Positions 1-64,000 of a stretch of 64,000 bases of DNA are shown piece by piece. A program made the translations under genes and the position numbers. The stretch spans positions 1 to 64,000 of the forward strand of contig NZ_ATZA01000022.1 in the NCBI RefSeq assembly GCF_000427965.1, written 5' to 3'. Source of the DNA: Olivibacter sitiensis DSM 17696 (GTDB lineage Bacteria; Bacteroidota; Bacteroidia; Sphingobacteriales; Sphingobacteriaceae). The notes under the pieces were generated by a model, which made no database searches, was not told the DNA's origin, and saw nothing but the letters and a program-made list of their open reading frames with translations. The stretch's first letter is position 1, and each line of letters opens with the position of its first letter.

Positions 1-264
1 CACAAGCTCATCGCAAAGAAACTGGAGGCCGATTTCTTCTTCGCCCACCCCTATTCCTCTTGGGAAAGGGGACTCAACGAATACACCAACAAGCTTATCA
101 GGCAGTATATACCGAAAAAGCAGCCCTTTGAACAATTCAATGAACAGGATATCAGAAAGATACAGCACAAAATCAATGCAAGGCCAAGAAAAAAACTAGA
201 TTACCAGAACCCCAAGAACATTTTTTATGCTACCTTAGACAAAAAAGTTGCATTGGTGAGTTGA
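1..264 (+). mobile_element. IS30-family transposase, C-terminal fragment (cut by window start)
   Basis: Reading frame 1 is open from the first base to a TGA at 262-264 and gives 87 residues. It contains HPYSSWERGLNEYTN followed by LIRQYIPK and NARPRKKLDY. This is the end of an IS30-type DDE integrase domain: the E of WERG is the last catalytic acid, and the RPRK segment follows it in this family. Only the C-terminus is in the window, so whether the element is intact cannot be judged. The right inverted repeat should lie close behind the stop codon, near 245-275. Family assignment is firm; the element name is unknown. Confidence 0.85.
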
Positions 265-507
265 ATCTACCATTGTCCAATAACTGGAGTTTTGTTAGAG
301 CTGAAAGGTCGACAATGAACCACGCGGTGCTCAGCGAAGCCAAGTGCCTGTTGAATCGAATCGGATATCTTTCTTCTGTCGTTTTTTCGTTTTGGTATGC
401 CCAATCACTAGATTTGGCCGTGGAATTCCGTATTTTTGCGCCGTCGAACTTTTTAGGATCAACGAGTGAGAAATTGTCCTTTTTAGCTTCGAAAAACAAA
501 ATCATTA

Positions 508-3303
508 ATGGCAAGAAAAGAGCTGGATTCAAAATCCTACATTATCATAAAGGGCGCACGCGTCAATAATCTAAAGAACATCGATGTTGCTATACCTAAA
601 AACAAACTGGTAGTCATCACGGGTCTTTCCGGATCTGGAAAATCCTCTTTGGCATTCGACACTTTATATGCAGAAGGGCAGCGACGCTATGTAGAAAGCC
701 TATCTTCCTATGCGCGTCAGTTTATGGGGCGAATGAACAAACCTGAGGTAGACTACATAAAAGGGATAGCTCCTGCCATTGCTATCGAGCAGAAAGTCAT
801 TACGAGCAATCCCCGATCTACTGTGGGAACTAGTACGGAAATCTATGATTACCTCAAGTTGCTCTATGCTCGAATTGGGAAGACCTATTCTCCCATATCG
901 GGCGAGGAGGTGCGGAAGGACACGGTGACCAGTGTAGTTGATTTCATGGTGTCGTTGCCAGAAGATACGGTAGTAACTATTTTCAGCCCCTTGATCCCTA
1001 TAAATGGGCGTGCCTTGAAGGAAGAGCTGGCCGTGCTGCTGCAAAAGGGATTTGTGCGGGTAGATTATAAAGGTGAAATCGCCAAGATCGAGGATTTGCT
1101 GGAAGATAGTGGTGTGGCAAATACCTTGGCCAAGGTTGGGGAATTGCGCATCGTGATAGATCGTATTCGGGTGAGTAAGGATGACGAAACCTTGAGCCGA
1201 TTGGCAGATTCGGTCCAAACAGCTTTTTTTGAAGGTAAAGGAGACTGTTATATTTCGGAAAATGGGCAGGAACATGCTTTCTGCTACCGGTTCGAAGCTG
1301 ATGGAATCGTGTTCGAAGAGCCTAGTCCCAATTTTTTCAGTTTCAATAATCCCTATGGGGCCTGTCCAACCTGTGAAGGCTATGGCAAGGTGATAGGCAT
1401 AGATCCTGATCTGGTAATTCCGGATAAAAGCAAATCTGTATACGATGGGGCTATTGCACCTTGGAGAGGAGAGAAAATGGGCGAATGGTTGCAGCATTTG
1501 GTGCGAAATGCCATCAAGTTCGATTTTCCGGTACATAGGGCCTATTCCGATCTTAATAAGGAGCAGAAAGCCATTCTTTGGACGGGGAATAGCTATTTTA
1601 GGGGCTTAAATGAATTTTTTGCAGAATTAGAAGAACAGACCTATAAAATACAATATAGGGTCATGCTTTCTAGGTATAGGGGGAAAACGGATTGCCCTGA
1701 TTGTCACGGCTCGCGACTAAGGAAAGATGCTTCCTATGTAAAGATAAATGGGAAGTCGATTAGTGAAATTGTGCTTTTACCCTTGGATCAGGTGTATGAT
1801 TTCTTCTCCAATCTCAAATTGAGCGAAAACGAGGCGAAGATAGCCAAACGACTGTTGATGGAAATCGTTACTCGGGTGAAGTTCCTTATGGAAGTAGGCC
1901 TGAGCTATCTCACGTTGAATCGGCTGAGCAATACCCTTTCCGGTGGAGAGTCGCAACGGATTAACCTGGCTACTTCTCTCGGCAGCTCGCTGGTAGGATC
2001 TATATATGTATTGGATGAGCCAAGTATTGGTCTGCATCCGCGGGATACGCAGCGACTTATTGGCGTATTGCGCTCTTTGAGAGATGTGGGCAACACAGTG
2101 ATTGTGGTAGAGCATGAGGAAGAGGTGATGAAGGCAGCCGATTACTTGATTGATATTGGTCCCGAAGCTGGAGTGAATGGCGGTCAGCTTATGTTTGCCG
2201 GCACATACCAAGAGATACTGAAAGATAAAAAAAGTTTGACTGGACAATATCTAGGGCATAGCCTAACCATTCCGGTACCGAACCAAAGACGTCCTTGGCA
2301 GCATGCTGTCGTCGTAAAGGGAGCTTGGGAGAACAACTTGAAAGGGATCGATGTGTCTTTTCCACTAGATGTATTTACGGTGGTGACGGGTGTATCTGGC
2401 AGCGGGAAGACTTCTTTGGTGAAACGGATTCTCTATCCTGCCCTGCAAAAGGCCACGGGCAATTATACAGGTGAGCATACTGGTATATACGATGGGCTAG
2501 AGGGGGACGTGGCCTTGTTGGAAAAGGTGGAGCTTGTGGACCAGAATCCCATCGGACGCTCTTCCAGGTCCAATCCCGTAACCTATGTAAAAGCTTGGGA
2601 TGATATTCGAGCTTTATATGCATCTCAGTCTTCGGCCAAAGCGCAGGGGCTAAAACCCGCAGCCTTCTCATTTAATGTAGAGGGAGGGCGATGCGACGTG
2701 TGCCAGGGAGAGGGAGAGGTGAAGATAGAGATGCAATTCATGGCCGATATTTATCTGCCTTGTGAGGCATGTAATGGAAAGCGTTTCAAGCAGCAGGTGC
2801 TGGATGTGGTTTGGAAAGAGAAGAACGTGTCGGATGTGCTGAATATGACCATAGATGAAGCAGTCGCCTTTTTTGCTGACCAGCCTAAGATTTTGGCAAA
2901 GTTGCAACCCTTGGTGGACGTCGGCTTAGGCTACGTGCAGCTGGGACAGTCGTCCAATACGCTGTCAGGAGGCGAGGCGCAGCGTATCAAATTGGCATAT
3001 TTCTTAGTGAAAGGAAATGATAGCAAGGGTACTTTATTCATATTTGACGAACCCACTACTGGCCTGCATTTTCACGATATAAAGAAATTGCTAAAGTCTT
3101 TTTCTGCTCTGATAGAACAAGGAAATACTATTCTGGTAATTGAGCACAACATGGATGTGGTGAAAAGCGCGGATTGGGTAATAGATATCGGACCGGAGGG
3201 AGGAGAGAGAGGAGGGCACCTTCTGTTTGCCGGTATTCCCGAGCATCTTGCAGAAGAGCCAGATTCCTATACAGGACAAGCTCTTAGGCCCTATCTCCAG
3301 TAG
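508..3303 (+). CDS. uvrA: UvrA-family excinuclease ABC subunit A
   Basis: ATPase that finds bulky DNA lesions and loads UvrB in nucleotide excision repair. At 931 aa it has the family length. Two ABC modules are visible: Walker [10 protein letters not shown] (about residues 39-47) and GVSGSGKTS (about 632), two signatures ([20 protein letters not shown]), and Walker B regions ending in [10 protein letters not shown] and [10 protein letters not shown]. Zinc sites include CPDC near residue 393 and the strong C-terminal module CDVC...CEAC. The first module keeps CPTC after FSFNNPYGA, but its upstream partner is a single cysteine (AFCYRF) rather than CxxC. The gene stands alone, directly behind the IS30 remnant. 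Bacteroidetes often carry more than one UvrA, so this may be a paralogue and not the only repair copy. Confidence 0.93.
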
Positions 3304-3551
3304 TTTACTTCTTGATTGGCTTTTACTTTAGAAAGTGATAGTCTTTTTTCCCTGCCTGAAAGCTTCTCTGACAAGTGGTGGATTCGCTTTACGTTTGCTT
3401 AAGAGGCGAAGGATATCTTCGACTATCGCCTTACGAAGTTGAAGAAGCTCTTTCGTTAGGGTTGGTCGGTGCTTGTGCGTCGAGTTTGCAGGGCAAAGTT
3501 GAATGTCGGAGAAAATGCTTATTTTAGCGGTTTATTTCTATCAAGGTAGAT

Positions 3552-4001
3552 ATGTTATCGAAAAAATCGAAATACGCCATAAAAGCTCTTATTGTGCTAG
3601 GCAAAAATTACGGGAACGAACCCATGCAAATTATCAAAATAGCAGGAGAGGAGGATATTCCCAAAAAATTCCTTGAGCAAATTTTGTTGGAAATGCGCAA
3701 TGCAGGTATTCTGTATAGCAAGAAGGGAGCTGGTGGTGGCTACAGCCTTAACAAGGCGCCAGAGGACATCAAGTTGTCCCAAGTTATTCGTCTCACCGAT
3801 GGCCCTATTGCCCTGTTGCCATGTGTGAGCCTCAATTTCTATAGAAAATGTGACGAATGTAAGAATGAGGAAACCTGCGGTATCCGCGATACGTTTGTAG
3901 AAGTGCGGAATGCCATGCTGCAAATACTGAACGATACGAGTGTTGCGGACTTGATAAATAGAGAAAAGCAGTTGCGCGAAGCTCTTAGTATACAGAATTA
4001 A
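3552..4001 (+). CDS. Rrf2-family transcriptional regulator with a cysteine cluster
   Basis: 149-aa winged-helix repressor of the Rrf2/IscR/CymR family. The N-terminus (LSKKSKYAIKALIVL) and the wing (SKKGAGGGYSL) are typical. Four cysteines, C91, C100, C103 and C109, sit where IscR-type members bind an iron-sulfur cluster, so this one probably senses Fe-S or redox/sulfur status; the ligand is inferred. It lies just upstream of a SUMT-type methyltransferase, a homocysteine-forming PLP enzyme and an OsmC protein on the same strand. In many bacteria Rrf2 proteins such as CymR control cysteine and methionine synthesis, which makes these neighbours its likely targets. The ATG at 3552 gives the standard Rrf2 N-terminus. 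Confidence 0.88.
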   Translation: MLSKKSKYAIKALIVLGKNYGNEPMQIIKIAGEEDIPKKFLEQILLEMRNAGILYSKKGAGGGYSLNKAPEDIKLSQVIRLTDGPIALLPCVSLNFYRKCDECKNEETCGIRDTFVEVRNAMLQILNDTSVADLINREKQLREALSIQN

Positions 4002-4088
4002 ATAGGTTCGTTTCGCACCTTTAGCCCTCCTCAAGCGACCAAAATCGTTTATTTTCGATATTCCAAAAAGAGGGCCCTTAAAGACTAC

Positions 4089-4115
4089 TTGTTTACTAGA
4101 TTATTTGTACCTTTG
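4089..4115 (+). promoter_or_regulatory. Bacteroidetes-type promoter of the SUMT gene
   Basis: TACCTTTG at 4108-4115 matches the -7 consensus TAnnTTTG. A TTG at 4089-4091 lies 16 nt upstream, at roughly the -33 position. The ATG at 4141 follows 25 nt later, leaving room for a short leader with a ribosome binding site. Confidence 0.6.
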
Positions 4116-4140
4116 TTTTCAAAGACAGAAGGAGAACAAA

Positions 4141-4956
4141 ATGGGAAACTATAAGTTGACAAGTGAGAGGGTATATGTAGACCCCCGCATTACCTTGGTA
4201 GGAGCAGGACCAGGAGATCCAGAATTGATCAGTCTTAAAGGTATAAAAGCCTTGAAAAGTGCCGATGTGGTAATATATGACGCGCTGGTGGACGAATCAT
4301 TATTGGAATATTCTCCTAAACATGCACCAAGGGTATATGTGGGGAGCCATAGAGGGGATGAGAATTTTTCACAAGCCACCGTCAATAGGTTAATGGTGGA
4401 TTATGCCATCAATTTTGGCCATGTAGTGCGTTTGAAAGGCGGCGATTTATTTGTTTTCGGCCGAGGATATGAAGAATTGGAATACGCTGCCAAATATGGA
4501 ATTCCTACGGCTATAGTGCCTGGGATAAGTAGTGCTATTTCCGTACCTGGCCTGCAAGGAATACCCGTGACACACAATGGGACGAGCGATAGTTTGTGGA
4601 TATTGAGTGGGTCAGAGGAGGGCACTAGTCTCCCAGCAGAAATGTATAGGGCTGCACAGAGTGATGCCACTGTAGTGGTCCTGCTTGCTTTTAACCAGCT
4701 AAGTGAGATCGTTTCGATTTATCAATCTTCTGACAAAGGGCAATTGCCAGCGGCGGTCATTCAAAATGGTTCCATGAAAAATGAAAAAATAGCATTGGGC
4801 GTGATTGACGATATAGAACAGGTAGTGCAGGATACCTGTATTTCTGATGATGGCCCCATATTGCTGATATTTGGAGATGCCGTAGCCAAGCATAACTCCT
4901 TTGAATCCATTGTAGGGGCAGTGAATACACAGTGCCTGTATGAAAAAAGAAAATAA
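4141..4956 (+). CDS. cobA: Uroporphyrinogen-III C-methyltransferase (SUMT, precorrin-2 synthase)
   Basis: SAM-dependent methyltransferase that turns uroporphyrinogen III into precorrin-2, the first step toward siroheme, the cofactor of sulfite reductase. The 271-aa protein shows VGAGPGDPELISLKG near the N-terminus, then ADVVIYDALV, VRLKGGD..VFGRGYEE, PGISS and PVTH, the ordered SUMT motifs. In the fourth-strand motif GGDPFVFGRG the proline is leucine (GGDLFVFGRG). I start it at ATG 4141, preceded by GGAGAA at 4131-4136. An upstream in-frame TTG at 4105 would place the promoter -7 box inside the gene. The context (Rrf2, transsulfuration enzyme) points to siroheme for sulfate assimilation rather than cobalamin. 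Confidence 0.87.
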   Translation: MGNYKLTSERVYVDPRITLVGAGPGDPELISLKGIKALKSADVVIYDALVDESLLEYSPKHAPRVYVGSHRGDENFSQATVNRLMVDYAINFGHVVRLKGGDLFVFGRGYEELEYAAKYGIPTAIVPGISSAISVPGLQGIPVTHNGTSDSLWILSGSEEGTSLPAEMYRAAQSDATVVVLLAFNQLSEIVSIYQSSDKGQLPAAVIQNGSMKNEKIALGVIDDIEQVVQDTCISDDGPILLIFGDAVAKHNSFESIVGAVNTQCLYEKRK

Positions 4957-4970
4957 AAGCGCAAAGCTTA

Positions 4971-5004
4971 AAAAAAAGCCACATACACAATGTGGCTTTT
5001 TTTT
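4971..5004 (+). terminator. Intrinsic terminator after the SUMT gene
   Basis: Stem GCCACAT (4978-4984) and ATGTGGC (4990-4996) with loop ACACA, extended by flanking A and T runs and followed by eight T. It sits 15 nt after the stop codon. Confidence 0.88.
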
Positions 5005-5039
5005 ATGCTTTTCTTTTATTAATGTGCGCTAATTATTAG

Positions 5040-5092
5040 TAGGTTTGAATGTTTGTTTCAAAGCCCAAGCTATATGTAAGAATAGCTTTTTT
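5040..5092 (+). promoter_or_regulatory. Promoter and hairpin leader of the transsulfuration gene
   Basis: TAGGTTTG at 5040-5047 matches the -7 consensus TAnnTTTG, which puts the start of transcription near 5054. Inside the resulting leader of about 80 nt, AAGCTAT (5067-5073) pairs with ATAGCTT (5082-5088), followed by a T run to 5092. This is a small terminator-like hairpin ahead of ATG 5136 and may act as an attenuator. No known SAM riboswitch core was recognised. Confidence 0.42.
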
Positions 5093-5135
5093 CCGTGCCT
5101 AGGGTTGGTTGGCCTTTTTAATATTGATTTATATA

Positions 5136-6305
5136 ATGAAAGAACAAAGTAAACTGGTTCGTAGCCAGGCAAAACGCTCGCAGAATAGGGAACATGCTGT
5201 ACCTTTATACCTTACCTCTAGTTTTATATTTGACAGTGCAGAGCAAGGCAGAGCCATTTTTGCAGAAGAAGAAGAAGGGAACGTTTACTCGCGCTACTCT
5301 AATCCCAACACGACGGAATTCATTGAGAAAGTCTGCCAATTGGAAGGAGCAGAGGCAGGGCTGGCATTCGCATCGGGTATGGCTGCAGTTTTCGCATCCT
5401 TTGCTGCCCTACTTAAAAGCGGAGATCATATTGTTTCTTCTAGGTCTTTGTTTGGCTCCACGCATCAGATTCTCACAAAGATATTACCCAAATGGGGAAT
5501 TAGCACCACTTATGTAGAGGCATCGCGTCCCGAAGAGTGGGAAGCCGCAATACAAGAGAATACCAAAATGATCTTTTTGGAGACCCCATCCAATCCAGGT
5601 CTGGAGTTAATAGACCTCGAGTGGGTTGGGAGTTTTAAGAAAAAATATCCTGATATTATCCTGAGTGTGGACAATTGTTTTGCCACACCTTATTTGCAGA
5701 AACCAATTCCTTATGGCTTTGATCTGGTGAGTCATTCAGCAACGAAGTACATGGATGGCCAAGGCAGAGTGCTTGGAGGAGTGGTGGTAGGGCGCCAAGA
5801 CCTGATAGCGGAGATGATGTTTTTTATTAGGCAGACTGGTCCAGCTATGTCGCCTTTCAATGCCTGGATACTGTCAAAGAGTCTAGAAACATTGGGACTT
5901 CGGATGGATAGGCATTGTGAAAATGCATTGAAAGTGGCCGAAGCCCTGGAAAAAAATGAAGAGGTGGAAGTGGTGCGTTATCCATTCCTGCCTTCGCATC
6001 CGCAATATGAATTGGCAAAAAAGCAAATGAAGGCAGGCGGTGGTATCGTTACGTTTGTCGTTAAAGGAGGCTTTGATAGAGCGAAGCGATTTTTGGATGC
6101 ATTGCAAATGGTGCTGATCACCTCTAACCTTGGAGACTCGCGTTCCATCGCGACACATCCCGCATCTACTACGCATTCCAAATTGAGCGACGCAGAACGC
6201 GAGCAAATAGGAATTTATCCAGGTACGATTAGAGTGTCTGTGGGACTGGAAGATATCGAAGATATCGTTTCTGATTTGGAACAGGCCTTAGAAAACAGCA
6301 AATAG
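5136..6305 (+). CDS. metZ: O-succinylhomoserine sulfhydrylase-type transsulfuration enzyme
   Basis: PLP enzyme of the Cys/Met metabolism family that most likely makes homocysteine from an acylated homoserine and sulfide, feeding methionine synthesis in the cytosol. The 389-aa protein has YSRYSNPNT near the N-terminus (PLP phosphate contact from the partner subunit) and the PLP lysine K204 in SATKYMDGQGRVLGG. TSNLGDSRSIATHPASTTH follows near the C-terminus. The start is set at ATG 5136; a longer frame from TTG 5109 adds nine hydrophobic residues with no family support. The ending SVGLEDIEDIVSDL is typical. Cystathionine gamma-synthase or gamma-lyase activity cannot be excluded from sequence alone. 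The OsmC gene follows 13 nt later, probably on the same transcript. Confidence 0.82.
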   Translation: MKEQSKLVRSQAKRSQNREHAVPLYLTSSFIFDSAEQGRAIFAEEEEGNVYSRYSNPNTTEFIEKVCQLEGAEAGLAFASGMAAVFASFAALLKSGDHIVSSRSLFGSTHQILTKILPKWGISTTYVEASRPEEWEAAIQENTKMIFLETPSNPGLELIDLEWVGSFKKKYPDIILSVDNCFATPYLQKPIPYGFDLVSHSATKYMDGQGRVLGGVVVGRQDLIAEMMFFIRQTGPAMSPFNAWILSKSLETLGLRMDRHCENALKVAEALEKNEEVEVVRYPFLPSHPQYELAKKQMKAGGGIVTFVVKGGFDRAKRFLDALQMVLITSNLGDSRSIATHPASTTHSKLSDAEREQIGIYPGTIRVSVGLEDIEDIVSDLEQALENSK

Positions 6306-6318
6306 AAATAAGAGGATT

Positions 6319-6735
6319 ATGAAAGTGCAATTGAAACTGGAGAACGAAGCTGTTCATTTTCTCGGGCATAGCGACACGACCAAGGCGACTGTGCCCATTG
6401 ATGGATCGCCGGATATAGGAGGGCAGGCCCTTGGCGTTAGGCCCATGGAGTTGGTGCTCATGGCCGTGGGATCATGTAGTGCCCTGGATTTGCTGAGCAT
6501 CTTGCGCAAGCAAAGACAGGAGGTGACAGATTTACAGATAGAAGTAGATTCCGAACGGGTGGATGCCATTCCAGCAGTGTTTTCCAGCATCCATATCATC
6601 TTTCGTCTTAAAGGAGAAATTAATCTCGAAAAGGCGAAGAAGGCAGCGGAACTTGCTGTTAAAAAGTATTGCTCCGTGCACGATATGCTCGCTGCCGGCG
6701 GCGTAGACATCACCTATGAGGTAAACGTAGCCTGA
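6319..6735 (+). CDS. OsmC family protein
   Basis: 138-aa member of the OsmC/Ohr superfamily, small cytosolic dimers that reduce organic peroxides or handle reactive sulfur. The two family cysteines are present: C53 in AVGSCSALDLLSIL and C118 in KYCSVHDML, spaced as in OsmC/YhfA-type proteins. YhfA-like members are less well characterised than Ohr, so the substrate is open. It lies 13 nt downstream of the transsulfuration gene, which suggests a role in the same sulfur or redox response. No terminator-like T run directly follows; the next feature is the 34-bp palindrome. Confidence 0.83.
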   Translation: MKVQLKLENEAVHFLGHSDTTKATVPIDGSPDIGGQALGVRPMELVLMAVGSCSALDLLSILRKQRQEVTDLQIEVDSERVDAIPAVFSSIHIIFRLKGEINLEKAKKAAELAVKKYCSVHDMLAAGGVDITYEVNVA

Positions 6736-6760
6736 TAAATGTCATCGGGAGGTAATTCAA

Positions 6761-6799
6761 ATACCAAATATATGTTTAAACATATATTTGGTATGTTTG
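6761..6799. promoter_or_regulatory. Perfect 34-bp palindrome overlapping a promoter (candidate operator)
   Basis: ATACCAAATATATGTTT (6761-6777) is followed directly by its exact reverse complement (6778-6794), with no loop. Its right half contains TATATTTG (6783-6790), and TATGTTTG (6792-6799) overlaps its end; both match the -7 consensus TAnnTTTG. There is no T run, so it is not a normal terminator. The position 64 bp before yceI suggests an operator for a dimeric repressor, which is inference. Confidence 0.6.
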
Positions 6800-6857
6800 T
6801 TGTGATCTGATCGGAAAAAAAGATAATAAAACAAAAATTCAAAAAGGAGATTGTGTT

Positions 6858-7391
6858 ATGGCAATAAAATGGACAGTTGATCCCACTCATTCAGATGTAG
6901 AATTTAAGGTGAAACACTTGGTGATTTCTACAGTTACAGGTAAATTTACTTCTTTCGACGGGAGCATCGTCTCCGAAAGCGAAAGTGATTTTTCGGATGC
7001 AAAGGTTGAATTTAGTATCGATGCGGATAGTATAGATACTTCTATGAAAGATCGTGATGCTCACTTGAAAAGTGCTGATTTCTTTGATGCCGAGAAATAT
7101 CCAAAATTGACTTTTAAGTCGACCTCTTTCACAAAGAAAACCGACGATGAATATACGCTGGTAGGTGATCTCACTATCAAGGACGTGACTAGAGAAGCTG
7201 TTTTTCAGGTTGAGTTAGGTGGTACTGCCGAAGATCCTTACGGGAATTTCAAGGCTGGTTTCGAGGCCTCGTCTAAGATAAGCCGTAAGGAATTTGGACT
7301 GACTTGGAGTGCTGTTACGGAAGCTGGTTCTGTGGTGGTAGGCGATGAAATACGTATCGCATTGAATCTACAATTCGTTAAACAACAATAG
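6858..7391 (+). CDS. YceI family protein
   Basis: 177-aa lipocalin-like beta-barrel of the YceI family, which binds polyisoprenoid chains or similar amphiphiles. The start IKWTVDPTHSDVEFKVKHLVIS, the central SADFFDAEKYPKLTFKST and the end FGLTWSAVTEAGSVVVGDEIRI are all characteristic. There is no signal peptide, so this is the cytosolic type common in Bacteroidetes, unlike the periplasmic Escherichia coli protein. AGGAGA lies about 8 nt before the ATG. The gene is monocistronic and sits behind a 34-bp palindrome, so it is probably controlled by its own repressor. Bacteroidetes YceI genes often respond to stress, but nothing here identifies the signal. Confidence 0.9.
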   Translation: MAIKWTVDPTHSDVEFKVKHLVISTVTGKFTSFDGSIVSESESDFSDAKVEFSIDADSIDTSMKDRDAHLKSADFFDAEKYPKLTFKSTSFTKKTDDEYTLVGDLTIKDVTREAVFQVELGGTAEDPYGNFKAGFEASSKISRKEFGLTWSAVTEAGSVVVGDEIRIALNLQFVKQQ

Positions 7392-7437
7392 GTTTTCAGA
7401 GTCTTCAATACTTGGTGTTCTGTAAAAACTGAAGGGG

Positions 7438-7508
7438 ATGCCTCAAAAAGGAAGCTAGTAGTTAGGCCTCAAATTTCATGACCTTTAATTTTCTCCTTTT
7501 TGGGGCAT
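7438..7508. terminator. Long inverted repeat between convergent yceI and usp genes
   Basis: ATGCCTCAAAAAGGA (7438-7452) and TCCTTTTTGGGGCAT (7494-7508) pair over 15 bp with one G-T pair. They enclose a 41-nt loop that holds a weaker inner stem (AGGCC/GACCT). Placed between two convergent genes, it probably ends transcription from both sides. Confidence 0.5.
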
Positions 7509-7531
7509 TCTTTGTAAGAACCAACAAACTT

Positions 7532-8356
7532 TTACAAAGGAATCGATAATAGTGGAACGGCACTTCTGGATGCCATGATGCGTGTTTTGCTGCGATGTAC
7601 TAAGCTAGCCCAAAATCCGTATTTATTGGGCAGCATGACGAGAAGGTCGGCATTGGATGCTTGCACTTCTTTCCTGATTTCATCGATGATGGCACCTGAC
7701 TCGACATTTTTGTAATAATAGCTTACACCGTCCAAGCCCTCGTCGATGGCTGCTTGGGAGTTCATATAGGGACTGTTCTCTTCCAATTTAACCAATTTCT
7801 TGCTTACGCTGAAAATCTCGATATTCGCACCGAGGCTAGATGCCAGCTCTTTTATCCTATCAAGTACTTGTTTCTGTACGCCTCTTAGCATGTCGCAGGC
7901 AAAGAGTACATTTTTGATGCCATGGAAGGAGACACCTGGAGGCACGGCAAGAACTGGACATTTTAGTTTGCTGATGGCGGTAGTTGTAGTGTTGCCCAAG
8001 ATATCCTGCTCCAGTGATTTCGAGGCCATCCCCATGACGAGTAGGTCTGCCTTTTTCTCTATTGCCAAATTTGCCAGGTCATCTTCTAAGAAACTCAGGA
8101 AACCCACGTGGGTACTTACCTCTATCTGGTAGGTGGCGGCTAGCTCATCGGCTCGTCTTTGCAGCTTTGCACTGTTTTCATCTATGAGTTTTTGCACCTG
8201 ATTGGCATGGAGACGTGCATTGGCCGCGTGAGAGGGCAACAGAAATGAGTTGTATAGCACGACTTGGGCGCCAATTTGTTGGGCCAAGGCACCCGCATAT
8301 TCTATGGCGTTCTCGGCAACGCTCGAAAAATCTGTAGCTACGATGAATGTTTTCAT
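7532..8356 (-). CDS. Tandem universal stress protein (UspA family)
   Basis: 274-aa protein made of two UspA domains, about residues 1-140 and 145-274. The first is the better conserved: FIVATDFSSVAENAIEYA at the start, then ADLLVMGM and GNTTTTAISKLKCPVLAVP, which carries the loop that binds ATP phosphates. The second domain is more divergent (VLFACDML; ASRSAVPLLSIPL) and has no clear G-2x-G-9x-G motif, so probably only the first binds nucleotide. Proteins of this layout are induced by stress in many bacteria, with no single known reaction. On the minus strand a TACTTTTG -7 box lies 18 bp upstream of the start. Confidence 0.88.
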   Translation of the reverse strand: MKTFIVATDFSSVAENAIEYAGALAQQIGAQVVLYNSFLLPSHAANARLHANQVQKLIDENSAKLQRRADELAATYQIEVSTHVGFLSFLEDDLANLAIEKKADLLVMGMASKSLEQDILGNTTTTAISKLKCPVLAVPPGVSFHGIKNVLFACDMLRGVQKQVLDRIKELASSLGANIEIFSVSKKLVKLEENSPYMNSQAAIDEGLDGVSYYYKNVESGAIIDEIRKEVQASNADLLVMLPNKYGFWASLVHRSKTRIMASRSAVPLLSIPL

Positions 8357-8373
8357 ATATTTAAGTATAAATT

Positions 8374-8381
8374 CAAAAGTA
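8374..8381 (-). promoter_or_regulatory. -7 promoter element of the usp gene
   Basis: The minus strand reads TACTTTTG, matching TAnnTTTG, 18 bp before the ATG at 8356. No clear -33 box was found. Confidence 0.45.
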
Positions 8382-8385
8382 GAAA

Positions 8386-8448
8386 CTAAAAACCGTTAGT
8401 ATCTTAATATAGCACTGGCTAAGTTGCTATAATACTAACGGTTTTTAG
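8386..8448 (-). terminator. Strong hairpin ending the inositol-phosphate synthase transcript
   Basis: CTAAAAACCGTTAGTAT (8386-8402) pairs perfectly over 17 bp with 8432-8448. Inside the loop a second stem forms between TATAGCA (8408-8414) and TGCTATA (8425-8431). The A/T run lies within the stem. It sits downstream of the 8523-9755 gene and upstream of usp, both on the minus strand. Confidence 0.65.
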
Positions 8449-8522
8449 ATGATAAATATCATGTTATGAAATGATATTTCTTCCTTTAGCTAGAGGAACA
8501 AACGATAGCCTGTCTTTCAGGT

Positions 8523-9755
8523 TTATTTTGGTTCTTCGGTCTCGAGCGTTTGGAATATGTTATTGTCAACTCTTTGTTTGATGGTAGAATCGGTTAATTG
8601 CCTGTTAGACAATGCTTGGCATTCCTCAAGTGCTTGACTGAACATCATTTGTTCTGGCGGTGTCTTTTGCGTAGCGGCCGATGGTCCCCTCAATGCGCCC
8701 ACGAGTCCCATTTCCCTAGCTACATATACATACCGTATAGCATCTATGACTACGCCGGCAGAGTTGGGAGAGTCTTGCACGGACAATTGAGCGTCCAAAA
8801 TAACGGGAGCACCCATAAATCCTTCCAGTTCCAGACGGAAATTGGCCACTTTATTGTCCCCGTAGTAGGCAATGTACTCTGATGGGCCAGCATGTAAAAA
8901 GCTGTTTTCGGTAGAAATGCCCCTAATATCGTTTTGCGCGCGGATTACATTTTCCTTGGATATCTTCTTGGATTTAAGACGATTTTTGTCTTCCATGTTC
9001 AGAAAATCGGTATTGCCTCCTATATTTCGCTGAATATGCGCTTTCACATGGTGTCCGCGGGCAAAAGCCAGTTCCTGTAGCATTTGAGACAATATACTGG
9101 CTCCAAACTGGCTGCGCATGTCATCGCCGATCAAAGGTATTCCAGCGGCAATGAAGCGACGTTCCCAGGCGGGGTCGGATGCAATGAAAACAGGAATACA
9201 GTTTACCAAGGAGATGCCAAGCTCTAGGCAAATCTCGGCAAAGAACTCTGTGGCCTTTTGAGAGCCTACCGGAAGGTAGTTGATGAGTACCTCGGCTTCG
9301 TGCTGCTTGAGCCTATCTATAATATTTTGCCTATATTGGCTCACTAGCTCTTCGTCATAGTTCACCTCTTTGTCCAGCATGTCCGTGGCTTTTAGGTCCT
9401 CTCGAACTACAAATCGTTGGTCTTCTGGATGAGCCGCCATCATAGGTGATACGCCGTCCAGCACTACAGATGGGTAAATTGGAGCCTCGGAGCGGACATC
9501 GCTGTTTAGTACCATCGTGCAATTGGGCTTTTCGAAGATAGCATCCTTTAGCACCTTGCCTATTTTGCGATCGTCTACCTCAAATCCACAGACAAATTCA
9601 ATGTTTGCAGCGGTGTAGCCTCCGATATTATCCGCCATTAAGCCTGATTTCTTCTCAGGATGCCTGGTGTAGTATTCCACCCCCTGTACGAGCGAACTGG
9701 CACAGTTTCCCACACCTACAATGGCAACCTTGATTTTGTTTTCCTTTGATTTCAT
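8523..9755 (-). CDS. ino1: Myo-inositol-1-phosphate synthase
   Basis: NAD-dependent enzyme that converts glucose 6-phosphate into inositol 3-phosphate, the first step of inositol synthesis. The 410-aa protein resembles the shorter actinobacterial/archaeal form. It has the Rossmann motif VGVGNCASSLVQGVEYY at residues 12-28, FEVDDRKIGKVLKDAIFEKPN, INYLPVGSQKATEFFAE, IPLIGDDMRSQFGASI and SEYIAYYGDNKVANFRLE with its catalytic-region lysine. Some Bacteroidetes use this enzyme for inositol phospholipids and phosphosphingolipids. No lipid-transfer gene is adjacent here, so the end product is open. It is monocistronic, with a strong hairpin behind it and a TATATTTG -7 box upstream. Confidence 0.9.
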   Translation of the reverse strand: MKSKENKIKVAIVGVGNCASSLVQGVEYYTRHPEKKSGLMADNIGGYTAANIEFVCGFEVDDRKIGKVLKDAIFEKPNCTMVLNSDVRSEAPIYPSVVLDGVSPMMAAHPEDQRFVVREDLKATDMLDKEVNYDEELVSQYRQNIIDRLKQHEAEVLINYLPVGSQKATEFFAEICLELGISLVNCIPVFIASDPAWERRFIAAGIPLIGDDMRSQFGASILSQMLQELAFARGHHVKAHIQRNIGGNTDFLNMEDKNRLKSKKISKENVIRAQNDIRGISTENSFLHAGPSEYIAYYGDNKVANFRLELEGFMGAPVILDAQLSVQDSPNSAGVVIDAIRYVYVAREMGLVGALRGPSAATQKTPPEQMMFSQALEECQALSNRQLTDSTIKQRVDNNIFQTLETEEPK

Positions 9756-10073
9756 TATATGGTTCGTTATGATATGATATTGATTATAAGCATATGCAAA
9801 TATACTGGAAATGAACGTACAAATCTTCCATATTTAGCATCAATGCATTTAACATTCACAATTATTTTCAACTTTAATGCAATAATAGTCAATACTGCTT
9901 TATCCTGTGTGCACAAGGACGTTTTTTTGACATAAGAAATATTTATCTAGGTGTTTTTTCGCGTTTGGCCTATTCTGCAAGGGTCTGTGCTCGCGGTAAT
10001 GAAGCATGGAGCCGCCTAAAAATTGGAAAGAACAGTGGCTGATCTGTCAGTGGCAAAACCATTGATGTCTATA
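9756..10073. other. 318-bp intergenic region between two minus-strand genes
   Basis: It holds the ino1 upstream region and the 3' flank of the FMN reductase gene. Apart from the -7 box at 9797-9804 I see no open frame of note, no strong hairpin with a T run and no repeat. Confidence 0.5.
9797..9804 (-). promoter_or_regulatory. -7 promoter element of ino1
   Basis: The minus strand reads TATATTTG (TAnnTTTG consensus), 41 bp upstream of the ino1 start at 9755. Confidence 0.45.
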
Positions 10074-10595
10074 TTAAAATCTTATAAATTCCTCGATTTG
10101 CTGATTGGTGAATTTTAGCGTATCTTCCAGATAGAAGTCATAGTTCTCGTTAAATTCCTTACTAATATAGGAAATGTGTAGTTTCAGGGGCAGTACATGT
10201 AGCTGAAGGTAGTGACAAACACCGGTAAAGTGGTCCACGCCACGGATATTGCCATATTTTCCACTACTGATGCCTACCAATGCGGCTTTTTTTCCAAAAA
10301 AACTGTCGGGAAAACTGCAGCCATCAATAAGTGCTTTAAGTACACCGGGGAAGCTGCCGTTGTATTCGGGAATGATGAAAAGAAATTTCTCCGTGGCAGT
10401 AATGCGTTCTTGGATGGGCAAAAATGCCTCGCTTCTTTTGCCATACAAATCTGAGAACAAAAAGTCATGAGGTAATTGCTCAAGTGAGAGTATTTCGGAT
10501 CCTATTTGCTTTTCTTCCAGTTTCTTTTGGTAATATCTTGCTACCTTCAGTGAATTGCTGTTTGGACGATTTGTCCCTGCTATAATAGTAATCAT
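10074..10595 (-). CDS. NADPH-dependent FMN reductase family protein
   Basis: 173-aa flavodoxin-fold oxidoreductase of the SsuE/chromate-reductase type, which uses NAD(P)H to reduce FMN or quinone-like substrates. The FMN phosphate loop is AGTNRPNSNSLKVA at the N-terminus. PEYNGSFPGVLKALID around residues 75-90 and GISSGKYGNIRG near 110 are the other two flavin-binding segments. It has no signal peptide and is probably a cytosolic dimer. The gene is divergent from parA and separated from ino1 by 318 bp, so it appears monocistronic. The physiological electron acceptor cannot be told from sequence. Confidence 0.85.
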   Translation of the reverse strand: MITIIAGTNRPNSNSLKVARYYQKKLEEKQIGSEILSLEQLPHDFLFSDLYGKRSEAFLPIQERITATEKFLFIIPEYNGSFPGVLKALIDGCSFPDSFFGKKAALVGISSGKYGNIRGVDHFTGVCHYLQLHVLPLKLHISYISKEFNENYDFYLEDTLKFTNQQIEEFIRF

Positions 10596-10799
10596 TGTGG
10601 ATAATGTGTGTAAAACCTATGTGAGCGTTGGTGAATTAACCCTGCAAAATGTGTATCTTAGCAGCTTGATTTATGCGCGCTAAAAAAGCGAAAATAGAGA
10701 TATAAAATTTATTAAGCTTTAGAATAATGTAAAAATATGGGTGTTAACCGTATTTGGACATTATTGGTTTATTTGGCGCGCTTTTTTTTAAGGAGTTAC

Positions 10800-11594
10800 A
10801 TGGGTAAGATAATAGCATTAGCTAATCAAAAAGGAGGGGTCGGCAAAACGACCTCATCCATCAACTTGGCCGCTAGTTTGGCAGTATTGGAACACAGAAC
10901 ATTGCTAGTAGATGCCGATCCGCAGGCCAATTCCACCTCGGGTATTGGTTTTGATCCGAGGACGATCAAGGCTAGTATCTATGAATGCATTATCAACGAT
11001 ATTGACCCGAGGGAGGCCATACAGCATACGGAGACACCTAATTTGGATCTTTTGCCAGCTCATATCGATTTGGTAGGGGCAGAGATAGAGATGATTAATT
11101 TGGACGATCGGGAGTTTAAGATGCGTTCTGTCCTTAATCAGGTAAGCAAGGACTATGATTTCATTATCATAGACTGCTCTCCCTCTTTGGGGCTGATAAC
11201 CATCAATGCGCTTACGGCGGCTCATTCGGTCATCATACCAGTACAATGCGAATATTTTGCGCTTGAAGGGCTTGGTAAATTGCTTAACACTATCAAAATT
11301 GTACAAAATAGGCTCAATACTTCTCTGGAAATAGAGGGCATATTGCTTACGATGTATGATGTGCGCTTGCGTTTGTCCAATCAAGTGGTGGATGAGGTAC
11401 GATCACATTTCAACGATTTGGTCTTTGATACCATTATACAGCGTAATACGCGGCTCAGTGAGGCCCCAAGCTATGGGGTGTCTGTCATTATGCACGATGC
11501 CAACTCAAAAGGGGCTATTAATTACCTCAATTTGGCACGCGAAATTTTAGTAAAGAACGGATTGCAGCAGGAGCAAGAAAGGGTAAAGATATAA
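10800..11594 (+). CDS. parA: Chromosome-partitioning ATPase ParA
   Basis: 264-aa ParA/Soj ATPase that binds DNA nonspecifically in its ATP form and moves ParB-parS complexes to segregate chromosome origins. The deviant Walker A KGGVGKTT with signature lysine K11 is at residues 11-18, VDADPQANST follows, and the Walker B region is DFIIIDCSPSLG. I start at ATG 10800, 5 nt after AAGGAG (10790-10795), which yields the standard MGKIIALANQKGG. A longer frame from ATG 10737 adds 21 residues and has no such site. The parB ATG follows 3 nt after the stop, so the two are co-translated. It is the chromosomal, not the plasmid, type. Confidence 0.95.
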   Translation: MGKIIALANQKGGVGKTTSSINLAASLAVLEHRTLLVDADPQANSTSGIGFDPRTIKASIYECIINDIDPREAIQHTETPNLDLLPAHIDLVGAEIEMINLDDREFKMRSVLNQVSKDYDFIIIDCSPSLGLITINALTAAHSVIIPVQCEYFALEGLGKLLNTIKIVQNRLNTSLEIEGILLTMYDVRLRLSNQVVDEVRSHFNDLVFDTIIQRNTRLSEAPSYGVSVIMHDANSKGAINYLNLAREILVKNGLQQEQERVKI

Positions 11595-11597
11595 CAC

Positions 11598-12542
11598 ATG
11601 GCGCAACAGCGAAAAACAGGATTAGGGAAAGGATTGAGTGCCCTGCTGAATGACAATGAGGAACTAAAGCAGGCCAAAGCGACGTCTGGCGATTGGCAAA
11701 ATGAAGTGGCTGGTATTTCGGGTGCGGCCACCACAGCGGCACCGGGGACTATCAGCAAAATACCTGTGGAACAAGTAGAGGTCAATCCCTTTCAGCCACG
11801 TACCGAATTTGATGAACAGGCGCTCAGGGAGTTGGCAGATTCCATTCAGCTGCAAGGACTGATTCAGCCCATTACGGTACGCAAAGTAGGGGACAAGAGT
11901 TATCAATTGATTTCGGGAGAGAGAAGGTTAAGAGCTTCCAAACTTGCCGGAATACAAGATATCCCAGCTTATATACGTACGGCGAATGACCAGCAGATGC
12001 TGGAGATGGCATTGATAGAAAATATACAACGTGAAAATCTCAATGCCATAGAGGTTGCCCTTAGTTTTCAGCGCATGATAGACGAATGCGACCTCAAGCA
12101 GGAAGAATTGGGGAGCAGGGTGAGCAAGAACAGGTCTACAGTGACCAACTACTTGCGCTTATTGAAATTGCCCCCTGCCATTCAGGCAGCCATTCGCGAT
12201 GGACAATTAAGTATGGGGCATGCAAGGGCACTTATCAACGTGGCCGATGCGGACAAACAGCTGTTTATTTACCAGGAAATTATAAACAAGGGTTTGTCCG
12301 TACGTAAGGTAGAGGAATTGGTGCGGCAATTGGCAGAAAAAAAGCAAGGCAGTAAAGAAGAACCCAATACTAAGGACGCTGCTTTATCGTTCCAATTACG
12401 TAAGATTGAAGACGATTTGGCTACCAAGTTTGCTACGAAGGTAAAACTCAATGTAAAGGGAGCGAAAGCCCAGGGGTCTATTGAAATCCCTTTCTCGTCG
12501 GAGGACGACTTGAGCCGTATTCTTGAACTATTGGATTGGTGA
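11598..12542 (+). CDS. parB: Chromosome-partitioning protein ParB
   Basis: 314-aa CTP-dependent DNA clamp that loads at parS sites and spreads along the chromosome. The N-terminal ParA-contact peptide RKTGLGKGLSALL is at residues 5-17. The ParB/Srx CTPase domain (about 50-145) has NPFQPRTEFD and the phosphate motif SGERRLRAS, and the helix-turn-helix follows (ELGSRVSKNRSTVTNYLRLL). The C-terminal 50 residues form the dimer domain, ending in SSEDDLSRILELL. A linker of about 30 residues rich in A, G and T follows the N-terminal peptide. Its stop overlaps the next start (TGATG). No convincing parS site was found in the window. Confidence 0.94.
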   Translation: MAQQRKTGLGKGLSALLNDNEELKQAKATSGDWQNEVAGISGAATTAAPGTISKIPVEQVEVNPFQPRTEFDEQALRELADSIQLQGLIQPITVRKVGDKSYQLISGERRLRASKLAGIQDIPAYIRTANDQQMLEMALIENIQRENLNAIEVALSFQRMIDECDLKQEELGSRVSKNRSTVTNYLRLLKLPPAIQAAIRDGQLSMGHARALINVADADKQLFIYQEIINKGLSVRKVEELVRQLAEKKQGSKEEPNTKDAALSFQLRKIEDDLATKFATKVKLNVKGAKAQGSIEIPFSSEDDLSRILELLDW

Positions 12543-13243
12543 TGACCCGCGTTGTTTTTTTTGTAGCTACAGTCTTTATTCTCCTGTTTGCGGCTTTTTC
12601 CGCAAGAGCGCAAGTGCGTGATTCCATCAGAAGACCAGCGGATATCACTCGGGATGAGTTTGATATGAATGACTCCCTCAACAGGCCTAAACCTGAAGTG
12701 AAAAGGAACGATGCGGAGCAGCGTAGGGATACCATATTCAAAGATTCTGCCCGGCTAGCTTTAGAGGCACTTCCCGGAAGAGCAGCCCGCAGGTCACTCA
12801 TGATTCCCGGTTGGGGGCAGATAACCAACAAGAAATGGGCCGCCGTGAAGGTACCTGTCATTTACGCAGGTTTTGCCACACTGGGATACTATATCTGGTT
12901 CAATAATAAGTATTATCAGGAAACCCTGGCTGAAGTGCAGCATCGACTGGCTAACCAGGATGTTCCCTTGAATCCCGATTATGAATTTGTACGTACAGAC
13001 CAACTAATTCCCTATAAAGACTACTGGCGAAGGAATAGGGATCTCCTCATTCTTATTACCGCTGGTTTCTATGCCGTTCAGGCGATAGAGGCTTATGTTT
13101 CGGCCTACTTTTTTCGATACGATATCAGCCCAGATTTATCTTTTAAGATTAGTCCCGGTCTTTTTGCCCCGCCATCTCAGTCTTTTGCTTTCAATAGCTC
13201 ACTTCCGACTGTTGGACTGAAAGCCGTTCTATATTTGAAATAA
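12542..13243 (+). CDS. DUF5683 membrane protein
   Basis: 233-aa protein with an N-terminal signal sequence (residues 1-24, ending ARAQ) and the DUF5683 core PGWGQITNKKWAAVKVPVIY around 85-105. At least two further membrane segments follow: FATLGYYIWF near 107 and LLILITAGFYAVQAIEAYV near 165. Bacteroidetes genomes commonly place this gene directly after parB, but its function is unknown. I start at ATG 12542, which overlaps the parB stop as TGATG; upstream TTG and GTG codons in the same frame lie inside parB. The strict coupling suggests production with the ParAB system, though a role in segregation is unproven. Confidence 0.85.
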   Translation: MTRVVFFVATVFILLFAAFSARAQVRDSIRRPADITRDEFDMNDSLNRPKPEVKRNDAEQRRDTIFKDSARLALEALPGRAARRSLMIPGWGQITNKKWAAVKVPVIYAGFATLGYYIWFNNKYYQETLAEVQHRLANQDVPLNPDYEFVRTDQLIPYKDYWRRNRDLLILITAGFYAVQAIEAYVSAYFFRYDISPDLSFKISPGLFAPPSQSFAFNSSLPTVGLKAVLYLK

Positions 13244-13292
13244 GCCAGTGTTGATTAATGAAAATTGAGTATAGCCTTTTGAAAAATTGTAT

Positions 13293-13300
13293 TAGGTTTG
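13293..13300 (+). promoter_or_regulatory. -7 promoter element of dapB-lepB
   Basis: TAGGTTTG matches TAnnTTTG, 47 bp before the dapB ATG. It suggests that dapB-lepB has its own promoter apart from parAB-DUF5683. A TTTTG at 13277-13281 is closer than the usual -33 spacing. Confidence 0.45.
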
Positions 13301-13347
13301 CAATAGCACTATGAGCTAGGGCACAATTTTAAGTAAAACTTAGGTTT

Positions 13348-14091
13348 ATGAATATTGCACTTTTGGGATATGGTAAGATGGGCCATATTATAGAAAATAT
13401 CGCGTTAGCTAGGGGGCACGACGTTCCCTTGGTTATAGGTGCGCGTAATAGGGCGCAGATAACCGCAAAAGATTTTGCCGATATAGACGTAGCTATTGAT
13501 TTCAGTACGCCTTATGCTGCATTGGCTAATATAGCACTCTGTTTCGAGGCGAATGTCCCAATTGTGGTAGGCACCACCGGTTGGTATGAGCATTTAGATA
13601 AGGTAAAAGATAAATGTCTCTCCGGGAACAAATCCCTGATGATAGGTTCTAATTTTAGCATTGGAGTCAATATTTTTTTTCATATCAACAAATTGTTGGC
13701 GAAGGCCATGAGGCCATATGAAGCGGATTATGAAGTACAGGTAGAGGAAGTGCACCATGTGCATAAGCTAGATGCACCAAGCGGCACCGCCATTACCATT
13801 GCCGAGGATATATTGAGCGAATTGGACGATAAGGTGAAATGGGTCAATAACTTGGTGGGGTCGGCGAATGAAGTGATGCCCAAAGCTGATGAGCTGCTTA
13901 TTGCCTCTCATCGTATTGAGGAGGTTCCCGGTACGCATACTGTGATATACAGCTCGGAAGTGGATGAGATTGAACTGAAGCATACTGCCCATAGCAGAGC
14001 TGGATTTGCGATGGGAGCTGTAATCGCCGCCGAATGGCTGAAGGATAAGAAAGGTTTTTATACCGTAAAGGACATGTTTGATTTTAATTAA
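13348..14091 (+). CDS. dapB: 4-hydroxy-tetrahydrodipicolinate reductase
   Basis: 247-aa NAD(P)H-dependent reductase of the diaminopimelate/lysine pathway, which supplies peptidoglycan precursor. Visible motifs are GYGKMG near residue 7 (nucleotide binding), GTTGW near 75, SNFSIGVN near 99, and the catalytic EVHHVHKLDAPSGTA near 132-146 with the conserved histidines and lysine. FAMGAVIAAEWL closes the protein. The length is at the short end of the family, as usual in Bacteroidetes. The lepB ATG follows 6 nt after the stop, so the two are co-transcribed. Confidence 0.95.
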   Translation: MNIALLGYGKMGHIIENIALARGHDVPLVIGARNRAQITAKDFADIDVAIDFSTPYAALANIALCFEANVPIVVGTTGWYEHLDKVKDKCLSGNKSLMIGSNFSIGVNIFFHINKLLAKAMRPYEADYEVQVEEVHHVHKLDAPSGTAITIAEDILSELDDKVKWVNNLVGSANEVMPKADELLIASHRIEEVPGTHTVIYSSEVDEIELKHTAHSRAGFAMGAVIAAEWLKDKKGFYTVKDMFDFN

Positions 14092-14097
14092 AGATAA

Positions 14098-15555
14098 ATG
14101 GATTTATATAGTTTTATTTTATGGGTACTGTTGCTAGTATTAATAAATGCTGTTGCCAATATAGGTACCTTCTTTTTGTTTAAGAAGGCAGGGCATTTCA
14201 ACAGTTGGAAGGCATTCGTTCCAATTTGGAACATAGTTGAATTATTAAAATTAGTTGGAAGACCAAATTGGTGGATTGCATTGTTCTTTATTCCCTTGAT
14301 AAATTTCTTTGTGGGAATAGGATTAATGGTGGACGTGGCAAAGAGCTTTGGAAAGACCAGCTTCCTGCAACATGTTGGAGCCATTCTTTTGGCACCGCTT
14401 GTATTCCTTGTATGGGGACTGGATAAGGATACCAAATATCTGGGGGGCTCGGCTACCGAAGCGTTCAAGAAAAAATACCCTTATAAAAAATCAACTACAA
14501 GGGAGTGGGCTGATGCCATTGTGTTTGCCGTAGTTGCAGCCACTATTATACGTACTTTTTTTATAGAAGCCTTTATGATTCCTACCGGTTCTATGGAACG
14601 TAGCTTGCTAATAGGAGATTTTCTGTTTGTGAGCAAGGTGAACTATGGAGCACGATTGCCCATTACGCCTGTTTCCTTCCCTTTTGCGCACCACACCATG
14701 CCGGTGATAGGTACTAAATCGTATTGGGATGGTATTCAATTGAGCTATAGGCGACTGCCAGCCCTGCAGCAGATAAAGCGCAACGATGTCGTAGTATTTA
14801 ACTACCCCATGGATGCCGACGAACCGTTTAATAGGCCAGTAGACAAAAGAGAAAATTATATTAAAAGAGCTGTGGGAATACCGGGCGATACGCTTTGGAT
14901 AGACAATGCTCAGGTATACGTGAATGGTACAAAAGAATACAATCCTCCAGGGGAACAGCTGTATTATACGGTTATTACAGACGGTACGGATATCAATCCC
15001 GATCGCTTGCACGATCTGCGCATTGACGGCTATAGGGCTAGTGAAAGGGAGTATCTATTGGCATTGACCGAGGAGCTTGCTCAGAAACTTTCCGGTTGGA
15101 GCAATATTGTCAGCGTGATGCCCAGGTTAGAGGAGAAAGGGCATCCGGCAGATATGGATCCGGTTTTTCCGAAGGCGGCTATCAGTCAAAATTGGAACCA
15201 AGACAACTATGGCCCCATCATCATTCCCAAGAAAGGGTGGACAGTGCAGCTAAACGAAGAAAATCTGCCAATATATGAGCGTGCAATAGGCTTGTATGAA
15301 GGAAATAAATTGGAGAAGAGGGAAGGAGCGGTTTTCATCAATGGAGAACGGGCCAATAGCTATACCTTTAAGATGGACTATTACTGGATGATGGGAGATA
15401 ATAGGCATAATTCCTTAGATTCCCGATACTGGGGATTTGTGCCAGAGGATCATATCGTAGGAAAAGCGCTATTGGTATGGATGAGCCTGGATGATAAGGC
15501 AGGTTCTTTGTTTGAACGCATCAGGTGGAATAGGATATTTAAATCTATTCATTAA
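14098..15555 (+). CDS. lepB: Signal peptidase I with an extra N-terminal membrane domain
   Basis: 485-aa type I signal peptidase that cleaves Sec and Tat signal peptides at the outer face of the inner membrane. The catalytic serine is S165 in IPTGSMERSL and the lysine base K256 in ENYIKRAVGIPGDT; MGDNRHNSLDSRYWGFVPEDHIVGKA is the last conserved box. About 125 residues precede the peptidase part and carry three or four hydrophobic segments (for example residues 5-27 and 58-78), resembling DUF5684. The usual enzyme has one or two such segments in far fewer residues. A long insertion of about 130 residues lies between the catalytic lysine and the MGDN box. The gene ends inside a 25-bp tandem duplication. 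Confidence 0.92.
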   Translation: MDLYSFILWVLLLVLINAVANIGTFFLFKKAGHFNSWKAFVPIWNIVELLKLVGRPNWWIALFFIPLINFFVGIGLMVDVAKSFGKTSFLQHVGAILLAPLVFLVWGLDKDTKYLGGSATEAFKKKYPYKKSTTREWADAIVFAVVAATIIRTFFIEAFMIPTGSMERSLLIGDFLFVSKVNYGARLPITPVSFPFAHHTMPVIGTKSYWDGIQLSYRRLPALQQIKRNDVVVFNYPMDADEPFNRPVDKRENYIKRAVGIPGDTLWIDNAQVYVNGTKEYNPPGEQLYYTVITDGTDINPDRLHDLRIDGYRASEREYLLALTEELAQKLSGWSNIVSVMPRLEEKGHPADMDPVFPKAAISQNWNQDNYGPIIIPKKGWTVQLNEENLPIYERAIGLYEGNKLEKREGAVFINGERANSYTFKMDYYWMMGDNRHNSLDSRYWGFVPEDHIVGKALLVWMSLDDKAGSLFERIRWNRIFKSIH

Positions 15556-15612
15556 ACTTTGGCAATGTTCTGAACATTAAACTTTGGCAATGTTCTGAAC
15601 ATTGCCAAAGTT
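15550..15612. terminator. Tandem-duplicated hairpin terminator between convergent genes
   Basis: A 25-bp unit occurs twice in a row (15550-15574 and 15575-15599). The second copy's AACTTTGGCAATGTTC (15580-15595) pairs perfectly with 15597-15612, leaving one unpaired base. The first copy (15555-15570) has the same arm and could pair with the same partner. The lepB stop codon lies in the first copy. Confidence 0.75.
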
Positions 15613-15620
15613 ATTGCGCT

Positions 15621-17099
15621 TTATTCAGCCTGCCAGCCTCCGCCCAGGGCTCTGTATAGTTCCACACGTGCCACAAGCTGTTGCTGTCTGAGCTCATTTA
15701 GCTCCAGTTCACTATCTATGGCATTTTGTTGTGCGGTAATCACTTCCAGGTAGGTGGCATAGCCTGCTTTGAATAATAAATTGGCCTGCTGTACGCCCAG
15801 TTGGGAAACTTTTACTCTTTGTTCCCCTATTTCATATTCTTCACTAAGTTTTTTTAGGGTTATTAATGTGTTGGTTACTTCGTTTATGGCGTCTAACACC
15901 GTCTGTTGGAAGTCCAATTCAGCTTGTTCCCGTTCCAATTTTGCTACTTCAAGATTGGTCTTTAAGCGTCTCTGCTGGAATATAGGTTGTGTGAGGCCGC
16001 CAGCTATACTGCCAAACAAGGATCCGGGGATCTTCACCCAATTGGTAGGCAGCATGCTGTTCAGGCCGCCTTCTAGGTCGATGGTGAGACTTGGGTAACG
16101 GTATGATTGGGCTACGCCAACCTGCGCATTCTTTGAGCGAAGGGCAAGTTCGGCAGCGCGTACATCTGGTCTATGGCCTACCATGTAGAGCGGCACACCG
16201 GCAGATACTGAATCTTCAATGATTAAATCGGAGATAGAAGCATTTCGGCTTATGCTGTCGGGCAATTGCCCTGCCAGTGCTCGCAAGGTGTTTTCCTGTA
16301 TCACGATTTGCCTTTCCAACTGAGGAATTAGCGCAGCTGTAGACAGTCGCTGATTCTCCGTCTGCTGAATGGCGAGTGATGTGACATTGGGCTCGCCTGC
16401 ATCGCGCAGCAGTTTCACGATACGGAGGGTGCTATCGTTCAGTCTAAGGTTCCTTTTTGCTACTTCCATTTGCGCATCGAGCATCAGCAGGTTATAATAT
16501 CCCTCAGCCACATCGGCCACAAGCTGGGTTTGGAGCAATTTGCGCGCTTCGTAGGTTTCTAGGTAATCTGCCAAGGCGCTTTCGTTTTGCCTTCGTATTT
16601 TGCCCCATATATCGGCTTCCCAACTTAAAGAAATGCCAGTGACATGATTGGAGCCGATGATGTAGCCATCTTTAGGAGCAGTCCTGTTGCGGTCTACATA
16701 GTATCGCGTACTAGGGGTGGATAATGCATTTCTAGAACGGTAACTCCTGTCTACATCGGCCAACTGGCCGGTGATGGTCGGGAAAAATTGTGCACGATTC
16801 TGAAACATGATCTGCTCGGCAATCTGTACCGTGCGCAGAGCCTTTCGCATGTCGTAATTATTCACAATAGCCGAATCTATGAGCTTTTGCAGGGTTGTGT
16901 CCACAAAGAAGTCCTTCCAATAAATGTTGCCAATTCCTATCGAATCGGCAGGTACTATTTCGTCTCTATATTTCTCAGGAAGAACCAGCTCTGGCCGTTG
17001 GTAGTTTTGCCCCACCTTGCAGGCCGAAACAAACCCGCAAAATAGAACGAAAAGCAATACTGATATCCGATAATGTTTTTTTTTCATGATGTAATGCAT
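15621..17099 (-). CDS. Outer-membrane efflux lipoprotein (OprM/NodT family)
   Basis: 492-aa outer-membrane channel of the tripartite RND pump encoded upstream on the same strand. The signal peptide ends in a lipobox at SAC (cysteine near residue 27), giving a lipid-anchored mature protein. The two outer-membrane efflux repeats follow, with FFPTITGQ, SLSWEADIWGKIRRQNE near 170, GHRPDVRAAE near 320 and SLFGSIAGGLTQPIF near 375, all typical of the family. The ATG at 17099 overlaps the stop of the pump gene (TAATG). A second ATG at 17087 gives an equally good signal peptide. The hairpin at 15550-15612 ends the operon. Confidence 0.92.
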   Translation of the reverse strand: MHYIMKKKHYRISVLLFVLFCGFVSACKVGQNYQRPELVLPEKYRDEIVPADSIGIGNIYWKDFFVDTTLQKLIDSAIVNNYDMRKALRTVQIAEQIMFQNRAQFFPTITGQLADVDRSYRSRNALSTPSTRYYVDRNRTAPKDGYIIGSNHVTGISLSWEADIWGKIRRQNESALADYLETYEARKLLQTQLVADVAEGYYNLLMLDAQMEVAKRNLRLNDSTLRIVKLLRDAGEPNVTSLAIQQTENQRLSTAALIPQLERQIVIQENTLRALAGQLPDSISRNASISDLIIEDSVSAGVPLYMVGHRPDVRAAELALRSKNAQVGVAQSYRYPSLTIDLEGGLNSMLPTNWVKIPGSLFGSIAGGLTQPIFQQRRLKTNLEVAKLEREQAELDFQQTVLDAINEVTNTLITLKKLSEEYEIGEQRVKVSQLGVQQANLLFKAGYATYLEVITAQQNAIDSELELNELRQQQLVARVELYRALGGGWQAE

Positions 17100-20000
17100 T
17101 AATCTTCTTCTTCTACGTTCATTTTGGCACTGAGTTTTTCTTGGATGTTTTGAAATATGATATACAAAACGGGAATAATGAAAATACCCAGAAAAACGCC
17201 GAACAACATTCCGCCAGCAGCGCCTATACTAATGGAGTGATTTCCAATGGCAGATGGGCCAACCGTCCACATGAGCGGCACTAAGCCTGCAACAAATGCC
17301 AGAGAGGTCATTAATATTGGACGTAAGCGCAATCTTGCACCCTCGATGGCCGAGTCATAGATGCTGAGACCTGCTTTTCGTTGCTGAACGGCAAATTCTA
17401 CGATGAGTATCGCATTTTTGGCCAATAGGCCGATGAGCATAATTAAACTTACCTGAACGTATATATTGTTTTGCAAACCTGCAAGGTTGACCGCCAGAAA
17501 AACACCAACAAGTCCAACAGGTACAGAAAGTAGGATGGCAAAAGGAAGAATATAGCTTTCGTATTGTGCGGCCAGTAGGAAGTAGACAAAGAGGATGCTC
17601 AGTCCAAAGATAAAGGCCGTCTGTCCGCCCGATTCGCGTTCTTCTAGGCTCATGCCTGTCCATTCGTAGCTGTAATTATTGTTCAGCTGAGCAGATGCCA
17701 CTTCTTCTACCACTTTCATGGCATCGCCAGTGCTATAGCCGGGAGCAGGTGTCGCATTGATGGTAATGGCATTGAAGAGATTGTACCTTGTAACCGTTTC
17801 AGGGCCTTGCTTTTTTACTAGTTTTATCAACGTATTTACAGGGACCATATCGCCGCGACTGTTTTTTACAAATATGTTCTTGAACGTTTCTGGACTGATG
17901 GTCTGCTGTAATTCTCCTTGCATGAAGATGCTGTATAGGCGCCCAAAGCGGCTGAAGTTGCCTATTCGAGCTCTACCGTAGTAGTTGGCTATAGTTGTCA
18001 TCATTTCTTTTACGTTCACACCCAGTGTTTGTGCCTTTACATAGTCTATTTCCAGTAAATATTGGGGAAATGTGGCTTTGAAGGGCGTAAATGCAGTGGC
18101 AATTTCGTCGTGCTTTAGCAGCTCGTTTATGAAATTGTCGGATACGTCCGCGAAGGTGGCAAAGGAACCTCCTAACCTGTCTTGTAATACGAACTCCAGA
18201 CCACTGAAATCACCAAAGCCTTGTACCGTTGGTCTGGGGAATATATTGAATGTAGCGCCATTTACTTGCGCTAAATCTTGCTTTAAGGTGTCTATGATGG
18301 CGCTGATGTTCTTAATATTGCCACGTTCTCCATATTCCTTAAGGTTAATATATGCGGTACCAAAGGACGGACTCACGGTAGCAAACAGGGCATTGTCGCC
18401 AGCGATGGTAGTCATGCTGGCTATCTGCGGACGTTTCCTTAAGATGCTATCCGCTTTGTCCAGCAGTTCTTCGCTCCTTCCCAAGGACGCGCCGGGTGGC
18501 AGAGCCATGGTCAAGGTTAGAAAGCTGTCATCTTCGGTAGGGATAAAGCTCTTAGGAGTTCTGTTCATGGCAAAAAGGCCCAGCAATGTGACAATGGCTA
18601 GTCCGCACATGCTCAGTGTCTTTCTGTTCATCAGGAAGTGTAGGGAGCGAATGTATTTGTTCGTTAATATATCGAACCACATATTGAAGCGCGTGAAAAA
18701 GCCCTGTACATATTTACCGATCAATGTTCGTTTGGGCTTAGCTTTATATTCTCCTTCATGCTCCTTATGCGGATTTTTTAACAAAAGGGCACAGAGTGCG
18801 GGACTAAGGGTGAGTGCATTTAATGCCGAGATGAGGATGGCAGTGGCCAGAGTATAGGCAAACTGTTGATAGAAGATACCTGCCGGACCCTGCATGAAAC
18901 CAACAGGTAAGAATACTGCCGCCATGACCATGGTGATGGATAGGATTGCTCCGGTGATTTCGCCCATTGCGGATATGGTTGCCTTGCGTGCCGATAGTCC
19001 CGTTCGTTCCATTTTTTGGTGTACGGCCTCCACTACAACGATGGCATCATCTACCACGATGCCTATGGCCAGCACTAGGGCGAACATAGTGAGCACATTG
19101 ATGGAAAAGCCAAAGACCTGGAGAAAAAAGAAGGTACCCACCAGAGAAACAGGGATCGTTATGGCTGGAATTAGGGTAGATCTGAGATCCTGCAAGAAGA
19201 TAAACACAATAATGAATACCAGAATGAAAGCTTCAAAAAGCGTATGTTGGACTTGGTTGATGGATTCATTAATTTGATCCCGAACGCTATAAGTAATCTC
19301 ATACTTCATTCCTTTTGGAAAAGCCTGACTTAGTCTTTCGAGCACCTTTCTTATACCTTCGTCTATTTCCACTGCATTGGAACCACTATTTTGCGTAATG
19401 TTCAACGTCAGTCCAGGATGCCCATCCACCTTGTTGTTTGCACTAATATTGGATGAGCCCAGCTCGATTCTTGCCACATCCCGCAGGTACAGTACCGATC
19501 CATCGTCATTGGTTCGAATCGGTATTTCGTTGTATTCTTCTGGCAATACAAAGCGTCCGCGATGCAACAGTACGGTTTCAAAAGCCTCTTTAGAAGCCTC
19601 ACCAAATTTCCCTGGAGCTATTTCGAAGTTTTGGGATTCAATAGCCTTTCGTACGTCTTGCGTAGACAGGTTGTAGAGTGCCAGCTTATCTGGATTGAGC
19701 CAAATGCGCATGGAGTAATCTCTAGCGCCTACTCGTCCAACGCCTGCAACGCCAGGTACGCGTGAAAGTTCCCTGTTGACGTTGATTTGGGCATAGGCCT
19801 GAATGAACGTTTCGTCGTAGTTGTGATCTTCGCTAAAAATATTGATGGTCATGATTACCCCGTTTTGTCTGGGGGTAACGCTGATGCCTGATTCGTTTAC
19901 CTCTGGAGGTATGAGGCTAGCAGCTCTTGATACGCGTGTTTGCACATTTACAGCTGCTTGATCGGGATCAGTTCCACTGGTGAAGAAAATATTAATGGTG

Positions 20001-20263
20001 CCCGTTCCGGAGTTGCTGGATGTAGAGCGCATATAGGTCATATTCGGCACTCCGTTTATTGCTTCTTCTACAGGAAGGAGTACACTTTGTGCTACTGTTT
20101 CTGCATTTGCTCCAGGATAGGTCATAGACACAGTAACACTGGGAGGTGCAATCTCGGGAAAGCGCGTAATGGGCAATTGAATCATGCCCACTATACCCAG
20201 TATGACCAAGAGAATGGATATAACGGTTGCCAGTACGGGTCTATTTATGATTGTTTTGAGCAT
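17099..20263 (-). CDS. RND efflux pump inner-membrane subunit (HAE1 family)
   Basis: 1054-aa proton-driven drug exporter of the AcrB/MexB type. The N-terminus (IINRPVLATVISILLVILG) is the first membrane helix, and PGANAETVAQSVLLPVEEAINGV marks the pore domain. GIVVDDAIVVVEAVHQKM in helix 4 carries the two aspartates that relay protons, and the last 200 residues hold helices 8-12 with GLLAKNAILIVEFA. Length and order match a full pump. It lies between the adaptor gene (67 bp upstream) and the outer-membrane channel (1-nt overlap). No regulator gene is adjacent, so the inducer is not evident; hydrophobic drugs or bile-like compounds are usual for this family. Confidence 0.95.
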   Translation of the reverse strand: MLKTIINRPVLATVISILLVILGIVGMIQLPITRFPEIAPPSVTVSMTYPGANAETVAQSVLLPVEEAINGVPNMTYMRSTSSNSGTGTINIFFTSGTDPDQAAVNVQTRVSRAASLIPPEVNESGISVTPRQNGVIMTINIFSEDHNYDETFIQAYAQINVNRELSRVPGVAGVGRVGARDYSMRIWLNPDKLALYNLSTQDVRKAIESQNFEIAPGKFGEASKEAFETVLLHRGRFVLPEEYNEIPIRTNDDGSVLYLRDVARIELGSSNISANNKVDGHPGLTLNITQNSGSNAVEIDEGIRKVLERLSQAFPKGMKYEITYSVRDQINESINQVQHTLFEAFILVFIIVFIFLQDLRSTLIPAITIPVSLVGTFFFLQVFGFSINVLTMFALVLAIGIVVDDAIVVVEAVHQKMERTGLSARKATISAMGEITGAILSITMVMAAVFLPVGFMQGPAGIFYQQFAYTLATAILISALNALTLSPALCALLLKNPHKEHEGEYKAKPKRTLIGKYVQGFFTRFNMWFDILTNKYIRSLHFLMNRKTLSMCGLAIVTLLGLFAMNRTPKSFIPTEDDSFLTLTMALPPGASLGRSEELLDKADSILRKRPQIASMTTIAGDNALFATVSPSFGTAYINLKEYGERGNIKNISAIIDTLKQDLAQVNGATFNIFPRPTVQGFGDFSGLEFVLQDRLGGSFATFADVSDNFINELLKHDEIATAFTPFKATFPQYLLEIDYVKAQTLGVNVKEMMTTIANYYGRARIGNFSRFGRLYSIFMQGELQQTISPETFKNIFVKNSRGDMVPVNTLIKLVKKQGPETVTRYNLFNAITINATPAPGYSTGDAMKVVEEVASAQLNNNYSYEWTGMSLEERESGGQTAFIFGLSILFVYFLLAAQYESYILPFAILLSVPVGLVGVFLAVNLAGLQNNIYVQVSLIMLIGLLAKNAILIVEFAVQQRKAGLSIYDSAIEGARLRLRPILMTSLAFVAGLVPLMWTVGPSAIGNHSISIGAAGGMLFGVFLGIFIIPVLYIIFQNIQEKLSAKMNVEEED

Positions 20264-20330
20264 AAATTAGTATATAGATATATCTTGTGTCGTATAAATT
20301 ACGGATAGGCTGTCGCCGACGTAACTTTTA

Positions 20331-21491
20331 TTACTGATTTTGAATTTGCGGTTTAATTTTCATGCCATCTTCCAGCTTTTCAATGCCCGATAACACGATG
20401 AGCTCATTTGGTCGCAATCCCTCCTTCACGATATAGTTGGCGCCACTTGTGCCGTCAAGGATGATGGGACGCATCTTGACGATGTTGTCGGGTGTCACGG
20501 TGTAAACGAACACTTTATCCTGAAGTTCGGTAGTGGTTACCTGTGGAATAAGGATAACACCGGGCTTGCGTTCTTCCATTTTTAAGGTTCCGGTATTGCC
20601 CGAGCGCAATATGTTTTTTTCGTTAGGGAACTTGGCCCTTAGGGAAATGGCTCCCGTATTCCGATTTACCTGTCCATCAATGGCATCGACTATCCCTCGC
20701 TCTCCATATTCTGTACCATCTGCCAATATCAGCCGTACGTAGGGGATGATGTCGTTTGTCTCTGCCACACTAGTCGAATCGGGCAAATCAATACCCTTGG
20801 TGAAATGTAAGAAATCGGCCTCACTCATGGAAAAGTATACATAGACTTCATGAGTGTCTGATAGTGTAGTGATTGCCTGAGAGTCGTTTTTCGTGACCAA
20901 GTTGCCAATCCGCTTCGGTATACGTCCTATATAGCCACTTACTGGAGCTTTGATAATCGTAAAGTCGAGATTTATTTTTGCGGTTGCTACGGCAGTGGCC
21001 GCTTGTTGAACGGATGCTTGCGCTACTTGATAGTTGGCTTGAGCGGTGCGCAGCTGCACATCGGAAATGACATCGTTCTCAACCAGGGGCCGCAACCTTT
21101 CCACTTCCAAAGCCGCATTTTTTAGTTTTGCTTTTTCTACCGTTTCTTCTGCTACTGCATTTTTAAGCGCTTCCCGATATGGGAGTTCGTTTACTTTGAA
21201 CAAATCTTGGCCCTTATGTACGTACGCTCCTTCATCGACAAAGATGTTTTCGAGGATACCCTCAACCTGTGGTCTTATCTCTACATTCACTTTACCTTCT
21301 ATGGTTCCTATATAATCCCTTACTGTCAATGCCGTACCTGTATCAACCTTGAAGACCGGTAAAGCCAGAAGGTCTTTTTCGTCTTTTTCGTTTTCGGAAG
21401 AACCGGAGCCGCAGTTAGCGAATCCGAATATAACAAATGTGGATAATAGCAATAAAATGAGTGATTTAAGCTGTTTGCGTTTTTTTTTCAT
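20331..21491 (-). CDS. RND efflux periplasmic adaptor lipoprotein
   Basis: 386-aa membrane-fusion protein linking the inner-membrane pump to the outer-membrane channel. The signal peptide ends in a lipobox with cysteine near residue 27 (FANCGSG). The lipoyl halves are VNVEIRPQVEGILENIFVDE and APVSGYIGRIPKRIGNLV. Between them lies an alpha-helical hairpin (about residues 105-165) rich in A, Q and V (VAQASVQQAATAVATAKINL). Beta-barrel and membrane-proximal domains follow (GNTGTLKMEERKPGVILIPQ). It is the first gene of the three-gene efflux operon, so its promoter should lie in 21492-21600. Confidence 0.93.
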   Translation of the reverse strand: MKKKRKQLKSLILLLLSTFVIFGFANCGSGSSENEKDEKDLLALPVFKVDTGTALTVRDYIGTIEGKVNVEIRPQVEGILENIFVDEGAYVHKGQDLFKVNELPYREALKNAVAEETVEKAKLKNAALEVERLRPLVENDVISDVQLRTAQANYQVAQASVQQAATAVATAKINLDFTIIKAPVSGYIGRIPKRIGNLVTKNDSQAITTLSDTHEVYVYFSMSEADFLHFTKGIDLPDSTSVAETNDIIPYVRLILADGTEYGERGIVDAIDGQVNRNTGAISLRAKFPNEKNILRSGNTGTLKMEERKPGVILIPQVTTTELQDKVFVYTVTPDNIVKMRPIILDGTSGANYIVKEGLRPNELIVLSGIEKLEDGMKIKPQIQNQ

Positions 21492-21886
21492 TTATAAAGT
21501 ATATTTCTATTTAAAAAAGACAACGCACCAGATACACGTGTCGTTTTGTATAAACCAACTAGTATTGAAATTTGTTGGATTAGCTGACTTAAAAAAGCAT
21601 TTTTTGTGCCAATGTGCTTATTTGTTATATCAGGGAGTTTTTGCTGCACTTATTTTAGGAGCAATGACTTTTAACGATAGTCGTGCTGCAGGGTTGTCTT
21701 AAACGTTTCCGATAACGATTGCGTGATTAAAGCGTGTGAAATGCTTGGTTCCCTATGTTTATAATCGTAAAATTGTATGGATTCGATATGCAATGGGTGA
21801 AGGCAATCGCTAGAGTACCTATCCATAGCAAGGTACGAAACTTTGATATTGAATGTTTTTAACTAACCAACGAATTTAAACTTTAT
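21492..21886. other. 395-bp divergent intergenic region
   Basis: It separates the efflux operon (minus) from the hexuronate genes (plus). Besides the CGTT-N6-AACG inverted site at 21701-21720 it holds AT-rich stretches near both starts and no open frame that looks coding. No -7 element with a full match was found for either side. Confidence 0.5.
21701..21720. promoter_or_regulatory. Candidate operator upstream of uxaC
   Basis: CGTT (21704-21707) and AACG (21714-21717) form an inverted pair around TCCGAT in AAACGTTTCCGATAACGATT. LacI- and GntR-family hexuronate repressors bind short palindromes of this kind. It is 166 bp before uxaC, rather far, so the call is weak. Confidence 0.25.
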
Positions 21887-23290
21887 ATGAAACCATTTTT
21901 GGACGAGCACTTTCTTTTAAAAACAAAGTCTGCGCAAACGCTTTATCATGAATTTGCTAAGGATATGCCCATTGTGGATTATCATTGTCATTTATCCCAA
22001 AGGCAAATTCAGGAAAATGCACGGTTTGATAATATTACACAGGTTTGGCTGAATGGCGATCATTATAAATGGCGTGCCATGCGGGCGAATGGGGTAGATG
22101 AAAAGTATGTTACAGGCAATGCTCCCGACAGGGAAAAATTTCGGAAATGGGCAGAAACGGTACCGTATACCATGCGCAATCCCTTATATCATTGGACTCA
22201 CATGGAATTGCAACGCTATTTTGATGTGCATGAATTGCTAGATGGGAAGAGCGCTGATGCTATCTATGACAGATGCAAGGAGCGATTGAGCAAGGAGGAT
22301 TATCGAGTGAGAGGCTTGCTGTCAAAGATGAACGTAAAGAAAATCTGTACGACAGATGATCCAATAGATGATTTGGCCTACCATCGGGCATTGCGTGATG
22401 AGGGGTATGATATCCAGGTGCTTCCAGCTTTCCGTCCAGATAAGGCGATGGATGTTTCTGATGCCAACATGTTTGGGGAATATGTGAAGCAGTTGGAGGA
22501 AGTGACCGATATAGCCATTCATTCCCTGTCTGATTACTTAAAAGCCCTGAAGCAGCGTCATGACTATTTCCATGAACATGGTGCCCGTGTATCGGATCAT
22601 GGTTTGGAAGAAATTTATGCAGAAGACTACACTGATGAGGAGGTGACGAAAGCCTTTGAAGTGATTTTGTCCGGAAAAAACTTGGACGTGGTAAAGCAGA
22701 GAAAATTCAAGTCGGCGATGTTGATTCACTTCGCAGAGTGGGATGCGGATAAAAACTGGGTGCAACAATATCATTTGGGAGCTTTGCGAAACAATAACCA
22801 CCGTATGTTGAAACTATTGGGAGCCGATACGGGATGGGATTCAATTGGCGATTTTTCACAAGCGAAGGCCTTATCGAAATTCTTGAACAACTTGGACAAG
22901 GAAAATAAACTAGCCAAGACGATATTGTACAATCTCAATCCCTCTTGGAATGAGGTGATGGCGTCCATGACAGGAAATTTCAACGACGGGTCTTTTCCCG
23001 GAAAGGTTCAGTATGGCTCCGCATGGTGGTTCTTGGACCAAAAAGATGGCATGACCAAACAATTGAATGCACTGAGCAATATGGGACTGTTAAGCCGCTT
23101 CGTTGGGATGTTGACTGACTCGCGAAGTTTTCTGTCTTTCCCCAGACACGAGTATTTCCGTAGATTGTTATGTGACCTCTTTGGCGACGACATAGAGCAA
23201 GGTGAATTGCCCAACGATATTTCTTGGGTAGGGAAAATAATCCAGGATATTTGTTACAATAATATTAACCAATACATTGATTGGCCATAG
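21887..23290 (+). CDS. uxaC: Glucuronate isomerase
   Basis: 467-aa metal-dependent isomerase that turns D-glucuronate into D-fructuronate and D-galacturonate into D-tagaturonate, the first cytosolic step of hexuronate breakdown. The N-terminal metal motif VDYHCHL (near residue 30) is followed by WKWRAMRANGV-like sequence (HYKWRAMRANGVDE), CTTDDP near 152, AFRPDKAMD and the C-terminal LTDSRSFLSFPRHEYFRRLLCD. Length and order match the family. The transporter gene follows 29 bp downstream, which makes a substrate-uptake and first-step pair. The later enzymes (uxaB/uxuB, uxaA/uxuA, kdgK) are not in the window. Confidence 0.95.
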   Translation: MKPFLDEHFLLKTKSAQTLYHEFAKDMPIVDYHCHLSQRQIQENARFDNITQVWLNGDHYKWRAMRANGVDEKYVTGNAPDREKFRKWAETVPYTMRNPLYHWTHMELQRYFDVHELLDGKSADAIYDRCKERLSKEDYRVRGLLSKMNVKKICTTDDPIDDLAYHRALRDEGYDIQVLPAFRPDKAMDVSDANMFGEYVKQLEEVTDIAIHSLSDYLKALKQRHDYFHEHGARVSDHGLEEIYAEDYTDEEVTKAFEVILSGKNLDVVKQRKFKSAMLIHFAEWDADKNWVQQYHLGALRNNNHRMLKLLGADTGWDSIGDFSQAKALSKFLNNLDKENKLAKTILYNLNPSWNEVMASMTGNFNDGSFPGKVQYGSAWWFLDQKDGMTKQLNALSNMGLLSRFVGMLTDSRSFLSFPRHEYFRRLLCDLFGDDIEQGELPNDISWVGKIIQDICYNNINQYIDWP

Positions 23291-23319
23291 GCTAAAAAGA
23301 AAAATAGAAAACTTAAATT

Positions 23320-24687
23320 ATGTACGAAACAAAAATTGGACGTTATCGTTGGACGATTTGCGCTCTTTTATTCTTTGCAACCACCATCAATTACCTAGAT
23401 CGCCAAGTGTTGAGTTTGTTGCACCCTACTTTGGAGGCAGAGTTTGGCTGGACCAATAGCGACTATGCCAATATCACGGCGGCCTTTCAATTCATGTATG
23501 CTCTTTCCATGTTATTTGCTGGTAGGTTCATAGACTGGTTAGGTACCAAATGGGGCTATGGCATTGCTCTAGTTGTGTGGTCCTTGGGGGCCATTATCCA
23601 TGCGGGGGCCATCCCTATAGGTCAAGGGGTAGTGAACATATTGGCCGTATTGGGTTTCACAGGGCTATCCGTTTCGGTCGTCGGTTTCATCGTCGCCAGG
23701 AGTGTGCTTGCATTTGGGGAATCGGGCAATTTTCCGGCAGCCATTAAGGCCACGGCCGAGTACTTCCCCAAAAAAGAACGGGCCTTTGCCACTGGTATCT
23801 TCAATTCTGGATCCAATATAGGAGCCATATTGGCTCCATTGACTGTACCATGGATTGCTTCGCATTGGGGCTGGCAGAGCGCCTTTATTATCATCGGAGC
23901 GATAGGGTTTTTATGGCTCATATTTTGGTTCATTTTCTATGACAAGCCGGAGAAGCAGAAAAGGCTTTCCAAAGAAGAAATGGATTACATCTTGGTGGAC
24001 GTAGAGAAGGCCAATATAGTGCCCGTAGGAGAAAAGGAAAAACCGGTGAAATGGGTCAAGTTGTTGGGCTACCGACAGACTTGGGCCTTTTTCGTCGGCA
24101 AGTTTATGACAGATGGTGTATGGTGGTTTTTTCTATTCTGGCTGCCGGCCTATCTCAATGCACAGTATGGCATGACTGGGACGGATATTATGCTGCCATT
24201 GGCCGTACTGTACAGCATGACCATGATTGGCAGTATTGGTGGGGGCTACTTTCCGGTCTACTTCATCAATAAAGGGATGACGCCTTATGATGGCCGTATG
24301 AAGGCCATGTTCATCATCGCTCTTTTTCCCATACTCATTCTGATGGCCCAACCATTGGGCGGGATTACTTTTTGGTTGCCTGTGTTGCTCATAGGCATAG
24401 GTGCATCGGCCCATCAGGCTTGGTCTGCCAATATATTCACCACGGTATCCGATATGTTCCCGAAGAAAGCCGTGGCCTCGGTGACGGGTATAGGAGGCAT
24501 GGCTGGGGGCTTGGGTGGAGTAGTTATCTCCAAGCTAGGAGGGGCATTATTTGACCATTATAAGGCAATGGGCAATATTCAGACAGGTTACACCATCATG
24601 TTCGCTATCTGCGCCGTGAGCTATGTGATCGCATGGACCGTCATGAAGTTCTTGGTGCCTAAATACAAGCCTATTACGGATCTGTAA
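23320..24687 (+). CDS. exuT: Hexuronate transporter, MFS (ExuT type)
   Basis: 455-aa major-facilitator transporter of the anion:cation symporter group, probably importing glucuronate or galacturonate with protons. Twelve hydrophobic segments are visible. The first ends in FFATTINYLDRQVLSLL, the signature of ExuT/GudP carriers, and the loop between helices 2 and 3 has the MFS motif FAGRFIDWLGTKWGY. FGESGNFPAAIKATAEYFPKKERAFATGIFNSGSNIG is the family-specific helix 4-5 region. It follows uxaC by 29 bp, which supports hexuronate as substrate. Confidence 0.88.
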   Translation: MYETKIGRYRWTICALLFFATTINYLDRQVLSLLHPTLEAEFGWTNSDYANITAAFQFMYALSMLFAGRFIDWLGTKWGYGIALVVWSLGAIIHAGAIPIGQGVVNILAVLGFTGLSVSVVGFIVARSVLAFGESGNFPAAIKATAEYFPKKERAFATGIFNSGSNIGAILAPLTVPWIASHWGWQSAFIIIGAIGFLWLIFWFIFYDKPEKQKRLSKEEMDYILVDVEKANIVPVGEKEKPVKWVKLLGYRQTWAFFVGKFMTDGVWWFFLFWLPAYLNAQYGMTGTDIMLPLAVLYSMTMIGSIGGGYFPVYFINKGMTPYDGRMKAMFIIALFPILILMAQPLGGITFWLPVLLIGIGASAHQAWSANIFTTVSDMFPKKAVASVTGIGGMAGGLGGVVISKLGGALFDHYKAMGNIQTGYTIMFAICAVSYVIAWTVMKFLVPKYKPITDL

Positions 24688-24736
24688 ATAGATGCGGAAC
24701 GTGCAAATGCCTGCGAAAAAATTGTGAGAAAAGATT

Positions 24737-24769
24737 AGCGCAAGAGTTGAATAAGACGATTCTTGTGCT
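24737..24769 (+). terminator. Possible terminator after exuT
   Basis: AGCGCAAGA (24737-24745) pairs with TCTTGTGCT (24761-24769), with one G-T pair. No T run follows directly; a run of T begins near 24782. Moderate call based on position. Confidence 0.38.
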
Positions 24770-24831
24770 ATTTGGTGAATTCTTTTTTTATTTTGTTGTA
24801 TCAAAAGTTTAAAAACGGGTAATTTTATGCC

Positions 24832-26436
24832 ATGATACATCAAAACTTGCTTTTAGTACTTTCGCTGTTCTTCATGATGTCCCTGCTGTACATGCTCAGC
24901 CAGCGACTGAAGATATCTTATCCTATTTTTCTGGTCATTGGGGGACTCGCCATCAGCTTCATTCCCGGCGTGCCTCATATAAGTGTAGAGCCTGATCTTA
25001 TATTTTTGATATTTTTGCCCCCCTTATTGTTTGAGGCTGCTTGGGGTAGTTCTTGGAACCATCTGTGGAATTGGAGGCGGTCTATTCTCATATTGGGTTT
25101 TGGATTGGTATTGGTCACTTCGGCCGCAATTGCTTTTTTTTCAGTTCAAATTATACCGGGATTTACATTGGCCCTCGGTTTTTTGCTTGGGGGCATCATA
25201 TCGCCACCGGATGCTGTGGCGGCTACTTCTGTATTGAAGGGTATGAGCGTACCCAAGAGGGGACTAGCTATTCTGGAGGGTGAAAGTTTGGTGAACGATG
25301 CAGCCTCCCTGACTATATTCCGATTTGCTATTGCAGCTATTTTGACTGGTCAGTTTGTGCTTGAGGAAGCGACCGTCGAGTTCTTTGAATTGGCTGTAAT
25401 GGGTGTATTCGTTGGCCTCGTAATTGCGCATATACTTTATTTTGTATTGCGTTATTGGGTGAAAGGATCCAGTATTACTACTCCTATGACGTTGATAGCT
25501 CCGTATCTAATGTATATCGTTGCCGAAGAATTTGAATGGTCTGGTGTATTGGCTGCTGTGAGCGGTGGGCTTTTTCTGTCTTTTCGGTCTAGTGATTATC
25601 TCAACTACGATACGCGTTTGCAGACAAAGGAAGTGTGGTCTACGGTTGGGTTTCTATTAAATGGTTTTGTTTTTATATTGATCGGATTGGAACTTCCTGT
25701 AATCGTGGAAGGGCTAGGCAGTTATTCAATGGAGGAAGCTATACGTTATGCATTAATCATCAGCGCAATGGTTATTGTTATCCGTATTGTCCTTGTTTAC
25801 CTTTCTGCTTTCATTCCTCGTCTACTTAGCAAAAGAATTAGGGAAAAAGAGCGTAGTCCAGGACTTAAACTACCGTTTATTATCGGCTGGGCAGGTATGC
25901 GGGGAGTGGTTTCGTTGGCATCCGCCTTGGCCATTCCGCTCACGCTAAATAATGGTTCGGAATTTCCTCACCGCAATTTGATCTTGTTTATTACGTTTGC
26001 CGTTATCTTGGTTACGTTGGTCTTTCAAGGACTTACTTTGCCATTATTCTTGAAGCTGCTTAAGGTGGAGGAAGTGGATATCTATATTCCGGAAGAGGAG
26101 CAAATAGAGGCTATTCGATTAGAGTTAGGGAAACAATCGATCGAATATTTGGATACCAACTACAGTTATGAAATGGGGCAATATGAAACAATTGCACGTA
26201 TAAAGGAGCAGCTAGAGCGAAGCGTCGCGGCGGCCGAAGCCACGTCAAATGAAGATGACAAGAAACAAGCGCTAAAGTCCGTTCGTGGGTTATATCGCAA
26301 AATAATGCTTGAACTTGTGTCTTTGCGAAGGCAGGGATTGAATAAATTTCGCTTAGAAAAGAAATACGATGACGAGGTGTTGCGACTGATGGAAAACAAT
26401 CTTGACTTGGAGGAAGCTAGGTTAAATAGGGACTAG
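24832..26436 (+). CDS. Na+/H+ antiporter (CPA1 family)
   Basis: 534-aa cation/proton antiporter of the NhaP/NHE type in the inner membrane. Twelve or so hydrophobic segments fill residues 1-410. Transport-site motifs are visible: FLPPLLFEAAW near 65, GGIISPPDAVAATSVLKG near 122 with the conserved aspartate, LEGESLVNDAASLTIFR near 148 with the ND pair, and GWAGMRGVVSLASALAIP near 350. The last 110 residues form a charged cytosolic tail with predicted coiled-coil character (EQLERSVAAAEATSNEDDKKQ). It stands alone; ion specificity (Na+ or K+) cannot be judged. Confidence 0.9.
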   Translation: MIHQNLLLVLSLFFMMSLLYMLSQRLKISYPIFLVIGGLAISFIPGVPHISVEPDLIFLIFLPPLLFEAAWGSSWNHLWNWRRSILILGFGLVLVTSAAIAFFSVQIIPGFTLALGFLLGGIISPPDAVAATSVLKGMSVPKRGLAILEGESLVNDAASLTIFRFAIAAILTGQFVLEEATVEFFELAVMGVFVGLVIAHILYFVLRYWVKGSSITTPMTLIAPYLMYIVAEEFEWSGVLAAVSGGLFLSFRSSDYLNYDTRLQTKEVWSTVGFLLNGFVFILIGLELPVIVEGLGSYSMEEAIRYALIISAMVIVIRIVLVYLSAFIPRLLSKRIREKERSPGLKLPFIIGWAGMRGVVSLASALAIPLTLNNGSEFPHRNLILFITFAVILVTLVFQGLTLPLFLKLLKVEEVDIYIPEEEQIEAIRLELGKQSIEYLDTNYSYEMGQYETIARIKEQLERSVAAAEATSNEDDKKQALKSVRGLYRKIMLELVSLRRQGLNKFRLEKKYDDEVLRLMENNLDLEEARLNRD

Positions 26437-26600
26437 ACAGAAAATGAATTTTGTAAGGATAGCAGCATTGCATTTTAAGTTGTGAAAAAAGAGTTTTTGG
26501 ATACTTAAGTTTTTTTATTTAATCCTGTTCTGATATTTAAGTGGATTAATGGGCTTGCTTAATATGAAGGAGGGCGTGTCGTAATCCGATATCTGAAATA

Positions 26601-26635
26601 AAAAATCCTGTATCAGTTTACGATACAGGATTTTT
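26601..26635. terminator. Bidirectional terminator between the antiporter and gldM
   Basis: AAAAATCCTGTATC (26601-26614) pairs perfectly with GATACAGGATTTTT (26622-26635) around a 7-nt loop. The A run and T run make it active in both directions. It ends the gldLM transcript directly after gldM. Confidence 0.9.
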
Positions 26636-26661
26636 ATGTATAAGATTTTTTAGTCAGAAGA

Positions 26662-28194
26662 CTAATTTGCGGTAAGTGCTACCGGAGCCAGTTGCCTTGG
26701 TGATCCGTCAGGACCAACTGCGATGATTTGGTCAAATATAACCCTAGCTCCCGGGCTGATGCCGTTCAGTGCATTTTTCATTGCTGGGCTCAGCTGATTG
26801 TTGTTTGCACTTAATACAATCGCATCCGCTCTTGGATTGGCAATGATAAGACTGAATTTAGTGATATTAAACTTGGCGTCAAATTCGAAATTCTCCAACG
26901 TAGCAAACAGTGCACTTTGCGCTTTGATAGCTACAGTTGGCATGGAGCCTCCAGATTTGCCCGCAAACTTAGCAATTGGATCAGGAATACGCTTCACCCT
27001 GAACTCAGTAGTGCTCAACGTTTGTGATTTCCCTGGGGCTACTTCGGCGGTGATGGAAACCTTGGCAGTTCCTGGAGTCGTGGCGCGAACATTATACTTG
27101 CCATTGCTTCCAGATATTGTTCCTCCGCTCATACTCACCTTTATTTTGTCAGCAGGAATACCTGGTGCAGAGACAGAAACCGGATTGTCCACACCGATGT
27201 AGAAGACGTTCATCTTGTCTGGCGATACCACGGCAGATGGTCTTGCTACTGTGTACGATTGCTCTTTTGTAGTATAAGTTTTATCCGTGCCGTCGGTACC
27301 TTTTACAAGGATATTTGCCTTCCATGTGAACGTACCTTCCTTGCTTGTACTTACGGTATATAGGCCTCTTCCATCTTTAGTTGGCAAAGCGCTGCCACCT
27401 ACCGTAACCGTAGGGTTGGATTTACTGTCGTAAGCGGTCAAAAACACCTCTGCTTCATATGGTTGTCCTTGAATGAGGTAGGATGTGGGAGCCACAGCGA
27501 CAGCCTCGAACTGGTCAAGGGTTACAACAGCTTGATCCATTTGACCTAATATGCGTTTGACGACATCCGACTCGGCATTTTTTGCGTCTGCTTGTATTTT
27601 AGATAAAATAGTCATTGCAGCCGTCAAAGGAACGCCTTCCCCGAAATTTACTTGCTCCCAAGATCTTTTGGTACCCACAGCTTTCTTAGGGTCGTTTGCC
27701 TCTAGGGAGAATGTTGCCAATTCAGCATCTTTTGGACCTAGGATCTCGATGAGTTTTTCCCTGGTTTCATTGATTTTGTTTTTCAATTCCGTTGCCTTCT
27801 TACCATTTATCATGATACTTTGGGCAATATCGGTATTGTCTCTCATCTTGATGTCGCCAGTTTCCTCGTTTATTCCACCGCCATCATTTATGAACCGTTG
27901 TTTCAACTCCTCAATCATGGAGTTTAACTCTCCTGCCAATTGAGAAGCTTGTTTTGCTTTTTCATATATGGGCTTTGCCCTTTCTGGGTTATCCTTCAAT
28001 TTTGTCTGTTCAAAACTAGTAAACAGTTGTTCTACGGATGTACTCACGTTCGAAGTTGAGGTCTCCAGACTGTCATTAATAGTTTTGAACGCTTCTAATA
28101 TAGTATCCGAGACATTCAGCGCCAACATTGCTAGTAACACGAGGTACATAATGTTGATCATCTTCTGCCTAGTCGTTTCTTTTCCTCCAGCCAT
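26662..28194 (-). CDS. gldM: Gliding motility / type IX secretion motor protein GldM
   Basis: 510-aa inner-membrane protein whose dimer forms the rotor-like shaft of the type IX secretion and gliding motor, reaching through the periplasm. It starts MAGGKETTRQKMINIMYLVLLAMLALNVSD in two parts: a short cytosolic lead with the motor arginine R9, then one membrane helix (about 14-32). The remaining 475 residues are periplasmic. A helical first domain (about 35-220) is followed by Ig-like domains, including SYLIQGQPYEAEVFLTAYD and VFYIGVDNPVSVSAPGIPADK. Length equals the usual full protein. Its partner gldL lies 52 bp upstream. A strong terminator follows at once, and no gldN is present, which is unusual. 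Confidence 0.94.
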   Translation of the reverse strand: MAGGKETTRQKMINIMYLVLLAMLALNVSDTILEAFKTINDSLETSTSNVSTSVEQLFTSFEQTKLKDNPERAKPIYEKAKQASQLAGELNSMIEELKQRFINDGGGINEETGDIKMRDNTDIAQSIMINGKKATELKNKINETREKLIEILGPKDAELATFSLEANDPKKAVGTKRSWEQVNFGEGVPLTAAMTILSKIQADAKNAESDVVKRILGQMDQAVVTLDQFEAVAVAPTSYLIQGQPYEAEVFLTAYDSKSNPTVTVGGSALPTKDGRGLYTVSTSKEGTFTWKANILVKGTDGTDKTYTTKEQSYTVARPSAVVSPDKMNVFYIGVDNPVSVSAPGIPADKIKVSMSGGTISGSNGKYNVRATTPGTAKVSITAEVAPGKSQTLSTTEFRVKRIPDPIAKFAGKSGGSMPTVAIKAQSALFATLENFEFDAKFNITKFSLIIANPRADAIVLSANNNQLSPAMKNALNGISPGARVIFDQIIAVGPDGSPRQLAPVALTAN

Positions 28195-28246
28195 GCGTTT
28201 TTTTTTCTTTAGTTTATTATAAAAAAATAAGTGTAAAGCAGGGGGC

Positions 28247-29050
28247 TTAGACCCTAGGCTGGTTCAACGCAGAAAGCATGTTGCCGTATATTGAGTTTAA
28301 TGTAGCGACATTCTTGGCGAGTTTGTTGGCTTCTTCTTTGAATTTGGCCGTGTTTTCTGAGGAGTCTGCGAAGTTTTGCAGTGTTTCAGCTAAGTTGGTA
28401 TAGTAGCTGTTGATTTTCTGTAGGTTGCTGCTAGATTCTTTCAATTCAGATTCATAAATGCTGTTCAAAGCACCTAGATTGGTCGCCAGTTTAGTAACTT
28501 GTGTTTGATAGGCTTCCGTGTCGGTTTTGGTTTCGCCTATAGAAGACAAATTACTTGTTGCCTTTTCGAAAGCGATACTCAAACTGTCAAATTTACTACT
28601 TGCGGTCCTAAGTTTTTCCGAGAACTCACGTGTATCTAGCGATGCATCTGCAATTTGGTTGATTGCGCCGATTTTTTCACTAAATACTTTCAGGCCAGCG
28701 CCCAATTGTTCGAAACTTTTTGGTGAGAGATTGGCGTCATTCAGCATTTTGTCCAAAGCTGCGGTACTGCTAGGAGCAGCTGCAACATTTTGCCTTACAG
28801 GCAGTGGGCCGCTATAATCGTCTGCCAATTCTGGATATACTTTTTCCCAATGTGGATCTTCCGCAGGCGGATATAGACCTGTAAGAAAGAAAAGGATGGC
28901 CTCTATTGTCAAACCTGCACCTATGAGATAGGTTCCCAACGAACCTCCCCAGTGGTTGATTTTAAACATTGCTCCAATAATTACGATACTAGCTCCCCAT
29001 GAAATTGCAACGTGCAACCATCCGGGGTTTTTTCCTTTAGCTTTTGCCAT
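28247..29050 (-). CDS. gldL: Gliding motility / type IX secretion motor protein GldL
   Basis: 267-aa inner-membrane proton channel; a GldL pentamer surrounds the GldM helices and powers the type IX motor. Two membrane helices lie at about residues 14-32 and 38-58. Polar residues known to matter in the family are present: K30, H33 and E50 in TIEAILFFLTG. The conserved short linker GLYPPAEDPHWEKVYPELADD follows, then a cytosolic tail of about 180 residues with coiled-coil character (repeats of KFDSLSIAFEKATSNL type). Normally gldK precedes this gene; here the next gene upstream is ugd, on the opposite strand. Confidence 0.94.
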   Translation of the reverse strand: MAKAKGKNPGWLHVAISWGASIVIIGAMFKINHWGGSLGTYLIGAGLTIEAILFFLTGLYPPAEDPHWEKVYPELADDYSGPLPVRQNVAAAPSSTAALDKMLNDANLSPKSFEQLGAGLKVFSEKIGAINQIADASLDTREFSEKLRTASSKFDSLSIAFEKATSNLSSIGETKTDTEAYQTQVTKLATNLGALNSIYESELKESSSNLQKINSYYTNLAETLQNFADSSENTAKFKEEANKLAKNVATLNSIYGNMLSALNQPRV

Positions 29051-29263
29051 GACGCTGTGTAAATTTTGTCCTAAATTTTAAAGTGTAAATAAAAATCGAT
29101 TTGTAAATTTTTTCCGAATATAAGGCATTTCTCGCACTAAGAAATAAAAAAACGGAAAAAAACTCTGAAATACCATCAATTAGGTATGCTTATGTGACTA
29201 AATCGTGTTGGGAAATACAAAAAAAACCTTAAACTTGCCAAAACTTTAAGAGATAGATAAGAC

Positions 29264-30655
29264 ATGAGCATTAGTAAAATTTGTTGTATTGGAGCTGGAT
29301 ATGTAGGTGGGCCGACAATGGCCATTATTGCCAAACAGTGCCCTCATATAAGGGTGACTGTAGTAGACCTAAATGAAGCAAGAATAGCTGCATGGAATGA
29401 TCCCGATGTCGAAAAAATCCCGGTCTACGAACCCGGGTTAAGTGCGGTAGTAGCAGAGGCTAGAGGGCGAAATTTGTTTTTTTCAACAGATGTAGAAAGT
29501 GCGATTGAGGATGCTGAGTTGATTTTTATATCTGTAAATACGCCAACTAAGACGTATGGTGCAGGTAAAGGACAAGCAGCCGACTTAAAGTGGATAGAAT
29601 TGTGTGCCCGTCAAATCGCTCGGGTTGCTAAATCGGATAAAATTATCGTTGAAAAATCTACTCTTCCTGTTCGTACTGCCAGTGCGTTGAAGGACATTTT
29701 GCAAAATACGGGAAATGGAGTAAACTTCAGGATTCTGTCTAACCCAGAGTTTTTGGCTGAAGGAACAGCCGTGGAAGATCTTTTTGAACCAGATAGGGTG
29801 TTGATTGGTGGCGACCAAAGCGAAGAGGGGCGAGAAGCCATTGAAGCATTGGTGGAGATTTATGCAAATTGGGTGCCTCGTGAAAGGATCCTTACAACTA
29901 ATATCTGGTCTTCCGAGCTGTCCAAGCTTACTGCTAATGCCTATTTAGCACAGCGTGTTTCTTCTATTAACTCATTGTCAGAGCTTTGCGAGTATACGGA
30001 GGCCGATATAAATGAAGTAGCCAGGGCGATAGGTACCGATAGTAGGATTGGGCCTAAATTCTTAAAGGCATCCGTGGGTTTTGGTGGTTCATGTTTCCAA
30101 AAGGATATCCTAAACTTGGTTTATATCGCCCGTTCATATGGATTGACCGAAGTGGCTGATTATTGGGAGCAGGTCATCATCATGAATGATCATCAAAAAC
30201 GCCGTTTTGCAAACAAGATTATTCAAAAATTATATAATACGGTAAATGGCAAGAAAATTGCGTTTTTGGGCTGGGCTTTTAAGAAAGACACGAACGATAC
30301 CAGGGAATCTGCCGCCATTTATGTAGCCGATCACTTATTGCATGAGCAAGCTAATATTGCCGTTTATGATCCAAAGGTTACGGAGCAACAAGTATTGACT
30401 GATATGGACTATTTGGATACGCGGTCTCCTGAAGAAAACAGAAAGCTCATAAAGACATATCAGGATCCCTATGAGGCATGCAAAGATGCCCATGCGATCG
30501 CCATTTTGACAGAATGGGACGAATTTAAATCATATGATTGGAAGCGGATATACGACAATATGCTCAAACCTGCAAACATTTTTGATGGTAGGAACTTATT
30601 AGACAAGGCTGCATTGCAGCAAATAGGATTTAAGGTTTGGGCAATAGGAAGCTAG
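29264..30655 (+). CDS. ugd: UDP-glucose 6-dehydrogenase
   Basis: 463-aa NAD-dependent enzyme that oxidises UDP-glucose to UDP-glucuronate, a precursor for acidic polysaccharides. It is closer to the animal/plant form than to the short bacterial one: [18 protein letters not shown] at the start, [19 protein letters not shown] near 92, [23 protein letters not shown] near 162, and the catalytic C277 in [28 protein letters not shown] binds the UDP-sugar near 332. It opens the polysaccharide region and is followed 51 bp later by the phosphohexomutase. The two could supply UDP-glucuronate in steps via glucose 1-phosphate. Confidence 0.94.
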
Positions 30656-30706
30656 TGGATGTCTATTTTGCGAACAATGTTTTGGTTTAATTTTTTTCAT
30701 TAATAT

Positions 30707-32443
30707 ATGGCTTTGGACACACTTGAAGCAACTGTTAAAACAAGGATAGATCAATGGTTGAGCGGCAATTACGACGAAGAAACCAAGAAGACGATACGGG
30801 AACTCCTGAACGCAGGAAGCTACGATGAATTAACCGACTCTTTTTATAAGGACCTTGAATTTGGTACTGGCGGCCTTCGAGGGATAATGGGCGTGGGGAC
30901 CAATAGGATGAACAAATATACCGTTGGACTCGCTACCCAAGGCTTTGCCAATTATCTAAAGAAGCAAGGCTACAATACCATTAAAGTAGCGATAAGCTAC
31001 GATAGCCGAAATAATTCAAAGGAGTTCGCCCAGACAGTGGCCGACATATTCTCGTCTAATGATATTGAGGTTTATTTGTTCTCTTCTTTGAGGCCTACCC
31101 CCCTTTTATCCTATGCCGTTCGTAAGCTGCATTGCCAGGCCGGGGTAATGCTTACTGCATCGCACAATCCCAAAGAGTATAATGGATACAAGGCATACTG
31201 GAATGATGGAGGGCAATTGGTACCTCCTCATGACGAGGCCGTAATTCACGAAGTGAATCAAGTTTCAATAGAGGATTTGGATTTTGGAGGGAAGCAGGAA
31301 AATATACACCTGCTTAAGGAGGAGCTCGATGATCAATATATTGAAGAAGCATTAAAGCTGAAGCTCAACGCGAAAGCTGTCGAAGAAGCGTCAGATCTAA
31401 AGATTGTTTATAGCCCGATTCACGGAACGGGAATTACCTTGGTACCCAAGGCGCTTAAGGCTTGGGGATTTAAAGATGTGCTGTTGGTGGATGAACAGGC
31501 CGAACCAAATGGCAATTTCCCAACGGTTGTTTATCCAAATCCCGAGGAGAAGGAAGCTATGTCTATGGCATTGAATAAAGGACAGGCTCTTTCTGCCGAT
31601 TTGGTACTAGCGACCGATCCTGATGCGGATAGAGTGGGCGTTGGTTGTAAGAATATAGCTGGAGAATGGCAGCTGCTTAACGGGAACCAAATCGGAAGCC
31701 TTTTGGTAGATTATGTGTTGAGTTCCAAACATGCATCTGGCAATCTGAAGGACAACGACTATGTTTGTAAGACCATAGTCACTACCGAACTTATTGCCCA
31801 GATAGCAAAAGCATATGGAGTGCCAGTGTATGATGTGTTGACGGGATTTAAATATATCGGACAACTGATCACTCAGCGAGAAGGCAAACAGGAGTTTTTG
31901 GTGGGAGGAGAAGAAAGTTATGGTTTCTTGGTGGGGGAGATGGTAAGGGATAAGGATGCGGTGATTTCATGCGTTTTCATAGCGGAGATGGCTGCATTTT
32001 ACAAAACAAAAGGGAAAACCTTGTTTGAAGCGCTGCTAGAGCTATACGTGAAGTATGGATTTTATAAGGAAAAGTTAATATCTGTTACCAAAAAGGGCAA
32101 GGCAGGTGCAGAGGAAATCAAAGCGATGATGGAAAGGCTCAGGCTAGATATGCCAAGGTCATTGGGTGGCTATGAGGTGGCACATGTGAGAGATTATGCA
32201 AATAGCATAGAAACTGATATGGAAAGTCTTGAATCGCGGACCATAGACCTACCTAAGTCTGACGTGCTCCAGTTTATTACTAAAGATGGAAGTGTCATTT
32301 CTGCTAGGCCATCGGGCACAGAACCCAAAATAAAATTCTATTGCAGTGCGAAGATGCCGCTAAAAGATATAGATAGCTACGATGAAGTAAATGGAAAATT
32401 AGACGATAAGATTGACGCCATGATGAAGGATATCTTGTCTTAA
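30707..32443 (+). CDS. Phosphoglucomutase / phosphomannomutase (alpha-D-phosphohexomutase)
   Basis: 578-aa cytosolic mutase of the PGM2-like subgroup that interconverts hexose 6- and 1-phosphates. The phosphoserine is S152 in VMLTASHNPKEYNGYKAYW. The metal loop DPDADRVGVG lies near 305, the sugar-binding loop GGEESYGFLVGE near 402, and the phosphate-binding SARPSGTEPKIKFY near 532. FGTGGLRGIMGVGTNRMN near 50 is characteristic of the longer subgroup. It sits directly after ugd and ends in a clear terminator, so the two form a nucleotide-sugar supply unit. Glucose is the most likely substrate; mannose or ribose phosphates are possible. Confidence 0.9.
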   Translation: MALDTLEATVKTRIDQWLSGNYDEETKKTIRELLNAGSYDELTDSFYKDLEFGTGGLRGIMGVGTNRMNKYTVGLATQGFANYLKKQGYNTIKVAISYDSRNNSKEFAQTVADIFSSNDIEVYLFSSLRPTPLLSYAVRKLHCQAGVMLTASHNPKEYNGYKAYWNDGGQLVPPHDEAVIHEVNQVSIEDLDFGGKQENIHLLKEELDDQYIEEALKLKLNAKAVEEASDLKIVYSPIHGTGITLVPKALKAWGFKDVLLVDEQAEPNGNFPTVVYPNPEEKEAMSMALNKGQALSADLVLATDPDADRVGVGCKNIAGEWQLLNGNQIGSLLVDYVLSSKHASGNLKDNDYVCKTIVTTELIAQIAKAYGVPVYDVLTGFKYIGQLITQREGKQEFLVGGEESYGFLVGEMVRDKDAVISCVFIAEMAAFYKTKGKTLFEALLELYVKYGFYKEKLISVTKKGKAGAEEIKAMMERLRLDMPRSLGGYEVAHVRDYANSIETDMESLESRTIDLPKSDVLQFITKDGSVISARPSGTEPKIKFYCSAKMPLKDIDSYDEVNGKLDDKIDAMMKDILS

Positions 32444-32467
32444 ATCTTAGAGTTTGTTTTAATTGAG

Positions 32468-32507
32468 CCTAAAAAAAGTCTGCCCATTCTTTTTTTAGGT
32501 TTTTTTG
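32468..32507 (+). terminator. Intrinsic terminator after the phosphohexomutase gene
   Basis: CCTAAAAAAAG (32468-32478) pairs with CTTTTTTTAGG (32489-32499) around a 10-nt loop, followed by a run of T to 32506. Confidence 0.85.
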
Positions 32508-32612
32508 TTTGTGTGCCTTTCACTACCTATTATATCGCCAAAGGCAATTGTCAGATAGACATTGTTGACATTATCGTTATGTTTAATATCGATACACCTT
32601 TAAGGATTACCT

Positions 32613-32623
32613 CCCCCCCCCCC
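32613..32623. repeat. Homopolymer tract of 11 C
   Basis: An uninterrupted C11 run lies in AT-rich non-coding DNA, about 540 bp before rmlD. G/C runs of this length are rare by chance and prone to slipped-strand length change. Confidence 0.85.
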
Positions 32624-32703
32624 AGTTGCCGATATAAATTAAGCTAAAAGTTTATCATTTCTTCTGTTTGAGCAGGAAGTTCCAAAGTTTATTTTCTTTT
32701 TGT

Positions 32704-32722
32704 TATCACATTTTTATCACAT
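32704..32722. repeat. Two TATCACAT repeats one helical turn apart
   Basis: TATCACAT occurs at 32704-32711 and 32715-32722, period 11 bp. This is a spacing seen in binding sites for cooperating regulators, such as response regulators. Confidence 0.4.
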
Positions 32723-33023
32723 ATTGTTTTTTATTTTGATAGAAATAAAATTAATTTTTGTTTTATTAGTTTGTTTTTTGTTTTTTTGTTTAGTATTTTT
32801 TGTTTTTCCAATGATTTTGTAGGTAGTTTTTTGTGTATGGAGAAAATATACTTTAGAGAGGGCTCGTTATATTTCTATCATTTTCTTTTTTCTAGTATGG
32901 CGGCATATTTTCTTCTTTCTGGAAGTTTATTTTTTCAACACGAAATTTATCTGTAAAAAGTTACTTCTAAGGTCAGGCAGACTGATGTATCTTGATTTTA
33001 GAAGGATTATATCGGGTTGCAGG

Positions 33024-33050
33024 TTCTTGAACCATTGTTCAAGAGTTTTT
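33024..33050 (+). terminator. Attenuator-like terminator inside the polysaccharide leader
   Basis: TCTTGAAC (33025-33032) pairs with GTTCAAGA (33037-33044) around loop CATT; G33045 and then five T follow. It lies 110 bp before rmlD on the same strand, where an unprocessed transcript from the leader would end early. Confidence 0.5.
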
Positions 33051-33160
33051 GTGGTTCGATAGGGAAATTTCGAAAAATGCGAGGGCAGAAATTACTGTTC
33101 CTGAATATTAAAATTGTTATTTATTTGCTATAATTGCATAAATAATCTAAAACTGAAAAC

Positions 33161-34012
33161 TTGAAAACAGTAGTTTTTGGAGGGAGCGGACAGTTGGGGC
33201 AGTGCTTAGCGGAGCAAGTTCAAGGGAACCCCAATTATGTTTTCTTATCCTCAGATGAAGGCAACGTAACAAAGGCTGATCAATTGAGGCATTTGTTTGA
33301 AAAACTTAAACCTGACGTCGTGGTCAACTGTGCCGCCTACACTGCTGTCGATAAGGCAGAAGACGAAATAGACCTTGCCTATGCCATCAACTCACATGCC
33401 GTAAAAAACCTAGCCATATTATCCAAAGAATATAACTCAAAGTTAATACATATTTCGACTGATTTTGTGTTTGAAGGCAATAAGGTTGGATTATTGGCAG
33501 AAGATGATGAATGCAAACCCCAGGGCGTATATGGTGCTAGCAAACTGGAAGGTGAAGAAAATATCCGTGCCATACACAGCAAATATTTTATCGTGCGTAC
33601 AAGTTGGCTCTATTCGGAGTATGGCGGCAATTTCGTGAAAACGATGCTAAGACTTGCAGATAGTAGAAACGAGTTATCGGTAGTGAGTGATCAGGTAGGA
33701 ACACCTACTTATGCGATGGACTTGGCGGCTTTCATCCTTAATTTAATATCGTCCAAAAGCGAAACCTACGGGCTATACCATTATAGTGATATGGGGGTAG
33801 CCAGTTGGTACGATTTTGCGCACTCCATTTTTGACCTAGGAGAAAAAAAAATAAACTTAAGTGCAATTAAGACAAGCCAGTATCCTACTAGGGCTAGGCG
33901 GCCTTTTAATTCCGTGATGGACAAATCCAAGGTAATAGCAACTTTTGGTGAACACATTCCTCATTGGCGTGACAGTTTGCGTATTTGTTTAAAGAATTTA
34001 GTAAAAAAATAA
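33161..34012 (+). CDS. rmlD: dTDP-4-dehydrorhamnose reductase family protein
   Basis: 283-aa short-chain dehydrogenase that, by family, reduces dTDP-4-keto-L-rhamnose to dTDP-L-rhamnose for polysaccharide synthesis. The nucleotide loop GGSGQLGQ is at residues 7-14, NCAAYTAVDKAE near 57, ISTDFVFEG near 100, and the catalytic YGASKLEGE near 124 with its Y and K. The usual STDYVFDG is here STDFVFEG. The start codon is TTG at 33161, since the Rossmann strand begins at once and a stop lies in frame 18 nt upstream. The other rhamnose genes (rmlA, B, C) are absent here, so a different 4-keto sugar is possible. Confidence 0.85.
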   Translation: MKTVVFGGSGQLGQCLAEQVQGNPNYVFLSSDEGNVTKADQLRHLFEKLKPDVVVNCAAYTAVDKAEDEIDLAYAINSHAVKNLAILSKEYNSKLIHISTDFVFEGNKVGLLAEDDECKPQGVYGASKLEGEENIRAIHSKYFIVRTSWLYSEYGGNFVKTMLRLADSRNELSVVSDQVGTPTYAMDLAAFILNLISSKSETYGLYHYSDMGVASWYDFAHSIFDLGEKKINLSAIKTSQYPTRARRPFNSVMDKSKVIATFGEHIPHWRDSLRICLKNLVKK

Positions 34013-34058
34013 TTGCTTATAGGTGGTCGTAATATTTAAAAATAGACTTTTTTATTGT

Positions 34059-34772
34059 ATGAATTTGAAAATCGATAAATGGTTGATTCTGTTGGCGGTA
34101 GCGATGCTTTGGTGTATTCCTGTCAAATCACAGAGCATGCTTGAGGAGGTGTCCTATGAGGATCTGGAAACACTGATTAACACTGCCAAGGAAAACTATC
34201 CAAAAATCCACGCTATGAGCAAACAAGTGGATATTGCCAACGTGGAAATAACAAGTGCTAAATTGGGGTGGTTTAAGCCGCTATCGATCATGTATTATTA
34301 CACACCTTCATGGAGCTGGGCTGGGACTGACGATAGATTCTTTATGTTCAATGGCTTTCAATTTGGGATAATGCTCAACGTAGGCACATTGTTGCAAACA
34401 CCATCGGAAATTAAGAAAGCTAAATTGTTCAAGGATTTTGCGGAATTAAACGGCGAGGAATATGTCCTATCCTTAACAAAGGAAGTGAAGAATAGGTATT
34501 ACGCACTTATTGGTGCAAAAAACATGCTTAACGTTCGGATGAAAGCCAGTATTGATGCAGCGACCCTGCAAAAGGACATGAATTTTCGATATCAAAAAGG
34601 AGAGGTGTCGTTTGAGGACTTGATAAAATATAACAGTGACGTAACCCAGCACAGCATAGATAGGATTATAGCTGAACAGGATTACCTCACTAGCGTTGCC
34701 AACTTGGAGGAGTTAATAGGAGTACCTTTAGACACAGTCATAAAAATTCAACTACACAATGGAGATAACTAA
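34059..34772 (+). CDS. TolC-like outer-membrane protein, half length
   Basis: 237-aa exported protein with a signal peptide (about residues 1-26, ending VKSQS). One set of TolC-type long helices follows: LETLINTAKENYPKIHAMSKQVDIANVEI, given here in parts as LETLINTAKENYPK and KQVDIANVEITSAK, then EYVLSLTKEVKNRYYALIGAKN and YQKGEVSFEDLIKYNSDVTQ. A full outer-membrane efflux protein has two such repeats in about 420-490 residues, so this is a half-size form. The start is ATG 34059; an upstream TTG adds 12 residues before the signal peptide. It overlaps the Wzc-like gene by 14 nt, which suggests the two act together in polymer export, in place of a Wza channel. Confidence 0.72.
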   Translation: MNLKIDKWLILLAVAMLWCIPVKSQSMLEEVSYEDLETLINTAKENYPKIHAMSKQVDIANVEITSAKLGWFKPLSIMYYYTPSWSWAGTDDRFFMFNGFQFGIMLNVGTLLQTPSEIKKAKLFKDFAELNGEEYVLSLTKEVKNRYYALIGAKNMLNVRMKASIDAATLQKDMNFRYQKGEVSFEDLIKYNSDVTQHSIDRIIAEQDYLTSVANLEELIGVPLDTVIKIQLHNGDN

Positions 34773-36918
34773 ATATTTTAAGCTTTTGTTAAAGAATAAG
34801 TACCTGTTGGTATTGATTCCTTTGGCTGCGGTAGTGATTACCTATTTCCTGGTTCAGAATTTGCCTGATGTTTACAAGTCCAACGCGCAAATTTCAGCCG
34901 GTCTGGTAGATCGGACTCAAAATATTATCAATGCGAGAGATGAGCTTTCTGACCAAGCAGTCAATCAACAGTTTAGCAATATGTTGAGTATTATGGAGCA
35001 AAGCTCTGTACTGAATATGGTCACATATCGCCTGCTGAGACACGATTTAGGCAATCCTGTTCCTTTCCGTAAGATTCCGGAGAAGTTTGATTTTCCGGGG
35101 AAGAAAAGGCTAGAGCTGATGGATGTGATAGATCGGCTTTATGAAAGACCTAGTGATTTGAAAGATATCAAAGCTTCTGCTGACTATAAAGTATTGACTG
35201 AATTTGCAGAGGTAATGAAGTACGATGTCAAGAGCCTACGGAGCAAATTGGAAAAATTCAGGATACAAAATAGTGATTATATAAATATTGAGTTTACTTC
35301 CGAGAATGCGCAACTTTCTGCTTTTGTGGCCAATGCCGTAGCGGAAGAATTTACCAGGTACTATAATTCGTTATTGAAAGATAGCCAGAATAATTCTGCC
35401 GATTTTCTAGGAGATTTAGTGAAGCAGCGGAGATTTGAGCTAGACAGTTTGACGCGCTTGTTAAGAGATTATAAAATTCAAAAAGGCATCCTTAATTTGG
35501 CTGACCAAAGTAAAACGCTGAATGGTCAAATTGCTGACTATGAAAGTCTTCGGGAAGCAAATAGAAAAAGCGTGGTATCTTCTGCTGGTGCTGTCAGCAA
35601 AATTGACCAAAAGTTTAACCCCAAGACTTTGGGTTATTACGAATCTTCTATATATGGTTTGAACCAACAAATCGTAAACGACCAGCAGCAGATTGATTTA
35701 TTGACTAGGCAATATGTAGAAAGTGGTTTCAAGACCAATATCAAGAAGCAGATTGATTCCGTTAAGAAGCATTTGGAAGGCTTGGTAACCGCAGCTTCTG
35801 AGAATTATCCATACAATCCGTTAGTTGCAAAAAGCGACTTGATAGGCAAAAAATTGCAATTGCAGGTGGAAGGTGATAAATCTTTTTACAGTACGGAATC
35901 TATTAACGAAGAGTTGGAACGATTGAACAGGAAATTCACAGGACTTGTGCCCCATGAAGCCGTTATTCAATCGTACGAAAACGATATTATGATTGCTGGG
36001 CAGGCCTATTTGGATGCACTGAATAAATATAATCAGGTTAACCTGCAAAATAAGACGGCAACGAAAGTGCGTTTGGTAGAGCCAGCCTCTCCCAACAAGG
36101 CCGAACCATCTAAGAAGGTGTTGTATATCGTGTTTTCGGGTGTTGTCAGCTTGTTCTTCTGCTTGTTGGTGCTGTTTATTATATTCCTTCTTGACAATAC
36201 CATTCGTACTCCGCTGGAGCTTCAGCGTGCCACAAAGCTTCCAGTATTGGGCTCATTCAGCCGTATCAGTGATCCTTCACTGGACATACAGCAGGTATGG
36301 GAAGGAAATACAACCAGTAGCGAGGCCCTGTCTTTCAAAAATGCACTGAGAGCGTTTCGTTTTGAAGCGCTGAATGCCATGGTACCTCCTTCCAAGATCA
36401 TGTACATCACCAGTATGATGCCCAATGAAGGAAAAACGCTCATCAGTTTGAGCGTGGCCTATGCTTATCTGCGAACAGGCCTGAAGGTATTGCTCATAGA
36501 TGGCAATTTTTCGCATTCGAGCATAACCAAAAAATTGGGATTGACGGATTATATTGAAGACTACCTCAATAAGGAAAAATATATAGACTATGATAATATA
36601 AAGTATGGAAAGCCATTGCTGAAAATATTGGGTAATCAAGGAAATGACGAATCACTCTATGAAGTGGCTCCTAAAACATCCATTGATGAGGTCTTTGCTA
36701 AGTTTCAGGAGGTTTTTGATCTTATAATTATTGAATCTGGCCCATTGGTGAAAAAGAACGAGGCCAAGGAATGGTACCATATCGGTGGTACGGTAGTGGC
36801 TGTTTTTCAGGCGGATCAGTCGATTGACAGTAAAAAGGAGCAGATGATCGAATATTATAGAAGCCTAGGAAATAATTTTGGCGGCTGGATTATGACGAAA
36901 GTGAAAGCAAAATCGTAG
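34759..36918 (+). CDS. Wzc/GumC-like chain-length protein with degraded kinase domain
   Basis: 719-aa inner-membrane polysaccharide co-polymerase. A first membrane helix (about 14-32), a Wzz domain, a long periplasmic coiled-coil part and a GNVR-type region end at a second helix (about 453-476). A cytosolic P-loop domain (about 520-719) follows. Walker A is MPNEGKT near 555. Walker A' is VLLIDGNFSH where active kinases have DxDxR, and the Walker B site is LIIIESGP with E in place of D. There is no tyrosine-rich tail. It is therefore likely to set chain length or gate export without phosphorylating itself. It overlaps the TolC-like gene by 14 nt; a GT2 gene follows 3 nt later. Confidence 0.85.
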   Translation: MEITKYFKLLLKNKYLLVLIPLAAVVITYFLVQNLPDVYKSNAQISAGLVDRTQNIINARDELSDQAVNQQFSNMLSIMEQSSVLNMVTYRLLRHDLGNPVPFRKIPEKFDFPGKKRLELMDVIDRLYERPSDLKDIKASADYKVLTEFAEVMKYDVKSLRSKLEKFRIQNSDYINIEFTSENAQLSAFVANAVAEEFTRYYNSLLKDSQNNSADFLGDLVKQRRFELDSLTRLLRDYKIQKGILNLADQSKTLNGQIADYESLREANRKSVVSSAGAVSKIDQKFNPKTLGYYESSIYGLNQQIVNDQQQIDLLTRQYVESGFKTNIKKQIDSVKKHLEGLVTAASENYPYNPLVAKSDLIGKKLQLQVEGDKSFYSTESINEELERLNRKFTGLVPHEAVIQSYENDIMIAGQAYLDALNKYNQVNLQNKTATKVRLVEPASPNKAEPSKKVLYIVFSGVVSLFFCLLVLFIIFLLDNTIRTPLELQRATKLPVLGSFSRISDPSLDIQQVWEGNTTSSEALSFKNALRAFRFEALNAMVPPSKIMYITSMMPNEGKTLISLSVAYAYLRTGLKVLLIDGNFSHSSITKKLGLTDYIEDYLNKEKYIDYDNIKYGKPLLKILGNQGNDESLYEVAPKTSIDEVFAKFQEVFDLIIIESGPLVKKNEAKEWYHIGGTVVAVFQADQSIDSKKEQMIEYYRSLGNNFGGWIMTKVKAKS

Positions 36919-36921
36919 GAT

Positions 36922-38136
36922 ATGTTAGTCTTTTGGGGAGAGTGCTTGTTGCATGCTAGCTTGGTTGCTCTACAGCTTGTAGTGGGTGCTCACCTATTTC
37001 TGCCTTTCATTTTCTACTCGATTTGGAGAATGAGAGGCAAGCGACCCGTCATTTTGCCTAGCGTACTTTCTCAGCAAGAAACTAAAGTAGATTACGCTAT
37101 TATCATCACGGCCTATGAGCAGACGCATCAGCTATCAACAGCGATAGCTTCTGTGCTTCAGAGCCGTTATAAGCATTTCCACGTCTACGTGGTGATAGAT
37201 GCCTGCCAAGAGAGAAACTTCGCGTACGATGATCCTCGCGTTAGTGTGTTGTATCCTGAACAACACCTGCAATCTAACGTAGGGTCACATAGGTATGCCA
37301 TTGCCAGATTCGTGAGGGACCATAATTGGATTTGTATCTTGGATAGCGATAACCTGATGGATTCCTGTTTTATGGACGCTACTTTACCTTTCATCTATTC
37401 AGGGTATGAGGCCTTGCAAGGAGTGCGACTTCCAAAAAACGTTAATACGGATATCGCCTGCCTAGATGCAGCCAGAGATGTCTATTACCGTGTTTATGAT
37501 GGACGGATCCTTTTTGATCTAGGTTCTTCCGCCACTTTGACGGGATCTGGGATGGCTTTCAATACGAGCGCATATATAGCCAGTTTTTCGGGTGTTGACG
37601 ATATAAAAGGAGCGGGATTTGACAAAGTATTGCAGTTCTTGATTGTCAAGAGTGGAAAGCGAATTGCTTATGTGGAGGATGCCTTTGTATGGGATACCAA
37701 GACCGCAGGCGGTTCACAGCTGGTATTTCAAAGAGCAAGATGGATCAATAGCTGGTTTAGGTATTCGTATCATGGAATTAGTCTTTTGGGCACTGGTCTG
37801 TTAAAAGCCAATGTCAATCAAGTACTTTTTTCACTTGCTCTTTTGAGACCCCCATTGTTTTTGTTGGTGTTATTTGCTTTTGTGGGATTGTTGTTCAATA
37901 GTTTCATAAACCTTTCATTGAGCCTGTTTTGGGCGATCAGCTTGGTGTTTTTTGTACTAGGTTTTTTTACGGCGTTGCGAGAGGAAGATGCCAACGGCAG
38001 GATATATCGTTCCTTGAAAAGGATTCCTTTGTTTATGTATCTTCAGGTAAAAGCATTGTTGTATTCCAGAAATGCAAATCGTAGATCGGCATATACCGAT
38101 CATAGCGTGGGTGAATTAAAAAATTTTAACGGATAA
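36922..38136 (+). CDS. Membrane-bound family 2 glycosyltransferase
   Basis: 404-aa GT2 enzyme in the inner membrane. An N-terminal helix (about 8-32) precedes the GT-A domain: YAIIITAYEQTHQL near 57, ILDSDNLMD near 140 (DxD metal site), TGSGMAFN near 206 and the acceptor motif FQRARWINSW near 273 (QxxRW type). Three to four helices near the C-terminus (about 295-350) anchor it. This layout fits processive or lipid-linked transfer of sugars at the membrane. Substrate unknown. It is translated between the Wzc-like and Wzy-like genes in the same operon. Confidence 0.85.
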   Translation: MLVFWGECLLHASLVALQLVVGAHLFLPFIFYSIWRMRGKRPVILPSVLSQQETKVDYAIIITAYEQTHQLSTAIASVLQSRYKHFHVYVVIDACQERNFAYDDPRVSVLYPEQHLQSNVGSHRYAIARFVRDHNWICILDSDNLMDSCFMDATLPFIYSGYEALQGVRLPKNVNTDIACLDAARDVYYRVYDGRILFDLGSSATLTGSGMAFNTSAYIASFSGVDDIKGAGFDKVLQFLIVKSGKRIAYVEDAFVWDTKTAGGSQLVFQRARWINSWFRYSYHGISLLGTGLLKANVNQVLFSLALLRPPLFLLVLFAFVGLLFNSFINLSLSLFWAISLVFFVLGFFTALREEDANGRIYRSLKRIPLFMYLQVKALLYSRNANRRSAYTDHSVGELKNFNG

Positions 38137-38141
38137 GGCAT

Positions 38142-39605
38142 ATGTTCTCAACTTTTTCTGACGGGGATAAACCAAATTTAAGAACACTCTTGTTTGTTGC
38201 ATTTGTGCTTCTTTCCGTTTCATTGATCAGTGTGTTGACCATTACATCATTGACGAGTGCGTTTGCTTTCGCTTTGGCGGCTCCTATAGCTGTCATTATC
38301 CTTATATTCGTTTTCAGGGACCCTAGGCTGGGTTTTTGTTTATATCTGATTTATTGTTTTATGCTGCCAGGCATCATGCGTAATTTGGGCATTTCGTCGT
38401 TGGGACCTGGCATGGAGATTATACTGGGTGTTACCTGGCTTTCGATATTGGTGCAACGCAAGGAGTATCACTGGGAGAACCTCAGCAACGATTATATGGC
38501 GTTGATCTTGGTCTGGTTTATCATAAGCGTGTTTCAGGTCGTAAATCCAACGGATGCGAGCATCAAAGGTTGGTTGGCAGAGTTTCGGTTTACCGCACTG
38601 AATTGGATTATGATTGCCCCGCTGGCATTTGTTTTATTCAATAGGAAAAAGGACTTGAACAGGTTTTTCTTGGCTATATTTTCCTTATCCCTGCTGGCAT
38701 CTCTGTATGCCATAAAGCAATATTTGTTTGGTGTTTCGGAAATGGAGCAATTGTGGCTAAATAATGGCGCAAATTTTACGCATGTCATTTTTGGGCGACT
38801 ACGTATGTTCTCATTCTTTACGGATGCTGGACAGTTTGGGGCTTCTCAAGCGCATATGGCATTGATGGCAATTATCCTGTCATTTGGACCTTTCTCACGA
38901 AAGATAAGGTTTATCTTAGTTCTATTGTCGGCCATTTTCCTGATAGGCATGCTCATTTCAGGTACGCGGGGAGCCTTTTTTACCTTGATGTCTGGCGGTA
39001 TGGTGTGGTTGTTGCTGACGAAAAACTTTAAGACCCTATTTATCGGTACCATCATGGTCGTTGGTTTTGTCGTGTTTTTGAAATATACCAGTATAGGTAG
39101 CAGTAGTTATCAAATTGAACGATTGAGAACAGCATTGGACTTTAATGATCTATCATTCCAAGCCAGATTGGAAAACCAGAAGAAACTAGCTGAATTGATG
39201 GAAGACCTTCCTTTTGGTGGTGGATTGGGTGTCTCAGGAGCAAATGGGACGCTTTATAATTCCAGTAATCCACTTGCCAGTATTCCGCCAGATAGCTATT
39301 GGGTAAAGATATGGGTGATGTATGGCGTAGTGGGACTGGTTATTTGGTTTAGTATCATTTGTTATATCATTGGTAAGTGTTGTGGCATTTCATGGAATTT
39401 GAGAGATGAGAAATTGCGTGTGAAGATCATTGCGCTGACTGCTGGAACCGTTGGCCTTTTTGTCAGTAGCTATGGCAATGAAGTGATGAATTCAGTTCCA
39501 TCCTGCATCGTTTTGTATCTATCTTGGAGCTATGTGGTACTGTCTCCTGCCATGGATGGGAAAAAGGAAGACGAATATGTTAGTTTGAAACAAAAAGACA
39601 AGTAA
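38142..39605 (+). CDS. O-antigen ligase / Wzy-like polymerase
   Basis: 487-aa polytopic protein with about 11-12 hydrophobic segments and one long periplasmic loop (about residues 315-390). The Wzy_C motif SGTRGAFFTLMSGG lies near 270-283, as in O-antigen ligases and exopolysaccharide polymerases. ENQKKLAELMEDLPFGGGLGVSG follows in the loop, given here as the conserved region before the last helices. In a Wzx/Wzy pathway it joins repeat units on the periplasmic side. Sequence alone does not separate polymerase from ligase. The nearby Wzx and Wzc-like genes favour polymerase. Confidence 0.82.
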   Translation: MFSTFSDGDKPNLRTLLFVAFVLLSVSLISVLTITSLTSAFAFALAAPIAVIILIFVFRDPRLGFCLYLIYCFMLPGIMRNLGISSLGPGMEIILGVTWLSILVQRKEYHWENLSNDYMALILVWFIISVFQVVNPTDASIKGWLAEFRFTALNWIMIAPLAFVLFNRKKDLNRFFLAIFSLSLLASLYAIKQYLFGVSEMEQLWLNNGANFTHVIFGRLRMFSFFTDAGQFGASQAHMALMAIILSFGPFSRKIRFILVLLSAIFLIGMLISGTRGAFFTLMSGGMVWLLLTKNFKTLFIGTIMVVGFVVFLKYTSIGSSSYQIERLRTALDFNDLSFQARLENQKKLAELMEDLPFGGGLGVSGANGTLYNSSNPLASIPPDSYWVKIWVMYGVVGLVIWFSIICYIIGKCCGISWNLRDEKLRVKIIALTAGTVGLFVSSYGNEVMNSVPSCIVLYLSWSYVVLSPAMDGKKEDEYVSLKQKDK

Positions 39606-39606
39606 A

Positions 39607-39705
39607 ATGCCTTTTGAAATCCTTATAATCCCATCTTTGATCTGCCTTGTGGCAGGGTTGATCAGTGGCTACAAAGCGACTGATGATAGGAGCAAGATGA
39701 ATTAA
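39607..39705 (+). CDS. Predicted 32-aa single-pass membrane microprotein
   Basis: ATG at 39607, 2 nt after the stop of the Wzy-like gene, opens a frame of 32 codons ending TAA at 39703-39705. It reads MPFEILIIPSLICLVAGL in the first 18 residues and ends YKATDDRSKMN. The hydrophobic stretch (residues 4-20) can cross the membrane once, and the tail is charged. It fills most of the gap before the acyltransferase gene (39721), with tight spacing on both sides as expected of a real operon member. No function is recognised; a role as a small subunit of the polymerase or acyltransferase is inference. Confidence 0.5.
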   Translation: MPFEILIIPSLICLVAGLISGYKATDDRSKMN

Positions 39706-39720
39706 ATTTAGATTTTTGAT

Positions 39721-40893
39721 GTGAACAATTTGCTACGGTATTTGCCGCAGAAACTACAACGCGTTACGTCGGGAAGAAAGATTATTTATGAAATCGACGG
39801 CCTGCGTTTCTTATCCATTTTCCCCGTGCTCGTGCAGCACCTGAGCGAACGTTTTGAACGCCATACTAATAACCATTTTGTAGACTTGCCGATCGATAAA
39901 GCCTCGTCTTTTGTGACTTCCCGAGGCTTTCTGGGAATCTATATTTTCTTTGTCATCAGTGGTTTCATCTTGGTGCTTCCATTTGCATCGCATTATTTGA
40001 AAGGGACTCGTAGGCCGCTTTTAAAAGATTATTATTGGAGAAGGCTTACTAGGCTGGAACCGCCTTTTCTTTTTTGGATGTCGGTTTTGTTCGTCGTTTT
40101 CTTGTTGGTCAATCATGCAAGCTTCCTAAAGTATATTCCGCATTTTTTGGCCAGTATCAGCTATACTCATACTGTGATATTTAATAAATGGTCTCCTTTC
40201 AACCCATCTACCTGGACGCTAGAGATAGAGATTCAATTCTATATAATTGCACCATTTCTGGCCAGAATGTTTTTTTGCATTAAAAAAAATATGGTAAGAA
40301 GGGGAGTACTTATTGGTGGACTTGTCGGATTCATGGTGGTTCAGCAGCTTCTCCATTTTTATGCCAATCCTTGGAGCTTTAATATTCTGGGACATCTGCA
40401 CTATTTCCTGTTGGGTTTTCTTTTGGCGGATATCTATTTGTTGGAATGGCAAAAGATCAGGCGCAATCATTTATTTGATATACTGACATTGGTAGCAGGG
40501 CTGGGCCTACTGTTTTCCTGGAGCTGGAGCTATGAACTTGCAAGTCGATTGTTGGTTATTGCCTCCCTGTTTTTACTGTTTTGTTCCGTATTTAAGGGGA
40601 TATGGGTCAATCGTTTCGTCGTCAACCCTTGGGTTACTTCCATAGGTGGCATGTGTTATACCATCTATTTGATTCATTTACCTTTGGCCGAATTGATGGT
40701 GCATTTTACCAAAGACATCCATGTCGGGCCTTATTTTACGGTCAATTTACTTTTCCAATTAGCCTTATTCTTGCCTTTTGTATTGGTTGTGGGCACATTG
40801 GGTTACCTAGTTATCGAAAAGCCCTGTATGGACAAAGATTGGCCTTTACATTTCAAAAGAAGGGTCTTATCTTTATTCGCTAATAGGCATTGA
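39721..40893 (+). CDS. Acyltransferase family 3 membrane protein (OafA type)
   Basis: 390-aa integral membrane O-acyltransferase that probably adds acetyl groups to sugars of the polymer. Motifs of the family: YEIDGLRFLSIFPVLVQHLSER near 24-45, with the conserved histidine, RGFLGIYIFFVISGFIL near 68-84, YYWRRLTRLEPPF near 102, and WTLEIEIQFYIIAPFL near 162. Ten hydrophobic segments are visible. The start is a GTG at 39721; no in-frame ATG lies between the preceding stop and this codon. A second, soluble acyltransferase follows 12 nt later, so the polymer likely carries more than one substituent. Confidence 0.87.
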   Translation: MNNLLRYLPQKLQRVTSGRKIIYEIDGLRFLSIFPVLVQHLSERFERHTNNHFVDLPIDKASSFVTSRGFLGIYIFFVISGFILVLPFASHYLKGTRRPLLKDYYWRRLTRLEPPFLFWMSVLFVVFLLVNHASFLKYIPHFLASISYTHTVIFNKWSPFNPSTWTLEIEIQFYIIAPFLARMFFCIKKNMVRRGVLIGGLVGFMVVQQLLHFYANPWSFNILGHLHYFLLGFLLADIYLLEWQKIRRNHLFDILTLVAGLGLLFSWSWSYELASRLLVIASLFLLFCSVFKGIWVNRFVVNPWVTSIGGMCYTIYLIHLPLAELMVHFTKDIHVGPYFTVNLLFQLALFLPFVLVVGTLGYLVIEKPCMDKDWPLHFKRRVLSLFANRH

Positions 40894-40905
40894 TCTGCAG
40901 ACAAC

Positions 40906-41526
40906 ATGTTCGAAAAGTTAATCCACACAGTCAAAAACAATCCGAACGGGAAAAAGTGGGCTCATAGGCTTTTGATCCCAAAAGGTGATTTTAAACCTAG
41001 GTGGTGGGTACTGGCCTTGTTGAATTCCTGGTTTCATCAAAAAGGGAAGGATTCCCGTATTCGCAGGAGTGTGCGCCGGGATCTTTTTCCTTTTCAGCCC
41101 TTCAGTATTGGGGACAATAGTTTGGTAGAGGATTTCTCGGTACTTAATAACGCAGTGGGGCCTCTGACCATTGGAAACGGTACAATTATAGGGCTATCCA
41201 ACGTGATTATAGGTCCTGTGATGATAGGTAATAACGTGATGCTTGCCCAACATGTGGTCATTTCTGGTATCAACCATGGATACGAGGACATAACGCTTTC
41301 TCCTTCACAGCAGCCTCTTTCTGTCAGTAAAATAGAAATAGGTGACGATGTATGGATTGGCGCAAATTCCACTATTGTGGCTGGTGTGCATATTGGCAAG
41401 CATAGCATTGTGGGGGCAGGAAGCGTCGTTACCAAAAACGTACTCCCATATACCGTGGTGGTGGGCAATCCAGCACGAGCAATCAAGCGTTGGAACGAGG
41501 CGACTCAATTATGGGACAGGATATGA
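40906..41526 (+). CDS. Left-handed beta-helix acyltransferase
   Basis: 206-aa soluble transferase of the hexapeptide-repeat (LbH) superfamily, similar to WcaF/CysE-type O-acetyltransferases that use acetyl-CoA. Repeats of I/L/V-G-x-x run from about residue 65 (FSIGDNSLVEDF, LTIGNGTIIGL, VMIGNNVMLAQ) to 185. The catalytic histidine region is SGINHGYED near 124. VGAGSVVTKNVLPYTVVVGNPAR near 166 is the standard C-terminal coil, split here as VGAGSVVTKNV and VVGNPARAIK. It is co-transcribed with the membrane acyltransferase and overlaps the next gene by 4 nt. Confidence 0.88.
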   Translation: MFEKLIHTVKNNPNGKKWAHRLLIPKGDFKPRWWVLALLNSWFHQKGKDSRIRRSVRRDLFPFQPFSIGDNSLVEDFSVLNNAVGPLTIGNGTIIGLSNVIIGPVMIGNNVMLAQHVVISGINHGYEDITLSPSQQPLSVSKIEIGDDVWIGANSTIVAGVHIGKHSIVGAGSVVTKNVLPYTVVVGNPARAIKRWNEATQLWDRI

Positions 41527-42725
41527 TGAAAGGAGCGTCTTTGCCTGCAATCGTTTTTCTAGGTGCCGTTCGCTATGACGGAATATATGAGTCCACTAGC
41601 TTTAATACCGCCAAGAGCTTGGCGCAATATACAACGGTGTATTACATAGAGAATCCTTATACTATAAAGGACTTGTGGAAAGAGCGCAAGCAGATGCATC
41701 TAAGAAGAAGGTGGCGCCTCTTTTTCAAGCGGCGATCGATCTTGGACAGCGGCATAAAGAATCTGCTTATTATTGTGATACCTCCACTTTTATCCATCCA
41801 TTTTTTGCCGGAAGGTAAGTTATATCGATTCTTCTTAAGGGTTAACCAGCGTCGGATTGCCGGTCATATTCGAAAATTGCTGCAAGAGGAAGGACAAAGT
41901 AACTATGTATTCATCAATTCTTTCAATTTTCATTATCCCGATGTGGGCCTATTTTTGTCTCCCATATTGCGGATATATCAATGTGTGGATGCCCTGGTAA
42001 CACGATATGACACAAAACACGGCGTAGTTTCGGAGGATAAAGTAGTGAAACAAAGTGACTTGGTGGTATGCACGAGTCGTGAGCTCTGTCGATTAAAAGG
42101 GGAATTTAACCCCAATGTCTATTTCATGCCAAATGCTGCGCAGGTGGAGCACAGTATGAAATCGCTGGAACCAGATCTGAACGTGTTGAATGTCGTCCGC
42201 GAACTAAAGAAACCCATTATTGGCTATATAGGCAATATAGAACGAAGGCTAGATTACGATCTGCTGGAGAAATTGATTGGACGAAACAGACAGTACGATT
42301 TTGTTTTTGCAGGCCCGATAGCTTGGGAGGTGGTACCCGATTGGATCTTCAGGCAGCCAAATTTACATTTGATAGGGCGGATAGACTATGAATCTTTGCC
42401 CCAGTTGTTGAAGGGATTTGCTGTTTGTTTGATTCCCTTCAAGAAAAATGATGTGAGTGCAACGGTTTTTCCGCTCAAATTGTTTGAGTACCTAGGAGCT
42501 GGAAAGCCGGTCATTGCAACCAAATTTAATCCCGATTTGAAAGAATATACAAAAGATGTGGTTGTCTATGTGGATACTGCCGAGGAGTTTTCCATGGCAA
42601 TAGAAAGGTCATTACAGCAAAATAGGGTAGCGGACGTAGAAAGGAGAGTAGCAATAGCTAAATACAACACATGGGATGAACGGGCAAAGGCATGGGCTGA
42701 TCTGATAACTGAAAAGCTGGGCTAA
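41523..42725 (+). CDS. Family 4 glycosyltransferase (GT-B fold)
   Basis: 400-aa retaining glycosyltransferase. The N-terminal half is the acceptor domain (AIVFLGAVRYDGIYES). The C-terminal donor domain holds PIIGYIGNIERRLDYDLL near 230, LIGRIDYESLPQLLKGFAVCLIPF and the motif VFPLKLFEYLGAGKPVIAT near 315, whose glutamate pair contacts the nucleotide sugar. The start is set at ATG 41523, overlapping the stop of the LbH gene (ATGATG over TGA). A longer frame from TTG 41490 lies inside that gene. It is the last gene of the plus-strand block, ending 4 bp from the stop of the opposite block. Confidence 0.82.
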   Translation: MMKGASLPAIVFLGAVRYDGIYESTSFNTAKSLAQYTTVYYIENPYTIKDLWKERKQMHLRRRWRLFFKRRSILDSGIKNLLIIVIPPLLSIHFLPEGKLYRFFLRVNQRRIAGHIRKLLQEEGQSNYVFINSFNFHYPDVGLFLSPILRIYQCVDALVTRYDTKHGVVSEDKVVKQSDLVVCTSRELCRLKGEFNPNVYFMPNAAQVEHSMKSLEPDLNVLNVVRELKKPIIGYIGNIERRLDYDLLEKLIGRNRQYDFVFAGPIAWEVVPDWIFRQPNLHLIGRIDYESLPQLLKGFAVCLIPFKKNDVSATVFPLKLFEYLGAGKPVIATKFNPDLKEYTKDVVVYVDTAEEFSMAIERSLQQNRVADVERRVAIAKYNTWDERAKAWADLITEKLG

Positions 42726-42729
42726 GTTC

Positions 42730-43548
42730 TTATTCTACGGTCTTCCACCGGAACTTTGTTGTCATGATGCCTTTTGGAAACTCCTTTCCCATGCGGAAGC
42801 CAAGAAAATATTTGGGAGCAATCACCTGTTGTCCTTTTTTCGTACTTAAGTATGCTGCCCACCAAGAGAAAGTACTATTGGATATAATGGCTATATCTGC
42901 GTTCATAATAATTTGAAAGTCAATAATTTCACTGTTATTTGAGTAGAAATAGTTTTGACGATTTCCAAAAAAGGACTTGACCGTTGCTATATCGTCACTT
43001 ACGAAAAAGATTCGATAACTGTCCAAATCGCCCAACTCCTTCAATTGCCTTTCGTAATACGTCATTGGGAGGGACAGGTCTCTTTTATAGTGGTTTTTGT
43101 AGTCCGTCAGACGGATGTGTACGGCAATATTTTTTTTAGCGTCATCGAAGAAATATTTACCGTAGCTATCGTTAAAGAGCGTTATATACTTTCTTTTTAA
43201 GCGTGGCTTGTTCCGCTCTTCCAATTGCCGATAGTAATAATCCGTTTGCCAATAGCCGTGATAAATCTCCCGGTAGCCGGGTTCAACAGGTTTAGGCGCT
43301 AGGAAATTAACGTGATAAATGTGTTTGAAGGTAAAAATCTGAGTGATCAATTTCGTTATCAAGGTATAAAGCTTGGTGTGAAAAAGCATGTTGGGGAGCC
43401 ATCCAATATAGAAATAGCGCTGAAAATAAGCGTGATTTGGATAGAGGAAAAAGTAATATTTCTTTGGGTTCTTCTGTTTGAGATAACGCCAAAAGCAATA
43501 TTGAAACAACTGATTGCCAAGACGGCCCTTAAATTCTACGCCAATCAT
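42730..43548 (-). CDS. Family 11 glycosyltransferase (alpha-1,2-fucosyltransferase-like)
   Basis: 272-aa GT11 protein. Motifs are GRLGNQLFQYCFWRYLK at residues 8-24, VHIRLTDY near 142 (family HxRxxD site that binds GDP-fucose) and SNSTFSWWAAYLS near 224. Enzymes of this family put fucose on galactose by an alpha-1,2 bond. The second arginine of the usual HVRRGDY is leucine here (HIRLTDY). The gene overlaps the flippase stop by 4 nt (ATGA). No GDP-fucose synthesis genes are in the window, so the donor must come from elsewhere. Confidence 0.85.
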   Translation of the reverse strand: MIGVEFKGRLGNQLFQYCFWRYLKQKNPKKYYFFLYPNHAYFQRYFYIGWLPNMLFHTKLYTLITKLITQIFTFKHIYHVNFLAPKPVEPGYREIYHGYWQTDYYYRQLEERNKPRLKRKYITLFNDSYGKYFFDDAKKNIAVHIRLTDYKNHYKRDLSLPMTYYERQLKELGDLDSYRIFFVSDDIATVKSFFGNRQNYFYSNNSEIIDFQIIMNADIAIISNSTFSWWAAYLSTKKGQQVIAPKYFLGFRMGKEFPKGIMTTKFRWKTVE

Positions 43549-44873
43549 TTCTTTTCTTTATTTAGGAATAATTTATCGATTAGGCTTGGATAGAACTGCC
43601 AAGCATAGATCCAGGGAGCCCACCAGTTTACTTTATACATTCGATGCAACATATATTGAGATAGAATAAAGCCTATGATATTGGCTGTTAAGGTAGCGTA
43701 CGCGGCCCCAAGTATACCGAAATGACGTATGAAGGTGAAATTGAGGACGATGTTTATGCTTGCCGTGGCCAGAACGAGGAAGAAGTTCGTTTTCGCTTTT
43801 CCCACTGCCTCAAGCATGATGCCCACTTGTCGTCCGTAAGGAATGAATATGACGAACAGCAAAGTGATATTCAGCAAGGGAGCGGCATCTTCGTAGGTAG
43901 CGCCAGCGAGTAAATGGATGACTTGATCGCCAAAGATATATATGCCCAGCATAGCCGGTACGAGCAGGGCGAGGACACTGCCTACAGATTTTTCATATAA
44001 ATATTTCACTGAGGAGCTGCCTTTCTCTTGGCTACGTTTGGCACCCTGTGGAAATACGATGGTGGCCATGGCATTGGTTGGGATTTCTACCAGGTTGGTG
44101 ATGCGAATCGCCAAGTTGTAGGATGCCGCTGCAGATTTGGACAGGAGAGCACCAAGCATCCATTGATCGATATTGTTTGCCAATGAAGAACTGATAGAGC
44201 TTCCAAAGGAATATTTGCCAAAATTTAAGAGCTTTTTTACCCAATGGAAATCTAAATACCTGCTAAAATGTAGGTGTCGATTGGTAACCAGCCACGCAAA
44301 ATAGGTACAGAGAATAGCCGAGCCAATTTGCAAATAGAGCAACTGGCGTAGACTGGGCACTACTTTATAGATATAGCAATATCCCACAAATAGGAGCAAG
44401 ATGGCTTGCTTTGCTGTAATGGAAACAAAATTGCCTTTAAAGCTGAAATTAGCGAGTTCGGTTGCGTTCATGATATTTTGTAGTCCAGAAACAAAGAAGA
44501 CGATCATATACAGGCATAATAAAGCACCGAAATCTTCATAAGCATAAATGCGGCTCAAAAATGGGCCGAGTGCCAAAACCAATAGGATGAGAATGGACGT
44601 AACCGTGAGACTGATGGCTAAGGAGGAAGTAAGTATCCGTTTTTTTTCTTGTTCAGTACCAGCTGCTAAATGCTTCACTAAGGCATTTTGTACCAGTCCG
44701 TTTCGCAACATTTCCAGGAAACTAACGGTGCCAACCAATAAGACCCATGCTCCGTATTCTTCCTTACTGAGAATACGTATCAACAACATGAAATTCAAGA
44801 AAGCCAACAGCACATTCATGCCGTTTTGCATCAAATTGATGAATCCCGATTTGATCCAATAATTGCTTTTCAT
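43545..44873 (-). CDS. Polysaccharide flippase (Wzx type)
   Basis: 442-aa integral membrane protein of the MOP superfamily that flips lipid-linked repeat units to the periplasm. Twelve hydrophobic segments are visible. The N-terminus (MKSNYWIKSGFINLMQNGMN) and helix 2 with SKEEYGAWVLLVGTVSFLEMLRNG, shown here by SKEEYGAWVLLVGTV, are typical of Wzx proteins. The conserved loop after helix 8 (FPQGAKRSQEKG) also fits. ATGA overlaps join it to the genes on both sides. With the Wzy-like gene in the opposite block it completes a Wzx/Wzy pathway. Confidence 0.88.
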   Translation of the reverse strand: MKSNYWIKSGFINLMQNGMNVLLAFLNFMLLIRILSKEEYGAWVLLVGTVSFLEMLRNGLVQNALVKHLAAGTEQEKKRILTSSLAISLTVTSILILLVLALGPFLSRIYAYEDFGALLCLYMIVFFVSGLQNIMNATELANFSFKGNFVSITAKQAILLLFVGYCYIYKVVPSLRQLLYLQIGSAILCTYFAWLVTNRHLHFSRYLDFHWVKKLLNFGKYSFGSSISSSLANNIDQWMLGALLSKSAAASYNLAIRITNLVEIPTNAMATIVFPQGAKRSQEKGSSSVKYLYEKSVGSVLALLVPAMLGIYIFGDQVIHLLAGATYEDAAPLLNITLLFVIFIPYGRQVGIMLEAVGKAKTNFFLVLATASINIVLNFTFIRHFGILGAAYATLTANIIGFILSQYMLHRMYKVNWWAPWIYAWQFYPSLIDKLFLNKEKK

Positions 44874-45823
44874 GGTAGAAACTCCTTTTTGATCTGTGGA
44901 TAAAGCTCCTCGTCTTCCTTGACTACCACAATTTTTACCTCGGACAATTTGGCATATATGGTTTCAAAACAATGAAAGTAGTGTTCTTCGCCTCTCTTGG
45001 AGAAAATGAGGTTGACGCCTCCAAAACAACAGGCGAGTGCTGCCGTTCCTCCATGCGTAGATATAAAATGCCTGGTATTGGCGTACACCAGCATCTGCAT
45101 ATGATTGAAGCTGCTAACCGATTCTTGGTGTTTTCGGTAAAGATCTTCCATCAAAATGACGTCTGGGTGTGTTTGTCTCAACCAATCAAGCTCCTCTAGG
45201 TCATATATTTCGCTGTTGTCTCCGGTAATCTGATTTGGTCGCGGTCTATTGTAGATGATTTGATAGTCGGCCTTTAACAAGGTGATTATCTGGTCTAGTC
45301 GTTCAATGCTGAAAAAGCTGATCGGAGGGCCATCCCATTCCATGTTGTATCTGTTGGCGATGACCAGTATGGGTTTCTCGTAGCGAAATAAGTCATTGGC
45401 AAAATGTTCCGCATATGGCACGGGAGCCCACTTCCTGATATTGTAATCGTGGCTGAAAAGTATTCTGGGCATCTCATAATTGTAGTTGTTTGCCGGATCC
45501 CTCTTCTCGAATATTTCTTGATGATCTGGAGAAAAGTAATACAGTGGACTGGTATACTTGCATCCTCTGGTTTGCTTTAAGGTTCCATTGAGGTAATGCC
45601 AATAGGCAAAGGGCGCGACAAATAAAAGCTCGGGGGCAAATTCGCCATTGAATTCCAAAACTTTGTATTTTTTTTTTCGCACGTAGTCGGCGAAGAAGTA
45701 CTTCGCTTGGTGTATTTTGCAGTAATATGTATCGCGATAAAAATAGCGGTATATGCCCGGAACATGGCCATGCTTTATCCATACGTAAGCAGTTGTAAGT
45801 TTAAATAGCAATTTCCTCAACAT
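44870..45823 (-). CDS. Unrecognised protein in the polysaccharide operon, probable transferase
   Basis: 317-aa soluble protein with no signal peptide. I do not recognise a family with confidence. The C-terminal third has HFISTHGGTAALACCFGGVN near 258, which resembles the donor-binding glycine/histidine segment of GT-B enzymes. The middle part carries ELLFVAPFAYWHYLNGTLKQT and many aromatic residues. Its place between flippase and GT2, with a 4-nt overlap on one side and a 3-nt gap on the other, supports a role in building the repeat unit. A glycosyltransferase or capsule-modifying enzyme of an unnamed family is the best guess. Confidence 0.55.
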   Translation of the reverse strand: MLRKLLFKLTTAYVWIKHGHVPGIYRYFYRDTYYCKIHQAKYFFADYVRKKKYKVLEFNGEFAPELLFVAPFAYWHYLNGTLKQTRGCKYTSPLYYFSPDHQEIFEKRDPANNYNYEMPRILFSHDYNIRKWAPVPYAEHFANDLFRYEKPILVIANRYNMEWDGPPISFFSIERLDQIITLLKADYQIIYNRPRPNQITGDNSEIYDLEELDWLRQTHPDVILMEDLYRKHQESVSSFNHMQMLVYANTRHFISTHGGTAALACCFGGVNLIFSKRGEEHYFHCFETIYAKLSEVKIVVVKEDEELYPQIKKEFLP

Positions 45824-45826
45824 GCG

Positions 45827-46696
45827 CTATCCCTTAATGTATTCTTTCCATTTCTTGGTATGTGCCGTAAAGCGGTGCCAGAAGGCGTTCCACAGCCCCC
45901 CCTCTGCTTCCAGTCTGCGTGAGGAGGTAAACACCTTGGCTCTGGGATTGTGCACTAGGGCTAGATTCCCTTTTTCCAGAAGCCGCATGGCCATGCGTCC
46001 GTCTTCTGCCTCGTCTACGAAATACGCGCTACCTAACGCATTGTCGTACATCCTGGCTTCATTCACCTGGAAGCCTTCCGTGCGTCGAGCTACCTCGGTA
46101 ACAAACCCCATGCTGAGCCCCAGCACGTTTATATATTCCATTTTCCTTTTTCTGATTCGAATGAAAATACCGGTAATCATTTCATAAAGCAAATAAGGCA
46201 AGCGGCTTTTTCCTATTGGCGGAATGAAACAATAGCGACTGTATACCCCTACCGTTTTTTCGTTTTCTTCCATAGGTTGGATCATCAAATCTACCCAATC
46301 TGGCGGATATATGGTATCGGAATCCGCGCATAAGTGGTATTTCCCGCGTGCTTTTTCCAATCCAAGCTGTCGAGCATAGGGAGTGCCCTGTTTGGATTGA
46401 AGGTAGTTGATTACCCCAAGCTTGTCCAAAAGCACATTGGTATTGTCTGTCGAGTTGTTGTTGATGACGATGATTTCCACCGACCGCCGCGTGGAAGAAT
46501 AAGCCAGGGATGACAAAGCCCTGAAGACTTGATCTTGCTCATTCCATGCAGGGATAACGATCGAAACCTCAGGCGCAGCAACCCGAAATCGCTGTAGCCT
46601 TTCTTTTAAGTCATCGAGTTCTGGCTTTGTCAATGTGGCGAAGGACTTTTCGGGATAGAGGTTTCTGGATACCCAGGATGGCAGAGAAAAAAGCAT
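45827..46696 (-). CDS. Family 2 glycosyltransferase
   Basis: 289-aa GT-A enzyme. VSIVIPAWNEQDQVFRAL near 44 begins the nucleotide-binding fold, VINNNSTDNT near 77 and ADSDTIYPPDWVD near 124 (DxD) complete the donor site, and EAEDGRMAMRLLEKG-like VDEAEDGRMAMRLL near 235 is the ED base motif. A hydrophobic stretch near the C-terminus is weak, so it is probably peripheral at the inner membrane. The donor is unknown. It is tightly packed in the operon, 1 bp from the downstream end of the neighbouring GT2 gene. Confidence 0.87.
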   Translation of the reverse strand: MLFSLPSWVSRNLYPEKSFATLTKPELDDLKERLQRFRVAAPEVSIVIPAWNEQDQVFRALSSLAYSSTRRSVEIIVINNNSTDNTNVLLDKLGVINYLQSKQGTPYARQLGLEKARGKYHLCADSDTIYPPDWVDLMIQPMEENEKTVGVYSRYCFIPPIGKSRLPYLLYEMITGIFIRIRKRKMEYINVLGLSMGFVTEVARRTEGFQVNEARMYDNALGSAYFVDEAEDGRMAMRLLEKGNLALVHNPRAKVFTSSRRLEAEGGLWNAFWHRFTAHTKKWKEYIKG

Positions 46697-46697
46697 A

Positions 46698-47483
46698 TCA
46701 AAAAAAGTAATCGAGGTTGAACTTTATGTGCCTATAAATGTGTCGTATGCATGCAATGAATAAGTTAGGTGAATTTCGTAACCCGCTTCTCTTCATGGTG
46801 CTTGGCTCCTCTTCGGTATTGCATTGTTCAAAGAGTGCTTGGTGGTCTACATAGGCAATACCTTTTCCCTTGTTTTTCAAAAAGGACATCATCATTTTAT
46901 ATTCCGTTTTATCACCTCTTTCACCTTCTACATATCGTCCAAATCTACTGAAAAAATCTTTCCTTCGTAGGTGAGGATGGTCGCTATAGGCATAGAACTT
47001 GCGGTATGAAGACAGAAAAGAATAGGGTTTAAAAAGCATCAATTGGAAGTCGGCTTTATAGGGCGTAAGGCAAGGGTATTTGAAATAGGCAAAGAAACGT
47101 GCAATATCTATCGAATGATCTTGCTCCAAGAGCGATATGGCCACGGCAAACTCTTTTCTGAATAAGGGAGTAGGTAGAAAATCTTCTTGTACATACAAGG
47201 TATAAGGTGTCCGTACGGCATCTTGGCCCTTGTTTATGTTATGTCCCAAACCTTTATTATGGGTAGTGGTTAGTATCCTGACCTTTTTGTTGTCGCATAG
47301 GAGGTCGATCATATGCAAATTCTCGGGTTTGCTGCCATCGTCGGCAATGATTATTTCGGCAAAGGACATCTGCAGGGCATCGAATTGTTGTAAGAGCCGC
47401 AGCAGGGAATGCGGCCTGTTGTAATGCGTGATAAGCAGTGTCACTCGGTCAAAAAAAAGATCCTTCCCTACCTCCATGTCCAT
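46698..47483 (-). CDS. Family 2 glycosyltransferase, first of a tandem pair
   Basis: 261-aa GT-A protein beginning MDMEVGKDLFFDRVTLLITH; VTLLITHYNRPHSLLRLLQ starts the fold and YVQEDFLPTPLF near 117 is the metal/acceptor region. I move the start to ATG 47483 because it overlaps the stop of the upstream gene (TAATG); the longer frame from 47594 would run 112 bp into that gene. It shares layout and sequence with its neighbour at 47483-48283 (LLITHYNRP, INKGQ, QEDF, EEPST), so the pair arose by duplication. Donor and acceptor are unknown. Confidence 0.8.
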   Translation of the reverse strand: MDMEVGKDLFFDRVTLLITHYNRPHSLLRLLQQFDALQMSFAEIIIADDGSKPENLHMIDLLCDNKKVRILTTTHNKGLGHNINKGQDAVRTPYTLYVQEDFLPTPLFRKEFAVAISLLEQDHSIDIARFFAYFKYPCLTPYKADFQLMLFKPYSFLSSYRKFYAYSDHPHLRRKDFFSRFGRYVEGERGDKTEYKMMMSFLKNKGKGIAYVDHQALFEQCNTEEEPSTMKRSGLRNSPNLFIACIRHIYRHIKFNLDYFF

Positions 47484-48283
47484 TAACGAGCTTTTATTTT
47501 CATGGAAATATAATCCCAATGGAATTTGCAGGTTTTCAGTTGAAGATACAACCAGCGAAGGCTTCTTACGAAGACGTTGCTGCTTGTTTTCCACGAAGAG
47601 CGGAAATCGGCTGTGCTAGGTTCTTCATCGTTGTTTGCATGGTCAAAATTGCTGTTTATTTTCTTGTATATGAGCCCTCTGCCTTTTTTTTTCAAGAAGG
47701 ATAGGCACATGGCATATTCGGTCGCATCGCTATTGTTCCCCGCGGTATATAAACCAAATTTCTCAAGAAAGGAGCTCTTTCGCAGGTGGGGCATATCACT
47801 GTACTGATAGAATTTCATATAGCCGTAATAATACCATTTAAACCTCATTTCCAAAAAGGAACCATCGTAAACCTTTGTATAAGGGTAGGGGAAATAGCCG
47901 TAGTATCGGATAATATCGATGGAGTCATCGGCTATCATGCAGGATAGCCCGTCACGAAAATTGGTTGCAAAGTCTACTTTTGGGACGAAATCTTCCTGTA
48001 TGTATAAGGTGTAAGGAAGGGAAACCGCCCGCTGTCCCTTGTTGATGTTGTCCGCAAGACCACGATTGACCTCCGATGTGATGAGCTGATATTGAAAGGT
48101 CTTTTGCAATCGCAAAAGTTCCGCAAGATTGCCAGGATCACTGTGGTCGTCAGAAACAATGATTTCGCCAAAAGATATCCCATAATTTACGAACAGCTGT
48201 AGCAACCTAGAAAGGCTTTTGGGCCTATTGTAATGTGTGATCAGTAAAGCTACTTCAGGAAAATGATGCGTTCGACTAGTCAT
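47483..48283 (-). CDS. Family 2 glycosyltransferase, second of a tandem pair
   Basis: 266-aa GT-A protein: VALLITHYNRPKSLSRLL near 11, IIVSDDHSDPGN near 42, LADNINKGQRAV and YIQEDFVPKVDF near 94. DSIDIIRYYGYFPYPY follows, rich in aromatic residues. It has the same order of motifs as the downstream copy but differs enough for another specificity. The start is placed at ATG 48283; the frame also extends to a TTG at 48301. With its stop it overlaps the start of the downstream copy by one base. No transmembrane segment is seen. Confidence 0.82.
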   Translation of the reverse strand: MTSRTHHFPEVALLITHYNRPKSLSRLLQLFVNYGISFGEIIVSDDHSDPGNLAELLRLQKTFQYQLITSEVNRGLADNINKGQRAVSLPYTLYIQEDFVPKVDFATNFRDGLSCMIADDSIDIIRYYGYFPYPYTKVYDGSFLEMRFKWYYYGYMKFYQYSDMPHLRKSSFLEKFGLYTAGNNSDATEYAMCLSFLKKKGRGLIYKKINSNFDHANNDEEPSTADFRSSWKTSSNVFVRSLRWLYLQLKTCKFHWDYISMKIKAR

Positions 48284-48355
48284 ACAGAGGCTACAATCCA
48301 AAACAAAAATGGTACGGGTAAAGTTATGAAAAAAAAATAATAGGGCTTTAATACC

Positions 48356-49654
48356 TTATAGCCTGCCATCTACCCATTCTTTAGGCCATATACCCTTTAT
48401 GTCATAGCATACTGTGCCACTAGCTTTGAACTTTTGAAGGGGAAAATCCCTAAATTCATGGTGTCCTACTGCCAATACGATACAGTCGTATCGGCTTTCC
48501 TCTTTTAGCGCTTCCAAAAGGTCTATTTGGTATTCTTTTTTTACCTCTTGTCGATTGGTCCATGGATCGTATACATCGGTATGAATGCCAAAAGACTGGA
48601 GTGTGCTGACCACATTGTACACTTTTGTGTTTCTTATATCAGGGCAGTTTTCCTTGAATGCAAAGCCCAGGATAAGAGCTCTCGAACCTTTTATATGGAC
48701 GTTCTTTAAAGCCATGAGCTTGATGATCTCATGTGCTACGTATTCTCCCATGCCATCGTTCGTACGTCTTCCGCTGAGTATCACTTCTGGGTGATAGCCT
48801 GCTTTTTGGGCACGTTGGGCTAAATAGTATGGATCTACCCCAATACAATGACCGCCTACTAGACCGGGTTTGAATTTTAAAAAATTCCATTTTGTGCCGG
48901 CAGCTTCAAGGACTTCATGGGTGTCTATATCCAGTTTGTTGAATATCTTGGCCAGTTCGTTTACAAAGGCAATGTTTACATCTCTTTGCGCATTTTCGAT
49001 TACCTTGGCAGCTTCCGCAACCTTGATGGAAGGAGCCATATAGGTGCCGGCTGTGATGACGGAATTATATACTTGGTCTATGACTTTTGCAGCTTGTGGA
49101 TTTGATCCCGACGTGATTTTTAGGATATTGCTGAAAGTATGTGTTTTGTCTCCGGGATTAATCCGCTCGGGTGAATAGCCCACGTGGAAATCCTGGTTGA
49201 ATTTTAGGCCGGAGGTGCTTTCCAATACGGGTACGCATTCCTCCTCCGTAGCTCCGGGGTAGACCGTTGATTCGTAAACTACGATATCACCTGGTTTCAA
49301 TATCTGTCCAATCATTTTGCTCACCCTTCTCAGGGGTTCTAAATCTGGCGACTTCTGTTTGTCCACTGGTGTGGGAACTGTTACGATATAAAAATTGCAG
49401 TGGCGGATTTCCTCGATGCGGTTTGTGAGTCGGCTTTGCCGCTCTTTTGCCGAAATCAAAAAATCATGTAGGGTTTCGGGATTTATTTCCAAAGTATGAT
49501 CATTGCCCTGCAACAATTCAGCAATGCGCGACTGATCTATGTCAAATCCCGTTACCGGATATTTGCTTGCCAGAGAGATTGCTAAAGGGAGGCCGACATA
49601 ACCGAGGCCGACGACCGCAATATTGAGATTGGCAACAAGTGCTTTTTCCATCAA
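48356..49654 (-). CDS. Nucleotide-sugar dehydrogenase (UDP-HexNAc 6-dehydrogenase type)
   Basis: 432-aa NAD-dependent enzyme of the TviB/WbpA/WecC group, which makes UDP-N-acetylhexosaminuronates for capsules. VVGLGYVGLPLAISLASKYP near 14 binds NAD; PTPVDKQKSPDLEPL near 95, ESTVYPGATEE near 128, AEAAKVIENAQRDVNIAFVNE-type sequence (AKVIENAQRDVNIAF) near 215 and the catalytic cysteine in GLVGGHCIGVDPYYL near 267 follow. This differs from the UDP-glucose type at 29264, so the polymer may contain two different uronic acids. A terminator upstream (49694-49721) separates it from the sugar transferase gene. Confidence 0.9.
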   Translation of the reverse strand: MMEKALVANLNIAVVGLGYVGLPLAISLASKYPVTGFDIDQSRIAELLQGNDHTLEINPETLHDFLISAKERQSRLTNRIEEIRHCNFYIVTVPTPVDKQKSPDLEPLRRVSKMIGQILKPGDIVVYESTVYPGATEEECVPVLESTSGLKFNQDFHVGYSPERINPGDKTHTFSNILKITSGSNPQAAKVIDQVYNSVITAGTYMAPSIKVAEAAKVIENAQRDVNIAFVNELAKIFNKLDIDTHEVLEAAGTKWNFLKFKPGLVGGHCIGVDPYYLAQRAQKAGYHPEVILSGRRTNDGMGEYVAHEIIKLMALKNVHIKGSRALILGFAFKENCPDIRNTKVYNVVSTLQSFGIHTDVYDPWTNRQEVKKEYQIDLLEALKEESRYDCIVLAVGHHEFRDFPLQKFKASGTVCYDIKGIWPKEWVDGRL

Positions 49655-49693
49655 TTAAGTAAATTAGATTAGGCGAAGGTAAAGTTCCTAGCA

Positions 49694-49721
49694 TAAAAAA
49701 AGAAGAAATGACTTTTCTTCT
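49694..49721 (-). terminator. Intrinsic terminator after the initiating sugar transferase gene
   Basis: On the minus strand AGAAGAAA pairs with TTTCTTCT (plus positions 49714-49721 and 49701-49708), followed by a run of seven T (49694-49700). It ends the transcript of the 49731-50771 gene. Confidence 0.8.
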
Positions 49722-49730
49722 AGTTCAAGT

Positions 49731-50771
49731 TCAGACGTCTGTTTTCTGGAAAAGTGCAGGAATGGTTTTGACTATGATCTTGAAATCTAACCAAAAGGAA
49801 AAATGTCGCGCATAGTAATTGTCCAATTCCTTTCGTTCTTTTTCAGACATGCCATTTTCTCTATCCTTCCTGATCTGCCATAGCCCTGTTAGACCGGCAG
49901 GCCCCAAGAAACGTTCGGCCCATTGGTCGGATGTAAGCATTTCTGCCTCATATAAGGGCAGGGGCCTGTTGCCTACCAAGCTCATATCTCCCTTAATTAC
50001 ATTCAGGAGTTGCGGGAGTTCGTCTATACTGGTTTTGCGCAAGAGCCTGCCTATTTTGGTTACCCTGGGGTCATTTTGGATTTTGATAAAAGTGGCTTCC
50101 TTATTGGAGCCGTCACTGACATATTGGTTATAGGGTTTTAGATCAGCAAGGGATTTGTCTGCATCCTGCCGCATGGTTCTGAATTTATAGAAATCAAAAA
50201 TATGATAACCCCTCCCTACACGCTTACTTTTATATATTACAGGTCCGGGAGAGGTGAGTTTAATGGCAATAGCTATCAGAAAAGAAGGTATGAGAAATAC
50301 AGTTAAGAGAAACACTGAAATGCTGACGTCGAAAAGTCTTTTTGTAAAAGGGAATTTATATCTCCTGATGTTATTTTTATCCATCATGTACGATTGGCGG
50401 TCTTTCGATGTAAAGCGGATTAAGAAATAAATACGTTTTACCAAATCTTCATAAGGGATTGGTATGGCATAATAGTCCTGAAATTTCAATGGCACAGCTG
50501 CACGTCGTTTTGTTATGGTCAAAGGTTGGTTGCCCAATATAATGATGGGGACTCGGTTTATTAGAGGCAGGCTCCTAATTATTCCCACGATCGCGAAATC
50601 GGTTTCTTGGCATGTTTCAAGGATAATGAGTGAAGGGGTTTCCAAGAGGTCAAGTTTTCCCAAGTATTGAAAAAGCTGTTCCTCATTTTGTATGTGAATG
50701 AGAACATCTGGAGGAATCCGATGTTGAATTTCAGAAAAAAAGCAGTTTCCTTGGTAAACGATCTTCATCAA
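49731..50771 (-). CDS. Initiating sugar-phosphate transferase fused to a receiver-like domain
   Basis: 346-aa protein in two parts. Residues 1-125 follow a response-regulator fold pattern, but the phosphate-accepting aspartate is replaced by E52 (SLIILETC) and the switch lysine is not seen. Residues 140-346 are a monotopic phosphoglycosyltransferase of the WcaJ/PglC type: [14 protein letters not shown], then [24 protein letters not shown] and [20 protein letters not shown] with the catalytic DE pair. This enzyme puts the first sugar phosphate on undecaprenyl phosphate. The receiver-like part may couple initiation to a signal or mediate protein contacts, which is inference. A single-domain receiver gene lies 69 bp upstream. 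Confidence 0.87.
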
Positions 50772-50840
50772 ATGGTTGCTGTTTTTTTAATTCATTGTTC
50801 TGTTTTTTCAGAGAATAGCGCTATAAAATAAAAAATATAG

Positions 50841-51239
50841 CTATTTGTCAGTTTGTTGCTTGTTTACCGATAGCAACTGATCTAGTTTTTCATGTAAATA
50901 TCTTGGGTTAAAAGGTTTTCGAATAAGCAACTTTGTTTTCTCTCCCAAATCTGCTATTTCTGCATCAGTGGCCGAAGTGAGTATTACTATGGGAATATCT
51001 CGCCAGAGTCCGCTCACTTGCAAGTTTTCGATAAAGATTTTGCCATTTAAGAATGGCATATGCAGGTCTGCAATGATCAGGTCTGGATAATTACCTTCCA
51101 TCAACCATTCTAGTGCCTCTTCACCATCATGTTTTACGACGATATTATATTTACTAGAAAGGACGTTTTTTAGTAAAAGTTGCATTATCTGGGCATCGTC
51201 TATAGCAAGTATAAGTTGTTTCATGATTGTTCGTTTCAT
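50841..51239 (-). CDS. Single-domain response regulator
   Basis: 132-aa receiver with all active-site residues: acidic pair D14-D15, phosphorylation site D58 (IIADLHMP), switch threonine in VILTSATD near 88 and lysine in IRKPFNP near 107. There is no output domain, so it must act by protein contact, like CheY or Spo0F. It is transcribed just ahead of the receiver-like sugar transferase, which makes that enzyme a possible target. No histidine kinase lies close by in this locus. Confidence 0.9.
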   Translation of the reverse strand: MKRTIMKQLILAIDDAQIMQLLLKNVLSSKYNIVVKHDGEEALEWLMEGNYPDLIIADLHMPFLNGKIFIENLQVSGLWRDIPIVILTSATDAEIADLGEKTKLLIRKPFNPRYLHEKLDQLLSVNKQQTDK

Positions 51240-51299
51240 CTATACTTTCTGCCAATGGTTTAAAGCATATGATAAATGCGATTTGTTCAGCAATTCAAT

Positions 51300-51319
51300 G
51301 ATATATAACGTGATATATA
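51300..51319. repeat. Direct repeat GATATATA between two response-regulator genes
   Basis: GATATATA at 51300-51307 and 51312-51319, separated by ACGT (period 12 bp). It lies about 60-80 bp upstream of the single-domain receiver gene and could be a regulator site. Confidence 0.35.
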
Positions 51320-51366
51320 GGTGTTCAGTTGATAAGTTTCTTCTTGGTTCAGCAAATTTGTGTTTG

Positions 51367-51984
51367 TTAAGTATTGCTTTTTATTTTTTCTATGAGTTCT
51401 TTTCTCTTGTTAACCATGAGTTTGCTGTAAATCTTTTTTATATGCGTACGTACCGTATCGATGGATATCTGTAGTTTATCGCTTATTTCTTTATAAGAAA
51501 GATTGTCCACCAAGCATAGAGCTATTTCTTGCTCCCTGCTGGACAATACGGTTAGTATATTTCGACTTTCGCGCAGATAATTGACCAATACGTTCATGGC
51601 GGATTGGCTTAGGTTGGACTTGCCATTCAAGGCATCTTCAATGGCCTTTTTGATATCTGTAGAGATATTTTCCTTGTTTAAATAGCTAAAAGCACCATTT
51701 TGTAGGGCACGTACAATGTTCTTTTTGTCGATCATTGCCGTAAGCATGATTATCTTTGTTTTCGGATAGAGATTTAATACATGTTGGATCCCTTCAATAC
51801 CATCTATATCAGGCATTTGTATATCTAATAATACGACGTTTGGAACTTGAGTTTTCGGAAGGGAATATAAATCTGAGATACTGTCGATTTCAAACGATAC
51901 CTTGTATGCAGGATCACTATCTAAAATTTTTTGAACAATGGTTCTTATCAACTTGTCATCATCTATTATACCTACATAAACCAT
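51367..51984 (-). CDS. LuxR/NarL-family response regulator
   Basis: 205-aa two-domain regulator. Receiver (1-120): acidic D8-D10, phosphorylation site D54 in VVLLDIQMPDIDG, switch threonine in IIMLTAM, lysine in YLNKEN. Output (about 140-203) is a LuxR-type helix-turn-helix: LSSREQEIALCLVDNLSYKEIS-type motif (given as LSSREQEIALCLV) and ISIDTVRTHIKKIYSKL. It probably controls the polysaccharide genes that surround it. The cognate kinase is not in this locus. A TATATTTG -7 box lies 34 bp upstream. Confidence 0.92.
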   Translation of the reverse strand: MVYVGIIDDDKLIRTIVQKILDSDPAYKVSFEIDSISDLYSLPKTQVPNVVLLDIQMPDIDGIEGIQHVLNLYPKTKIIMLTAMIDKKNIVRALQNGAFSYLNKENISTDIKKAIEDALNGKSNLSQSAMNVLVNYLRESRNILTVLSSREQEIALCLVDNLSYKEISDKLQISIDTVRTHIKKIYSKLMVNKRKELIEKIKSNT

Positions 51985-52017
51985 AACCTGAAGAGCGCTT
52001 TAGTTAATAAACAGTTA

Positions 52018-52025
52018 CAAATATA
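52018..52025 (-). promoter_or_regulatory. -7 promoter element of the LuxR-type regulator gene
   Basis: The minus strand reads TATATTTG, a full match to TAnnTTTG, 34 bp before the ATG at 51984. Confidence 0.5.
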
Positions 52026-52047
52026 ATCAAATGCAGCTATTTGCGTG

Positions 52048-53226
52048 TCATCTTTTTGCTTTCTCCCAAACACTAGACTGTGTGCCTCTGAAATATTTGA
52101 TTATGCCCATCACTACGGCATAGTTCATGACACAGAAATAAAATGGGATAAAAAAAAGCCTGATTTTAACCTTTTTTCGCTGAAAGTACATTCCCACAAG
52201 AGCTAAAAGGTAAAATATAGATTGCACCAGCAGAAGGGCGGCATAAACTTTAGACGGATTATCTTGGTACAGCCAGATATTTGTGAAAAAAATAACGGGA
52301 AGTAAGAAAGGGGTGATGGTCCATCTCAATACACGATGACTGATATACTGAAAGCTTAAAATCGGGTGTTTGAATGGATTGAATAGGGATTTGAGTCGCG
52401 ATATGGACTGAATGCCCCCAGCAGCTATACGTATTCGTCTTTTTAGTTCTTCTCTGATGCTGATAGATGCTGTTTCTGTTGCATACGAATCGGGCTCATA
52501 GACGATGCGGTAACCAGCTTTTGCTATGGTCATGGATAGCATAAAATCATCTAAAATGGTGTCATGTGGAAGCTTCGTATAGAGGTGGGTCTTAATGCCG
52601 AAAAGCTCTCCTGCGGCGCCTACAACACTGTATAGCTCGCTATCCCATTTTTTTAACGTCGATTCGTATTTCCAGTAGATACCCTCGCCGATTCCGCTAT
52701 CCTCGTCAGGGGCACGCGATATTACTCGTTTCTCGCCCGAGACAGCTCCTACCGAAAAGTTGTCATAGTGTTTGGCTATATTGATGAGTGCATCTTTGTT
52801 TAGAATAGCATTGGCATCTGTAAAGACCACTGTTTCAGTGCTGACATGTTGCATGGCCCTATCTATCGCTATGATTTTTCCTTCTCTTTTATCCTGATGC
52901 AACAGCAATAAATCGGAATGTTTCAATATAATCTCCGGAGAGTCGTCGGTAGAACCGTCAGTGACGAAAAGTATACGCAGCTTCCCCCTTGGATATGTTA
53001 GCGACTGACAGTTTTTGATTTTTTCTTCTAAACAGCCCGCCTCATTATAGGCTGCTATAATCAAGGTGCAAGTAGGCAGGCTATCATGATTTACTTCAAA
53101 TGAATGACTTTTTTTATAAGAGGAAGAAGCCAGTCTTTTCAGCCTTGTAATTACGTAGAGAAGGATACCATATCCGATAAAAGAGTAAAAAACGATAAAT
53201 ACGGCAATCCAAAATAATAACACCAT
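52048..53226 (-). CDS. Processive-type membrane glycosyltransferase, family 2
   Basis: 392-aa inner-membrane GT2. An N-terminal helix (residues 2-24) precedes the catalytic domain: CTLIIAAYNEAGCLEEKIKN near 55, VTDGSTDDSPE near 87, FTDANAILN near 133 (DxD-like), LDDFMLSMTIAKAGYRIVYEP near 223 in two parts (LDDFMLSM, GYRIVYEP), then RRIRIAAGG in place of QxxRW. Three helices follow (about 300-385). The layout matches enzymes that make or extend chains at the membrane. The start is ATG 53226: a TACTTTTG promoter element at 53255-53262 falls inside the longer frame from TTG 53271. Confidence 0.85.
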   Translation of the reverse strand: MVLLFWIAVFIVFYSFIGYGILLYVITRLKRLASSSYKKSHSFEVNHDSLPTCTLIIAAYNEAGCLEEKIKNCQSLTYPRGKLRILFVTDGSTDDSPEIILKHSDLLLLHQDKREGKIIAIDRAMQHVSTETVVFTDANAILNKDALINIAKHYDNFSVGAVSGEKRVISRAPDEDSGIGEGIYWKYESTLKKWDSELYSVVGAAGELFGIKTHLYTKLPHDTILDDFMLSMTIAKAGYRIVYEPDSYATETASISIREELKRRIRIAAGGIQSISRLKSLFNPFKHPILSFQYISHRVLRWTITPFLLPVIFFTNIWLYQDNPSKVYAALLLVQSIFYLLALVGMYFQRKKVKIRLFFIPFYFCVMNYAVVMGIIKYFRGTQSSVWEKAKR

Positions 53227-53254
53227 ACGAACATGATTTGCAATGAGCTTCCTG

Positions 53255-53262
53255 CAAAAGTA
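53255..53262 (-). promoter_or_regulatory. -7 promoter element of the 52048-53226 glycosyltransferase gene
   Basis: The minus strand reads TACTTTTG (TAnnTTTG). Transcription would begin near 53248, 22 bp before ATG 53226, which decides the start codon. Confidence 0.5.
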
Positions 53263-53405
53263 CAGTATCAATTTTTCAGATAGGAAGTTAAAATGAAAAA
53301 ATAATGATTTTTATATATGAAATGTAAAAATAGCAGTCCTATTTGTGGGGAATTTTCTATATTAGGGTTGCTTTTTTTGCAAGAACACGCTTTCATATTG
53401 AAGTA

Positions 53406-54332
53406 ATGCCGCCAACTGATTTTGTAGACGTTTCCATTATCACAGTCAATTTTAATCGGGCTGCTGTCACAGAGGACTTACTTTCATCGATATTTGGTGC
53501 AAGAGGCAAAAGGACATGTGAGGTGATTGTTGTAGATAACGGGAGTACCGAGAATCCCATTCCCGATTGGAAGAGACGATATACCTCATCTCCAATCCGC
53601 TTTATCCGATCGGAACGAAATCTAGGCTTTGCTGGGGGGAATAATCTGGCCATTCGGCAGGCAAGGGGGAAATATGTTTTTTTTGTGAACAACGATACCA
53701 TTTTTACCAAGGGTTTAGTAGAAACCTTGATGGACACAATGGAAGCAAATGAGGAGATTGGCATGCTGTCACCACAGATCAACTATTACGAGCCAAGTGC
53801 CCTGGTTCAATATGTAGGCTTCACAAAGATGAACTATTATACCATGAGAAACTCATGTATGGGTTATCGGGTAGATGATGAAGGGCAATACAAGAATAAG
53901 GTATACCCTACCTCCTATATTCATGGTGCTGCCATGATGGTTAGAAAAAGTGCTCTTAAAAAAGCGGGACTAATGCCAGAAATTTACTTTCTCTATTATG
54001 AGGAAATGGACTGGTGCGAGCGGATCAAAGAGGCCGGTTATCAATGTTGGGTGGATACACATGCCCTGATCTATCACCGGGAATCGCTTTCGGTAGGAAG
54101 GGAAAGCGTCCTGAAGACCTATTATATGAACAGGAACAGAATACTGTTTGCGCGGCGAAATGCCAATTTCTTGCAGTTTGTATGTTTCTTTTTATACTTC
54201 TGTACGATTGTCTGCATGCGTAACACGCTGGTTTATATGAGAAAAAGGCAATATAGTCACATAGTTGCCCTGCTAAAGGCAGTCATGTGGAATGTCATGC
54301 ACTTGTTTGATCCCGTAAGAAAGCAGCAATAG
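53406..54332 (+). CDS. Family 2 glycosyltransferase, rhamnosyltransferase-like
   Basis: 308-aa GT-A enzyme of the WbbL/rhamnosyltransferase group: VDVSIITVNFNRAAVTEDLL near 7, VIVVDNGSTENPIPDW near 42, RNLGFAGGNNLAIRQARGKY near 72, FVNNDTIF near 96 (DxD-like NND) and YYEEMDWCERIKEAGY near 198 (ExDWCxR). Such enzymes often transfer rhamnose to lipid-linked sugars, which fits the RmlD-like gene in the other block. The start is ATG 53406; a longer frame from TTG 53343 adds 21 residues that do not match the family. It is divergent from the minus block and appears alone. Confidence 0.85.
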   Translation: MPPTDFVDVSIITVNFNRAAVTEDLLSSIFGARGKRTCEVIVVDNGSTENPIPDWKRRYTSSPIRFIRSERNLGFAGGNNLAIRQARGKYVFFVNNDTIFTKGLVETLMDTMEANEEIGMLSPQINYYEPSALVQYVGFTKMNYYTMRNSCMGYRVDDEGQYKNKVYPTSYIHGAAMMVRKSALKKAGLMPEIYFLYYEEMDWCERIKEAGYQCWVDTHALIYHRESLSVGRESVLKTYYMNRNRILFARRNANFLQFVCFFLYFCTIVCMRNTLVYMRKRQYSHIVALLKAVMWNVMHLFDPVRKQQ

Positions 54333-54360
54333 CTCAACCTATAGACAAGCTGAGCTTTAT
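54331..54360 (+). terminator. Weak terminator after the 53406-54332 gene
   Basis: AGCTCA (54331-54336) and TGAGCT (54351-54356) can pair around a 14-nt loop, overlapping the stop codon. Only a mixed AT run follows. Low-strength call. Confidence 0.35.
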
Positions 54361-54426
54361 TATATAAAATACCAAAATTCAGGGATTTTTCCAGAGTGCC
54401 AATCTGATATTTTTATTTTATTGTTT

Positions 54427-55395
54427 TCAATTGTCAATGTTCAATGCGCCCCATCCGCTGAACAATATGGCTAAGGCTTTCCAGGCAACTTCCGCATCAT
54501 TGAAGGTGTAAACGGGATCTTTTACCGTGATTTGCATTTCGGTTTGGGCTATCGGTCTCTGGATAATTTCCGTTGGTTTCATCACAAGGGTCGGCTCGGC
54601 CGAATCTTCGTAATAGATTTCCAATTGCAATATGCCATGGTCTTCCGGCAAATAAAAAGGATGGGTGAAATTGATGGTGTTGTTGAATAAGCTGGATGTG
54701 TAGGTCACCAATTTATAGAGCTGGGGCGATTGGGGGAGCGGATTATTTGGATCTGTTTCTGAAATATACGCTGATTTGAGTGTATAGGTGGATACGTCAC
54801 AAACGTATCCCGCTACGGTTTCCTTGTTTGTTTCCGTTTGCCGGTCATATAGCGTATGATCTACGGTTCCTCCGCTTCCTACTCCCAAATCCGTGGAAGG
54901 GACATAGCTGAAAGACAGTTCGCGGTCTTCTTCCGCTATGTCGGGTGAATTGACCAAGGTGCGGAGGAAAACCTTACCCTCATCATTTCCTTTATCGTGG
55001 TAGTTGTCGAGCTCATAGCCAAAACCGGTGGCCTTTCCCAGCACGACATTATCCTTGATATAATAGGTGCATATATTGGCGTTCAGCATCAGGCTCAGTG
55101 CCACAAATGGATTTGTTTGTCCCACTTCCTGAAGAAGCGCCATCATGTTTTGGCCATCTCCTGCACCTTGTGCAAGCGCTAGAAACTGTTCGTGAACATC
55201 GTCCTTGGAGAAGTCGAGGCGTTCAATGAAATAGCCTAAGTCGACACCATGGCTGTACATGCCCATTTTGATGGTGCCTTCCGTAAAAGGAGTTGTTTCG
55301 GTAGGAAGTTCTGGTTGTTGGGCATCATCCTTTTTACTACAGCTTACAAGCAGGAACAGTGAAATGGCAAGGAACGTGGCAAAAATGTTTTTCAT
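54427..55395 (-). CDS. Hypothetical lipoprotein
   Basis: 322-aa exported protein with a lipobox signal peptide (residues 1-18, SCSKKD after cleavage at the cysteine near 19). After a short PET-rich linker the rest is soluble and mostly beta-rich, with repeats of charged and aromatic residues (IKMGMYSHGVDLGYFIERLDF, given in part as MGMYSHGVDLGYF). I recognise no domain. It begins 27 bp after the stop of another lipoprotein gene, in the same direction, and behind a LytS/LytTR system. It may be a cell-surface component controlled by that system. Confidence 0.6.
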   Translation of the reverse strand: MKNIFATFLAISLFLLVSCSKKDDAQQPELPTETTPFTEGTIKMGMYSHGVDLGYFIERLDFSKDDVHEQFLALAQGAGDGQNMMALLQEVGQTNPFVALSLMLNANICTYYIKDNVVLGKATGFGYELDNYHDKGNDEGKVFLRTLVNSPDIAEEDRELSFSYVPSTDLGVGSGGTVDHTLYDRQTETNKETVAGYVCDVSTYTLKSAYISETDPNNPLPQSPQLYKLVTYTSSLFNNTINFTHPFYLPEDHGILQLEIYYEDSAEPTLVMKPTEIIQRPIAQTEMQITVKDPVYTFNDAEVAWKALAILFSGWGALNIDN

Positions 55396-55422
55396 ATCTC
55401 GTGTCGTTCGAGGGCAACAATC

Positions 55423-56073
55423 TTATTTTAGCGTGCTCAGGTCAACTTCGTCAATAGCTTTTTTCAGTGTTGCAAGATCTATGTTCGTACCTTTAAAAGA
55501 AAGGAGAAAGCGATTTGCATGCAGGAGTGTAATTTCCGATCTGGGATTGCCATCATAGTCCTTGGACTGCTCTACGGTGGCACGATTGCCTTTGATTTCC
55601 TCGGTTCGTTTAAATCCGTCCTTGGTTTCTTCTTCCATATCCATGTTGAGGGCATAGCTAGAGGTAATGATCATGGCGCTTCCCATCTCGCCGGCACCGT
55701 CGGTAATCGAAAAAGATATTTCTTTTCCCGAAGCCTCATCGGTATATTCGGCAGAGCCAGAGTTGATATTGAACAACTGGGCTTCACCTAAGGTCAGCTT
55801 GGTACGCTTGAGGCCTAAAAGACTTTCTGGAATGGCCGTTCGCAAGGCCTCTTTGGAGATGGGAGTGGTTTCCTGTAGTTTCTTTTGAAGTGCTTCTATA
55901 TCGCCCATGCGGTCTGCTGCTTTTTTTAGTTGGTTTGCTCCCTTGATGGCATCGGTAATCCCCGCCGTTTTAGTTGCTCCTTCCTGTTGTTCCGATGAGC
56001 CCGATCCGCCACATGAAATGAGTGCGAATGAGATGAGTGTAGACCAGCAAAGTCTATTTTTGATATTCTTCAT
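55423..56073 (-). CDS. Hypothetical lipoprotein
   Basis: 216-aa protein with a lipobox signal peptide (SCGGSGSSEQ after the cysteine near residue 21). The mature part starts with a Q/E/A/K-rich helix (AIKGANQLKKAADRMGDIEALQKK-like, shown as LKKAADRMGDIEALQKK) and continues in a beta-rich domain (FSITDGAGEMGSAMIITSSY) ending in DLATLKKAIDEVDLSTLK. I recognise no family. It has its own -7 box upstream and precedes the second lipoprotein by 27 bp, so the two form one transcript. Confidence 0.65.
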   Translation of the reverse strand: MKNIKNRLCWSTLISFALISCGGSGSSEQQEGATKTAGITDAIKGANQLKKAADRMGDIEALQKKLQETTPISKEALRTAIPESLLGLKRTKLTLGEAQLFNINSGSAEYTDEASGKEISFSITDGAGEMGSAMIITSSYALNMDMEEETKDGFKRTEEIKGNRATVEQSKDYDGNPRSEITLLHANRFLLSFKGTNIDLATLKKAIDEVDLSTLK

Positions 56074-56101
56074 ATACTCTAATAACGGGTTTTATGAGAC
56101 C

Positions 56102-56109
56102 CAAAAATA
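56102..56109 (-). promoter_or_regulatory. -7 promoter element of the lipoprotein pair
   Basis: The minus strand reads TATTTTTG, matching TAnnTTTG, 29 bp before the ATG at 56073. No -33 box was found. Confidence 0.4.
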
Positions 56110-56188
56110 AGCGATGCGCACTTACATTGTGCGGGCGCTGGACATGTTTTGAGGATTTGAGGGCTTCTGTTGAGGATTTGCCGCACTA

Positions 56189-56965
56189 TCAGTAGGAAGT
56201 GAGGCGGTCCAAGTGGCTCTGCACTTCGTTCTTCTTTCCCATGGAAACGGGAATTTCCGTGCCATCAGTCATTTTTAGGAACAGTTTTTTTCGGTTGAAT
56301 GACTTGATGTGCCTTAGGTTGACCAAGTGGGATTGATGCACACGTACAAATCCAGAAAAATCGAGCTTGCGCTCAAAGGTTTTCAGCGGCCGGGAAATGA
56401 GAATCGCTGGAGCGTTGCCTATAAAAAAACGGCAGTAATTGTTGTCGGCTTCTACCTGTATGATATCGGCGACAGATATCACATGTGTTTCTTCGGCCGT
56501 TTTCAGGACAATACGCGCTTCTTCCTTGCCATAGGAAATATTATGCAGGAAAGTCTCCAGTTGTTTCCGGTAGTGGAGGTCGTGTATTTGGCGTAGTGCC
56601 TTTTCTATGGCTTCTACCAGTTCTTCGTTGCGAAAGGGTTTCAACAGGAAATCCAGGGCGCTGTGCTTGATGGCCTGTAGGGCATAGTCTCCTTGTCCCG
56701 TGACAAAAATAACCTGAAAGTCTTCGTGCTCTTTGTCGCGTAAATGCTTCAGTAAAGAAAAAGCGTCACCATCCGGCAGGTTGATGTCAAGGAGGAGAAG
56801 TTGAGGGACATGTTGTTGAAAGTGTGTTTCGGCAGACGAAATGTCTTTAGCGGGATATATTCCCAACTGAGGAAAATGTTTCTTCACAGTATCGCATAGC
56901 ATAGACAAGGAAGATTCATCGTCTTCCAAGATTAGCAGTGATACCTGTTGTTCTTTATTGCTCAT
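56189..56965 (-). CDS. LytTR-family response regulator
   Basis: 258-aa regulator. Receiver (1-125): acidic E14-D15-D16, phosphorylation site D60 in LLLLDINLPDGDAF, switch threonine in VIFVTGQGD, lysine in FLLKPF. The LytTR DNA-binding domain covers about 155-258 (IIQVEADNNYCRFF, RPLKTFERKL, FVRVHQSHLVNLRHI). Its ATG overlaps the stop of the histidine kinase gene (TGATG), so the two make a pair. Target genes are not known; the lipoproteins downstream are candidates. Confidence 0.92.
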   Translation of the reverse strand: MSNKEQQVSLLILEDDESSLSMLCDTVKKHFPQLGIYPAKDISSAETHFQQHVPQLLLLDINLPDGDAFSLLKHLRDKEHEDFQVIFVTGQGDYALQAIKHSALDFLLKPFRNEELVEAIEKALRQIHDLHYRKQLETFLHNISYGKEEARIVLKTAEETHVISVADIIQVEADNNYCRFFIGNAPAILISRPLKTFERKLDFSGFVRVHQSHLVNLRHIKSFNRKKLFLKMTDGTEIPVSMGKKNEVQSHLDRLTSY

Positions 56966-58689
56966 CAGTCAAACATCGGGATAGACAAAGATATACATGT
57001 TCCAGGAAAATCGGCATCATCATTTTCAGCGGGGCTTATCTGCAAGACGATGGGCTGCTTATGGGTTTTGTTGTACTCCTCTATTTGCTGGCGTACAATG
57101 GCATTGCCGAAAGAGCGTCTTGATGCAGGTTCTTTTTCGTTGTTCGTAGTGAGCATGCCTTTCCCGTTATCGGTGATGTTGATCAATAGAATATTGTTTT
57201 TTCTGCTCACCGTAATCTGTATGAGGCCGTCAATTCGATGTTTCAGTCCATGGATCACGGCGTTCTCTACAAAGGGCTGGAGAAGCATGACGGGGATGCT
57301 TACATCTTCGGTATCCAATCCAGGTTCTACCTTGATGACGAAATCGAAAGGAGCCTTGCTGCCCATCTGTTGTATGATGAGGTAATGCCGAAGCATATCG
57401 AGCTCATCGGAAAGGCTCACGTAGATTTTGTCGGACGTTTCGAGTATGAGTCGCATGAGCGAGGCAAATTCAGTGAGGTAGGTCGTAGATTTCTCGGCAT
57501 CATGGTGATGGATGAATTGCTTGACTTTGTCCAGGGCATTGAAAATGAAATGGGGATTCAGCTGCGCGCGCAAGAGCTGTTGTTTTATCTTGGACTGTTC
57601 TAGGGCTTGCCTGGTTCGCAGGTTGCGCAAACGGAGCCATACGACCGTCAAGATGAAGAAAAAGAGAATGGAGGAACCGCCTATCCAATATGCCAACTGA
57701 TTTTTCCGAACCTGGTTTTCCGCTTGTAACGTTGTTATTTGCTGCTGTTTTTCAGCTGTTTCATAAGCAGTATTGATTTCGGCAATTTTTTCTGCCATAT
57801 TGAGCTGGTGCAATGAATCTTTCAGGCCGATGAGCTGATGCAATGCAGTAACTGCCGAACGGTAGTCGCTTTGTTCCAGATATGCCTGCTGCAGATTGTC
57901 CAATAGCTGGAGTTTCTCTGTGGCGCTAGCGTTTGGCATGGCTTGCGTGTAAGCCGCTATGCCAGCTTTCAGTTTGCCCAACTGTACGCTTGCATAGCCC
58001 AGGTTGTTTAGCGTAATGGTTGAAACGGGCATGTTCAGTTCTTGTCTGAGTGTGAGGCTGTTTTGGGCATGTTTTTCGGCCAAAGACCATTCTTTCTGCG
58101 TGATGTAGAGGTTACTCAGGTTGGTGAGTATAACGGCTTCAACCGTGCGTAAACCCAATCGTCGAGACAAGGTTAACGCTTCCTGGAAAGTTTGCCGGGC
58201 AGGGCGGTATTGCTTTTGTTCCAGATACACTCCTGCTAGGTTGGTCATTATCTTTAGGCGAAGGCTGTCTTGATTGGGCAACAAGCCAAGGGCCATTTTG
58301 AAGTAGGATGTGGCCGTAGCTAATTGTTTGTTTTGGGCATGTATGATGGCAATTCCCGAATAGGCTTCTGCCAACAAGGTGTTTCCTTGAGGGGACTTCT
58401 TGAGGATGTCCACTGCGCGAATAAACACCTGTAGGGCCGAATCGGGTTTGTTCTTTAAAAGGAAGCTTTGTCCCAGCCCTATCAGGGCAGGGCCTTTATC
58501 TGGTTCTTGCTGTGCCTGTTCGATAAACGTGGTATATAGTAGTATGGCAGAATCCAACTGGTTGTGTCGCATAAGGCTATCCGCGATTTGTAGCTGATGT
58601 TCTAGAGGGACAGGCTCTGCATAGGCATTGGTACTATACTGTAAGAGTACGGCGTAGAACAAAAGTGCAGTGAGTTTTAAAGATTGCAT
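56965..58689 (-). CDS. LytS-type sensor histidine kinase with TPR repeats
   Basis: 574-aa membrane sensor. A signal peptide (about 1-24) leads to a periplasmic part of about 320 residues with tetratricopeptide repeats (for example AYSGIAIIHAQNKQLATATSYF, shown as AIIHAQNKQLATATSYF). One membrane helix follows (about 335-355, YWIGGSSILFFFILTVVW), then the kinase. The phosphorylated histidine is in LNPHFIFNALDK; the ATP site holds LLQPFVENAVIHGL and ITDNGKGM. The start is ATG 58689, since it begins the signal peptide; the longer frame from 58755 overlaps the upstream gene. It pairs with the LytTR regulator downstream. Confidence 0.9.
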   Translation of the reverse strand: MQSLKLTALLFYAVLLQYSTNAYAEPVPLEHQLQIADSLMRHNQLDSAILLYTTFIEQAQQEPDKGPALIGLGQSFLLKNKPDSALQVFIRAVDILKKSPQGNTLLAEAYSGIAIIHAQNKQLATATSYFKMALGLLPNQDSLRLKIMTNLAGVYLEQKQYRPARQTFQEALTLSRRLGLRTVEAVILTNLSNLYITQKEWSLAEKHAQNSLTLRQELNMPVSTITLNNLGYASVQLGKLKAGIAAYTQAMPNASATEKLQLLDNLQQAYLEQSDYRSAVTALHQLIGLKDSLHQLNMAEKIAEINTAYETAEKQQQITTLQAENQVRKNQLAYWIGGSSILFFFILTVVWLRLRNLRTRQALEQSKIKQQLLRAQLNPHFIFNALDKVKQFIHHHDAEKSTTYLTEFASLMRLILETSDKIYVSLSDELDMLRHYLIIQQMGSKAPFDFVIKVEPGLDTEDVSIPVMLLQPFVENAVIHGLKHRIDGLIQITVSRKNNILLINITDNGKGMLTTNNEKEPASRRSFGNAIVRQQIEEYNKTHKQPIVLQISPAENDDADFPGTCISLSIPMFD

Positions 58690-58738
58690 CCAATAAATAT
58701 AGATAATTTTGGGATTTTGCGGCCTTAATGGACAAAAT

Positions 58739-59710
58739 TCACAGCCTTCTGGCAAATTGGTTCACTAATAGGTTTAAGCAATAGCACAGACTATAAAATA
58801 GCAAGGGTATAACCAGTCCATTGAGTAGCAAGTTGTGGCTGTCTAGAAGTTTGTTGAGCAAAAATCGGCCAATAAAATAGGTGGCAAAGCAGGTTGCAAA
58901 ACCGCCGATGATACCCATTAAGACGAACTGCCAAGATGTACCTTTCCAATTGGATTTTCTGCTCGCCAGTACGGTACATAGCAAGGGATTGGCAAAAAAG
59001 AGTACAATAAACAAATTCAGAACCAAGTGCTGGCCCAGTGAAGGTGATAGGAAGCTTATCGTCTCTCTCATTAAGCTGTGGGATGCAGCGTATTGAAGCA
59101 ATCCCAGTGTCGAACATGCAAATAGAACGTTATAGCAAAGTTTTTGATGGAAACCTCTATGACTGTCAAGAGGTCCATTTTTCTCCAGAGATTTAGGTTG
59201 AGAGGATTGGATGAATATACGTCTGATTATGAGATAGTCAAGCTTGATGGCGAATGCAATTGCCCCAACTTCGACAAATACCGATATGACTTGGATCCAT
59301 TGATTGTACAATAGATCAAGGTACCTGTCGTGGCCAATAATAAAAGGAAGCAAGCCATTTAGCAGACCTATAAAAAAATAGCTCAGAGCAAGCCTTAAGA
59401 TCGACAGCAGCAATGAAAACGTGAGCAATGAGGGGATTGTTTGGAGTTGTATCTTGCCCTTATCCATATTGATCTTGAGGATAAGGTACACAGTGAACCA
59501 GCCGACGAGCAACTCTATCACAATCGGAATCTCTAAGTTAGGCGTAAAGGTATAGGCATATTCGGTGTCGTACGGGCTAGGAAAGAATATAATGCTGATG
59601 AGTCCGAAGAGGTATTCAATGCCATATTGTATGATACTGACCAGAAAAGCGGTGAGTACGCTACCTAGTCGTTCTTGTAAGTTCGGGTTTTCTTGAGACG
59701 TTAGGAGCAT
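58739..59710 (-). CDS. Hypothetical polytopic membrane protein
   Basis: 323-aa protein with about eight hydrophobic segments, in two groups (residues 20-165 and 200-320) separated by a short charged loop (SSQPKSLEKNGPLDSHRG). I recognise no family. The second half begins with FHQKLCYNVLFACSTLGLLQ and carries a basic loop at ASRKSNWKGTS. It lies 50 bp upstream of the sensor kinase on the same strand and may be co-transcribed, so it could be a sensor partner or a transporter. No function is assigned. Confidence 0.65.
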   Translation of the reverse strand: MLLTSQENPNLQERLGSVLTAFLVSIIQYGIEYLFGLISIIFFPSPYDTEYAYTFTPNLEIPIVIELLVGWFTVYLILKINMDKGKIQLQTIPSLLTFSLLLSILRLALSYFFIGLLNGLLPFIIGHDRYLDLLYNQWIQVISVFVEVGAIAFAIKLDYLIIRRIFIQSSQPKSLEKNGPLDSHRGFHQKLCYNVLFACSTLGLLQYAASHSLMRETISFLSPSLGQHLVLNLFIVLFFANPLLCTVLASRKSNWKGTSWQFVLMGIIGGFATCFATYFIGRFLLNKLLDSHNLLLNGLVIPLLFYSLCYCLNLLVNQFARRL

Positions 59711-60084
59711 TTCAGGTATTTCTGTTCAACCATATAAGTTTTGCACCATGCGAAAGGATGCTTCGAAACGCCAAAGATAGGCGTAATGCAAGTGACGTAA
59801 AATAACTGAAATCCATTAATTTCAGCTTTGATAAAAAGTATTAGTCTAGGTGCCGTTTTTATGCTTTTGGCAGCAGGAAGATAATTCGCCAGAAGGTATT
59901 CCCGTCATTCATACGCATTTTAACTTAAACTGCGCAATGCGATAAATTGTGTGTATATTTATCTCCCGCAATCGCCGATGGAGCCAGTTTAGGTCATTCT
60001 AAATGTGTTCTATTGGGGTGTCCAATAGTTAGGTCCTCGACTTAACAAGAAGTTAAATAGCAGATAGATAGCGACAAAAAATCA
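59711..60084. other. 374-bp divergent intergenic region
   Basis: It lies between the membrane protein gene (minus) and the Nudix gene (plus). A hairpin CTATTGG/CCAATAG (60010-60028, loop GGTGT) lies 57 bp before the Nudix start without a T run, and CTGAAAT/ATTTCAG can pair near 59806-59825. No coding frame or full promoter match was seen. Confidence 0.5.
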
Positions 60085-60633
60085 ATGGAGAACTGGAAAT
60101 TAATAGAATCAGAATACTTAGTTCGGGCGCCTTGGGCCGTACTTAGGAAAGATAAATGTGAAATGCCAAATGGACATATTGTCCCAGAATATTATGTGTT
60201 GGAATATCCCAATTGGGTCAATATGGTGGCATTGACTGCCGATAATCAATTTATTTTAGTAAAACAATACCGTCATGGCGTGGGTAAGGAAGTGTTGGAG
60301 ATCTGTGGGGGAGTGATAGATCCTGGTGAGGATGCGTTGACGGCTGCCAAAAGGGAACTGCTGGAAGAAACAGGCTACGCATTCGATGATTTTAGGGAAT
60401 TGGCAGTACTCTATCCCAATCCAGCTACTAGCAACAATATAACAACCACATTTCTGGCTACGGGTGGAGTTAAGGTGCAAGGGCAATCATTGGATGAGCA
60501 AGAGGAGATTGATGTTATTTGCTGTAGCCCTGATGAATTGAAGCAGTTGCTTAAAACCAATCAATTTGGGCAAGCGCTGCACACCGCAGCCCTGTTTTAT
60601 GCCTTGGAAGAGCTTGGTTATATCCATCTATAG
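60085..60633 (+). CDS. Nudix hydrolase, ADP-ribose pyrophosphatase-like
   Basis: 182-aa cytosolic pyrophosphohydrolase. The Nudix box GGVIDPGEDALTAAKRELLEETGY is complete (about residues 75-98; key residues G, E, RELLEE, G), and the 16-residue spaced proline in LYPNPATSNN after it marks the ADP-sugar subgroup. VKQYRHGVGKEVLEICGG contains the beta-strand that lines the substrate site. Likely substrates are ADP-ribose or related nucleotide sugars. It precedes a conserved unknown gene by 33 bp; that gene has its own -7 box, so co-transcription is not certain. Confidence 0.9.
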   Translation: MENWKLIESEYLVRAPWAVLRKDKCEMPNGHIVPEYYVLEYPNWVNMVALTADNQFILVKQYRHGVGKEVLEICGGVIDPGEDALTAAKRELLEETGYAFDDFRELAVLYPNPATSNNITTTFLATGGVKVQGQSLDEQEEIDVICCSPDELKQLLKTNQFGQALHTAALFYALEELGYIHL

Positions 60634-60654
60634 CCAAAATTATGGGTATTTATT

Positions 60655-60662
60655 TAACTTTG
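60655..60662 (+). promoter_or_regulatory. -7 element directly before the 60667 gene (possibly leaderless)
   Basis: TAACTTTG (TAnnTTTG) ends 4 nt before ATG 60667. Transcription from this box would begin at or near the start codon, giving a leaderless mRNA. Confidence 0.45.
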
Positions 60663-60666
60663 TCGC

Positions 60667-61977
60667 ATGGCTAGAGAAATTTTCGAAAACAAGCGCAAGG
60701 CCTTGCGCATCAACCTGAATGAAGAAATATACGGCACCTTTGCCGAGATAGGGGCAGGGCAGGAAGTAGCCCGCAATTTTTTTACGGCCGGGGCGGCGTC
60801 AGGCACTATAGCAAAAACCATGAGTGCCTACGACATGGTTTTTAGTGATGCCATTTACGGGTCCGAGACCAACAAGCGTTATGTGAGTAGCTCGCGCTTA
60901 AAGAAAATGTTGGATCATGAATATGATTTGCTGACAGAGCGGCTCACGGGATCCAAATACCAGAACAGGAAGTTCTTTGCCTTTGCCAATACGGTCACAA
61001 CATTGAATTTCAGTAAGACCAATGAACCGCATGGGTGGCTAGGCATCAAGTTTCAGCATGAAGTGGGGGGCGAGCCTAACGAGATTATGTTCCATGTGCG
61101 CTTGCTGGATAGCGACAATGTGTTGCAGAATGCGGTACTGGGCATTCTCGGTGTGAACCTCGTATTCGCGGCCTATTTTTATATCGATGATATACAAACG
61201 CTGATTGAGTCCTTGTCCGACAACATTGCGGCGAATGCCGTAGAGATAGATTTTGTAAAAGTAAAGGGCCCCGCATTTCAGAATGTCGACGAACGATTGA
61301 TCAATCTCTATCTCATTGCCAAAGGCTACGCTACAGCAGCTATCTTTGACAAGGCGGGCAATGCGCGACAAGCGAAAGATTTTTTGTACAAGAAGAATGT
61401 CATCATCCTGATAACCAAATATAGACAGAAATCGACTCCAAATTTTGATCTGTTCAATAAGGCTGTCGACCAATTCAAACGTAATCTTGGCATTGACGAT
61501 AGCGATCTGGTGGTAATGATTGAAGTATTGATGTCTAATGTGCTGGACGATCATCCGCAGTTGAGTAATGACGATTTGGCCTATTTTGCCGCCCGGGCGG
61601 AAGAACTGTGTGCTACGGGCAATCACGTACTGGTTTCCAACTTTACCAGAAACCATCAGCTTGCGGCCTTTTTGTCGCAGTTCAAACCGCGGAATGTGGG
61701 CATATCTACCAATATTTCCAACTTACGCAATATATTCAATTCGAAGAACTATAAGGAAAATTACACCGATGAGTTGTTGGCTTATGCCAGCGGACTCTTT
61801 AGCAAAAATGTGAAGCTCTATGCTTATCCATATTTGGACAAGAAAAATGACACCATCATTACCACAGCCAATATGCCTGTTTCTGAGGAAGCCAAGCCGC
61901 TGTTCGAGTTTTTGGTTAAGAACAAATATATTATCGATATCGAGAATTACGACGAAAAATTCGTAAAAACGGTATAA
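60667..61977 (+). CDS. Conserved protein of unknown function
   Basis: 436-aa soluble protein, no signal peptide and no clear membrane helix. The N-terminal block FENKRKALRINLNEEIYGTF, then FAEIGAGQEVARNFFTAGAASGTIAKTMSAYDM (shown as EIGAGQEVARNFFTAG), is strongly patterned and I have seen it in Bacteroidetes and cyanobacteria. Database entries for such proteins are sometimes labelled TonB-dependent receptor, which the sequence does not support: there is no signal peptide, plug or barrel. GYATAAIFDKAGNARQAKDFLYKKN near 225 (given as AAIFDKAGNARQA) suggests a nucleotide- or sugar-binding fold. The role is unknown. A strong terminator follows. Confidence 0.75.
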   Translation: MAREIFENKRKALRINLNEEIYGTFAEIGAGQEVARNFFTAGAASGTIAKTMSAYDMVFSDAIYGSETNKRYVSSSRLKKMLDHEYDLLTERLTGSKYQNRKFFAFANTVTTLNFSKTNEPHGWLGIKFQHEVGGEPNEIMFHVRLLDSDNVLQNAVLGILGVNLVFAAYFYIDDIQTLIESLSDNIAANAVEIDFVKVKGPAFQNVDERLINLYLIAKGYATAAIFDKAGNARQAKDFLYKKNVIILITKYRQKSTPNFDLFNKAVDQFKRNLGIDDSDLVVMIEVLMSNVLDDHPQLSNDDLAYFAARAEELCATGNHVLVSNFTRNHQLAAFLSQFKPRNVGISTNISNLRNIFNSKNYKENYTDELLAYASGLFSKNVKLYAYPYLDKKNDTIITTANMPVSEEAKPLFEFLVKNKYIIDIENYDEKFVKTV

Positions 61978-61996
61978 ATTGTCTAACTGCTACAAC

Positions 61997-62036
61997 AAAG
62001 GGCCAATACACAAAGTATCGGCCCTTTATTTTTTTG
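61997..62036. terminator. Bidirectional terminator between the unknown gene and gcvP
   Basis: AAAGGGCC plus ATAC (61997-62009) pair with GTAT plus GGCCCTTT (62015-62027) around loop ACAAA, with one internal mismatch. An A-T7 run follows on the plus strand. Confidence 0.85.
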
Positions 62037-62047
62037 TTTACTAAGTG

Positions 62048-64000
62048 CTATTCGACTTCCTGCATCTCGTAGCTACTCAATGGAGGGCACGAGCAGATCA
62101 AAGACCTGTCGCCATGCGAGTCATTTACCCTACCTACCGATGGCCAGAACTTGTGTTCCTTTACATAAGGAAGTGGGAATGCCGCTTGTTGGCGACTATA
62201 GGGCCTATCCCAACTATCGCTACTAATGACATCTACGGTATGAGGAGCATTTTTCAGCACATTATTTTCTTTGTCTGCCACGCCATCGGCTACGCTTTCT
62301 ATTTCCTTGCGAATAGCTATTAACGCATTGCAGAAGCGATCCAACTCTGCTTTTGGTTCCGACTCGGTAGGCTCTACCATAAGTGTGCCCGCTACAGGAA
62401 ACGAAACAGTGGGCGCGTGGAAGCCATAATCCATGAGCCGTTTGGCTATATCGCCCACTTCTACGCCATGGTTCTTGAAGCTCCTACAGTCCAGTATCAT
62501 TTCATGCGCACAACGTCCATTGGCACCAGCGTAGAGTACATCATAGTGAGATTCCAACCTAGACTTGATATAGTTGGCATTCAATATGGCGTATTTGGTG
62601 GCTTTTGCGAGTCCATCGGCACCCATCATGGCGATATAGGCATGCGATATGATTAGAATAGAGGCGGAGCCGAATGGAGCAGCAGCCACGGCGTTGATGG
62701 AATTGTTTTCCTTGATATCTACCACGGAATGGCCGGGCAGGAAAGGAACTAAATGTGTGGCCACACCAATAGGCCCCATACCCGGACCACCACCACCGTG
62801 CGGAATACAGAATGTTTTGTGCAGATTGAGGTGGCATACGTCAGCCCCTATGCTGGCAGGACTTGTCAAACCCACTTGCGCGTTCATGTTGGCGCCATCC
62901 ATATAAACCTGTCCTCCGTTTTCATGGATTATTTGGCAAATGTCTACGATGGATTCCTCAAAGACACCGTGCGTAGAAGGATAGGTGACCATAAGACAAC
63001 TTAGGTTGTCCTTGTACTGTGTTGCTTTTGCTTTCAGATCTTCTACATCTATATTCCCTTTATCATCACATTTGACCACGATGACCTTAAGTCCCGCCAT
63101 AGCGGCCGAGGCGGGGTTGGTTCCATGAGCGGAGGCGGGAATGAGCACCACATTGCGGTGGCTATCACCTCTTTCTTCGTGGTAGGCCTTGATGACCATT
63201 AGGCCTGTATATTCGCCCTGCGCACCTGAATTGGGCTGAAAACTCATTTTGGCAAAGCCGGTAATTTCGCAAAGCCATTGGTTTAGCTCATTCAATACCT
63301 GCATATAGCCGCCCACCTGGTCTACAGGGGCAAAAGGATGGATATCGCTGAACTCACTCCAGGTTACGGGTATCATTTCCGTGGTGGCATTGAGTTTCAT
63401 GGTACATGATCCCAGGGGGATCATCGAATGGCAGAGTGACAAGTCCTTGGATTCAAGTGACTTGATGTAGCGTAGCATTTCGTGTTCGGAATGGTGGCTA
63501 TTGAATACCTCATGGGACAAAAAATCCGATTGGCGTTGTAAGTGGCTAGGAATAGTAGTTGCTAGCTGCTCTGCTAGACCGTCAAAATCGATGTCGTTGA
63601 CGCTCTTGCCCTTGACCTTTGCAAATACCCTGGCGATGTTTTTAACGTCTTCCACAGTGGTTGTTTCATCAAGAGACAAGTGGATGGCACCATTTGCCCC
63701 ATAGAAGAAATTCATTTCATTGTTCAAGGCTTCTGCGTGCAAGGAATTGGCGAGCTCTCCAGCTGCTATGTTTAGTGTGTCGAAAAAAGCTGGGTTCGAC
63801 TGTTCGTACCCAAGCTCATGCAATACGCTAGAGAGAAGTACGGTCAATCCATGTATGCGTTCGGCAATGCCTTTAATACCCCTTGGCCCGTGGTATGCTG
63901 CGTAAAATCCAGCCATGATGGCCAACAGTGCCTGGGCCGTACAGATGTTGGAAGAGGCCTTGTCGCGACGGATATGCTGCTCGCGCGTTTGCAGGGCCAT
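62048..64000 (-). CDS. gcvP: Glycine dehydrogenase (decarboxylating), P protein, N-terminus beyond the window
   Basis: PLP enzyme of the glycine cleavage system that decarboxylates glycine and passes the aminomethyl group to the H protein. The 650 residues in view are the C-terminal two thirds: [18 protein letters not shown] at the start, [14 protein letters not shown] near 255, [17 protein letters not shown] near 285 and the PLP lysine in [21 protein letters not shown], shown as [13 protein letters not shown], near 395. A full P protein has about 955 residues, so roughly 300 lie past the right edge. The first codon in view is internal: the frame is open at the edge. It ends before a bidirectional terminator. 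Confidence 0.95.

Follow-up and report, generated by a model that had tools for sequence, protein, structure and literature searches.

Among known systems, one of the nearest to the locus analysed here is the core of the type IX secretion system (T9SS), which consists of GldKLMN (PorKLMN) and PorG. In this core, GldL and GldM form a proton-driven rotary motor of 5:2 stoichiometry, and the GldM shaft extends to a hub at the outer membrane, from which energy is distributed to the translocon and the gliding apparatus (PMC10202324, PMC10994853). GldJ and GldO of Flavobacterium johnsoniae, which are paralogues of GldK and GldN, also belong to the T9SS/gliding apparatus (PMC10202324). In Myxococcus xanthus, the AglRQS motor serves two paralogous complexes: Glt, which is used in gliding, and Nfs, which moves Wza-exported polysaccharide over the spore surface (PMC3858216).

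The machine described below is composed of a GldL-GldM pair of a distinct clade (LM2) and a GldK-GldN pair of a second type (K2N2). It resembles the T9SS core in that all four proteins are homologous to its components and match TIGR03513, TIGR03517, TIGR03523 and TIGR03525, the motor residues are conserved, and a PorG-like barrel gene is often located upstream of K2N2. It differs from the core in that its proteins form separate clades, its genes are dispersed or arranged as K2-N2-(X)-L-M rather than K-L-M-N, and it is found both in genomes that lack SprA and type B CTD cargo and in exopolysaccharide (EPS) operons. Like GldJ/GldO, K2N2 consists of ring-subunit paralogues that accompany one GldLM motor, but it occurs without any SprA. 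In Agl-Glt/Agl-Nfs, a single motor that is also PMF-driven and broadly of the same class serves two paralogous envelope complexes, which parallels one LM with two KN hubs; the likeness is in logic only, given that the motor and hub families differ and that AglRQS-Nfs acts post-export in sporulation. The likeness to Wzx/Wzy-dependent EPS export (Wza-Wzc) lies in the position of wza and wzc directly upstream of porG2-gldK2-gldN2, and to our knowledge no PMF-driven trans-envelope motor is part of that system. Searches of the open-access literature turned up neither a SprA-less GldKLMN nor GldKN genes in EPS operons.

The gldL-gldM unit and its flanks

The window, that is, the whole stretch of 64,000 nucleotides from Olivibacter sitiensis DSM 17696 that was analysed, contains the following features:

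24832-26436, Na+/H+ exchanger gene, convergent with gldM
26601-26635, strand not applicable, perfect 15-bp hairpin with A/T flanks, resembling a bidirectional intrinsic terminator (-17.6 kcal/mol, z = -7.5)
26662-28194, minus strand, gldM, LM2-clade PorM/GldM rotor and shaft, 510 aa (ORF; TIGR03517 and four Pfam GldM domains)
28247-29050, minus strand, gldL, LM2-clade PorL/GldL motor stator, 267 aa (ORF; TIGR03513 and PF22827)
29264-30655, plus strand, ugd, UDP-glucose/GDP-mannose dehydrogenase, divergent from gldL, where the EPS locus begins (PF03721/PF00984/PF03720)
30707-32443, plus strand, phosphoglucomutase/phosphomannomutase (PF02878-02880)
33161-34012, plus strand, rmlD-like dTDP-sugar reductase of the EPS locus, read from the translation and used as an EPS seed
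34023-34772, plus strand, member of the outer membrane efflux protein (OEP) family, EPS locus (PF02321)
38142-39605, plus strand, Wzy/O-antigen ligase family polymerase (PF04932)
43545-44873, minus strand, Wzx-type polysaccharide flippase (PF13440/PF01943)

Both motor proteins scored above the curated NCBIfam cut-offs (GldL, TIGR03513, E = 7e-57; GldM, TIGR03517, E = 3e-111) and the flanking genes were those of the Na+/H+ exchanger and ugd, which confirmed the sequence-only reading of gldL and gldM as an intact, stand-alone two-gene unit. The terminator that it had placed after gldM was recovered as the perfect 15-bp hairpin, located ∼26 bp beyond the stop codon and not listed by a simple terminator scan, and ugd was indeed found upstream of gldL on the opposite strand. 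The motor residues that it had named also held in an alignment of 94 homologues: K30 and E50 of GldL were invariant (one gap each), H33 of GldL was present in 83, and R9 of GldM in all 94. The pair is homologous to the solved GldLM structure 7SAX, and the conserved membrane Glu (L) and Arg (M) of 5:2 PMF-driven motors of the GldLM/ExbBD/MotAB type were both found, as E50 and R9. The neighbouring EPS locus, which had been recognized from the sequence, was borne out by the family matches of ugd, pgm, Wzy and Wzx; it starts with ugd, followed by pgm, and extends to ∼54 kb in the window. Within it, a 719-aa chain-length-determinant-like protein (34759-36918) adjoins the OEP gene and had no Pfam match at 1e-5.

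One motor and two GldK-GldN pairs in the genome

O. sitiensis AW-6T was described as non-motile, with a genome of 5,053,571 bp in 110 scaffolds (PMC4149018). The genome-wide profile search revealed one GldL, that of the window, and two GldN, each with a GldK upstream, on contigs C14 and C23. The gldK and gldN genes, whose location elsewhere was one of the two options of the sequence-only reading, were found as two pairs, while the second GldL that it had also considered was not found in this search. The K1N1 pair (contig C14, ∼58.8-61.1 kb) showed a gldK1-gldN1 spacing of 24 bp, with L and M cleanly missing. Its upstream neighbours were those of canonical gldKLMN loci, namely a gene resembling that of the DUF4271 protein by size and place and a hemD-like gene, both read from the sequence. 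The canonical T9SS locus of O. sitiensis has retained gldK1-gldN1 and lost its own gldLM. The K2N2 pair (contig C23, ∼97.1-99.5 kb) lay downstream of wza and wzc in the same orientation; K2 scored just above its cut-off (360 against 350 bits) and N2 just at its cut-off (85.6 against 85.9 bits). Chance or an assembly break as the cause of the split was ruled out because gldLM, K1N1 and K2N2 all lie well inside contigs.

O. sitiensis also encodes SprA, together with two proteins carrying a type B CTD. A T9SS is therefore expected in this species, and the window LM would be the only motor available to it. The components sought for a T9SS (SprA, K1N1, CTD cargo and an LM motor) were all present, and the sole LM was that of the window. 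Judging from the absence of another GldL, the window LM2 probably works with K1N1 too.

Phylogeny and gene order in relatives

The trees were built by "quick" searches without bootstrap, with L and M concatenated in the motor tree, and the support of the LM2 clade was given as SH-aLRT. The LM2 clade (37 rows, SH-aLRT 100) contained every Sphingobacteriaceae LM linked to K2N2, the window LM and the stand-alone LM of one Sphingobacterium (G141), and none of the LM from K1-L-M-N1 loci in the same tree. The clade nested beside the canonical LM of genus g20, which suggests that LM2 probably arose from a canonical T9SS motor. Chitinophagales were rejected as the source of LM2, given that their LM fell outside the LM2 clade although their KN grouped with K2N2. 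In the KN tree, K1N1 and K2N2 formed separate, fully supported clades. The K1N1 of O. sitiensis grouped with K1N1 of other Olivibacter; its K2N2 and LM2, though unlinked, both grouped with Mucilaginibacter K2N2/LM2, and these shared tree neighbours, which indicate co-inheritance, tie the window LM to K2N2.

In most of the family, K1-L-M-N1 is contiguous. The four other Olivibacter-group genomes showed the order K2-N2-X-L-M, with K1N1 located elsewhere or, in strain XZL3, absent. This cassette was flanked on both sides by EPS genes in at least three of the four, and a ugd homologue adjoined it in Olivibacter XZL3 and O. jilunii. In Sphingobacterium and a sister genus, LM either adjoined a PorG-like Y-K2-N2 (convergent or on the same strand) or stood alone, and Mucilaginibacter sp. 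OK283 (G088) carried both full sets, K1-L-M-N1 and K2-N2-X-L2-M2. A simple split operon, with a single gldLM and gldKN at another site in all relatives, was thus contradicted by the contiguous K2-N2-(X)-L-M of relatives, several of which are without a T9SS translocon. Of the two alternatives drawn from the window, a split T9SS or a second motor, each stood in part: the K1N1 locus did lose its LM, and by phylogeny the window LM is a second machine's motor (LM2 clade, linked to gldK2-gldN2), but, counted by GldL, this genome has only one motor, which is not literally a second one here. Neither a mere splitting of the T9SS nor a second motor of unrelated kind describes the window gldLM; the unit is real, not an artefact, and more than a split operon.

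Further arrangements were observed. In Desertivirga and Pedobacter sp. SYSU D00535 (L058-L063), each genome contained two separate K2N2 pairs and a single GldL, and one of the pairs adjoined a phosphoglucomutase gene; pgm beside gldK2-gldN2 is thus also seen in Desertivirga and Pedobacter. An orphan site of another genome (L052; G067:C11, 8068-10080) carried a GldN-like domain in an unusually long frame of ∼670 aa, and no gldK was detected there.

Retention of the machine without SprA

SprA was missing in 14 of the 151 genomes of the family. Seven of these 14 kept a full-length GldL (LM2) and exactly one GldN, of type 2, and five had lost L and N altogether. Two near-identical genomes of the Sphingobacterium group (G064 and G082, genus g16; L073, L074) kept a canonical K1-L1-M1-N1 operon, with SprA and type B CTD cargo absent, so that LM retention without the translocon is not unique to type 2. 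Among the named genomes with K2N2, SprA was not found in 28 of 28 Sphingobacterium nor in Olivibacter sp. XZL3, and it was present in Mucilaginibacter, Desertivirga, Pedobacter, Pararcticibacter and two other Olivibacter.

Type B CTD cargo was found in 0 of 11 SprA-less versus 9 of 9 SprA-positive genomes (Fisher 6e-6, kinship not corrected for). Counts of the type A CTD model were dropped as a T9SS marker given that SprA-less genomes matched too: nearly all of 20 genomes gave one short match (∼145-190 aa) regardless of SprA, and the model alone overcalls T9SS cargo. PorU was dropped as well, with no match above the cut-off in 19 of 19 genomes, SprA-positive ones included; its absence has been reported for Sphingobacteriia (PMC7323717).

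K2, N2, L2 and M2 were intact in many SprA-less species, and among these species the dN/dS values of the four genes were 0.009-0.08 at high synonymous divergence, as expected of strong purifying selection. Retention and constraint without SprA or type B cargo indicate that the machine is kept for a purpose other than SprA-dependent secretion. INDEPENDENCE from T9SS, in the sense that the LM2-K2N2 machine does not need the translocon, is therefore well supported. The core engine is under selection in at least 29 species without the secretion pore, so finding it in a genome is no proof of a T9SS.

Exopolysaccharide genes beside K2N2 and the proposed role

K2N2 loci were dereplicated at 70% GldN identity (n = 22) and EPS-type genes were sought within 6 kb. 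At least one was found at 8 of 22 K2N2 loci, 0 of 33 K1N1 loci and 1 of 38 random stretches (K2N2 against random, p = 0.0009); two or more were found at 5 of 22 K2N2 loci versus 0 of 38 random stretches (p = 0.005). The K1N1 control is weak, as synteny of this locus extends over the whole family. The random stretches serve better as a null, although a few genomes contributed several of them, and the EPS seeds were taken partly from the K2N2 and window loci themselves. In an independent Pfam census of the K2 flanks, sugar-nucleotide epimerases/dehydratases ranked top, and PGM and Polysacc_synt_2 were also high.

The order wza-wzc-porG2(Y)-gldK2-gldN2 was found on one strand in 14 Sphingobacterium loci, with gaps of <10 bp between wza and wzc and <45 bp within Y-K2-N2, and O. 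sitiensis itself showed wza-wzc-gldK2-gldN2. One of the 14 belongs to the Sphingobacterium genome G141, which combines the absence of SprA and of type B cargo with Y-K2-N2 inside an EPS operon and a stand-alone LM2 as in the window. Genes X and Y encode small barrels of the outer membrane, both uncharacterised. Eighteen of the 21 Y members matched PorG at E < 0.01 (best 2e-7), and Y failed the curated cut-off of NF052316 (26.5 versus 130 bits for the first member); as judged from these profile scores, Y is PorG-like, not PorG. Profile searches of X and Y against the PDB gave nothing beyond a weak porin match for X (E 0.013).

On balance, we lean towards the reading that the window LM is the motor of a second, translocon-independent GldKLMN-type machine, which likely powers EPS handled by Wza-Wzc and in O. 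sitiensis probably drives the T9SS too. LM2 would be a proton-driven motor turning a GldK2-GldN2 outer-membrane lipoprotein/periplasmic ring, which would often be paired with the PorG-like barrel or another small barrel. K2N2 with the PorG-like Y would then be another hub, through which the same motor would act on EPS export or on surface deposition of the Wza-Wzc polymer, and the single LM2 of O. sitiensis would drive the T9SS via K1N1 and the polysaccharide hub via K2N2. The EPS role of LM2-K2N2, read from gene neighbourhood, is plausible, and we regard it as an evenly balanced matter. The full proposal, that GldLM with a dedicated GldK2N2(-PorG2) ring powers EPS export or deposition without T9SS, with one O. 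sitiensis motor driving both hubs as a Bacteroidota counterpart of Myxococcus Agl-Glt/Agl-Nfs, is put forward tentatively, at slightly less than even confidence. If the polysaccharide role is true, GldLM would be a general outer-membrane power supply with swappable hubs, and T9SS-free Sphingobacterium would be a clean setting in which to study the KN ring and LM motor alone.

The T9SS-independent GldKN2-LM2 hub and motor could also be real with an output other than polysaccharide, such as another outer-membrane cargo, Tol-Pal-like envelope stability or movement of surface structures, the EPS neighbours being partly coincidental. The purifying selection without SprA stands on its own whatever the output, no EPS gene was found near K2N2 in 14 of the 22 dereplicated loci, and both barrels are uncharacterised. 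In many Mucilaginibacter and several Sphingobacterium, EPS genes likewise do not adjoin the LM2 cassette. Co-occurrence with EPS genes in relatives, which had been raised from the window for the motor pair, holds for at least three Olivibacter-group cassettes; among the dereplicated K2N2 loci, it holds for 8 and not for the other 14. Against an output of this kind stand the EPS enrichment over both random stretches and K1N1 loci and the operon-like arrangements of Sphingobacterium and O. sitiensis, and we consider it rather unlikely.

Relation to the T9SS

An ordinary, rearranged T9SS, in which K2N2 is an accessory ring and the window LM is the T9SS motor pair moved away from gldK/gldN, is improbable in our view. 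It would agree with SprA, type B CTD cargo and a single GldL in O. sitiensis, with the additional, LM-free KN pairs of Desertivirga and Pedobacter, which are T9SS-positive, and with GldO and GldJ as known extra ring subunits in Flavobacterium (PMC10202324). However, selection maintains LM2 and K2N2 in species that have neither SprA nor type B cargo, and the trees show LM2 tracking K2N2 rather than K1N1; this reading is already hard to hold for the entire LM2 clade. Decaying T9SS remnants kept by chance after SprA loss can be dismissed for type 2: decay does occur, as in the five SprA-less genomes without L and N, and G064 and G082 retain K1L1M1N1, but many species have all four of K2, N2, L2 and M2 intact, with dN/dS values of 0.01-0.08 over large synonymous distances, which contradicts it.

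Two minor observations concern related loci. In SprA-positive members of genus g16 (L079-L085), the canonical-type GldL was short (∼214-235 aa), without part of the C-terminal region kept by LM2 GldL. In Pararcticibacter amylolyticus (L056/L162), a third gldK-gldN pair, highly divergent and lacking LM, was located directly downstream of a gene for a repetitive protein of 2000 residues with a T9SS-tail-like end, and this pair may form a cargo-dedicated ring.
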